Made by a program: the position numbers and the translations under genes
The notes under the pieces: model-generated
Databases searched by the model: none
What the model was told of the DNA's origin: nothing
What the model saw: only the letters and a program-made list of their open reading frames with translations
Source: a virus
Direction: 5' to 3' (one strand)
IMG/VR virus record: IMGVR_UViG_3300048591_000988
Coordinates: 1-33,069 of that record
DNA: 33,069 bases
Shown: positions 1 to 33,069 of the stretch, piece after piece
Layout: every line of letters begins with the position of its first letter
How positions within the stretch are numbered: position 1 is the stretch's first letter

Positions 1-127
1 ACGGGCGTAATGCCTGCATGTTGCCGGTTCGAGTCCGGCGCCGCAACCATAACGGTACGGCGCCAATAATTAGCCGATTGATCAATGTGGCTTGGCAACC
101 CTGACAGGTCACAGGAAAAGGGGACGG
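1..127. repeat. Terminal direct repeat, left copy (circular contig overlap)
   Basis: These 127 bases are identical to 32943-33069. An exact overlap of 127, the largest k-mer commonly used by short-read assemblers, is the usual sign of a closed circular contig rather than a biological terminal repeat. The overlap lies inside a noncoding RNA locus, so that locus is cut by the contig ends. The nonredundant circle is 32,942 bp. Confidence 0.93.
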
Positions 128-147
128 GAAACCGTCCTCTTTTTTTT
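120..147 (+). terminator. Rho-independent terminator of the junction ncRNA
   Basis: Stem GGGGACGG/CCGTCCTC (8 bp with one G-U pair) is closed by a GAAA tetraloop (128-131) and followed directly by eight T residues (140-147). This is a textbook intrinsic terminator. It ends the RNA that starts near 32856 and crosses the contig junction. It lies about 325 bp upstream of the portal gene, so late transcription must either read through it or restart after it. Confidence 0.85.
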
Positions 148-168
148 GTGCAAAATTAAACCTTGCTT

Positions 169-184
169 GTTTTCCTGGGAAAAC
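169..184. promoter_or_regulatory. parS: Candidate parS-like site, copy 1
   Basis: GTTTTCCTGGGAAAAC has 7-bp inverted arms around a central TG. The same 16-mer occurs at 15167-15182 and 17692-17707, and in inverse orientation at 27724-27739. Length and symmetry are like ParB centromere sites, although the sequence is not the chromosomal parS consensus. Assignment rests on symmetry, recurrence and the parAB genes in this genome. Confidence 0.5.
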
Positions 185-401
185 TAGCCGCGTGGCGGGT
201 CGAGTGGGTCGGCAAGGATGTCCTGCCAGTTTTCAAGCAGGTTGCCGTCCGCGTCTAGGCACTGCGGCATGATCTCCTGGAGTGCGGCGCGCCAGGCGGT
301 AACGAGCGACTCGGCCTGGTCGATGATGCTGCGCTCAAACTGAGCGCACGCCTCGAGCAGGCAGGTGCTGCGGCTTCGAGGTGCGGCTGATTGGTGTCCA
401 T
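184..401 (-). pseudogene. Possible frameshifted small leftward ORF
   Basis: Read leftward, a frame ending at TAG (184-186) gives a well-composed, helix-rich protein segment (for example EACAQFERSIIDQAESLVTA) but has no ATG, GTG or TTG start. An ATG at 399-401 opens a different frame (MDTNQPHLEAAAPAC). A -1 shift near residue 15 would join the two into one peptide of about 70 residues. It could be a decayed gene, a programmed frameshift, a sequencing error or chance. No family is recognised. It is the only coding-like signal between the ncRNA terminator and the portal gene. Confidence 0.3.
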
Positions 402-471
402 ATCAAAAGTATAAATTGTGAGGTGCAAATAAGTGAACTGTTGGTTCCCTTGCGCGTGGTAGGGTGGGGGT

Positions 472-2529
472 ATGGGTTTTGTTTCGACGCTGATTGGGAA
501 TTTGCGGGGGCTGACGCTCGACGATCCGGCGAATTGGCCGGTGGAGTTTTTGCGCGGCGGGTCGGCGGTGTCGCCGGATTCGGCGATGCAGATCGGCACG
601 GTGTTGGCGTGTGTGCGGGTGGTGGCGGAGTCGGTGATGATGCTGCCGCTGGAGGTGCGCGCACGTGAGGGGCGCGGGACGCGGCGGGCGACGGAGCTGC
701 CGATTTATGGGCTGCTGCACGATTTGCCCAACCCGGAGATGACGAGCGCCGATCTGCGGATGACGCTGCAGGGGCATTTGACGACGTGGGGGAATGGGTA
801 TGCGCAGAAGGTGCCCGACCGCGCCGGGCGCTGGATCGAGTTGTGGCCGTTGGCGCCGAACCGGATGACGGTGATGCGGGCGCCGGATGAGAGTTTAATC
901 TATGAGTATCGGGAGGCCAGCGGGGAGATGCGCACGTTTCCACAGCGGGAGATTATGCACGTGCGCGGGCTGGGCTTCGACGGGCTGATAGGCTATTCGC
1001 CGGTGGCGCTGGCGCGGCGCACGTTCGAGCGCAAGCTGAGCATGGAGCGCTTCGAGTCGGCGTTTTGGGACAATGGGGCGCAGCCCGGCAGTGTGCTGAA
1101 GCATCCGGGCACGTTGAGCGATAAGGCGTATGCGCGGCTGCTGGAATCGTGGGAGAAGCGGCACATGGGGCCGCAGAATGCAAACCGGGTGGCGATTCTT
1201 GAGGAAGGGCTGGACGTTGCCAGTATTGGAGTCCCACAGAGCGACGCGCAGTTTCTGGAAAGCCAGAAGTTGACGCGGACGGAGATTGCGGCGCTGTTCC
1301 GGGTGCCTCCGCACATGGCGGGCGATCTGGATCGGGCGACGTGGTCGAATGTGGAGCAGATGGGGCTGGAATTCGTGATCTACGGACTGATGCCCTCGCT
1401 GGTGCTGTGGGAGCAGGCGATTGGGCGGGATTTGATGACGGAGCAGGAGCGCACCCGCTATTACGCCAAACACAAGCTACAGGCGCTGCTGCGCGGGGAT
1501 AATGCGAGCCGGTCGCAGTTCTATGCTGCGGGGCTGCAGTGGGGTTGGTTCAGCATCAACGACGTGCGCGAGCTGGAGGATATGAATCCGGTGGCGAACG
1601 GCGATACCTATTTTGTGCCGCTGAATATGGCGCCGCTGGATCAGGCGGTGTTGGGGGTGTCGGCGGTGAGTGCGGCGCCGGTGCGCGCATTCGAGCAGTG
1701 CGACCACGGCGAGGGGTGTCGCTGTGGGAGAGAGCACCCGCAAGGGGATGCTCCTACGGAGCGGCGCGCTGAGGATGATGCGGTCGAGGAGTTGCGGCTG
1801 ACGCGCGTCGAGATGGCGCGGGCGATGGAGCCGGTGTTGGAGGATGTCGCCCGACGGCTGACAGGGCGTGAGGTGCGCGATGTGCGGCGGCTGGTGGAGA
1901 AGTATTTGCGCAAGCGCGCTGACGATGAGTTCCTGGCCGCGGTGACGGCGCTCTATAACGAGTTCGGCGGCGTGGTGGCGGATGCGTTCCGGGCGGCGCT
2001 GCTGGCTTATGCGCGGCAGGCGATGCTGGCGGCCAGCGCTGAGCTTGGGGTGAAGTCGCCAGGGCTGACGGATGAACTGCGCCAGTTTGTGAGTGAGTAT
2101 CTGGAGAATTTGGGCAACGGCTGGGCAGCGAGCAGCCGGACGCAGATCGGGATTGTGCTCGACGCGGCGGTGGCGGCCGGGGATGACCCGGCGACGGCCA
2201 TCGAGGAGCGGCTGACGCGGTGGGAGGAGAGCAAGCCGGGGAAGGTGGCGGATCGCCAGGCCTTCGAGGGGCTGAATGCGTTTGTGATCGCCGCGTATGG
2301 GATTCATCAGATTACGCGCATTCGCTGGGCGGCGGCGGGTACGAGTTGCCCATTCTGCCGACAGTTGAATGGGCGGGTGATCGGGATCGAAGAATCGTTT
2401 TTGGAAGAAGGCGCCGAGTTGGACGGCGGCGAGGCCGGGCCGATGAAGGTGCGGCATCGGGTGCGCAGTGGACGGCTGCACGGCGGCTGTGACTGTGTGA
2501 TTGTGGCAGAGCGAGCGACGGAGGAGTAG
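472..2529 (+). CDS. Portal protein fused to a MuF-like head morphogenesis domain
   Basis: This protein of 685 residues has two parts. Residues 1 to about 400 match the HK97-type portal family, the dodecameric ring at the capsid vertex through which DNA passes (recognisable segments: VSPDSAMQIGTVLACVRVVA near the N-terminus, then ALFRVPPHMAGDL). Residues about 450-685 look like the phage Mu gpF / SPP1 gp7 minor head domain, ending in a Cys/His cluster (C626, C629, H670, C673, C675) that may bind metal. Families usually encode these as two adjacent genes, so this is a fusion. The linker (about 415-440) contains a palindrome-encoded insert. A purine-rich GGTGGGGG precedes the ATG. The protease gene follows directly after the stop codon. 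Confidence 0.93.
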   Translation: MGFVSTLIGNLRGLTLDDPANWPVEFLRGGSAVSPDSAMQIGTVLACVRVVAESVMMLPLEVRAREGRGTRRATELPIYGLLHDLPNPEMTSADLRMTLQGHLTTWGNGYAQKVPDRAGRWIELWPLAPNRMTVMRAPDESLIYEYREASGEMRTFPQREIMHVRGLGFDGLIGYSPVALARRTFERKLSMERFESAFWDNGAQPGSVLKHPGTLSDKAYARLLESWEKRHMGPQNANRVAILEEGLDVASIGVPQSDAQFLESQKLTRTEIAALFRVPPHMAGDLDRATWSNVEQMGLEFVIYGLMPSLVLWEQAIGRDLMTEQERTRYYAKHKLQALLRGDNASRSQFYAAGLQWGWFSINDVRELEDMNPVANGDTYFVPLNMAPLDQAVLGVSAVSAAPVRAFEQCDHGEGCRCGREHPQGDAPTERRAEDDAVEELRLTRVEMARAMEPVLEDVARRLTGREVRDVRRLVEKYLRKRADDEFLAAVTALYNEFGGVVADAFRAALLAYARQAMLAASAELGVKSPGLTDELRQFVSEYLENLGNGWAASSRTQIGIVLDAAVAAGDDPATAIEERLTRWEESKPGKVADRQAFEGLNAFVIAAYGIHQITRIRWAAAGTSCPFCRQLNGRVIGIEESFLEEGAELDGGEAGPMKVRHRVRSGRLHGGCDCVIVAERATEE
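1724..1757. repeat. REP-like imperfect palindrome inside the portal gene linker
   Basis: Outer arms GTGGGAG/CTCCTAC (one G-U) enclose AGCACCC-GCAA-GGGGATGCT, so nearly the whole 34 bases pair as one hairpin. It encodes portal residues of about 418-429, exactly in the linker between the portal and MuF-like domains. This looks like a small dispersed palindrome tolerated in a coding linker. A related short piece (GCTCCTACGG) recurs at 3153-3162, just after the protease stop codon. Confidence 0.55.
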
Positions 2530-3153
2530 ATGGAACGCCGATTTTTCCCGACTGAGTTGAGGGCGGAGGGCAACGAGGGCGAGCGGACTACGCTGGCCGG
2601 GTATGCGGCGGTGTTCGATCAGCTCTCGGTGGTGCTGTATGGGATGTTCCGCGAGAAGATCAGCCGCGGGGCGTTTGCCGGTGCGTTAAGCGGGGATGTG
2701 CGGGCGCTGTGGAACCATGACACGAATCTGCCGCTGGGACGCACGAAGGCGGGCACGCTGCGGCTGGAAGAAGATGCGCACGGGCTGCGGGTGGAGATCG
2801 ACCCACCGACGACGCAGGCCGGGCGGGATGCGCTGGTGAGCGTGCAGCGCGGGGATGTGGATCAGATGAGCTTTGCCTTCGATGTGCTGGAGGATGAGTG
2901 GGATCAGGACGAGAGCGGGACGCTGATCCGCACGCTGCGGAAGGTGATGCTGTACGAGGTTAGCCCGGTGACGTTTCCGGCCTATCCTCAGACGACGGTT
3001 GCGGCACGCGCGGGAGAATCCAGCGCGTGGGGCGATATGCCGGCGATTCCGGCGCGGTTCGGGCGAACCGGGGACGGGAGCGACGCGGAGCGGGCGCAGG
3101 GGCGTCTGGCGGTGAGGCGGCGACGGCTGGCGTTGGTGGGATTGAATCGGTAG
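2530..3153 (+). CDS. HK97-family prohead protease
   Basis: The protein has 207 residues. It fits the HK97 prohead protease family (peptidase U35), which matures the capsid by trimming the major capsid protein delta domain and then itself. Visible features are the N-terminal GYAAVFD strand, the H63 segment (ALWNHDTNLPLG) and the S114 segment (DQMSFAFDV), which carry the expected catalytic His and Ser. The Arg-rich C-terminus is typical of the self-cleaved tail. The gene starts with the ATG immediately after the portal stop and lies between portal and major capsid protein, the standard order. GGAGGAG just before the ATG serves as ribosome binding site. Confidence 0.93.
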   Translation: MERRFFPTELRAEGNEGERTTLAGYAAVFDQLSVVLYGMFREKISRGAFAGALSGDVRALWNHDTNLPLGRTKAGTLRLEEDAHGLRVEIDPPTTQAGRDALVSVQRGDVDQMSFAFDVLEDEWDQDESGTLIRTLRKVMLYEVSPVTFPAYPQTTVAARAGESSAWGDMPAIPARFGRTGDGSDAERAQGRLAVRRRRLALVGLNR

Positions 3154-3189
3154 CTCCTACGGGAGATCAGAGATTGGAGAGTAGAGCAG

Positions 3190-4374
3190 ATGAAACTCGA
3201 TGAGTTGATTGCGAAGCGCAAGGCAGCCGTAGCCCGAATGCGGGCGCTGACCGAGCAGGAGACAATGAGCGAGGAAGAGGCTGGCGAGTTCGACCGGCTG
3301 CAGGGTGAGGTGGGCGAGCTTGACCAGCAGATCGGGCGGCTGGAGACGGTCGACGAGCTGGAGCGCAGTGCAGCGGCGCCAGCGACGCGGGCGAGCAGAC
3401 CCAGCGGCAGCCAGGCGCCAGCGCAGATGCGCCACCGTGGCGACGACCGCTGGCAGGCTGACATCCGTGCGGTGCGGCTGTATGCACGCGGCGACGAGGG
3501 CGCCATCCGCGAGATGGATGCGCAGATGCGCGCTGAGGCACGCGCCAGCAACGACACCGATCTGAACATCACGACGCCGGCGGATGGCGGGTATTTGGTG
3601 CCCACGGGTCACTACCAGGGGATCATCGAGCGCGCTAACGAGCTGCTGCTCTATCCGACGTTGGGTGTGATGGAGGTGCCTGGCCTGGGCACGACCGTGA
3701 ATGTGCCGACGGGCGGGGCAGCCAATCCGTTCGTGGCGACCAACGAGGCCGGGGCGCAGGATCGGGATGCGCCGGCGTTTGGCCAGGCGGCGATGACGCT
3801 GGCGAAGTTCACGAAGAAACTGGAGTTGAGCGACGAGCTGCTGGCCGACGAGGGCAGCCTGCTGATCAACTATCTGAACGGCTATGTGGGCGATGCGTAT
3901 GCGCTGACGCACAACAGCGCGCTGATGACGGAGGTGCTGGCAAACGGCACGAGCGTTACGTTGGGCGCGGCGGCGGCGGCCAGCGCCGGCGACATTCCGC
4001 TGCTGATCTCCTCGGTGAAGGATGAGTATGCCGAGATGGGGCAGTGGCTGATGAAGCGGGCGACGCGGTTCAAGTACCACGCGCTGCAGGGCAACGCCTT
4101 CTTGTTTGCGCCCACGCCAGGCGGTGGGGATCAGGGGCTGTGGACGTACCCGGTGCGGCACAGCGAGTATATGCCGGCGATCGGCGCCGGGCTGAAGTCG
4201 AGCGTGTTCGGGGCATTCCGCTATGTAGGCGTGCGCACGACCGGGATGACCTTCCTGCGCGACCCATTCAGCAAGGCGGACAACGGGCAGCTTGTGCTGC
4301 GCTACTACACGCGCATTGTGTACAAGGTGCTGCAGGCCGAAGCGGTGGTATACGGGAAGCATCCGACGGCGTAG
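3190..4374 (+). CDS. Major capsid protein, HK97 fold
   Basis: The protein has 394 residues. Residues 1 to about 70 are a charged coiled coil (delta/scaffold-like domain) rich in E, R, K and Q. The rest fits the HK97 major capsid fold: TPADGGYLVP begins the mature region, and LSDELLADEG and GAFRYVGVRTTGMTFLRDPF are characteristic. The upstream protease would be expected to remove the N-terminal domain, with a likely cleavage between about residues 90 and 120. The ATG follows a purine-rich stretch (GGAGAGTAGAGCAG). A heptanucleotide repeat array separates it from the next gene. Confidence 0.93.
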   Translation: MKLDELIAKRKAAVARMRALTEQETMSEEEAGEFDRLQGEVGELDQQIGRLETVDELERSAAAPATRASRPSGSQAPAQMRHRGDDRWQADIRAVRLYARGDEGAIREMDAQMRAEARASNDTDLNITTPADGGYLVPTGHYQGIIERANELLLYPTLGVMEVPGLGTTVNVPTGGAANPFVATNEAGAQDRDAPAFGQAAMTLAKFTKKLELSDELLADEGSLLINYLNGYVGDAYALTHNSALMTEVLANGTSVTLGAAAAASAGDIPLLISSVKDEYAEMGQWLMKRATRFKYHALQGNAFLFAPTPGGGDQGLWTYPVRHSEYMPAIGAGLKSSVFGAFRYVGVRTTGMTFLRDPFSKADNGQLVLRYYTRIVYKVLQAEAVVYGKHPTA

Positions 4375-4380
4375 CGGTTA

Positions 4381-4436
4381 GTTCGGAGTTCTAAGTTCGG
4401 AGTTCTAAGTTCGGAGTTCTGAGTTCGGAGTTTGGC
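4381..4436. repeat. Heptanucleotide tandem array 1
   Basis: Alternating heptamers GTTCGGA and GTTCTAA/GTTCTGA occur about eight times, degenerating at the end, between the major capsid and glycosyltransferase genes. A sister array lies at 8333-8367. They carry no coding signal. Heptameric intergenic arrays of this kind are known in several environmental phyla. Confidence 0.85.
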
Positions 4437-4483
4437 GGGGCGAGGGGTTCGCCTGCTCGCCCCGCTGACCTGATGGTGAATCG

Positions 4484-5026
4484 ATGCCCTTTCTGGAGAT
4501 TCTGACGCGAACCTATAAGCGGCCGATGATGTTGGCGGCGAACCAGGCGAGCCTGGCGGCGCAGACATCGGGCGATTGGGTGCAGACGCTGCTGGTCGAT
4601 GAGGTGGGGCGCGGCTGCGGCTGGGCGAATGTCCGGTTGGGGCAGCAGGCGCCGCACCTGGTGGGCGAGTATGTGTGGGTGCTCGACGACGACGACGTGT
4701 GTGTGGACGATTCGCTGGTTGGGGCGTTGGCGCTGATCGCGCAGGTGGCGGCGCCGGATGTGATCGTGATGCGGATGGATCATGGGGCGCTGGGCGTGCT
4801 GCCGGATGGGGCGCACTGGCGCAAGCGCCCGGTTAGAGGGCGCATCGGGGTCAGCGCGTGTGTGATCCGGCGTGCGTTGTTCCAACAGTGCGCAGGGGCG
4901 TGGAAAGAGGTCTATGACGGCGATTTTGATTTTATCGCCGCGGTGTTCGACGCCAAGCCGATTGTGTTCTGGTATGACTGCATCGCCTCCAGGGTGCAGC
5001 GGGTGAGCCGAGGGGCGCCGGAATGA
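4484..5026 (+). CDS. Small GT-A-like glycosyltransferase in the capsid operon
   Basis: The protein has 180 residues. Its N-terminus (MPFLEILTRTYKRP) resembles the first strand and nucleotide-binding loop of GT-A glycosyltransferases, and VLDDDD (residues 67-71) provides a DXD-like metal/nucleotide-sugar motif. It is shorter than typical family 2 enzymes and ends soon after a segment like the acceptor-binding region (YDGDFDFIAAVF). Its stop overlaps the start of the next gene by four bases, and that gene is also GT-like, so the two are probably made together. Their position between capsid and connector genes suggests modification of virion proteins; this is an inference. Confidence 0.7.
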   Translation: MPFLEILTRTYKRPMMLAANQASLAAQTSGDWVQTLLVDEVGRGCGWANVRLGQQAPHLVGEYVWVLDDDDVCVDDSLVGALALIAQVAAPDVIVMRMDHGALGVLPDGAHWRKRPVRGRIGVSACVIRRALFQQCAGAWKEVYDGDFDFIAAVFDAKPIVFWYDCIASRVQRVSRGAPE

Positions 5027-5883
5027 GTAGTGTGCTGATCTTCACGCCAACCTATGACGACCCGGAGACGGGGAAGGATGCGATGCACCCGGCGTGTTAT
5101 GCGTCGGTGATTGTGCAGTTGCGCAGCTTTGAGGGACACGCCGATTGGCGCATCGGGCGGGAGAATCCGCACCCGGTGGGCGACTATCGGAATGTGCTGC
5201 ATCAGTACCAGGTGGCGCAGGAAATTTTCCTCGCCGGGGAGTGGGATGCGCTGCTGACGGTGGAGCACGACAACGAGCTGCCGGACGACGCGCTGCAGCG
5301 GATGTACGGGACAAAGGCCGATGTGGTCTATGCGCCCTATGTGCTGCGGCACGGGATGCGCCAGTTGTCGACGTGGCAGTATATCAACGACCGGAACCTG
5401 GGGATGTCGCTGACGCTGTACCCGTTCGAACTGGCGCAATTGAAGGCGGCCGGGGTGGGGCGGGTGAGCGGCGTGGGGCACGGCTGCACGCTCTTCCGGC
5501 GGCACACGCTGGAGGCGCTGCCCTTCCGTGAGGTAGGGGACGGCACGAATTTTTGTCCCGATATTCCGTTCGCCGAGGATGCGCTGCGCGCCGGGTTCGT
5601 GAGCATGGGGCGCTTCGACGCACCGGTGGCGCACTGGGAGAAGGGTGTGCGGCTGGAGCCGTATCAGGAGGGAGGGCTGGTGCTCTACACTGCGACAGAG
5701 ACATGCAACGCGCTGGCCGACGGGAAGGTGATCCACCTGGAGGCCGGGAAGACGTACGAGATATCGCCGATTGCGGCGGCGGATTTGATCCGCGCTGGGT
5801 ATCTGGCGCAGGAGCGGGCCACTGTGGCGCCGAGTGAGGTGCGCGGGGCGCCCACGGCGTCGCGCAAGAGGGCGAAGGGGTAG
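5023..5883 (+). CDS. Glycosyltransferase-like protein with a C-terminal small head-protein-like domain
   Basis: The protein has 286 residues. The N-terminal half (SSVLIFTPTYDD, then LLTVEHDNELPDDALQRM at 78-95, then VSGVGHGCTLFRRHTLEALP) looks like a GT-A fold with EHDNE at the DXD position. Residues about 236-265 (HLEAGKTYEISPIAAADLIR and following) read like the short domain often found as a separate small protein between capsid and connector genes in siphophages, so this may be a fusion that tethers the enzyme to the head. Lys/Arg-rich tail. The ATG overlaps the upstream GT stop. The substrate is unknown. Confidence 0.65.
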   Translation: MSSVLIFTPTYDDPETGKDAMHPACYASVIVQLRSFEGHADWRIGRENPHPVGDYRNVLHQYQVAQEIFLAGEWDALLTVEHDNELPDDALQRMYGTKADVVYAPYVLRHGMRQLSTWQYINDRNLGMSLTLYPFELAQLKAAGVGRVSGVGHGCTLFRRHTLEALPFREVGDGTNFCPDIPFAEDALRAGFVSMGRFDAPVAHWEKGVRLEPYQEGGLVLYTATETCNALADGKVIHLEAGKTYEISPIAAADLIRAGYLAQERATVAPSEVRGAPTASRKRAKG

Positions 5884-5887
5884 CGGC

Positions 5888-6475
5888 ATGTTCGAGGGTC
5901 AGCCGGTGGTGGTGACGGCGCCGACGGAGGAGCCGGTCACGCTGAGTGAGGCGAAGCTGCATTGTCGGGTGGATGGCAGCGACGACGATGCGCTGCTGTC
6001 GAGTCTGATTGCGGCGGCGCGAGCGGCGTGCGAGGTGCTGGCGCGGCGGGCGTTCGTGACGCGGACGTTGGATTACCGGCTGGCGAGTTGGCCAGCAGGG
6101 CGCTCGATTGTGCTGCCGCTGCCGCCATTGGTGAGCGTGACAAGCATTGCGTACACCGACGAGGATGGCGTGGCCGGGACGGTGCCCAGCACAGACTATG
6201 TGGTGTACAGCCAGGTCGAGCCGGGGCTGATTGTGCTGAAGCCGGTGGCGAGTTGGCCGGCGGCGACGCTGATGCCGGGGCCTTCGCTGGCGGTGCGCTA
6301 TGTGGCCGGGTTCGGTGCGGCCGCAGCGGTGCCAGCGGAGTATAAGCACGCCATCAAGTTGACGGTGGGGCATTGGTACGAGAATCGTGAGGCGGTGGTG
6401 GTGGGGGCGATGGTTTCCCGACTGCCGCTGGCGGCGAAGGATTTGCTGACGCAGGATCGGGTGAGCTGGGTATGA
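5888..6475 (+). CDS. Head-tail connector, gp6-like
   Basis: The protein has 195 residues. The N-terminal pattern (PVTLSEAKLHCRVDGSDDDALLSSLIAAARAACE) fits the gp6/YqbG head-tail connector family, which forms the ring below the portal. The rest alternates beta strands and ends in a helix around KHAIKLTVGHWYENRE, also usual for this family. The ATG at 5888 lies four bases after the upstream stop. The stop overlaps the next start as ATGA. Confidence 0.88.
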   Translation: MFEGQPVVVTAPTEEPVTLSEAKLHCRVDGSDDDALLSSLIAAARAACEVLARRAFVTRTLDYRLASWPAGRSIVLPLPPLVSVTSIAYTDEDGVAGTVPSTDYVVYSQVEPGLIVLKPVASWPAATLMPGPSLAVRYVAGFGAAAAVPAEYKHAIKLTVGHWYENREAVVVGAMVSRLPLAAKDLLTQDRVSWV

Positions 6476-6807
6476 GAGCGGGCACGCTGCGGCAGCGGGT
6501 GACGATTCAGACGCCGAGCACGACGCGCAACGACCGCGGCGCCGAGGTGATTTCGTGGGCGGATGTGGCGACGGTGTGGGCAGAGGTGCGCACGCCGGAT
6601 GGCCGCGAACGCACGGCGAATGAGCAGGTGGTGGCGATGGCGACGCACGTGGTGACGATGCGCTACCGGGCAGGGCTGACGCCCACGCAGCGGTTGAAGT
6701 GGGGCACGCGTGTGCTGAGTCTGCTGGCGACGCCTGACCCGGATAATCGGCGGCGGATGCTGGTGTGCCAGTGCCAGGAGATCATCGGCGATGCGGAGGT
6801 GATTTAG
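6472..6807 (+). CDS. Head closure / head-tail adaptor protein
   Basis: The protein has 111 residues. It begins MRAGTLRQRVTIQTPS and continues RNDRGAEVISWADVATVWAEV, the hallmark of the SPP1 gp16 / HK97 head-tail adaptor family, a small beta-barrel that closes the connector after packaging. It lies between the gp6-like connector and the gp10-like protein, the expected order, and its start overlaps the upstream stop. Confidence 0.88.
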   Translation: MRAGTLRQRVTIQTPSTTRNDRGAEVISWADVATVWAEVRTPDGRERTANEQVVAMATHVVTMRYRAGLTPTQRLKWGTRVLSLLATPDPDNRRRMLVCQCQEIIGDAEVI

Positions 6808-7311
6808 GTGGCGAGACGTGCGCAGCGCAAGGTGCAGGTTGCGTGGTATGGCGATGAGTTTGTGAAGCTCGTAGGCGAATATAGCGAACCGGCGTTGTGG
6901 GCGGCGGCGACAATTTTGGAACGGGCGGCGGTGGCGCGTACGCCGCGCGTGACCGGGAACCTGGCGAAGTCGGCGTATGTGGCTACGCGGAAGCGCAGCA
7001 CCTTTGTGGTACGTCGCTACTGGAGGAAGAAGAAAAAGGTGTTTGACGACCACACAGCGGTCGTGGCGTACAGCGCGCCGCACGCGCATCTGATCGAGAG
7101 CGGGCGGCGAAAGGTGGGGCCGATTCGACCACGCCGGGCGCAGGCGCTGCGGATCGAGGGCAGGTTTCGGGCAGCGAGCCGGTATCGGCGCACGAGCGGG
7201 CGCCATTTTCTGGGAGAGGCCATCGAAGCGACGAAGGCGACGATGGTGCAGGAATTGGCGGCGGTGCTGCGTGATGGGCTGGAGCGTGAGATGCCGAAGG
7301 GGAAGCGATGA
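6808..7311 (+). CDS. HK97 gp10-like tail component
   Basis: The protein has 167 residues, with a GTG start directly after the previous stop. Motifs ILERAAVARTPRVTGNLAKSAYV and VAYSAPHAHLIESGRRKVGP match the HK97 gp10 family (also called minor capsid or neck protein), which acts in head-tail joining or tail assembly. A basic patch (RRYWRKKKKVFDDH) is present. The stop overlaps the next gene's ATG by four bases. Confidence 0.85.
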   Translation: MARRAQRKVQVAWYGDEFVKLVGEYSEPALWAAATILERAAVARTPRVTGNLAKSAYVATRKRSTFVVRRYWRKKKKVFDDHTAVVAYSAPHAHLIESGRRKVGPIRPRRAQALRIEGRFRAASRYRRTSGRHFLGEAIEATKATMVQELAAVLRDGLEREMPKGKR

Positions 7312-7688
7312 ACGCAGGGGCGATCCTGTATGCGCGGCTGGCGGCGGCGGCGGCGGTGACGGCGATTGTTGGCACGCGGATTCTGCCGCTGGAGGTGACG
7401 CAGGAGATCGACTTGCCAGCGCTGGCGTACAGCGTGCAGTTGGCGGACGCCGGCGATGGTACGGCGCCGATCCAGCGGGCGACGGTGACGCTCTACTGCA
7501 TGGCGCACACGGAGGCCGGTGCGCACGACCTGGCCGTGGCGGTGAATGGGGTGCTCGACGGGTATGCGGCGGTGAATGGCGGCACACGGCTGGCGCCGCT
7601 GCAACGGGCGGGCTGGGATTATTTGCGCAGTCATGAGTTGAATCTCTGGCAGGTCACTGTGACCTATCAGACGTGGGTTGTGTATTGA
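7308..7688 (+). CDS. Tail completion protein, DUF3168-like
   Basis: The protein has 126 residues. The pattern ILYARLAAAAAVTAIVGTRILPLEV, then DLPALAYSVQ, then LYCMAHTEAGAHDLAVAVNGVLDG, and the C-terminal VTVTYQTWV match the DUF3168 / SPP1 gp17 family, the first ring of the tail that binds the head completion complex. Position (after gp10-like, before major tail protein) supports the call. Confidence 0.88.
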   Translation: MNAGAILYARLAAAAAVTAIVGTRILPLEVTQEIDLPALAYSVQLADAGDGTAPIQRATVTLYCMAHTEAGAHDLAVAVNGVLDGYAAVNGGTRLAPLQRAGWDYLRSHELNLWQVTVTYQTWVVY

Positions 7689-7723
7689 TTTGATCGCCCT
7701 GATGGGGCATGGAGAGTAGAGAA

Positions 7724-8332
7724 ATGCCACTGAACACTAGCGACATCATGATCGCCCCGGCGAACATTTGGTATAGCGCGCTGGGGACGGCGCTGCCGGA
7801 TGAAACGTCGGTGGCGTATGGGGCGGCGTGGCCGGCAGGGTGGACAAGCGTGGGGTACACGCTGACGCCGCTGGCGATGGCCTACGGGACAGAAGATTTC
7901 GAGTTGGAAGTTGAGCAGCTTCCCAATGTGGTGAAACGGCAGAAGGAAAGAGAGAATCTGACGCTGGAATGCACGCTGGCAGAGCTGACGGCGATCAACC
8001 TGAAGTTGGCAATGGGGTCAAGCCAGACGGTGGGCACGACGGCGGCGACGGCCAGCCAGCACGCGTATGAAGAGATCAGCATGGGTGGCGAGATTTATCT
8101 GCCGGAGTACCAGGTGGGGTTCGAGGGCTACCTGCTCGACAACTCGAATCGGCAGTTGCCGGTGCGCCTCTTCCTGTGGCGGGTGAACATCGTACTGAAT
8201 GGCAATCTAGAGTTTGCGAAGGCGGCGGCGTCGGGCATTCCGGTGCAGATCAAGGCGCTGGCAGACACGACAAAGCCGGCCGGGCAGCAGTTGCTGCGCT
8301 TCCAGCGGGTGACGGGGTGGAAGACTAGTTAA
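7724..8332 (+). CDS. Major tail protein
   Basis: The protein has about 202 residues from the ATG at 7724, which has GGAGAGTAG just upstream. An in-frame ATG at 7709 is possible but has a poorer site. Features fit siphophage tail-tube proteins: IMIAPANIWYSALG near the N-terminus, WTSVGYTLTPLAM, and a beta-rich centre ending LLRFQRVTGW. Its place before the chaperone pair and tape measure is where the tube gene normally sits. Six-membered rings of this protein would build the flexible tail tube. Confidence 0.82.
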   Translation: MPLNTSDIMIAPANIWYSALGTALPDETSVAYGAAWPAGWTSVGYTLTPLAMAYGTEDFELEVEQLPNVVKRQKERENLTLECTLAELTAINLKLAMGSSQTVGTTAATASQHAYEEISMGGEIYLPEYQVGFEGYLLDNSNRQLPVRLFLWRVNIVLNGNLEFAKAAASGIPVQIKALADTTKPAGQQLLRFQRVTGWKTS

Positions 8333-8367
8333 GTTCGGAGTTCTGAGTTGGGAGTTCTGAGTTGAGA
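8333..8367. repeat. Heptanucleotide tandem array 2
   Basis: Five heptamers in a row: GTTCGGA, GTTCTGA, GTTGGGA, GTTCTGA, GTTGAGA. They fill the gap between major tail protein and chaperone genes and share units with the array at 4381-4436. Confidence 0.85.
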
Positions 8368-8375
8368 GTGTGCAT

Positions 8376-8813
8376 ATGCGTGAGGTGACGGTGACGTTGG
8401 GCGGCACGGCGTATCGGGTGCGGCAGTTGCCGATGCGGGCGGAAGCGGAGTGGCGGCGGGTGCTGCAGGCACGGTTGGCGCCGCTGTTGGGGCTGATCGC
8501 CAATTTCAAGCAGATCGAGTTCAATACGCCGGCGGATTTTGCGGCGTTTCTGCAGGGGCTGGCGCCGCTGTTGTTGGATGCGCCCGATCTGATGTTGGCG
8601 CTGCTCTACGATTACTCGCCCGATCTGCAGGCGCACGCCGATGCGATTGAAGAGAGCGCCTACAGCGATGAAGTGATGGAGGCGCTGAAGGCAGTGATGG
8701 GGCTGGCGTACCCTTTCGCCAGAGACCTGGTCGGGGCGATGCGAGCGGCTGGCCAGGCGGCGATGCAGAGTGGGGCGGCCAAGCCAGCATCGGCGACGAC
8801 CTCGCCGAGTTGA
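8376..8813 (+). CDS. Tail assembly chaperone, first product
   Basis: The protein has about 145 residues from ATG 8376. It begins as a small beta sheet (MREVTVTLGGTAYRVRQLPM) followed by helices, and sits immediately upstream of the tape measure. Position and size fit the gpG-like chaperone that coats the tape measure during tail assembly. Assignment is mostly from position. Its stop overlaps the TTG start of the next ORF. Confidence 0.7.
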   Translation: MREVTVTLGGTAYRVRQLPMRAEAEWRRVLQARLAPLLGLIANFKQIEFNTPADFAAFLQGLAPLLLDAPDLMLALLYDYSPDLQAHADAIEESAYSDEVMEALKAVMGLAYPFARDLVGAMRAAGQAAMQSGAAKPASATTSPS

Positions 8814-8998
8814 CGTTGGCGCTGTGGCCGGAGGCGGCGGCCTGGGCGGATGAGGTGGCGCAGGCGCGGCTGATGGCGGCGTATGTGCGGCGCAAACGCT
8901 TCGAGGCAAAGCTGATGGTGGCGGCGGTGGCGGAAGCGATGGCGCCGGCGACGCACGGGCGGATCAGTGCGACGGAGATGATGAGTAAGTTTCTGTAG
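8810..8998 (+). CDS. Short ORF after the chaperone, possible frameshift extension
   Basis: A 62-residue helical peptide starting at TTG (TTGA overlap with the upstream stop). Its reading frame is open well upstream, and a -1 shift near 8780 would yield a fusion reading through GDDLAELTLALWPEAAAWAD. Long-tailed phages commonly make the second chaperone (gpGT type) this way, but I could not find a convincing slippery heptamer. It lies 26 bp before the tape measure gene. Confidence 0.6.
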   Translation: MTLALWPEAAAWADEVAQARLMAAYVRRKRFEAKLMVAAVAEAMAPATHGRISATEMMSKFL

Positions 8999-9024
8999 TC
9001 CCCAGTTGCCATAGAGAGCAGACG

Positions 9025-10731
9025 ATGGCTGTACGGCTGGCCGATGCAACGGCATATTTGACCACGAACGACGACGGGCTGCGGTCTGGGTTGGACACCG
9101 GGAAGCGGCAGGTCGACGGGTGGGGCAGCGCCATCAACGGGATGTTGATGGGCGCCGGGATGGCGGCGTTCAATGCGATTGCGGGGGTGGCGCAGGGGAC
9201 GGTGGCGTACCTGGGCGACTCGGTGGCGGCGGCGTCCGATTTGAATGAAACAGTGTCGAAGGTGGAGACGCTGTTTGGGTCGTCGAGCGCCGGGATTATG
9301 CAGTGGGCGCAGAACAGTGCGACGGCGATGGGGCTGCCCAAGCAGGCGGCGCTGGATGCCGTGGGCACGATTGGCAACCTGTTTATGCAGCTTGGCGCCA
9401 GCAGCGACGAGGCGGCTGGCGTGGGGCAGAACATGGTGCAATTGAGCGCCGATCTAGCCTCCTTCCACAATGTGGCGGGCGGGTCGGCGGAGGTGCTGGA
9501 TGCGATGAGCGCTGCGTTCCGCGGCGAGTATGATGCGCTGCAGCGGTATATCCCCACGATCAACGGCGCGGCGGTGGAGCAGCAGGCGCTGGCGATGACC
9601 GGCAAGGAAAGCGCCAAAGAGCTGACCAATCTGGAAAAAGCGATGGCGGTGCAGGCGATCATGGCGCGGGATGCGGGCGCGGCGATGGGCGATTTTGCGC
9701 GCACGTCGGGCGGGCTGGCGAATCAGCAGCGCATCCTCGACGCACAGATGGCAGACCTGCAGGCGACGGTGGGGGCGGCGCTGCTGCCGGTGATGGCGAC
9801 GTTGACGACCCTGCTCAATCAGATGGTGCAGGCGGTGCTGCCGCCGTTGACGGCATTCATCACGGATCGGGTGGTGCCGGCGATGGCGGCGATTGGCGAG
9901 GTGATCGACCGAACGGTGGGGCCGATGATCGAGGCGGCAATGGGTTGGTTCGCCGGGCTGGGCACGACGGTGCAGGCGCAGACGAACGGGCCGCTCAATT
10001 TCTTCAATGGGTGGATTGCGCAGAATATGCCGCGCATTCAGCAGATCGTGGAGTCGGTGCTCGGCGCGATTACCGCATTTTGGGAGGAGCACGGCGCGGC
10101 GATCGTCGAGGGCGTACAGCGCTATTTGGGCTGGGTGATGCAGTTCTGGGAGCTGGTGTTCCGCACGATCCTGAACATTGTGCAGGTGGGCTTGCAGGTG
10201 CTGACGGGCGATTTCGAGGGCGCCGGGCAGACGCTGCAGGCGATTGTGCGCGATCTGTGGACATCGCTGAGCCGGATTTTCTCGCAGATGATCGATGCGA
10301 TTGTGGATATGTGGAGCAGCATCGATTGGGGCGGGATCGGGCGGGCGATGATTGAGGGGATCGCCGATGGGCTGCGCAATGCGGCCGGATGGCTGCGCGA
10401 CGCGGCGTGGGATGCGGCGATGGCGGCGCTGGACGCGGCGCGCAATGCGCTGGGCATCCATTCGCCGTCGGCGGTGGCGGCACACGAGATCGGGCAGCCC
10501 TTTGCCGAGGGGATCGGTGTGGGGATGCGTGAGAGTATGGCGGCGCTGGCCGGGGATGTGAATGCCGGGCTGCGCGGGCTGGTGAGCGGGGTGCAGGCGC
10601 CGGCGATGGCCGGGGCGGGCGCGCCGATTTCGATTACGCTCAACATTTCGGGCGCCAGCGATGCGCAGGGCGCATCGCTGGCGGCGCGAGATGGGGTGCT
10701 GGCGGGGTTGCGGGCGGCGGGGTTGAGGTAG
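9025..10731 (+). CDS. Tape measure protein
   Basis: The protein has 568 residues, mostly helical. The N-terminal third contains the tape-measure core pattern: SDLNETVSKVETLFGSSSAG, then ALDAVGTIGNLFMQLGASSD, then LASFHNVAGGSAEVLDAMSA. A hydrophobic middle (about 250-300) is followed by long amphipathic helices and a C-terminal SGASDAQGASLAA tail. The protein sets tail length: at about 0.15 nm per residue a tail near 85 nm is expected. It starts after a GAGAGCAG ribosome binding site and stops four bases before the Dit-like gene. Confidence 0.92.
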   Translation: MAVRLADATAYLTTNDDGLRSGLDTGKRQVDGWGSAINGMLMGAGMAAFNAIAGVAQGTVAYLGDSVAAASDLNETVSKVETLFGSSSAGIMQWAQNSATAMGLPKQAALDAVGTIGNLFMQLGASSDEAAGVGQNMVQLSADLASFHNVAGGSAEVLDAMSAAFRGEYDALQRYIPTINGAAVEQQALAMTGKESAKELTNLEKAMAVQAIMARDAGAAMGDFARTSGGLANQQRILDAQMADLQATVGAALLPVMATLTTLLNQMVQAVLPPLTAFITDRVVPAMAAIGEVIDRTVGPMIEAAMGWFAGLGTTVQAQTNGPLNFFNGWIAQNMPRIQQIVESVLGAITAFWEEHGAAIVEGVQRYLGWVMQFWELVFRTILNIVQVGLQVLTGDFEGAGQTLQAIVRDLWTSLSRIFSQMIDAIVDMWSSIDWGGIGRAMIEGIADGLRNAAGWLRDAAWDAAMAALDAARNALGIHSPSAVAAHEIGQPFAEGIGVGMRESMAALAGDVNAGLRGLVSGVQAPAMAGAGAPISITLNISGASDAQGASLAARDGVLAGLRAAGLR

Positions 10732-10734
10732 GGC

Positions 10735-11598
10735 ATGGCGATTTATCAGATCGACCAGTTTGACGGTGTGGCGCTGCCCACCTATAACCCGGATCAGGAG
10801 TTGGCGCCGGCTCCAGTGGATTCGACGCTGGTGGCTTCGATTGGGGCGTCGTTCGACCGGGCGGGGAGTCGCCGGGAGTGGGCGACGCGGCACGCGCTGA
10901 GTGTGCGCGGGTGGTTCGCAAGCGACGAGACGGTGTATCTGGTCGATCACGCGGGGAATCGAATTGTCGACCATGCGGGGAATCAGATCATTGTGGCGAC
11001 GGCGCTGGGCTGGCTGCGCGGGCAGGTGGAGAATCTGTCCGGGCGCGTCGGGCAGCGCGGGACGCTGTGGCGCAAGCGATGGGACGCCACGAGCGTGCGC
11101 CAGTGGAAGACGGCGCGTCTGCTGCGCGTGAATTTGCCGCACGACTACACACGGCGGCTGTATGTGGTCGAGTGCGAGTGCCAGTTCGAATCGACGATGG
11201 CGGCGTGGCGGGCGGCGACGGCCACCACGACCAGCGGGTCGATTGCCGCGGCGGGCTATGTCGGGCTGACGATCAGCAACGGCGGGCAGGTGCAGGTCGA
11301 TGACGCGGTGATGACGATTACGGCGACCTCGGCGATCTCGTCCGTGCGGGTGGAGTGCCCGGCGGCGGGCATCAGCCTGGCGTGGGCGGGCAGTTTGGGC
11401 GCCGGGGCCAGCCTGGTGATCGACGCTGGCGCCAAGACGGTGCGCGTCAATGGCGTGGATGCCTACAGCGGATTTAGCCGCGTGAGCGGGCACACGGCCG
11501 ACGGCTGGCTGCCGCTGGCGAAGGGGATCACGCCGATGATGGTCTATTTGAGCGCGGCGGGGGCGGTGAGCCTGGCGCACTATAACCAATTCTTGTAG
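10735..11598 (+). CDS. Distal tail (Dit)-like protein
   Basis: The protein has 287 residues and lies directly after the tape measure, the invariant place of Dit. The N-terminus (YQIDQFDGVALPTYNPDQEL) and the central pattern (RLYVVECECQFESTMAAWRA) fit the siphophage Dit/tail-hub family. Residues about 175-287 form a beta-rich galectin-like region. It would form the hexameric hub joining tube and tip. Confidence 0.8.
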   Translation: MAIYQIDQFDGVALPTYNPDQELAPAPVDSTLVASIGASFDRAGSRREWATRHALSVRGWFASDETVYLVDHAGNRIVDHAGNQIIVATALGWLRGQVENLSGRVGQRGTLWRKRWDATSVRQWKTARLLRVNLPHDYTRRLYVVECECQFESTMAAWRAATATTTSGSIAAAGYVGLTISNGGQVQVDDAVMTITATSAISSVRVECPAAGISLAWAGSLGAGASLVIDAGAKTVRVNGVDAYSGFSRVSGHTADGWLPLAKGITPMMVYLSAAGAVSLAHYNQFL

Positions 11599-11606
11599 GG
11601 GGACAC

Positions 11607-11930
11607 ATGACATTCCTAGAACAAGCGGCACGCGCCGAGTCGGGCGATTTTCAGATGCAGGTGAGGCAGGCGGCTGTCACCAGGGCAATCGAGATCATGG
11701 ACACGGCGCCCGACAACACGCCGGAAGCCATCGAGGCCCACCGGCGACGGGCAGCGCTGGCGCGTGAGGTGCTGCTCGACGGCAACCGCATGGCGAGAGC
11801 GTTCAGCCCGGCGGTGTCGGCCAATCCGGGGCTGGTTGAGGCGTTCACGGACAGCGATCTGCAGTACACGCTCAACACGTACTGGGATGCGTTTGCGGGC
11901 ATTACGAAGGCGCCGGTCGAGGCGGCATAG
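11607..11930 (+). CDS. Hypothetical protein between Dit and Tal
   Basis: The protein has 107 residues. I do not recognise its function. It is helical in the first 80 residues, with the C-terminal segment TDSDLQYTLNTYWDAFAGIT resembling a short conserved tail seen in small tail-module proteins. A GGGGGA ribosome binding site precedes the ATG. Its position inside the tail operon suggests a tail or assembly role. Confidence 0.7.
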   Translation: MTFLEQAARAESGDFQMQVRQAAVTRAIEIMDTAPDNTPEAIEAHRRRAALAREVLLDGNRMARAFSPAVSANPGLVEAFTDSDLQYTLNTYWDAFAGITKAPVEAA

Positions 11931-11942
11931 TATCGGCTGGGC

Positions 11943-14330
11943 ATGATGCGCTATTACATCGACATCGAGGATAGCAGCGGGAATCGGCTGGGCAGCGGGC
12001 CGATTACCAGCATGGGCAGATGGCGCTCGACGGCCAAGATGGATCAGGCCGGCGAGTTTGCGTTCTCGATGCCCGCCAGCGACGAACAGGCGGCCATTGT
12101 TGCGGAGACGCGCGTGGCGCGCTGCTATGCGCTGCTGCCGGGCGGCTGGACGGAGATCGGCGCCGGGGTGATCGAGCGCATCGACACGCGCATCGACGAT
12201 GATGGCGCGGTGACGCTGGAGGTGAGCGGGCCGGATTTGCTGCGCGAGCTGACCTATCGCAGCGTGGGCAAATTGGCGATCCAGGCAGGCGGCGGGGCGA
12301 TGACGCACGCGGCGGCAGTGGCGGCGGCGGCGGCCTACGCGCCGAGCGGCTGGACGGTGACGGCGGCAAGCAGCCCGGCCTGTGGCAGCCTGTACGGGCA
12401 ATTCGCCGACGAGTCGGTGCTGGCGGCGCTGGCGGCGATCAATAGCAAAAGCCAGACGCATTTTTACGGCGTGGGTCGTGCGCTGATTTTCGCCTCGGCG
12501 TGGTCGACGTCGGGGGTGCGGGCGGTGCAGGCGCAGGCGCAGGGCGACCTGCCGACGGAGACGGCGGCGATTGTGGCGCTGAGCAAGCAGCGGGATTCGT
12601 GGGATTTGATCACACGGATTGTGCCCTACGGCGCTGGCGACGGCGCGGCGCAGTTGACGCTGGCGGCGACGACGCGGACGGCGCCAGCGGGCTACACGCT
12701 GGACACGGCGGCGAATGTGATCCGCAACGACGCGGCGGAGGCGCTGTATGGTCGCCGTGAGCGCCGCGTGGATTTCAAAGATATTACGCCACTTTCGAGC
12801 ACGACTGCGGATGTGCAGGCGGCGGCGAATATGCTGTGCGATTCGGCGCTGCGCACGCTGGCGTTGTTGTCGGCGCCGGCGGAATTTTACAGCCTGAAGT
12901 TGGCGGAGTGCAGCACGCTGCTGCGACCGCTGCAAACGGTGCGGCTGGTCTACAGCGACCTGGCGCAGCGTTTGGACATCGACGCCGATTTGTACATTTT
13001 GGCGGCGACGGTGGAGGTGGACGCCGACGGGCTGCGCACGACCGATGTGCAGGTGGCGTCGGTGGATCGCTGGCCGGCGAGCGATGCGGCGGCGGTGGTC
13101 GAACAGTTGAGCCAGAGCAAGCTCTACCAGGTGCATCCGCAGCGCAACGGCAACCTGCACACGATCTCCTATACCAAACATGTGGATGAAACGGAGCAGG
13201 CGGAGTTCCGCTTTCGCTTTGACGACGATGTGCTGGCGCTGAGCCGGGTGACGTTCGATTTCACGGTGCTGGCGCTGGAGAGCACTGTCAAAACGGTGGC
13301 GTTGGAGCAGAGCACCGGCGGGACGATTTCGACGAGCTACACGGGCAGCTCTGGCGCCACGAGCAGCAGCAACAGCGGCACGCCATCGGTGGCCGACACC
13401 GGGAATGCCAGCGTTGCGACGACGAGCGGGCAAACGGGCGGCACGACGACCGACAGCGGCGGCAGCGGCAGCACAGGCAGCGGCGGCAGCAGCAGCACCG
13501 ACAGCGGCGGCGGCGGCAGCACGGGGAGCAGCGGCAGCGGCAGCACAGGGAGCGGCGGCAGCGGAACCAGCGGCGGCAGCGGAGAGTTGGAGACGGACGA
13601 GCCGGACGGTACGGACTGGTCTGGCGGGTCGCACCGGCACTCGACGCGCGTCTACGATATTTCTTCACCGAGCGGGGCGCCGGTCTATTTGTACCAGACG
13701 GGCGGGACGTACTATTTTGGTGCGCCGACAGGGGCCGGATCGAAATACATTGCGACCGAGTTCGTTGGCAACCACACCCACGCCATCGACGGGCACACGC
13801 ACACGGTGCCCTCTCACACGCACACGATTGGCGACCACATCCACACGTTGGCTGCGCACAGCCATACGATCCCCAGCCATAGCCACACGATGGCGGCGCA
13901 CAGCCATACGATGGCGGCGCACAGCCACACGCTGAATCAGCACACGCACAATATCAGCCACACACACACGATCAGCCACACGCACGACATCAGCCATACG
14001 CACACGTTTACGCCGGCGGTGACGACGGTGTACGGGATTTTCCGGGATTCTGCGGCCAACACGTTCGGGCTGGCCGATCTGGAGTATTCGGTGGATGGCG
14101 TGACGTGGTACGGGTTTGCGCCGACGGTGAACGGCTACACGAGCTTGGGCGACGGGTGGCATCGGATCGACATCACGGCGTTGGTGATGGCGACGGGGAC
14201 GTTCCTGCCGGTGGCGGCGAACAATTTGCTGCGGGTGCGGCGCAAGGCGACCGGCGCCACCGGGAAGGCGGCGACGATTGACGCCCAGTTGAATATCCGG
14301 TCGATCATCCAGGCGATTGATTATCAGTAG
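11943..14330 (+). CDS. Tail-associated baseplate hub / tip protein with HxH repeats
   Basis: The protein has 795 residues. Residues 1 to about 410 are a Tal/gp37-like baseplate domain (GRWRSTAKMDQAGEFAFSMP, then GAGVIERIDTRIDDDGAVTL). Residues of about 450-550 form a Gly/Ser/Thr linker. Then 13 His-x-His motifs follow, twelve of them in tandem at 6-7 residue spacing (HTHTVPS, HTHTIGD, HSHTMAA and similar). HxH repeats in trimeric phage fibres such as T4 gp37 bind iron, so a metal-stabilised needle is likely here. The C-terminal 110 residues form a compact beta domain that may contact the receptor. The gene lies after the Dit-like gene and one small ORF. Confidence 0.82.
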   Translation: MMRYYIDIEDSSGNRLGSGPITSMGRWRSTAKMDQAGEFAFSMPASDEQAAIVAETRVARCYALLPGGWTEIGAGVIERIDTRIDDDGAVTLEVSGPDLLRELTYRSVGKLAIQAGGGAMTHAAAVAAAAAYAPSGWTVTAASSPACGSLYGQFADESVLAALAAINSKSQTHFYGVGRALIFASAWSTSGVRAVQAQAQGDLPTETAAIVALSKQRDSWDLITRIVPYGAGDGAAQLTLAATTRTAPAGYTLDTAANVIRNDAAEALYGRRERRVDFKDITPLSSTTADVQAAANMLCDSALRTLALLSAPAEFYSLKLAECSTLLRPLQTVRLVYSDLAQRLDIDADLYILAATVEVDADGLRTTDVQVASVDRWPASDAAAVVEQLSQSKLYQVHPQRNGNLHTISYTKHVDETEQAEFRFRFDDDVLALSRVTFDFTVLALESTVKTVALEQSTGGTISTSYTGSSGATSSSNSGTPSVADTGNASVATTSGQTGGTTTDSGGSGSTGSGGSSSTDSGGGGSTGSSGSGSTGSGGSGTSGGSGELETDEPDGTDWSGGSHRHSTRVYDISSPSGAPVYLYQTGGTYYFGAPTGAGSKYIATEFVGNHTHAIDGHTHTVPSHTHTIGDHIHTLAAHSHTIPSHSHTMAAHSHTMAAHSHTLNQHTHNISHTHTISHTHDISHTHTFTPAVTTVYGIFRDSAANTFGLADLEYSVDGVTWYGFAPTVNGYTSLGDGWHRIDITALVMATGTFLPVAANNLLRVRRKATGATGKAATIDAQLNIRSIIQAIDYQ
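13774..14006 (+). repeat. In-frame repeat encoding HxH motifs
   Basis: Imperfect 21-bp units (CACAGCCATACGATGGCGG type) repeat about eight times and are followed by shorter 18-bp units (CACACGCACAATATCAGC type). They encode the His-x-His ladder of the tail-tip protein. Copy number could vary by slippage. Confidence 0.75.
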
Positions 14331-14339
14331 GAGGGAATT

Positions 14340-14555
14340 ATGAGCGAACGAATCGAGATCACGCCGGCGGAGATGGCCGAGGGGCTGCGGCTGCTGCGTG
14401 AGATGAAACACCTGCACGAGCTGATGCACGTGGCCGAGAGCGACTATGAACGGTACATCGGCCATTTGGCGGCAATTCATCGGGTGCCGGCCGGGTATGC
14501 GCTGCACGATTGGGTGACTGGCTTCGAGCCGGTGAAGGAAAACGGCAATGGCTGA
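14340..14555 (+). CDS. Small hypothetical tail-module protein
   Basis: The protein has 71 residues, with a strong AGGAGGG ribosome binding site. It is helical and charged (ITPAEMAEGLRLLREMKHLH). Its 3' end overlaps the next gene by eight bases. No family recognised; position suggests a tail-tip accessory or chaperone. Confidence 0.7.
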   Translation: MSERIEITPAEMAEGLRLLREMKHLHELMHVAESDYERYIGHLAAIHRVPAGYALHDWVTGFEPVKENGNG

Positions 14556-15126
14556 GCAAACAGTTGATGGCCTGGGCGAACTGACCAGCCCGGCGGCGAA
14601 TGATGAGATTGGCATCTGGGATGTGAGCGCCGGCCAGTATATGAAAATCCAGCGTTCGACGCTGGTGGGGGCTACGATCACAGGCGGCGGGACGCTGGCG
14701 TTGGGCGGCTACACGCTGACGGCGCCGGCGACGGGGACGGCGGCGCTGCGCGGCGCCAATAATAATTTTTCAGCACTGCAGACGCACGCTGCTGGCATCG
14801 GCGTCGGGGTGGCCGACAATCTGCTGAGTAGATTTAATCCTGGCGTTGTGCGCCAGGCAGTTGAGTATACTGCGCTGGAGAATAACGCAATCATAAATAT
14901 CAGCCCGATCGACTACGGAGTCGTCGTCCTGTTCAACGCTACCGATGCCACCATCGGCGTTTTTGTGGCGGCAGGTTCGGCGGTGACAGCTTTGGCGACC
15001 AATGCTCTATTTGCGATGGCGCCAGATACCGCAAACAAACTCAACATCTACACGTATAATGGGCGGATCTATTTGCAGAATAAGCGGGGCGTTACGGTGT
15101 CGCTTCAAACGCTGGTGTTGCTGTAA
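14548..15126 (+). CDS. Tail fibre / receptor-binding-like protein
   Basis: The protein has 192 residues. The N-terminus (LGELTSPAANDEIGIWDVSA) is the attachment segment common to tail fibres and spikes of siphophages. The rest is beta-rich and ends VTVSLQTLVLL. Composition is less GC-rich in the second half (14760-15060) than in neighbouring genes, which fits exchange of a host-range gene. It is the last gene of the rightward operon and is followed by a strong terminator. Confidence 0.72.
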   Translation: MAEQTVDGLGELTSPAANDEIGIWDVSAGQYMKIQRSTLVGATITGGGTLALGGYTLTAPATGTAALRGANNNFSALQTHAAGIGVGVADNLLSRFNPGVVRQAVEYTALENNAIINISPIDYGVVVLFNATDATIGVFVAAGSAVTALATNALFAMAPDTANKLNIYTYNGRIYLQNKRGVTVSLQTLVLL

Positions 15127-15130
15127 CGAA

Positions 15131-15171
15131 AACGGCGCCCGTCCTGTGTTAGGATCGGGCGCCGTTGTTTT
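15131..15171. terminator. Bidirectional intrinsic terminator between converging operons
   Basis: A perfect 11-bp stem AACGGCGCCCG/CGGGCGCCGTT (15131-15141 and 15156-15166) is extended by TCCT/AGGA with a GTGTT loop. A T4 tract follows on the + strand and a matching TTTT on the - strand. It separates the late operon from the end of parB. The + strand T tract is the first part of parS-like copy 2. Confidence 0.9.
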
Positions 15172-15182
15172 CCTGGGAAAAC
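15167..15182. promoter_or_regulatory. parS: Candidate parS-like site, copy 2
   Basis: The exact 16-mer GTTTTCCTGGGAAAAC lies between the terminator and the 3' end of parB. The 9 bases after it (ATCAATC onward) are also shared with copy 3, giving a 25-bp match that runs into each gene's stop codon. Confidence 0.6.
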
Positions 15183-15183
15183 A

Positions 15184-16968
15184 TCAATCAGTTAGATTGC
15201 TGTCGCCGCGCAGACCGAGTTGCTCCAGCCAGTTGCGCACGCGGTCCAGTTGCCAGATTTGCCGGCTGGCGCTCCACGTTTTGGCGCTACGGCTGGCCAG
15301 CGCTCGCAGGATCAGCGTGCGCAGCGCTTTGATGTCGTCGATGTCGATGCCAGAGCGGTCGGTATTGAGGTTCACGGCCAGGTCGAGCAGGAATGGCTGA
15401 TTGCTCCACAACTCGCCGGCGGCGGCGCAGGCGGACGCCTCGCTAATCAGGCGCTCGGCCTCCGCCTGCTCGTCACGGATGCGCGCCCGGTGCGCCTGCA
15501 CGTCGCCGTGCTCCAACTCCTGCGTGCGGTTGGCCATGCGTTGTTTCGATGTGCAGCCGGCGCACATATTCGGCGCGCCGGCTGGGTCGGGGCGCACGTG
15601 ATAGTCGGCGGCCAGCGCGTTGTAGGCGACGACGAAGCAAGGGCAGCGCTCGCCGTTGCAGAGGTTCTGATCGAGCAGCGCGGCCGGCGCGTCGTTCCAG
15701 TAGTTGCGCGTGGTGAACCAGTTGATCTCGGTCCCGGCGACTCTCTCGGCCAGCACGGTGGCCGTAGCCACGACGCCTGTCGCGTCCCCGGTCGCAGGCG
15801 GCGCCGCGTTGCCGTCAGCCGTCGCCGCCTGCTCCGCCATCGGTTCGGCCACGACAGCGCGCTGTGCGAGCACCTGCTCGGTCTGCCAGCGCAACGACTT
15901 GGCATCGTAGCAGCCGTCACGCTCCACCTGAGCGCAGCGCGGGCCGGCGTCGCCGTTGAACTGCACGAAAAACTGGCAGCCGACGCACGGGCCCACGATG
16001 CGCTGCCACGGCTCCGCCGGCGTCCAGTCGAGCGGCCACACGGGCGGGTCGCACTGGCGTACACTCGCTACGTGCTGATTGCTGCCGTAGCCATCCAGCG
16101 GACGCGCGTAGCCGGTTTTCGGCGCCGGCGCTATCGGCTGGCGATGCGCCACAATCCAGCCGATTACCCGCTCCAGTGCGGCGACGGTCATGGCGCCGGC
16201 GTCGTCCAAATCGATCTTGGCGAGCAGGTGCGGTGCGGGCAGCAGGCGCAGCAGTGCGCGGCCGTGGCGCTCGGTGAGCTGGCCGGCGAGGATCAGTTGC
16301 TGCACGTCCTCCGGCAGTTGGAGCAGGCGCACCAGGTTGGCGGCCGCGCCGCGGGATTTGCCGAAGATTTTGCCAGCCTCCTCGTAGGTCATGCCCAAAT
16401 CGGTTCTGGCGCGCTGGATGGCGATGGCCTCCTCGATGGCGGTGAGGTCGCGGCGCTGCGCATTCTCGGCGATGGCGTGCTCCCACATCTGCCGGTCGGT
16501 GAGCGGCATCAGTAGGAGCGGCATGGTGGCGTAGGACGCAGCATCGTAGTCGATCTCGGCGCTCCACTCGGCAGCCCGCTGCGGCGCCATCTCGCGGAAC
16601 ACGTGCAGAGCGCCGTGCGCCAGTGCCAGAAATGCCAGCCGGCGGCTGTGGCCGAACGCCAGTTCGACGACCGTACCGCCGTCGTCGAGCAGGTTGGCGA
16701 TGGCGTCCTCATCCTCGTAGATTGCCGCAGGCCAGGCGTGGCCGTCGGCGTAGCGCACCAGGCGGCCAACGGGCAGTTGCTGCAGGCCGCGCGTGGCGGG
16801 CAACGACGGCGCCATCTGCACGATGCTGGCGGCCAGGCCGAGCACGTGCTCCGGGTCGTTGACCTGGCGAGTCTGAAACGGGTTGTCCTCCAGCTTCGGC
16901 AGCGGCACATTCCAGATGGTGGCCTGCTGGCTCATCTCGTTGTCGTGCTTGTGCAGCAGATTAAGCAT
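15184..16968 (-). CDS. parB: ParB-like partition protein with Cys-rich C-terminal extension
   Basis: The protein has 594 residues, about twice a usual ParB. The N-terminal CTPase-type domain shows GHSRR (106-110) and AENAQRRDLT (168-177). A helix-turn-helix follows (GMTYEEAGKIFGKSRGAAAN, 192-211), then ERHGRALLRL. Beyond residue 300 there is a cysteine cluster (C328, C331, C345, C353, with YDAK after the last), a variable Ala/Thr linker, further clusters (CNGERCPC, MCAGC) and a helical C-terminus. It would bind the centromere and load onto DNA for segregation. ATG 16968 has GGAGAT upstream and overlaps the parA stop. The Cys-rich part may bind zinc; its role is unknown. Confidence 0.87.
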   Translation of the reverse strand: MLNLLHKHDNEMSQQATIWNVPLPKLEDNPFQTRQVNDPEHVLGLAASIVQMAPSLPATRGLQQLPVGRLVRYADGHAWPAAIYEDEDAIANLLDDGGTVVELAFGHSRRLAFLALAHGALHVFREMAPQRAAEWSAEIDYDAASYATMPLLLMPLTDRQMWEHAIAENAQRRDLTAIEEAIAIQRARTDLGMTYEEAGKIFGKSRGAAANLVRLLQLPEDVQQLILAGQLTERHGRALLRLLPAPHLLAKIDLDDAGAMTVAALERVIGWIVAHRQPIAPAPKTGYARPLDGYGSNQHVASVRQCDPPVWPLDWTPAEPWQRIVGPCVGCQFFVQFNGDAGPRCAQVERDGCYDAKSLRWQTEQVLAQRAVVAEPMAEQAATADGNAAPPATGDATGVVATATVLAERVAGTEINWFTTRNYWNDAPAALLDQNLCNGERCPCFVVAYNALAADYHVRPDPAGAPNMCAGCTSKQRMANRTQELEHGDVQAHRARIRDEQAEAERLISEASACAAAGELWSNQPFLLDLAVNLNTDRSGIDIDDIKALRTLILRALASRSAKTWSASRQIWQLDRVRNWLEQLGLRGDSNLTD

Positions 16969-17674
16969 GATCGATCTCCGTTAATTCACTCATGACTGCG
17001 GTGGCAATCTCCCAGTACGCCGCGCGCAACTGGCTGTCGGCGTCAACGCCGCGTCGATAGGGCACGATGCCGAGCAGCGGGATTTCATCGCCGATGCGGT
17101 CCAGGTTGGTGCGGTGCAGCACGGTGACGCTCTGGTGTTTGGTGACGACCGCGCCGAGCACGCGCGGCGCCTGGCCGAGTTCAGCGCGCAGCCATTCCAC
17201 CATCGTGACAATGCGCCGCATTCCGTCGATGGCGTCGTGCTCCGGGTCGAGCACGATCAGCACGGCGTCGGCGGCCACCAGCGCGTTGACGGTGAGGATA
17301 TTGGCCGCCGGCGCACAGTCTATGATGACGGGACGGTCGCCGGCATCGCGCAGCGCGTTCGCCAGGTAGCGATGATTCGGCGATTTGGATTGGATGGCGG
17401 CCGCGGCATCCTCCAGCTTGATGTCGGTGCCGACCAGTTGCACGCCGTCACAGTGTTGGATGGCAGCGGCCAGGGCGGTGCGGCGCATGAGCACGTCGGC
17501 GATGCCGTTGGCGTGGTGGATGCTGCCATTGAACATGCGGGTCAGGTTGCCCTGCGGGTCGAGGTCGATGGCGAGCGGGGTGTAGCCCTGGTTGGCCCAG
17601 TGCTGTGCCAGCCAGTAGGCGGTGATGGTTTTGCCAACGCCGCCTTTGTGGTTGCAGATTGCAAGTGTTGTCAT
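16961..17674 (-). CDS. parA: ParA partition ATPase
   Basis: The protein has 237 residues. It carries the deviant Walker A KGGVGKT (10-16), AIDLDPQGN (36-44) and VIIDCAPA, which define the ParA/MinD family. It lacks an N-terminal HTH, as in type Ib plasmid ParA, so autoregulation would need another factor. ParA forms a nucleoid-bound gradient that positions the ParB-centromere complex. The start is the ATG at 17674 with AAGGAG upstream; longer readings into the spacer lack this signal. It overlaps parB by eight bases. A parS-like site lies 18 bp upstream of the start, where ParB could repress the operon. Confidence 0.93.
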   Translation of the reverse strand: MTTLAICNHKGGVGKTITAYWLAQHWANQGYTPLAIDLDPQGNLTRMFNGSIHHANGIADVLMRRTALAAAIQHCDGVQLVGTDIKLEDAAAAIQSKSPNHRYLANALRDAGDRPVIIDCAPAANILTVNALVAADAVLIVLDPEHDAIDGMRRIVTMVEWLRAELGQAPRVLGAVVTKHQSVTVLHRTNLDRIGDEIPLLGIVPYRRGVDADSQLRAAYWEIATAVMSELTEIDHA

Positions 17675-17691
17675 GGTGCATTGCTCCTTTT

Positions 17692-17707
17692 GTTTTCCTG
17701 GGAAAAC
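17692..17707. promoter_or_regulatory. parS: Candidate parS-like site, copy 3
   Basis: The exact 16-mer GTTTTCCTGGGAAAAC lies just upstream of parA, between it and the previous gene's stop codon. This is a typical place for a centromere that also acts as an operator for the par operon. Confidence 0.62.
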
Positions 17708-17708
17708 A

Positions 17709-18212
17709 TCAATCGTATTCTTGCCACTCGCCATCGATCTGGCGCGGTGGCTGCGACTCTTCTTCGCCGACGATGCGGTAGCGCTGCGCGTCGGCCTGGC
17801 GCTGTGCGTCGAAGAGCAGGCGTGCGCGCTGGTCGGCGACGCGGCGCACGTCGCGGTCGTAATCCAACTCGGCGCGGGCGCGCAGGGTGTCCAGCCGTGC
17901 ATACTCGCGGTGGACGGCCTGGCGCTTTTCTTCGACCGACGCCAGATCGCTGTTGAACTGTGCGGAGGCGCCCAACGTGCCGCGCATGATGGCCCAGGCA
18001 AAGCCGCCACCCCACGCGAAGACGACGACGCCGGCGACGATGCCAAAGGCGCCGGCCGCCCAGTTGGCGCCGAAGCGGCTTTCCAGCCACCAGCCGGCGA
18101 CGCCGATGATGATGAGCAGAACGATTAGCAGGGCGACCCGATCCCAGTACGTGCGGCGCTGCACCTGAATGTCATCGCCCCAATCCATGTCACGGTCACG
18201 ATTGCGACTCAT
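17709..18212 (-). CDS. Two-TM membrane protein with C-terminal coiled coil
   Basis: The protein has 167 residues, starting at ATG 18212 with a strong AAAGGAGAT site. A short charged N-terminus leads to two membrane segments (VALLIVLLIIIGVAGWW and IVAGVVVFAWGGGFAWAI). A long charged helix follows (about 85-150, rich in R, D, A, Q), probably a cytoplasmic coiled coil. No family recognised. It lies between the FtsK-like gene and parA, so it may anchor a DNA-handling complex to the membrane; this is an inference from position. Confidence 0.75.
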   Translation of the reverse strand: MSRNRDRDMDWGDDIQVQRRTYWDRVALLIVLLIIIGVAGWWLESRFGANWAAGAFGIVAGVVVFAWGGGFAWAIMRGTLGASAQFNSDLASVEEKRQAVHREYARLDTLRARAELDYDRDVRRVADQRARLLFDAQRQADAQRYRIVGEEESQPPRQIDGEWQEYD

Positions 18213-18223
18213 ACGATCTCCTT

Positions 18224-18631
18224 TTAGCGGAACATGCGCTGCCACCAGGGGCGGCGCGTGGGTTGACGCCGCGCTGATGGTTGCGAGCGCGACGATTGTT
18301 TGTGCTTGCAGCCGGGTTCGATCCACGGCTGCGGCATTTTCCCTTCCCAGCGCTGCGCCCACCGCAAGTTGCGCGGCTCGATTGGCTTCGAGCGCAGCCA
18401 GAAGATGCCACTGCGACACAATAGATATTCCGTCCACGCGGCGGCCCGGTCGCTGACGACAATCTCCGCCACGTTCCAATCGGCGCCGGGTTTGTTGTCG
18501 TCGTCGACGATGCCGGCGCGCTCGCTGTAGGTGTGCAGCACGAACCGCACGCCATACGGGCGGAGCGTTGCCGTCACCGCGTCACGCGCCGGACTGCACA
18601 GTCCTTTGGCAACAATGATTTTCTTGGTCAC
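18224..18631 (-). CDS. Hypothetical basic protein downstream of the FtsK-like gene
   Basis: The protein has about 135 residues, starting at a GTG that overlaps the upstream stop as GTGA (an alternative GTG lies at 18637). The first half looks like an alpha/beta domain (KKIIVAKGLCSPARDAVTAT, then YGVRFVLHTYSERAG); the last 40 residues are very basic (Arg/Lys/Gln) and could bind nucleic acid. No family recognised. Tight coupling to the translocase gene suggests a shared function. Confidence 0.65.
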   Translation of the reverse strand: MTKKIIVAKGLCSPARDAVTATLRPYGVRFVLHTYSERAGIVDDDNKPGADWNVAEIVVSDRAAAWTEYLLCRSGIFWLRSKPIEPRNLRWAQRWEGKMPQPWIEPGCKHKQSSRSQPSARRQPTRRPWWQRMFR

Positions 18632-20004
18632 ATCCACACCCTTTCGCTACTACTACTACCGCCCATTGGCGCCCGATCCAGCACCAAATCGCCCACTTCT
18701 GCCTCTGGTAGCGCAGTAGTAGTAGTGCTTTCGAGGCTTTCGAGGCTTTCGAGGTGGGCACGGGCGCGCTTGATCCACGCCAGGTTGCTGCCGCCGGTGT
18801 TGGCGCCGGGGCCGAAGACGGCGCGGATCATTTCGTTCTGGCTGGCGCCGGCGTCGAGCAACGGCGCAATGGTGGCGGCGATCTCGATAAGCCGCGGGTC
18901 GATGGTGGGCGCCGTCGGCGTGGGTGGGGCGACGGCCAGCAGCGGCGCGGCGGCGGGCTGGCTGCTGGCCCAACGCTTGCGCCAGAAAGCGACCATTTCG
19001 GCGGTCTCGGTCTGGCTGAGGTTGTACGCCTTGATGCGGCGCACGTCGGCGTCGATGCGCAGGAAGTCGCCGGGGACGGCCAGCAGGTGGGCGCCGCTGG
19101 CGGCGCGCTTGGTGGCGACGGTGGCGGCGTTGGGACCATCCACACGACCGACGAGGCGCGTGGTGAAAGCGACGTTGATCTCGGTGGTGATGGTCTCCTT
19201 GTTGGGGTACTGGGTGCCTGCCCAGACGTTGATCGCCATCGCCCGGCCCATGTTGAGGATGTCGGCGATCCGGCTCATGGTGGCGCGGTCGGTGCGGAGC
19301 TGCGCCAGTTCATCAATCAAAAGCAGCAGCCGCGGGGTGCGGGCGCCGGTTTCGATGCGGCGACGCAGTTCGGCGTCGACCATGGCCACGGCGCCGGCGG
19401 CGCTGGCCGGGTCGCCGGCGAAGGTGATTACCTGTGGCATGGTGCGAAAGACAGGAAAATCGTCATTCTTGAGATCGACGACGACGACCTGCAACTGTTC
19501 GGGCGAGGTGTTGGCGAGCAACGTCAAGAGCATCATGCGCATGAGCGTCGATTTGCCGGCGCCCGACATGGCGGCGACGAGGGTGTGATAGTCACGCTCC
19601 AGGTCGAGGTACTGCTCGGCGGGCTGCTGGCCGAACTCGTACCAGCGACCGATGAGGGCGTGGTAGCGGGGCGCCCGGATGCTGGCCGCCGACGACGGCA
19701 GGGGCTGCGGGTTGGGGTAGGGGACTTCGAGGGCGTAGGGGTATTCGCGCAGGCGCACGGGCGTGGGCTGGCTGTAGCCGGGCAGCAGGCGGCGGCGCAC
19801 GGCATAGATGGCGTTGCCCATCTCGCGCAGCAGGCCGGCGACACGCGCCTGTTTCTCGTTGCGTTCGAGCTCGAGCGGATAGCCGATGAAGCTGCTGCGG
19901 ACGGCCAGGGCGCCGGCGAGAGTGGCGTGGGCGGCGACGCGGTTGGCTTTGAGGATGCTGTTGATCTCTTGCACTTCTTGTAATCCCAGATCGTGGGTGC
20001 TCAT
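18628..20004 (-). CDS. FtsK/HerA-family DNA translocase-like ATPase
   Basis: The protein has 458 residues. Helical N-terminus, then Walker A SGAGKST (147-153), VVVVDLKNDDF (173-183) and Walker B LLLLIDEL (226-233), the arrangement of FtsK/SpoIIIE/TraB-type motors. No N-terminal membrane segments, so it is probably cytoplasmic. The C-terminus has a helical region (ASQNEMIRAVFG), possibly a winged helix, and low-complexity Ser/Thr tracts coded by trinucleotide runs and three LES repeats. GGAGG precedes ATG 20004. Likely roles are plasmid DNA transfer, segregation or dimer processing with the integrase. It is preceded by an elaborate leader with a terminator hairpin. Confidence 0.85.
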   Translation of the reverse strand: MSTHDLGLQEVQEINSILKANRVAAHATLAGALAVRSSFIGYPLELERNEKQARVAGLLREMGNAIYAVRRRLLPGYSQPTPVRLREYPYALEVPYPNPQPLPSSAASIRAPRYHALIGRWYEFGQQPAEQYLDLERDYHTLVAAMSGAGKSTLMRMMLLTLLANTSPEQLQVVVVDLKNDDFPVFRTMPQVITFAGDPASAAGAVAMVDAELRRRIETGARTPRLLLLIDELAQLRTDRATMSRIADILNMGRAMAINVWAGTQYPNKETITTEINVAFTTRLVGRVDGPNAATVATKRAASGAHLLAVPGDFLRIDADVRRIKAYNLSQTETAEMVAFWRKRWASSQPAAAPLLAVAPPTPTAPTIDPRLIEIAATIAPLLDAGASQNEMIRAVFGPGANTGGSNLAWIKRARAHLESLESLESTTTTALPEAEVGDLVLDRAPMGGSSSSERVWM

Positions 20005-20024
20005 GTGTCCTCCATCAAAACAAA

Positions 20025-20055
20025 CAGGGGCATTGCGGTCGATGCAATGCCCCTG
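20025..20055 (-). terminator. Leader terminator/attenuator hairpin of the translocase gene
   Basis: Read leftward, CAGGGGCATTGC-ATCGACC-GCAATGCCCCTG is a perfect 12-bp stem with a 7-nt loop, followed by TTTGTTTT. It lies 20 bp before the translocase start and its GGAGG site. The loop and inner stem (20036-20046) are exactly complementary to 11 bases in the loop of the neighbouring hairpin (20078-20088). Pairing between them could open or block this terminator, which suggests transcription attenuation. Confidence 0.6.
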
Positions 20056-20068
20056 CTATACTACGCAG

Positions 20069-20148
20069 GACGGGTGGTGCATCGACCGTACTCACCCGTC
20101 CTTGTGGCCTGGCGGGTGCTCACAACACCGGCCAGGCCAGTCTATTTG
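20069..20148 (+). ncRNA. Candidate antisense regulatory RNA in the translocase leader
   Basis: On the + strand, TTGCGG (20033-20038), an 18-bp gap and TATACT (20057-20062) form a plausible promoter starting an RNA near 20069. That RNA would consist of two hairpins: stem AGGACGGGT/ACCCGTCCT (20067-20075/20094-20102) and stem GGCCTGGC/GCCAGGCC (20106-20113/20131-20138) with an inner GGTG/CACC helix, then a weak T-rich end. The first loop carries TGCATCGACCG. Because it is antisense to the leftward leader, a copy-number or attenuation role like plasmid antisense RNAs is possible. No expression evidence. Confidence 0.4.
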
Positions 20149-20454
20149 TTAGCGGCGGCGTTGCCGCTTCCACGCGACGTTGCGCGCGATGGTGATGTAG
20201 CCTTGCGCCAGGCGCCGGCGCACCAGGTCGGCGTAGAGCGACTGGAGTGTGGCGTAGCGGCGCTCCATGACGTGGAGGCGGGCGCGTGCGGCGTCGGCTT
20301 CCTGCCGGTGCAGTTCAGCCCACATCCAGTTTTCGTCGCCACGCTGTTGCTGGCTGCTGGCGCGCTGGCGTTGCTGCCAGGCGTAGGCGGCGAGCCACAC
20401 GAGGGCGGCGGCCATCAGCATGATGATGAAGATCAGCAGATCGATGGTGGTCAT
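20149..20454 (-). CDS. Single-TM protein with coiled coil
   Basis: The protein has 101 residues. ATG 20454 overlaps the DnaC-like stop as ATGA. One N-terminal membrane segment (IDLLIFIIMLMAAALVWLAA) is followed by a charged helix rich in Q, R and E, and a basic end. No family recognised. It is the last gene before the hairpin block. Confidence 0.75.
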   Translation of the reverse strand: MTTIDLLIFIIMLMAAALVWLAAYAWQQRQRASSQQQRGDENWMWAELHRQEADAARARLHVMERRYATLQSLYADLVRRRLAQGYITIARNVAWKRQRRR

Positions 20455-21191
20455 GCCGTCACCTTGCGAATCGGCTTCAAATTGGGGCGCATGTCCGGCC
20501 CTTCGACATGGACGATACCCGGCACGTAGCGGGCGCCCCACTTCTCGATCACGTAGCGGTTGGCGCCGCCGGTCCACTCGCGCCAGAAGCGTCCATCCAT
20601 CATGCGGCTGTGAATGTCGCCGGGCATCGGAATCGCCGGATCGACCTGGCAGATCAGGACAGTGAGCGATTCGCCAGCCAGGGCGGCGCGGTAGCGGTGG
20701 TCGAGCAACTCCTGAAAGCCTTTGCGCGTCCAGTCGTTGGTGACGTTGGCCTTGTCGACTTCGTCGATGACCAGCGCCGGGATTTCCCGGTAGAGGGCGC
20801 CGTTGGCCGTGTCGCCGTGGATGTCGGCGAACCAGCCGTCTTCCAGGCGCCGGGCGTGGTAGAAACGGGCGGGCACGTTCTGACGCACGAGGCCGGCGAC
20901 GATGGCCTGGGCGGTGAGCGTTTTGGCGGTGCCGTAGGCGCCCCAGAGGGTGAGCCAGCCCGACGGCTGCGCCAGTACGTCGCCGACAAGCCAGCGCAGC
21001 AGGACGTGCATGTCGCTGGCGCCGCGGATGGTGGCGGCAGTTGTGCGCAGTTCCTGCTCGTTGAGGCCACTGCGGGCGCCCAGGCCGGTGTCACAGCGCC
21101 CGCAGCGCCGCGCCTTGCCGAAGCCGGGTGCGCCGGCGGGCAGGTCGGGCAGGTAGTAGCCCGCGCCGCGGCAGATGGGGCACTCAGCCAT
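20451..21191 (-). CDS. dnaC: DnaC-like helicase loader, AAA+ ATPase
   Basis: The protein has 246 residues from ATG 21191, which overlaps the initiator stop by eight bases; longer readings would overlap that gene by about 180 bp. An N-terminal zinc-finger-like CxxC pair (C4, C7, C30, C33) precedes the AAA+ core: Walker A GAYGTAKT (84-91), in which Ala replaces the usual Gly before Lys, Walker B ALVIDEVD (139-146), and SRMMDGRF (195-202) as the arginine-finger region. DnaC/DnaI-type proteins place the host replicative helicase on the origin opened by the initiator. Gene order initiator then loader is the usual phage replication pair. Confidence 0.87.
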   Translation of the reverse strand: MAECPICRGAGYYLPDLPAGAPGFGKARRCGRCDTGLGARSGLNEQELRTTAATIRGASDMHVLLRWLVGDVLAQPSGWLTLWGAYGTAKTLTAQAIVAGLVRQNVPARFYHARRLEDGWFADIHGDTANGALYREIPALVIDEVDKANVTNDWTRKGFQELLDHRYRAALAGESLTVLICQVDPAIPMPGDIHSRMMDGRFWREWTGGANRYVIEKWGARYVPGIVHVEGPDMRPNLKPIRKVTA

Positions 21192-22134
21192 CGGCGTCGG
21201 GCGGGTCGTCGTCGTTGATGCCGGCGTACCATTCGGGGCCCCAGTCGGTGGCGCGCTGTTGGGCGGCGATGTCATCGCCCGCTGCGCCAGGATGCGCTGG
21301 AGCACGTCCGCCAGGCCGGTTGCTGGCGGCGGCGGCTGGTAGGTTGGTGCTGTTGCGTTTTGCATTGAATCCCTCGCGTTGCCAGTTGGCGAGTATGCCC
21401 TCGACGTAGGTCCAGCGCCGCGCTTCGTTGCGCACGGCCAGGCCGATGGCCTGCTCGATCCACGCCGGCGGGAAGGTGCGCAGGGCGGTTTTGAGCGTGC
21501 CGGCCATGATGGGCGTGATCAGCCCGATGTTGGACTCGTACAGGGCGCAGAGTTGTTCGTAGGTCAGCCCCGGTGCGGCGTCCGGGGCTGAGGCGGGTTG
21601 CGGCGCCAGGTCGTCGGGTGGGGCTGACGACGACGACGACGCGTAGTTGTTGTTATCATCAACAACTACGGAAGTAGTTGTTGTAGTAATATAGTCAGGG
21701 TTTTCGACTGGCGCGCGCTGGGCGTGCAAATTGCACGCTGAGCGCGCGCCGTGCACGCTGAGCGCGCGCTGGTCATCATCGCTGCGCGCGCTGGGCGTGC
21801 AATTTGCACGCTGAGCGCGCGCCGTGCACGCTGAGCGCGCGCCAGGATCGGCGGTTTGATCGTCATCGTCGGCGATTTCGGCGGCTGGGGTGGCGGTTTC
21901 TTGCCACCAAATGGTGACGCTGGCGTTGCGGCGATAGACGATCAGCCCGGCGGCGTGCAGTTGGTGCAGGTGGTTGCGCGCAGTGCCGTCCTCGCCGCCG
22001 GCGATCTGGCGCAGTTCCTCATGCGTCAGGCGCACGACGCCGTTGCGCTGCCGATCGAGTAGGCGGCGGGCGGTGCGGTATGCGGGCGCCGAGAGGGGCG
22101 CGTCGTCGATGCGTGCAATCAGGTCAGCGAGCAC
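21184..22134 (-). CDS. DnaD-like replication initiator with origin in its coding sequence
   Basis: The protein has 316 residues. GTG start (22134) preceded by GAGGAG. Residues 1 to about 80 form a winged helix (LTHEELRQIAGGEDGTARNH). Residues about 85-190 are a low-complexity linker with Ala/Arg/Cys, poly-Thr, poly-Asn and poly-Ser tracts. Residues 191-257 are a DnaD/DnaB_2-type domain (LYESNIG at 198-204, YVEGILANW at 243-251). This matches phage replisome organisers, which bind iterons located in their own gene. The linker DNA holds six iterons and an AT-richer inverted repeat, so the linker is best read as an origin that happens to be translated. Confidence 0.85.
   Translation of the reverse strand: MLADLIARIDDAPLSAPAYRTARRLLDRQRNGVVRLTHEELRQIAGGEDGTARNHLHQLHAAGLIVYRRNASVTIWWQETATPAAEIADDDDQTADPGARSACTARAQRANCTPSARSDDDQRALSVHGARSACNLHAQRAPVENPDYITTTTTSVVVDDNNNYASSSSSAPPDDLAPQPASAPDAAPGLTYEQLCALYESNIGLITPIMAGTLKTALRTFPPAWIEQAIGLAVRNEARRWTYVEGILANWQREGFNAKRNSTNLPAAAASNRPGGRAPAHPGAAGDDIAAQQRATDWGPEWYAGINDDDPPDADG
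21643..21843. other. oriV: Predicted replication origin (iterons and AT-rich element)
   Basis: Two 59-bp direct repeats (21712-21770 and 21785-21843) differ at one base. Each holds an 18-bp unit TGCACGCTGAGCGCGCGC twice in direct orientation 20 bp apart, plus one inverted degenerate copy (GCGCGCGCTGGGCGTGCA) around an AT core. That gives six iterons: 21712, 21733, 21753, 21785, 21806 and 21826. Beside them, GTAGTTGTTG (21643-21652) pairs with CAACAACTAC (21661-21670) and recurs at 21675-21684, in an AT-richer stretch suited to strand opening. Location inside the initiator gene parallels the lambda O arrangement. Confidence 0.72.
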
Positions 22135-22414
22135 GGGTTACTCCTCGCTTCTTCTCCGCTGCGTCCGGGTGCGGGTGGAACTTGCGCCATTCGGCAATTG
22201 CACCTTCGACCGTTCTGCACAGCAACGTCGAACTGTTTTCACGGGAACAACGCGTGATGCTGGTACGCCGATTGCATTCCAGTATCACATGGCCGTCGGG
22301 CGTGCGTGATAGTTCAGGCAAACCGCCACACAGACACGGCGCCAGCGATTCAATCTGTCGGTCTAGCTGGCGAGCGGCAGCAGCTTCTGGGCTGCCAAAG
22401 ACGATGGCAGTCAT
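22124..22414 (-). CDS. Lar-like zinc ribbon protein
   Basis: The protein has 96 residues. LAPCLCGGLPEL, then HVILECNRRT, then VEGAIAEWRKFHP follow the pattern of Lar-type restriction alleviation and related phage zinc ribbons (CxxCGG, later C, then eAixxW). One of the usual cysteines is absent, so zinc binding may be altered. In lambdoid phages Lar modulates host type I restriction; here the function is inferred. ATG overlaps the upstream small gene (ATGA), and the 3' end overlaps the initiator start. Confidence 0.65.
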   Translation of the reverse strand: MTAIVFGSPEAAAARQLDRQIESLAPCLCGGLPELSRTPDGHVILECNRRTSITRCSRENSSTLLCRTVEGAIAEWRKFHPHPDAAEKKRGVTRAR

Positions 22415-22521
22415 AGCCCACCTGCGGCGCCAGCGGCGACGAGTACGAATCCAAGCAGGCCGACGACGCCGAGGATCAGCGCCACGTAGAAGATCGGGCT
22501 ATAGCCCTGGTCATTGTCCAT
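22411..22521 (-). CDS. Tiny single-TM protein (36 residues)
   Basis: Read leftward from ATG 22521 with GAGGAGGATC just upstream. Sequence begins MDNDQGYSPIFYV and continues with one membrane helix (LILGVVGLLGFVLVAAGAA). Its TGA overlaps the next start as ATGA, as do most genes in this operon, which supports it being real. No family recognised; single-TM micro-proteins in phage early operons can act on host membrane proteins, but this is unproven. Confidence 0.65.
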   Translation of the reverse strand: MDNDQGYSPIFYVALILGVVGLLGFVLVAAGAAGGL

Positions 22522-22627
22522 TTGTGCGATCCTCCTCGCGGCCTGAGATGGTGCAGGCCGCCCATAGCACCACGGCGATCAATGCGCTGGCGAGTAAGGC
22601 CAGCGTGGCCACGATGGCGTAGATCAT
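22511..22627 (-). CDS. Tiny single-TM protein (38 residues)
   Basis: Begins MIYAIVATLALLASALIAVV and has one N-terminal membrane helix with a short polar tail (SGREEDRTNGQ). ATG 22627 overlaps the previous stop (ATGA), and its end overlaps the next tiny gene by eleven bases. The pair of adjacent single-TM proteins suggests a two-component membrane function. Confidence 0.65.
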   Translation of the reverse strand: MIYAIVATLALLASALIAVVLWAACTISGREEDRTNGQ

Positions 22628-22821
22628 GATTGGCTGTCCACTGCGGCGCGCAGGCGCTCGATCTCGGCGACTGTTGCCTCCAGCAACGCACGCCGGATTG
22701 GGCGCGTCGCCAGGGCGTTGGGCGGGGTTGCTGCGAGCAGCTCCTTGAGCCGCTGCAGCACGTCGCCAGCAGTGCCGTCGAAGTTCCTGCCGTATGCGGT
22801 AGCGTTGGTTGGTGCAGTCAT
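22624..22821 (-). CDS. Small hypothetical helical protein
   Basis: The protein has 65 residues from ATG 22821, which overlaps the upstream stop (ATGA) and has CAGGAG upstream. Contains FDGTAGDVLQRLKELLAATP and a C-terminal helix (LEATVAEIERLRAAV). No family recognised. Confidence 0.7.
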   Translation of the reverse strand: MTAPTNATAYGRNFDGTAGDVLQRLKELLAATPPNALATRPIRRALLEATVAEIERLRAAVDSQS

Positions 22822-23024
22822 AGGCGGGCATACTCCTGCTCCTTGCGTGGCTGCGCGGCCAGGCGCTGCTGTGTGCGGCGGCGGGCCTGTTGCCGGCGCC
22901 AAATGGCGTAGTCCTGGAAGTCGAGCAGGGCGATCTGGACGCGCTGCATTTGCTGCACTGGCGGCATCTCGGCCCACTGGCGGCGCCGGTCGGCGATTAG
23001 TGATTGGAGATTGGCGTCGGTCAC
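22818..23024 (-). CDS. Small hypothetical helical protein
   Basis: The protein has 68 residues. GTG start 23024 overlaps the upstream stop as GTGA. Helical and rich in Gln and Arg (DANLQSLIADRRRQWAEMPP). Its first codons carry three GATTRGN heptamers (22996-23016, + strand), the same kind of short repeat found between genes elsewhere. No family recognised. Confidence 0.65.
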   Translation of the reverse strand: MTDANLQSLIADRRRQWAEMPPVQQMQRVQIALLDFQDYAIWRRQQARRRTQQRLAAQPRKEQEYARL

Positions 23025-23950
23025 GATTCGACCGCCTTGCCGCAAACCACGCTCCATTTGCCGTCGCCGAAGGTCATGGCGACAGAGTTGGCGGACGGCA
23101 TCCACGCCGGTGCGTAAGCGTCGAAGTCGGCCATCGTCGGGAGTTTGCCGTCTGTCCAGATGCTGTTCAGCCGCGCCTTGACCAGCCGCCACCGCACCGA
23201 TTTTGGTATGGTGCGCCAGGCGTGGCGCTTAGCGTCGAGGCCGATGATGTAGTCGTGCAGTTCGGCGTCGTCGCCGACATCCAGCGCAGCCTGCTGTGCA
23301 GCTTCGGCGGCGGCTTCCTGTGCCAGGACTTCGGCAGCTTGTTCGACAGCAGCGACGATAGCGGGCGGGTACTGTTCGGGCTGGTCGGTTGGCGACAGCT
23401 GGACGGCAGGCTGGCTTTTGCCGTTGCCGTGCGGCGTGGCAATGGCGTAGGAGCGCAGGGTGGCGAGATCAGCGTTGAGACGCTTGATCTCGGCGGCCTG
23501 GCTCGACATCAGGGCGATGGCGAGATCGACTTCGTTGCTATCGCCAACGATAGGCTTGTCTGCCAGCCAGTCGGCCAATTTTGCCAGCAAGCCGTCGGAC
23601 TCGTCGCGCTCGGCGATGGCCGTCGCCAGGTCTTGGCGCAGGCGTTCGACGGTGCCGCGCAGCCGGTCGGCGGCGGCAATTATCGCATCCGCCGTGTCGC
23701 CATCTGCGTAGTACTCGGACGGCGCGTGCTCGGCCAGCCATTCATTGATGCGGATGAATTGCTGCCGATCTTGCCTCGGTGCGGCTTGCGCCGGTAGGCA
23801 GCGCTCTCGCCAGGCGGCATCGAGTTCCTGCATGGCGAGCAGTAGGGCCAGGTTGGCGGCGTTGGTGGTGATGTGCTGGCGATCGGCGCTATCCTGGGCG
23901 ATGTCGTCCAGGGCGGTGCGGTATTTGTGGTAGAGACTGACTGTGATCAT
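23021..23950 (-). CDS. Hypothetical protein with central coiled coil
   Basis: The protein has 309 residues from ATG 23950 (ATGA overlap with the upstream gene). Helical N-terminus (YHKYRTALDDIAQDSADRQH), coiled-coil centre (about 95-170), Ala/Gln/Glu-rich stretch, and a C-terminal domain ending AMTFGDGKWSVVCGKAVES. A segment SVRWRLVKARLNSIWTDGKL could bind DNA. Function unknown; the longest uncharacterised early gene. Confidence 0.75.
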   Translation of the reverse strand: MITVSLYHKYRTALDDIAQDSADRQHITTNAANLALLLAMQELDAAWRERCLPAQAAPRQDRQQFIRINEWLAEHAPSEYYADGDTADAIIAAADRLRGTVERLRQDLATAIAERDESDGLLAKLADWLADKPIVGDSNEVDLAIALMSSQAAEIKRLNADLATLRSYAIATPHGNGKSQPAVQLSPTDQPEQYPPAIVAAVEQAAEVLAQEAAAEAAQQAALDVGDDAELHDYIIGLDAKRHAWRTIPKSVRWRLVKARLNSIWTDGKLPTMADFDAYAPAWMPSANSVAMTFGDGKWSVVCGKAVES

Positions 23951-24216
23951 GGTTGTCCCTCTGTGAATGTGATGGTGGCACGCGTCGGCGACTCCCACTG
24001 CACCAGCACCAGGCCGGCTGCGGTGAGGGCGTCGAGGCACGCGTGCCATTCGGTTTCGTCGATCTCGAAAATCTCCTGCGCCACCCAGGTGCTGACACGG
24101 TAGGCGAGCGGGTCGCCGCTTGCCAGCGTGAGGAGCATGCCGGCGATGTAGGCGTGCTCGTCGCTGAGGGTGTCGTTGGTCAGGATGCGCTTTTTGAGTG
24201 CGGCTTTGGCGGTCAT
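23947..24216 (-). CDS. Hypothetical small protein, possible winged helix
   Basis: The protein has 89 residues from ATG 24216. The helix-rich body (ILTNDTLSDEHAYIAGMLLT, then EIDETEWHACLDALTAAGLV) followed by two strands (VLVQWESP, TITFTEG) looks like a winged-helix outline, but I cannot name a family. Stop overlaps the next gene's ATG. Confidence 0.68.
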   Translation of the reverse strand: MTAKAALKKRILTNDTLSDEHAYIAGMLLTLASGDPLAYRVSTWVAQEIFEIDETEWHACLDALTAAGLVLVQWESPTRATITFTEGQP

Positions 24217-24218
24217 GA

Positions 24219-24548
24219 TCAGAACTCCACGTCGCGATGTAGACCGTTGAGCAGGTCGAGTTGGTAGTAGCGGCTGCGCCATTCCTGGATGGCGCCAGGT
24301 GGCTGCGCTCGCACGGGGACGGGCGTGCCGACAAAGACTTTTTCCGAGTTCCACAGACCTAGCGCGGCGAAGTATTTGCGCTGAGCGCGGTCATCGCCGC
24401 CGAAGTGCTTGCGCACCATAGCGCGGCGCGCTTTGCGAGCGATGGCGCGCCGTCGGCGTGGTGTGAGGGTGGCGGCTCTGGCGTGGCCGCCGACGCTGGC
24501 GATGCTGTTGCCGGCCACGAAGCGGCCGCGGCTGTCACGCTCTGGCAC
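24219..24548 (-). CDS. Basic small protein, DUF5681-like N-terminus
   Basis: The protein has 109 residues from GTG 24548, chosen because AGGAGG lies six bases upstream. PERDSRGRFVAGNSIASVGG resembles the conserved start of DUF5681-type proteins (R-D-x-x-G-R-F-x-x-G-N). The middle is strongly basic (TPRRRRAIARKARRAMVRKH), so DNA or RNA binding is likely. Overlaps the upstream gene by 14 bases. Confidence 0.65.
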   Translation of the reverse strand: MPERDSRGRFVAGNSIASVGGHARAATLTPRRRRAIARKARRAMVRKHFGGDDRAQRKYFAALGLWNSEKVFVGTPVPVRAQPPGAIQEWRSRYYQLDLLNGLHRDVEF

Positions 24549-24783
24549 GGATCGCCTCCTGCGCAGCCAAATCGGCATCTACCAGCATGATCACGGTCAC
24601 CGCGGGTGCGGTCTGTTCCTGATCAGGGTCGATCAGCACGAAGCCGCTGAAAAGGTCCACCAGCCAGCCGTTGTCCTCCAACGCACAGATCGTTTCTGGT
24701 CGCAGCGCAAGCGGCCGGCCGTCTTCCTGTGCCAGTTCTACGATTTCTTGAATGCGTGGGTCGGTCTGTGTTATGATGTCCAT
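24535..24783 (-). CDS. Hypothetical acidic protein, first gene of the leftward operon
   Basis: The protein has 82 residues from ATG 24783, preceded by AAAGGAA. Acidic, with helix RIQEIVELAQEDGRPLAL and a hydrophobic centre (DNGWLVDLFSGFVLIDP). No family recognised. Being first in the early operon and preceded by leader hairpins, it may be regulatory or host-directed. Confidence 0.72.
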   Translation of the reverse strand: MDIITQTDPRIQEIVELAQEDGRPLALRPETICALEDNGWLVDLFSGFVLIDPDQEQTAPAVTVIMLVDADLAAQEAIRARA

Positions 24784-25114
24784 GTCGGTTCCTTTCGGGG
24801 TGTTGCTTCACCCCAGGGTGGGCGGCGCAGTGACCATCATCACTGCGCCGCTTTTTTGTTGGTTGCGCCGGGGCCTGTCCGGCTTTGGTTGGCGTTGGCA
24901 CAGTAGCGTGGGCTGCTGTGCTCCGGTCTGCGTCCAAGCGTCTATTCGCGTGCAATGGCGAGTTCCGTCCGCTTAGACGCAGACCGGACATTTGTCCAAT
25001 CTGCCTCTGGAAATTTGCCTCTACTATCTGGTAAACTGGAAGCAGGACGGTTCCCGCCACAGGACAGCCCCGCTTCCAGTTACCAACAACCCACCGTTGT
25101 AATGGAGGCAAACT
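24784..25114. promoter_or_regulatory. Intergenic control region between the early operon and integrase
   Basis: No gene in 331 bp, but much symmetry: hairpin GGGGTG/CACCCC (24797-24814) next to the leftward ribosome binding site; stem GCGGCGCAGTGA/TCACTGCGCCGC (24822-24851); 18-bp inverted repeat CCGGTCTGCGTCCAAGCG (24923-24940) against 24970-24987 with one mismatch; GGACA-TT-TGTCC (24986-24997); TGCCTCT twice near 25002-25020; and AACTGGAAGC/GCTTCCAGTT (25034-25043/25072-25081) with flanking GGTAA/TTACC. Operators, integrase arm sites or attP could lie here. I saw no convincing promoter hexamers. Confidence 0.55.
24822..24857 (+). terminator. Intrinsic terminator, + strand, in the early-operon leader
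   Basis: A perfect 12-bp stem with 6-nt loop CCATCA is followed by six T residues. It would stop rightward (antisense) transcription coming from the early operon before it enters the integrase. In the leftward transcript the same stem is a leader hairpin with no T tract. Confidence 0.75.
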
Positions 25115-26146
25115 ATGAAACACTCGATCAATCTCGAACCTGCTGCCGAGTCGTTGGACGGGCGACAACTGGATGCGTTGCTGCAGTTGTACCTGGACAG
25201 GCTGGGCAGGCGCTCTGACTTGGCGCCGGCGACGGTTGTCGGCTATGCCAATCGACTGGCCTATTTCCGGCAGTGGTGGCGCGATGTCGGACCCTGGTGC
25301 GACTGGGAGCTGACACGGGATAAGCTGACGCAGTTCGGCGCGTGGCTGGCGGCGGCACAGTCACAGTATCGGCAGCCGTTGACCTATACCAGCCGTCACG
25401 ATGTGTTGCGTCGATTGAAGCAGGCGTTCAAGTGGGCATTCGAGCACGACTATCTGAGCCGTGATATTCGGGCGTGGGTGCCAGCGGCGGCCGGTGCGGC
25501 GCCGCTGCGCCAGCGGGCAACGCTCGATGAGTTGACGGCGCTGATGGGGGCGGCAGGGCGGTCTGGCTATCCTGTGCGTGATCTGGCGTTTGTGGCGCTC
25601 TTGATCGGTACGGGACTGCGCAAGATGGAGGCTGTCAATCTGGATGTGATGGACATTCGGATGAATGCCGATCACAGCGGGACGGCAGCGGTGCGCCATG
25701 CGAAAAAGGTCAAGGGGCGCAGTGTACAAGGGCGAGTCGTGGCGTTCGATGATTGGACGGGCCACTATTTGGCGGCACTGCTGGATAGTTACGCAGTGCT
25801 CGACGGGCCGCTGTTCCGGGCGCCGGATACGACGCGTCGCATTGGGGCGATGGCGGCCTACCGGATTGTGAAGCGAGCGATCCACCGCGCTGGCCTCGAT
25901 GGTGTGATTGAGGGTCCGCACGATTTACGGCGAAACTTCGCCACGTGGTTTAGCAAGCAGCACCGGGGCGAGCTGCACGGACGGCTGCTGTCAAAGCAGT
26001 TGGGGCATGCCCGCTTTGTCCAGACAGATGCGTACATTTTGCACGACGCCGACGATCTACAGGAGGTGATCCGCTCGCCGCTGGCCGACTCGCCGAAGAC
26101 GATTCCGGCGTCGGCGCCGACGTTGCGGCGGGGTGGAAAGGTGTAG
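25115..26146 (+). CDS. int: Tyrosine recombinase / integrase
   Basis: The protein has 343 residues. N-terminal SAM-like core-binding domain (about 15-120, with VVGYANRLAYFRQWWRDVGP) and C-terminal catalytic domain with R169 (GTGLRKMEA), a Lys near 197-200, HDLR (H269, R272), GH (H298) and the nucleophile Y307 (QTDAYILHD). It could integrate the phage or resolve multimers of the circular plasmid form. ATG 25115 follows AATGGAGGCAAACT. It stands alone on the + strand. Its stop lies in the first helix of a structured block. No attP core could be identified from one sequence. Confidence 0.92.
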   Translation: MKHSINLEPAAESLDGRQLDALLQLYLDRLGRRSDLAPATVVGYANRLAYFRQWWRDVGPWCDWELTRDKLTQFGAWLAAAQSQYRQPLTYTSRHDVLRRLKQAFKWAFEHDYLSRDIRAWVPAAAGAAPLRQRATLDELTALMGAAGRSGYPVRDLAFVALLIGTGLRKMEAVNLDVMDIRMNADHSGTAAVRHAKKVKGRSVQGRVVAFDDWTGHYLAALLDSYAVLDGPLFRAPDTTRRIGAMAAYRIVKRAIHRAGLDGVIEGPHDLRRNFATWFSKQHRGELHGRLLSKQLGHARFVQTDAYILHDADDLQEVIRSPLADSPKTIPASAPTLRRGGKV

Positions 26147-26278
26147 CAGTCTCTATAGGACTGCAACACCCCCCCCCCACGTCTACGGGTGTTGCGTCCG
26201 CACCGGAGAAGGTGCGGGACTGCGACGGGCGACGCCCCGTGGGGCTACTACACCCCTCATCAGGGTGGGTGTATGTAG
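26140..26278 (+). ncRNA. Candidate structured RNA after the integrase stop
   Basis: Almost every base can pair. GGTGTAG (26140-26146) pairs with CTACACC (26248-26254) and encloses GCAGTC/GACTGC, GCAACACCC/GGGTGTTGC (26163-26171/26187-26195), GTCCGCACC/GGTGCGGGAC (26196-26204/26211-26220, one bulge) and ACGGG/CCCGT. A competing helix, CTACTACACCC (26245-26255) with GGGTGTATGTAG (26267-26278), would break the closing stem. The first hairpin loop contains ten consecutive C residues. No known RNA class was recognised. It might instead be a recombination site or 3' UTR structure. Confidence 0.4.
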
Positions 26279-26332
26279 AGGTAGGATCGCCGAGATGATC
26301 GAGTATTCGGTTGTCAAGGTGCGTTACTAGGG

Positions 26333-26372
26333 CGGTCGTCCCATCACTCTTGGCGGATGGGTGGGGCGACCG
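26333..26372. terminator. Hairpin between converging integrase and HTH genes
   Basis: CGGTCG plus CCCATC pair with GATGGG and CGACCG with one internal loop (TGGGG). It lies five bases from the end of the leftward HTH gene. No T tract on either strand, so termination would be weak or factor-dependent. Confidence 0.35.
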
Positions 26373-26377
26373 TCAGG

Positions 26378-26584
26378 TCATCGTGCATAGCTCGCTGCAA
26401 GCTCCTCATTGAATCGATAGCCCTGTTCTACGGCGAATCGTCGTAGGTCACTGACATCGATCCAAATTCTCTGCTTGACGCCTTCGCGTCGCGCAGGGAG
26501 CATACCGTCTTCAACGCGCCGAAAAATCGTCACGTGAGACGTGTTGAGGATTTCAGCGGCCTGCGGTGCGCTGACCTCTGACAT
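26378..26584 (-). CDS. Excisionase-like helix-turn-helix protein
   Basis: The protein has 68 residues from ATG 26584, with AGGAG eight bases upstream. APQAAEILNTSHVTIFRRVE is a helix-turn-helix of the HTH_17/excisionase (MerR-like) type, followed by the wing ARREGVKQRIWIDVSDLRRF. Small proteins of this type act as recombination directionality factors or simple repressors. Proximity and opposite orientation to the integrase favour a directionality factor or lysogeny regulator. A near-consensus promoter lies upstream. Confidence 0.82.
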   Translation of the reverse strand: MSEVSAPQAAEILNTSHVTIFRRVEDGMLPARREGVKQRIWIDVSDLRRFAVEQGYRFNEELAASYAR

Positions 26585-26624
26585 GCCGTTCTCCTGTCGG
26601 TAACAGATGAAATATACGAAATAT

Positions 26625-26653
26625 AGATTACACCGATAGAACGCCGTTGTCAA
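26625..26653 (-). promoter_or_regulatory. Sigma70-type promoter for the HTH gene
   Basis: On the - strand, TTGACA, a 17-bp spacer and TAATCT. It is the best match to a housekeeping promoter in the window and lies about 40 bp upstream of the HTH start. AT-rich direct sequence (ATATACGAAATATAG) follows, a possible operator. Confidence 0.75.
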
Positions 26654-26696
26654 TCCCTGAGTTTCCCGAATTGCGACCCGAAAAGGAGCAGCCTCA

Positions 26697-27719
26697 ATGC
26701 CGTGGCGATTCCGCAAGCGCAAGAAATTGTTTCCTGGTGTGACTTTGAATTTGTCGGACAAGGGCGCCGGTGTGACGGTGGGCAACCGCGGCGGGCGGGT
26801 GAGTGTGAACTCGTCCGGGCGCACGACGGTGGGCGCCAGTGTGCCGGGGACTGGGATTTATTACCAGGAGACGATTAGCAGCGGGAAGCGTGGGAAGCGC
26901 GGTGCGCCAGCCACGGCGCCGGCCTCCGCTGGCGGTGGGTGTCTGCGCAAGGTGTTGGTGTGGGGCGGCGGGGCGTTGGCGGTGTTGTTTGGGGCGTCGA
27001 TGTTGGCGAGCCTGGCGCCGCGCTCGGCGCCCACTGTCGAGCGGGCGGGCGATGTGGTGATTACGGCGGCGCCGGTGGTGGTCGAAGCGACGGCGACGGT
27101 TGCGCCGACGATGGCGCCGGTGGTGGTCGAGGTGACGGTTGCGCCCAGTGCGACGCCATTGCCGACGGCGACGCCGGCGCCTGTCGATACGCCGACTGCG
27201 ATCCCGACGGTGATCCCGACTGTGATCCCGACTGTGGCGGCTGGGGCGGTGGTGATCGAGGCGGCGAATGTGCGGGAGGGGCCTGGGGTGGAGTATGCGG
27301 TCGTGATCGGTGCGCAGCCTGGTCAGGCGGTGGTGGTGACGGGGCGGGATGCGTCGGGGGAGTGGTTGCAGTTGGGCAGCGGGTATTGGATTGCGGCGGC
27401 GTTGGTGGCGAATGCGCCGGTTGATTTGCCGGTGACGGCGGCGCCGGCGCAGTTGCCGGGTGGGAATCCGACGGCGGCGCCGGTGGTGGTTGAGGGGACG
27501 CCGGCCAGCGTGTTTACTTGTGTCGGTGGGTGTGCGACGGCGCCAGACCCGTCATGCGCCATCAAGGGCAATGTGAATAGTAAGGGCGAGTTGATCTATC
27601 ACGCACCTGGCTGGCGCGATTACGAGCGCACGGATGTGAAGCCGGAAGAGGGTGATCGGTGGTTCTGTACGGAGGAGGAGGCGCGGGCGGCTGGGTTCCG
27701 TGCGCCGGAGAATCATTAG
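26697..27719 (+). CDS. DUF4236 / SH3 / sunset-domain membrane protein
   Basis: The protein has 340 residues. Domains in order: DUF4236 (residues 1-60: RFRKRKKLFPGVTLNLSDKG, VGASVPGTGIYYQET); a membrane helix (about 86-107); a Thr/Pro/Val-rich linker (about 110-182); an SH3b domain (about 183-237: AANVREGPGVEYAVVIGAQP); a second linker; and a C-terminal 65-residue domain matching the sunset pattern (IKGNVNSKGELIYHAPGWRD, RWFCTEEEARAAGFR). AAGGAG before the ATG. It has no evident virion or replication role and has its own terminator, so it is probably a lysogenic-conversion (moron) gene acting at the cell surface. Confidence 0.8.
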   Translation: MPWRFRKRKKLFPGVTLNLSDKGAGVTVGNRGGRVSVNSSGRTTVGASVPGTGIYYQETISSGKRGKRGAPATAPASAGGGCLRKVLVWGGGALAVLFGASMLASLAPRSAPTVERAGDVVITAAPVVVEATATVAPTMAPVVVEVTVAPSATPLPTATPAPVDTPTAIPTVIPTVIPTVAAGAVVIEAANVREGPGVEYAVVIGAQPGQAVVVTGRDASGEWLQLGSGYWIAAALVANAPVDLPVTAAPAQLPGGNPTAAPVVVEGTPASVFTCVGGCATAPDPSCAIKGNVNSKGELIYHAPGWRDYERTDVKPEEGDRWFCTEEEARAAGFRAPENH

Positions 27720-27723
27720 GGGT

Positions 27724-27739
27724 GTTTTCCCAGGAAAAC
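27724..27739. promoter_or_regulatory. parS: Candidate parS-like site, copy 4 (inverse orientation)
   Basis: GTTTTCCCAGGAAAAC is the exact reverse complement of copies 1-3. It lies between the stop of the sunset-domain gene and its terminator, far from parAB. Confidence 0.52.
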
Positions 27740-27743
27740 ATGA

Positions 27744-27770
27744 AGCCAGGTCAATCGACCTGGCTTTTTT
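27744..27770 (+). terminator. Intrinsic terminator after the sunset-domain gene
   Basis: Stem AGCCAGGTC/GACCTGGCT (9 bp, loop AATC) followed by a T6 tract. It closes the single-gene transcription unit and insulates the downstream rightward operon. Confidence 0.9.
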
Positions 27771-27830
27771 GTTGCTTGCGGCGCGGGATTTCCTAGTCTT
27801 CTGACGATTCTATAAGCAGTGCAAATGTGC

Positions 27831-27859
27831 TACAATGTTGAATAGTTCACTGTTGAACT
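27831..27859 (+). promoter_or_regulatory. Extended -10 promoter with overlapping operator
   Basis: TGC-TACAAT (27828-27836) is an extended -10 element; the -35 is poor. A perfect inverted repeat AGTTCA-CTGT-TGAACT (27844-27859) lies just downstream of the expected start site, where a repressor would block transcription. Part of it (TGAACTGTT) recurs before the portal gene. Confidence 0.5.
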
Positions 27860-27887
27860 GTTAGATTGACGGCATAGGAGTCCCTAC

Positions 27888-28184
27888 ATGAAGATGCCTG
27901 GTATTCTCCCGCTCGTGTTCTTCCTCTTTCTTGTTCCCGCGTTGGTCCCTGTTATCGAACGATTTTGGCCGACGGCAACGACCTGGTGGTCTGCGTTGTT
28001 GGTCGCCGTGCTGGGTGCGGCGGTGTCGGCGGGCTGGCTGGTCTATCGCCGTCAGTTGGCGAAGCTGGACATGCCCGCGCCGATGGCGTCGCCTGCGCCC
28101 GGTGATGGCGTGAGCGATGAGGATTACACGTGGCAAGCGGCGCCGGCGGCAGCCCCGTCGTGGCGTGACTGGCTGCTCGGCTAG
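27888..28184 (+). CDS. Small two-TM protein paired with the CHAT-like gene
   Basis: The protein has 98 residues. Membrane segments at about 5-23 (ILPLVFFLFLVPALVPVI) and 33-52 (WWSALLVAVLGAAVSAGWLV), then a basic turn (YRRQLAKL) and an acidic, Ala/Pro-rich tail ending WRDWLLG. TAGGAG precedes the ATG. Its stop is directly followed by the start of the CHAT-like gene, so the two are translated together. No family recognised. It could be the target, partner or effector of the peptidase-like protein, or a holin; the sequence does not decide. Confidence 0.75.
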   Translation: MKMPGILPLVFFLFLVPALVPVIERFWPTATTWWSALLVAVLGAAVSAGWLVYRRQLAKLDMPAPMASPAPGDGVSDEDYTWQAAPAAAPSWRDWLLG

Positions 28185-29108
28185 ATGCCAGATTCGCCCC
28201 GGTTGAGCCGGACGGCGCCCAATCGCCACCGGACGCTGCTGGTTGCTCCCCATGATGAGTCGCTGCCCGATGTAGATCGGGAGGTGCAGCGCGTGATGAA
28301 TGCGCTGTCGCCGCGGTTGCTGTTTGCCGAGGTGACGGTGGCGGCGCTGGTGGATGAGTTGCAGCGGTCGAAGTACGATGTTGTTTGGTTTGCGGGGCAT
28401 TCGTCGGCGGAGGGGCTGGCGCTGTCTGACGGTGTGTTGGATGCGTCGCGGCTGGTGCAGTTGCTGCGTCAGCAGGCGCCGCGGCTGGTGTTCCTGAACT
28501 CGTGTGCTTCGCTGCCGGTGGCGATGGCGATCCACGAGGAGGTTGGCTGCGCGGTGATTGCGACGATTGCCGACGTGTCCGATCCGCTGGCATTTACGAC
28601 CGGCGCGCAGTTGGCGGCGGCGTTGGCGGCTGGTATGCCGATCAGTGAGGCGTACTTGGTGAGCCGCCCCGGCGCCAATCGGCAGTATGTGCTGCTGGGT
28701 GGCCAGGCCGAGCGCGGGGCGACGGACATTGAGGCGGATGAGATCAGGCTGATCCGGTTGTTCAATGAGTGGGGTGAGCGGATCGAGGGGAAGCTGGTCG
28801 GGCTGGAGACGCGCGTGAATCGGCGGATCGATGATCTGCAGGGCGATGTCGATGAGATGCGCGGGGACGTGCAGCGGCTGACCGCCGAGACGAATACGCT
28901 CAATCCGATCAAACGTGTGCTGTGGGGTGTCGGGTTCGTGATGCTGTTCGTGCCGGTGATTGGGTTCTTTTCGGGCTGGCGTGAGTTCGTCGATGTGAGC
29001 TGGCAAGCAGCCTATTTGTTTGCCGGGTTCTGCTATGTGTTCGCCGCGTTGCTGTTCGGGCTGGGCATGGGGATTATCCGCATTGACCAGTTGATGCGGG
29101 GGCGCTGA
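28185..29108 (+). CDS. Membrane-anchored CHAT-type peptidase-like protein
   Basis: The protein has 307 residues. Residues about 15-173 follow the CHAT (caspase-like) pattern: DVVWFAGHSSAEGLALSDGV with H72, then PRLVFLNSCASLPVA with C107, the expected catalytic His-Cys dyad, then conserved IATIADVSDPLAF. A coiled coil (about 185-240) links to two membrane helices (about 245-263 and 275-297), leaving the peptidase domain outside the bilayer, probably cytoplasmic. CHAT proteases act in bacterial defence and regulated cell death. Here the gene is coupled to a small membrane protein in a phage, suggesting superinfection exclusion or abortive infection. Activity is inferred from two residues and context. 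Confidence 0.75.
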   Translation: MPDSPRLSRTAPNRHRTLLVAPHDESLPDVDREVQRVMNALSPRLLFAEVTVAALVDELQRSKYDVVWFAGHSSAEGLALSDGVLDASRLVQLLRQQAPRLVFLNSCASLPVAMAIHEEVGCAVIATIADVSDPLAFTTGAQLAAALAAGMPISEAYLVSRPGANRQYVLLGGQAERGATDIEADEIRLIRLFNEWGERIEGKLVGLETRVNRRIDDLQGDVDEMRGDVQRLTAETNTLNPIKRVLWGVGFVMLFVPVIGFFSGWREFVDVSWQAAYLFAGFCYVFAALLFGLGMGIIRIDQLMRGR

Positions 29109-29109
29109 T

Positions 29110-29457
29110 ATGCCAGAGCGGGCGCCGTCGGCGTGTCGGCGGCCGGGGTGCCGTGGCCTGGTACGCAACGGGGTGTGCTCGGTGTGCGGGTCGCTGCGTC
29201 GTCGGAGCGACAAGGAGATCGATGATCGGCGCGGGTCGTCGTCACGGCGTGGGTATGGCAGCCGCTGGCAGCGGTGGCGAGCCATGTACCTGCGGTCGCA
29301 CCGGCTGTGTGTGATATGCCTGCGTAATGGTCGCGTCGAGCCTGCGACCGACGTGCATCACATCATTCCCAAACGCGACGGCGGGCTAGACATCGAGAGC
29401 AATCTGCAGGCGCTGTGCCATAGCTGTCACAGCCGGATTACGAATGCGGGCGGCTAG
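29110..29457 (+). CDS. HNH endonuclease, packaging-associated
   Basis: The protein has 115 residues. N-terminal Cys pairs (CRRPGC, CSVC), basic middle, then the HNH core: CVIC (C98-region), DVHHIIPKRDGG, LDIESNLQALCHSCH. An HNH next to the terminase genes is typical of HK97-like cos phages, where it stimulates terminase cutting. Lies between the CHAT-like gene and the small terminase; TGATATG links it to the upstream stop. Confidence 0.9.
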   Translation: MPERAPSACRRPGCRGLVRNGVCSVCGSLRRRSDKEIDDRRGSSSRRGYGSRWQRWRAMYLRSHRLCVICLRNGRVEPATDVHHIIPKRDGGLDIESNLQALCHSCHSRITNAGG

Positions 29458-29552
29458 GCCACCGGAGGGGGGATCGACAATTTGCTAGGGCGACGAGCTA
29501 GACCGGCATCGAAGCAAAACTTTCGCACGGAAGAAAATCTGGAAATTGTGAG

Positions 29553-29990
29553 ATGGGGAATTTCCTGTCAGGGCAGAGGGGTGTAGTGGCACAGCAGCAG
29601 CATGGGGAGCCGCTGGCGATACCTGACGGCCTTGACCCGACGTTGCTGCCGTACTGGGAAACAGTTGCCGCCCTGTTGCCAAAGGGGGTGGCCGCCAAGC
29701 ATGACACGCAGATTGTGTTGCAACTGTGCCAGGCGCTGCATGTGCGCGACCGCGCGTATGAGCAAATTCTGAGCGGCGGCATTGAGGTGGCGGACGCCGC
29801 GCATGGGGGCGAGCCACGCCGGAACCCGGCAATCATTACGTGGCGGCAGGCGGCAGACATGGCGACAGGATTGATGAATCTGCTTGGTCTGTCGCCGATC
29901 AGCAGAGCACGGATACAGTCAGCCGATGGCGAAAAAGCAGACCCTCTCTCTGAGTTCATCCGGCGGCGGCACGCGTCGGACTCGGAGTAG
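29553..29990 (+). CDS. terS: Terminase small subunit, P27 family
   Basis: The protein has 145 residues. GLDPTLLPYWETVAALLPKG, then AAKHDTQIVLQLCQALHVRD, then RRNPAIITWRQAADMATGLM and the diagnostic LGLSPISRARI match the P27-type small terminase, which recognises phage DNA for packaging. ATG 29553 has a weak ribosome site; a GTG at 29586 (AQQQHGEP) has a better one (AGAGGGG) and may be the true start. The 3' end overlaps the large subunit. Confidence 0.88.
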   Translation: MGNFLSGQRGVVAQQQHGEPLAIPDGLDPTLLPYWETVAALLPKGVAAKHDTQIVLQLCQALHVRDRAYEQILSGGIEVADAAHGGEPRRNPAIITWRQAADMATGLMNLLGLSPISRARIQSADGEKADPLSEFIRRRHASDSE

Positions 29991-31659
29991 GAAGCACCCG
30001 GCTGAACGGTACATTGACAACGTTATACGCGGGAAGGTGGTCGCGTGCCGATGGGTGCGGCTGTTCTGTGAGCGGCATAAGCGGGACCTGAAGCGGGGAC
30101 GCCAGCGCGGGCTGGTCTTCGACCGGGATGCTGCGGCGCATGCGATTGAGTGGTTCGATTATCTGCACCACAGCAAAGGGCGGTGGGCTGGACGGCTGAT
30201 CGAGCTGGAGCCGTGGCAACAGGCGATTCTTTGGGTGCTGTTTGGGTGGCATCGGAGATCGGGGGGGCGGCGGTTTCGGTCTGGCTATGTCGAAATTGCA
30301 CGTAAGAATGGCAAAAGCACGTTGGCCAGCGGGCTGGCGCTGTATATGCTGATCGCCGACGGTGAGGCCGGGGCGGAGGTGTACTCGGCGGCGACGAAGC
30401 GTGACCAGGCGAAAATTACGTGGGATGAGGCGGCGCGGATGGTCAAGGCGTCGCCGCACCTGCGCCGGCACGTGACGGTGCATAAGGACAGGCTCTTTCT
30501 GAAGTGGGACACGGCGAGCCTGTTTGTGCCGCTGGGGCGTGACTCGGACACGATGGACGGGCTGAATGTGCATTGTGCGATTGTCGACGAGCTGCACGCC
30601 CATCGCACGTCGGAAATTTGGGATGTGCTGGAGACGGGGACAGGGGCACGCACGCAGCCGCTGATGTTTGGGATTACGACGGCAGGGTTCAACCAGTCGT
30701 CGTTCTGTTACGAGCGCCGGCGCTATACGCTGCAGGTGCTGGACGGTGTGATCGAGGATGATTCCCATTTTGGGATAATCTTCACGCTGGATGAGGGGGA
30801 CGACGAGTGGGACGAGCGCAATTGGATCAAGGCGAATCCCAACCTGGGCGTGAGTGTGGATTTGATCGATCTGCGCGAGCAGGCGCGCAAGGCCAGGGAG
30901 ATCGCCAGCGCGCTGACCTCCTTTCTGACGAAGCGGCTGAATGTCTGGACTCGCGCGTCGGAGCAGTTCATTCACCCGGACAAGTGGCGGGGCTGCGGCG
31001 GGGTGTTCGACCCGGCGGCGCTGGCCGGGCGCACGTGCTATGGCGGGCTGGATTTGTCGAGCACGTTGGATATTACGGCGTGGGTGCTGGTCTTTCCGCC
31101 GACTGAGGATGATCCATTGTGGCGGGTGCTGCCGCGGTTTTGGGTGCCGGAGACGGCCATGCACGAGCGCAGCAGGCGTGACCAGGTGCCGTATGATGCG
31201 TGGGTGCGCCAGGGCTGGATCGAGGCGATTCCTGGCGATGTGATCGATTATGAGTTTGTGTATGCCCAGATCGACCGGGACGCCCAGTTGTATGACGTGC
31301 GCGAGGTTGGGTTTGATCGTTGGGGGGCTGCCTCGATTTATCTGTGGTTCGCTGCGCGTGGGATGACGGTGGTGCAGATTGGGCAAGGGTACCAGTCGAT
31401 GTCGGCGCCGATGAAGGAGATGGAGAAGTTGATTGTGAGTGGTCAGCTTGCGCACGGCGACAATCCTGTGCTGACGTGGATGGCGTATAACCTGGTTGCA
31501 CAGCGCGACCCGGCAGGCAATGTGAAGCCGGACAAGAAGCATAGTGGCGAAAAAATTGACGGGATGGTTGCGATGGTGATGGCGTTGTCACGGGCGACGC
31601 TGCATGACGCAGAAAGCCAACGCTCGGTGTATGAGGAGAGGGGGATTCGGTCGCTATGA
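29926..31659 (+). CDS. terL: Terminase large subunit
   Basis: The protein has 577 residues from ATG 29926 (a TTG at 29884 would add 14 residues). ATPase domain: Walker A-type ARKNGKST (125-132), Walker B CAIVDELHAH (D221, E222), coupling motif GITTAGF. Nuclease domain: YGGLDLSSTLDITAWVLVF, VGFDRWGAASIYLWF and KIDGMVAMVMAL carry the RNase H-like acidic residues. It pumps DNA into the prohead and cuts it. Resembles HK97-type (cos) enzymes. The stop overlaps the next start as ATGA. Confidence 0.95.
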   Translation: MAKKQTLSLSSSGGGTRRTRSRKHPAERYIDNVIRGKVVACRWVRLFCERHKRDLKRGRQRGLVFDRDAAAHAIEWFDYLHHSKGRWAGRLIELEPWQQAILWVLFGWHRRSGGRRFRSGYVEIARKNGKSTLASGLALYMLIADGEAGAEVYSAATKRDQAKITWDEAARMVKASPHLRRHVTVHKDRLFLKWDTASLFVPLGRDSDTMDGLNVHCAIVDELHAHRTSEIWDVLETGTGARTQPLMFGITTAGFNQSSFCYERRRYTLQVLDGVIEDDSHFGIIFTLDEGDDEWDERNWIKANPNLGVSVDLIDLREQARKAREIASALTSFLTKRLNVWTRASEQFIHPDKWRGCGGVFDPAALAGRTCYGGLDLSSTLDITAWVLVFPPTEDDPLWRVLPRFWVPETAMHERSRRDQVPYDAWVRQGWIEAIPGDVIDYEFVYAQIDRDAQLYDVREVGFDRWGAASIYLWFAARGMTVVQIGQGYQSMSAPMKEMEKLIVSGQLAHGDNPVLTWMAYNLVAQRDPAGNVKPDKKHSGEKIDGMVAMVMALSRATLHDAESQRSVYEERGIRSL

Positions 31660-31871
31660 GTGAGTTGCGAGGGGCGAAACGCGTGGGGCGTGTCGGGGTC
31701 GATGATGTGTTGGTGCTGGCCGGGGTGGTGGTGTTGGGGCTGGCGATTTGGACGATGTGGGGCGTGGGTGCGGTGTTGGCCTATGCCGGGGCGTTGTTGG
31801 TGTCGCTGGGGGTGCTGGCCGGGTGGGCGCAGGCGCGACGCGGGCGAGGGGCGAGGGGCGAGGGGCGATAG
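31656..31871 (+). CDS. Small two-TM protein after terL
   Basis: The protein has 71 residues. Two membrane segments (VLVLAGVVVLGLAIWTMWG and VLAYAGALLVSLGVLAGW) and an Arg/Gly tail encoded by GGCGAGG heptamers. Small membrane proteins often sit between large terminase and portal in siphophages. A holin-like role is possible but unsupported. Confidence 0.75.
   Translation: MSELRGAKRVGRVGVDDVLVLAGVVVLGLAIWTMWGVGAVLAYAGALLVSLGVLAGWAQARRGRGARGEGR
31843..31866. repeat. Heptanucleotide array 3 inside a coding tail
   Basis: Three GGCGAGG units followed by GGCGATA form the 3' end of the small membrane protein gene. A related octamer, GAGATTGG, repeats three times at 32107-32130 at the end of the next gene. 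Confidence 0.7.
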
Positions 31872-31890
31872 GATCGCCGGGGTGATTCCG

Positions 31891-32130
31891 ATGGGGGAGG
31901 CGATGCTGAGCGATATGCTACCCACTGAGCGGATTGCGTTGGCGGCGTTCCGGTTGGCGCAGGGGCGCGCGGTGACGGTGCGGTCGCTGGCAAGTGAGTT
32001 GGAGATTACGCCGCGGGGCGCCAGGTCGATGTTGGAGCGGATGAGTCGGGTGGTGCCGCTGGTCGACGATGGCGGGGTGTGGCGGGTGGCGGAGGATGAG
32101 AAAGAAGAGATTGGGAGATTGGGAGATTAG
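31891..32130 (+). CDS. Small winged-helix protein
   Basis: The protein has 79 residues from ATG 31891; ATGs at 31903 and 31915 are alternatives. PTERIALAAFRLAQGRAVTV, then RSLASELEITPRGARSMLERM, then strands VPLVDDGGVWRVAE form a compact winged helix like small transcription regulators. Its C-terminal IGRLGD comes from the GAGATTGG repeat. Probable DNA-binding regulator of late genes, an inference from fold. Confidence 0.72.
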   Translation: MGEAMLSDMLPTERIALAAFRLAQGRAVTVRSLASELEITPRGARSMLERMSRVVPLVDDGGVWRVAEDEKEEIGRLGD

Positions 32131-32165
32131 AGGTTGCGCTGATGGCGCAGAAAGAGGGAGCTGAT

Positions 32166-32588
32166 ATGGGAAAGTGCGCAGTGCCGTATCCGCGTGGTGT
32201 GCGGCGTCCAGGGTATCTCAAGCCCGTTTACGACGACATGCGCAGGGGATTGACCGAAAAAGAAAAACGACTTGGGTTACAGTGGCCGCAGTATTTGTAT
32301 AAGTACACATTGTTTGATGTGCATCGAAAGGCGCTAGAGTGGGGCGCCCACGTCACAGAAGAATTTGCTAAAACGTACTGCGACGCCATTGGCTCGACGA
32401 TCAGGGTGCTCTCTCTTGCCCCGGACGACATTGTGATTGTGCAGTATCCCGGTAAATTGTCGGATAAGGCTCTTGAGCGGCTCGTTGAAAGTGTGGGGCG
32501 TTATTTCCCCAACAAAATTATGGTGCTTGAAGAAGGAATGACGATTGGGGTTGTGACGGCAAAAGAGAAAGCGGAAGTTGATGGCTAA
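32166..32588 (+). CDS. Hypothetical protein with atypical composition
   Basis: The protein has 140 residues from ATG 32166, which has GAGGGAG upstream; ATG 32142 is an alternative. DDIVIVQYPGKLSDKALERL and YFPNKIMVLEEGMTIGVV are strand-helix-strand units seen in small phage proteins of unknown role. The region 32230-32560 is visibly less GC-rich than its surroundings and uses more AAA, TTA and AGG codons, which suggests recent acquisition. Confidence 0.75.
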   Translation: MGKCAVPYPRGVRRPGYLKPVYDDMRRGLTEKEKRLGLQWPQYLYKYTLFDVHRKALEWGAHVTEEFAKTYCDAIGSTIRVLSLAPDDIVIVQYPGKLSDKALERLVESVGRYFPNKIMVLEEGMTIGVVTAKEKAEVDG

Positions 32589-32823
32589 GTGGAAGCGGCG
32601 CCGAAGCCGGCATGTGGCGGCAGGTCTGAATCGATATTATTCGTTGCAGGGGCACATGATTCGCCCCTGGGAGGACGATGATGGGGCGACGGCTGAAGGC
32701 CAGGTCGGGGGCGGAGTACGATGCGATCAGCCGCTGGCGGCATCGGCGGAACTGGCTGCATGTGCGGCGGAGCTTTTGGAAGCGGGCGATGCGTCGCCGG
32801 GAGAGAAAGGCGGCACGGGTTGA
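32581..32823 (+). CDS. Doubtful small ORF overlapping the next gene
   Basis: The protein would have about 80 residues. The first 35 (AKWKRRRSRHVAAGLNRYYS and following) are plausible and otherwise unaccounted for, but the rest overlaps a more convincing gene in another frame. The N-terminal part may be real and the extension accidental, or a frameshift may separate the two. Low confidence. Confidence 0.4.
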   Translation: MAKWKRRRSRHVAAGLNRYYSLQGHMIRPWEDDDGATAEGQVGGGVRCDQPLAASAELAACAAELLEAGDASPGEKGGTG

Positions 32824-32851
32824 CGTGCGCAGAACGCACGTGCTAGAATGA
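32678..32851 (+). CDS. Small basic phage protein (57 residues)
   Basis: Starts at ATG-ATG 32678/32681 with GGGAGG just upstream. RRLKARSGAEYDAISRWRHR and KRAMRRRERKAARVD resemble a small basic protein often found beside terminase or portal genes in siphophages, with a conserved G-x-E-x-D-A motif and an Arg-rich end. Function unknown. Its 3' end overlaps the promoter of the junction ncRNA. Confidence 0.65.
   Translation: MMGRRLKARSGAEYDAISRWRHRRNWLHVRRSFWKRAMRRRERKAARVDVRRTHVLE
32820..32849 (+). promoter_or_regulatory. Promoter of the junction ncRNA
   Basis: TTGACG (32820-32825), 18-bp spacer, TAGAAT (32844-32849). The spacer contains a palindrome (ACGTGCG-CAGAA-CGCACGT, 32823-32841), a likely operator. 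The expected start is near 32856, exactly where a 12-bp helix begins. Confidence 0.68.
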
Positions 32852-32855
32852 TTGT

Positions 32856-33069
32856 GCGTGGCCGGTGTGCTGGGTGCATCTGCGCTTGGCGACTTCGGGG
32901 GCATCGGTCACGCTTAACTGCGGTGGGGCGATGGGTAGCCCGACGGGCGTAATGCCTGCATGTTGCCGGTTCGAGTCCGGCGCCGCAACCATAACGGTAC
33001 GGCGCCAATAATTAGCCGATTGATCAATGTGGCTTGGCAACCCTGACAGGTCACAGGAAAAGGGGACGG
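32856..33069 (+). ncRNA. Structured noncoding RNA with tRNA-like 3' part, crossing the contig junction
   Basis: The RNA would run from about 32856 through the junction to 147 (circular), about 234 nt. It opens with a 12-bp helix GCGTGGCCGGTG/CATCGGTCACGC (32856-32867/32902-32913). At 32919-32991 it is laid out like a tRNA: acceptor TGCGGT/GCCGCA, D arm GGGC-GATGGGTA-GCCC, 23 nt for the anticodon and variable parts, T arm GCCGG-TTCGAGT-CCGGC and terminal A-CCA. The acceptor is one pair short and the loop CGTAATG lacks U33, so it is not a normal tRNA. An alternative hairpin, GGCGCCG/CGGCGCC (32979-32985/33000-33006), competes with it. It ends at a strong terminator. Confidence 0.55.
32943..33069. 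repeat. Terminal direct repeat, right copy (circular contig overlap)
   Basis: Identical to 1-127; see the left copy. One of the two copies is redundant on the circle. Confidence 0.93.

Follow-up and report, generated by a model that had tools for sequence, protein, structure and literature searches.

A divergent relative of phage initiator tRNAs, probably transcribed, between the terminase and portal genes of a phage

It has long been asked why phages carry tRNAs, and two of the ideas put forward, codon supply and tRNase evasion, both assume a tRNA that decodes. What, then, is a phage element that folds as a tRNA, keeps the elbow and the CCA end, and has lost its anticodon? We addressed this question for a viral DNA record analysed over its whole length (33,069 bp; hereafter the window). 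The two ends of the record repeat exactly (positions 1-127 are identical to 32943-33069), so that the first and last 127 bp represent a terminal duplicate and the genome forms a circle of 32,942 bp. Once the circle is rejoined, as the preliminary description of this DNA had advised, the RNA unit is seen to span the junction between record end and record start. The phage is of the head-and-tail type; its genes include those for portal (472-2529), protease, capsid, tape measure, CHAT protein, HNH and TerS as well as a tyrosine integrase (25115-26146) and TerL (29884-31659), and its relatives in genome collections are only 32-34% identical. The RNA unit is placed between the TerL and portal genes.

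Initiator tRNA features of the cloverleaf

The core of the unit is a plus-strand cloverleaf ending in CCA at positions 32919-32991 (32919-32942 joined to 1-49 in the circle). It has the general features of tRNAs, namely correctly spaced D, anticodon and T arms, a TTCRANY T loop, and GG in the D loop, and ARAGORN calls it as a tRNA-Leu(taa) at 32918-32990; as a background, this program made two calls when the whole genome was dinucleotide-shuffled 200 times, and none when 426 kb of phage DNA was read in reverse. The Rfam check gave no such recognition: the tRNA family (RF00005, cut-off 29 bits) did not match at the gathering threshold or at E<=10, the closest clan member in a permissive scan was tRNA-Sec (20.5 bits versus a cut-off of 47), and no family exceeded its cut-off for the unit at either gathering or permissive thresholds. 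A covariance model of initiator tRNAs built without the window scored 52.2 bits (E 5.1e-12) at 32919-32991, a value that attests to tRNA homology and not to a link with initiators, since elongator tRNAs too can exceed 50 bits with this model. The model comprises 12 phage initiators and E. coli tRNA-fMet (n=13), the former collected from viral contigs by short-acceptor and R11-type tRNA patterns that were both written from the window sequence, which biases the set towards the window at those positions.

The initiator link rests instead on pairwise ranking and on the R11:Y24 pair. Among 142 tRNAs, the two ranked closest to the cloverleaf were E. coli tRNA-fMet and the phage initiator tRNA of IMG/VR locus L055, with a top score of 77.6 lying 3.8 SD above the mean (42.4, SD 9.2). 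The window G11:C24 keeps the initiator R11:Y24, which is A11:U24 in 13 of the 13 initiators. Its 1:72 pair is U1-A72, a weak pair that the L055, L065 and L083 tRNAs also have and that is an ambiguous sign of initiator identity. At 29-31:39-41 it has G-U, G-C and G-C, without the full three stacked G-C pairs, and several of the comparison phage initiators likewise lack all three. Judged by these sequence comparisons, the cloverleaf clearly descends from an initiator tRNA. The tRNA-shaped middle and the initiator resemblance proposed in the preliminary description are thus borne out, the first by ARAGORN and the covariance model and the second, strongly, by the ranking and R11:Y24 together with that model. 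Its label of a novel-looking ncRNA was overstated, since the core shares ancestry with a known RNA; phage initiator-like tRNAs are already known and common (their tRNA-Met genes match in 275 phage records), and what stands of the claim is that the window RNA is an odd variant of them.

What has been kept and what has been lost are unevenly distributed over this molecule. Eighteen of the 19 scorable pairs are formed (5-8 with the partner strand slid), the elbow is intact (G18 G19 with T54 T55 C56 and A58), and U8, G26, A44, G46 and CCA are also kept. Two changes affect both sides of a pair, one at 11:24 (A-U, invariant in the 13 initiators, to G-C) and one at the 15:48 Levitt contact (G-C, invariant in the 13, to A-U), the latter depending on a D-loop alignment that also turns A14 into G. 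By contrast, the anticodon loop (CGTAATG, 32948-32954, plus strand) has G33 for U33, T37 for A37, G38 for A38, and UAA at the anticodon position, without the CAU (CAT) of initiators. Relative to L055 or tRNA-fMet, 5 of the 7 positions of this loop are changed, compared with 16 of the remaining 66 (one-sided Fisher p 0.018); the T loop is unchanged against L055, and so is CCA. The canonical 7-bp acceptor is absent, replaced by 5 bp plus a possible U-G with gaps at model positions 6-7 and 66, so that the short acceptor and missing U33 are as previously claimed; in all, about two acceptor pairs and one G-C of the three-pair anticodon block have been lost. Because of the loss of CAU and of these acceptor pairs, the RNA should not initiate translation. 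When an equal number of random substitutions was introduced into L055 or E. coli tRNA-fMet, only 0.02% of trials kept as many pairs, which indicates that most of the 29% divergence of the cloverleaf arose under fold constraint; this retention shows past constraint on the fold and does not show present constraint.

Covariation among homologues, which the preliminary description had set as a check, is found at the level of initiator tRNAs only, since DNA look-ups in phages, plasmids and the records of 24 relatives brought up no orthologue of the unit as a whole. Exact anticodon-T arm and T arm-acceptor patterns had no match in 2.9 million viral contigs. A looser T-arm pattern retrieved short-acceptor phage tRNA-Met genes from these contigs, and a 5'-half pattern retrieved the initiator-like tRNAs that form the key comparison set. 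The altered anticodon-loop pattern occurred in 12 contigs, where the model found a tRNA-like fold at none of the matched places and the matched sequences resemble protein-coding DNA. T-arm matches in G013 were rejected as relatives, not being tRNA-like. Several tRNA-rich contigs (L046-L050, L054, L056-L058) contain very short CAU tRNAs (~69-71 nt) with reduced acceptor stems, just some of which are recognised by ARAGORN.

The predicted transcription unit

Upstream of the cloverleaf, a sigma70-type promoter-like site (TTGACG-18-TAGAAT, plus strand, 32820-32849) matches 10 of 12 consensus positions and has an extended -10. It is the better of two such sites in 4 kb (chance expectation 1.3), and on its own it therefore constitutes weak evidence. 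A perfect inverted repeat (ACGTGCG-N5-CGCACGT, 32823-32841) lies between the promoter hexamers and has no second exact copy within the window; a search for LexA-type boxes (GAAC-N4-GTKC) gave no excess (4 found versus 2.0 expected). An exact 15-base match, ending in GAACGCACGTGCTA, connects window positions 32831-32845 with positions 2007-2021 of the relative L009. It overlaps the inverted repeat in the window, is located upstream of the portal gene in L009 and lies at a -10-like site in both phages; a shared operator is possible.

The predicted transcript starts at position 32856, at the expected distance from the promoter, and its first base opens a 5' leader hairpin (32856-32913, plus strand; MFE -34.1 kcal/mol, z -3.57) composed of an inner hairpin and an outer helix, previously described as 12 bp and found here to have 13 bp. 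A trailer hairpin separates the cloverleaf from an intrinsic terminator (116-147, plus strand) with a bidirectional stem, AAAAGGGGACGG-GAAA-CCGUCCUCUUUU at 116-143, followed by a T run to 147 (-18.5 kcal/mol, z -4.2). A consensus terminator scan listed this stem on the minus strand only, we think because stem counting consumes the T run on the plus strand. The transcript would thus measure ~234 nt from promoter to GAAA terminator. Folded whole, the 238-nt unit has a z of -4.1 and none of 200 shuffles was equally stable; the cloverleaf by itself is of unremarkable stability (z -1.0), and for this reason the case for it rests on homology.

All the parts of the unit listed in the preliminary description, from the promoter-like pair to the GAAA-capped terminator, are therefore present, including an alternative hairpin (GGCGCCG/CGGCGCC, 32980-33007, plus strand) that would disrupt the T arm and the acceptor. 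The full-length MFE narrowly prefers this hairpin (-111.0 kcal/mol versus -108.6 with the cloverleaf forced, a gap of 2.4), so that, as modelled, the two states of the RNA are close in energy; the tertiary contacts ignored by the energy model would favour the cloverleaf.

An accessory cassette between TerL and portal

A portal-based search for further relatives returned L003 as the only close one. Its TerL and portal proteins are 97% identical to those of the window, and nucleotide homology between the two phages ends at 32145 and restarts at 432. The interval, absent from L003, is a variable cassette of ~1,228 bp (32146-33069, continuing to 431 in the circle) that contains, besides the RNA unit, ORFs of 148 and 57 aa and a small minus-strand gene in convergent orientation. 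Since so close a relative lacks it, the RNA is accessory cargo and not a core part of the packaging machinery. Other relatives carry HTH-type or other small genes at the place of the RNA unit.

The 148-aa ORF (32142-32588, plus strand) has a G+C content of ~51%, lower than its surroundings, and no family match; no relatives of it were found in phages or viral contigs, nor any in phages for the small basic 57-aa ORF (32678-32851, plus strand), the end of which overlaps the promoter. Residues 98-139 of the 148-aa ORF weakly resemble a segment of the phage portal protein (35-40% identity over ~40 aa; Pfam portal E 0.054). The convergent gene (184-401, minus strand, with a promoter-like site at 437-408) has codon-position G+C values of 0.71/0.49/0.76, like the structural genes of this phage, and a frame apparently disrupted near its start, which points to a genuine pseudogene or else to a fault in the assembly. 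Next to it lies one of four copies of a palindrome, TTTTCCTGGGAAAA, found in the window (170-183, 15168-15181, 17693-17706, and 27725-27738), with 10 strand matches at <=2 mismatches where 0.14 are expected. It also occurs in the relatives L004 (2126-2141), L005 (2018-2033), L007 (2219-2234), and L015 (2143-2158); in L004, L007 and L015 it abuts an ATG close behind TerL and precedes a LuxR-type HTH-like gene, and it may be an operator or a start-associated repeat.

Readings of the RNA and known counterparts

On the evidence of its sequence, the RNA is a divergent and probably transcribed relative of phage initiator tRNAs, and it is either a repurposed tRNA look-alike or a tRNA gene in the course of being lost. 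We give nearly even chances to an expressed, fold-maintained, non-decoding tRNA mimic, and make it the slight favourite over simple decay, by a small margin, because 18 of the 19 pairs are kept and compensatory changes have occurred. The changes also cluster in the anticodon loop, and the element comes with a promoter-like site, a leader hairpin and a terminator of its own. Host RNA polymerase would transcribe the ~234 nt between the TTGACG/TAGAAT promoter and the GAAA terminator, and the tRNA body would be either exposed within this transcript or cut out as a CCA-ended RNA that, less surely, would no longer take part in decoding. As a mimic, it could engage, through its elbow and CCA end, a protein that acts on tRNA-fMet or on tRNAs generally, candidate partners being RNase P, an enzyme that binds the CCA or the elbow, or a defensive host tRNase, and the altered anticodon loop would prevent reading or cutting of the RNA there. 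It has been proposed that phage tRNAs with an altered anticodon loop resist host tRNases such as VapC (PMC10264068), and some VapC toxins cut initiator tRNA, an activity described for one such toxin in PMC4105405. A more elaborate version, in which a temperate phage converted an initiator tRNA into a specialised RNA without a decoding role, its elbow and CCA conserved, its anticodon loop dead and its expression driven by its own promoter, that binds or soaks up a host factor recognising tRNA-fMet, this factor being a defence tRNase or a tRNA-processing enzyme, is tentative and, as a whole, rather unlikely.

Several observations count against the mimic. The pair-keeping changes could all precede the loss of decoding; the full-length MFE, as modelled, slightly prefers the fold that breaks the T arm; the shortened acceptor should weaken recognition by RNase P and EF-Tu; the frame-disrupted minus-strand gene makes the cassette look like decaying DNA; and the searches gave no orthologue from which to gauge selection on the altered form. 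They leave substantial room, though less than for the mimic, for a functionless, decaying pseudogene of a phage initiator-like tRNA-Met(CAU) whose anticodon, along with part of the acceptor, disappeared recently. Its ancestor would be easy to find among the initiator-like tRNAs of the 275 phage records, the Rfam tRNA model makes no call, and the element sits beside the disrupted small gene in an exchanged cassette absent from the 97% relative. However, the fold is very well kept for a divergence of 29%, with both-sided changes at 11:24 and 15:48, and the promoter-like site, leader and terminator look intact. Were it a pseudogene, it would call for caution in gene calling, as the tRNA-Leu(UAA) assignment by ARAGORN is contradicted by the initiator ancestry.

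It is improbable that the RNA works in translation with a UAA anticodon, whether as an elongator that reads UUA or as an initiator that starts at a non-AUG codon. Such a role would agree with the TAA anticodon given by ARAGORN and with the intact body and CCA, and divergent tRNAs do occur in phages, but G33 replaces the nearly universal U33, the long variable arm needed by tRNA-Leu is absent, the acceptor has only 5-6 bp, and the nearest Rfam tRNA model scores 20.5 bits, below its cut-off. As tRNA fragments carried by mobile elements are frequently mistaken for genes (PMC9897764), we also considered an attP, in which the phage would have duplicated the 3' portion of a host tRNA gene for use in integration. 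The phage does carry a tyrosine integrase, and its relative L006 has a tRNA 3' half with CCA (1205-1256) directly upstream of its integrase gene (1425-2357), in the classic attP arrangement and likely the attP of L006. The window element, in contrast, lies ~7 kb from the integrase, is tRNA-like in both halves, D arm included, has an anticodon loop that matches no initiator tRNA seen, and possesses its own promoter-like site and terminator; we rejected the attP reading as very improbable. Least credible of all is a packaging RNA, as suggested in the preliminary description, or another structural-operon RNA linked to the adjacent terminase and portal. The position between TerL and portal speaks for it, as does a tRNA-Met that comes after TerL in Janthinobacterium phage Donnerlittchen, but L003 has the same terminase and portal without the RNA, and in other relatives HTH-type or other small genes occupy this place.

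The tRNA mimic, our slightly preferred reading, would matter beyond this phage, as a phage RNA with elbow and CCA but without an anticodon would separate decoding from other uses of the tRNA shape. Comparable tRNA-shaped molecules without normal decoding are the Bacillus cereus pseudo-tRNA (tRNA-Other) and similar tRNA-derived regulatory RNAs; the former belongs to another host group and is likened to the window RNA by description only. The tRNA 3'-half attP of integrating phages such as L006 has a T arm and CCA end near phage genes, as in the window, whereas the window element is a whole cloverleaf with a distant integrase. E. coli tRNA-fMet is identical to it at 52 of 73 aligned positions and shares R11:Y24, G30-C40, G31-C39 and the CCGCAACCA end. 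It differs in having a C1 x A72 mismatch where the window has U1-A72, and the window, in turn, has no CAU, a G-U as one of the three G-C pairs, and an acceptor 2 nt shorter in the 5' strand and 1 nt shorter in the 3' strand. Phage initiator-like tRNA-Met(CAU) genes, exemplified by L055 and Donnerlittchen (ON529854.1), retain CAT, within a loop that reads CTCATAA or CCCATAA, and have a longer acceptor, against CGTAATG and 5-6 bp in the window. They have in common with it the D-arm type with R11:Y24, the T1-A72 acceptor end, the T arm and the CGCAACCA end; in L055 the 3' acceptor strand is shortened as in the window, and in Donnerlittchen the tRNA-Met gene likewise stands alone after TerL.
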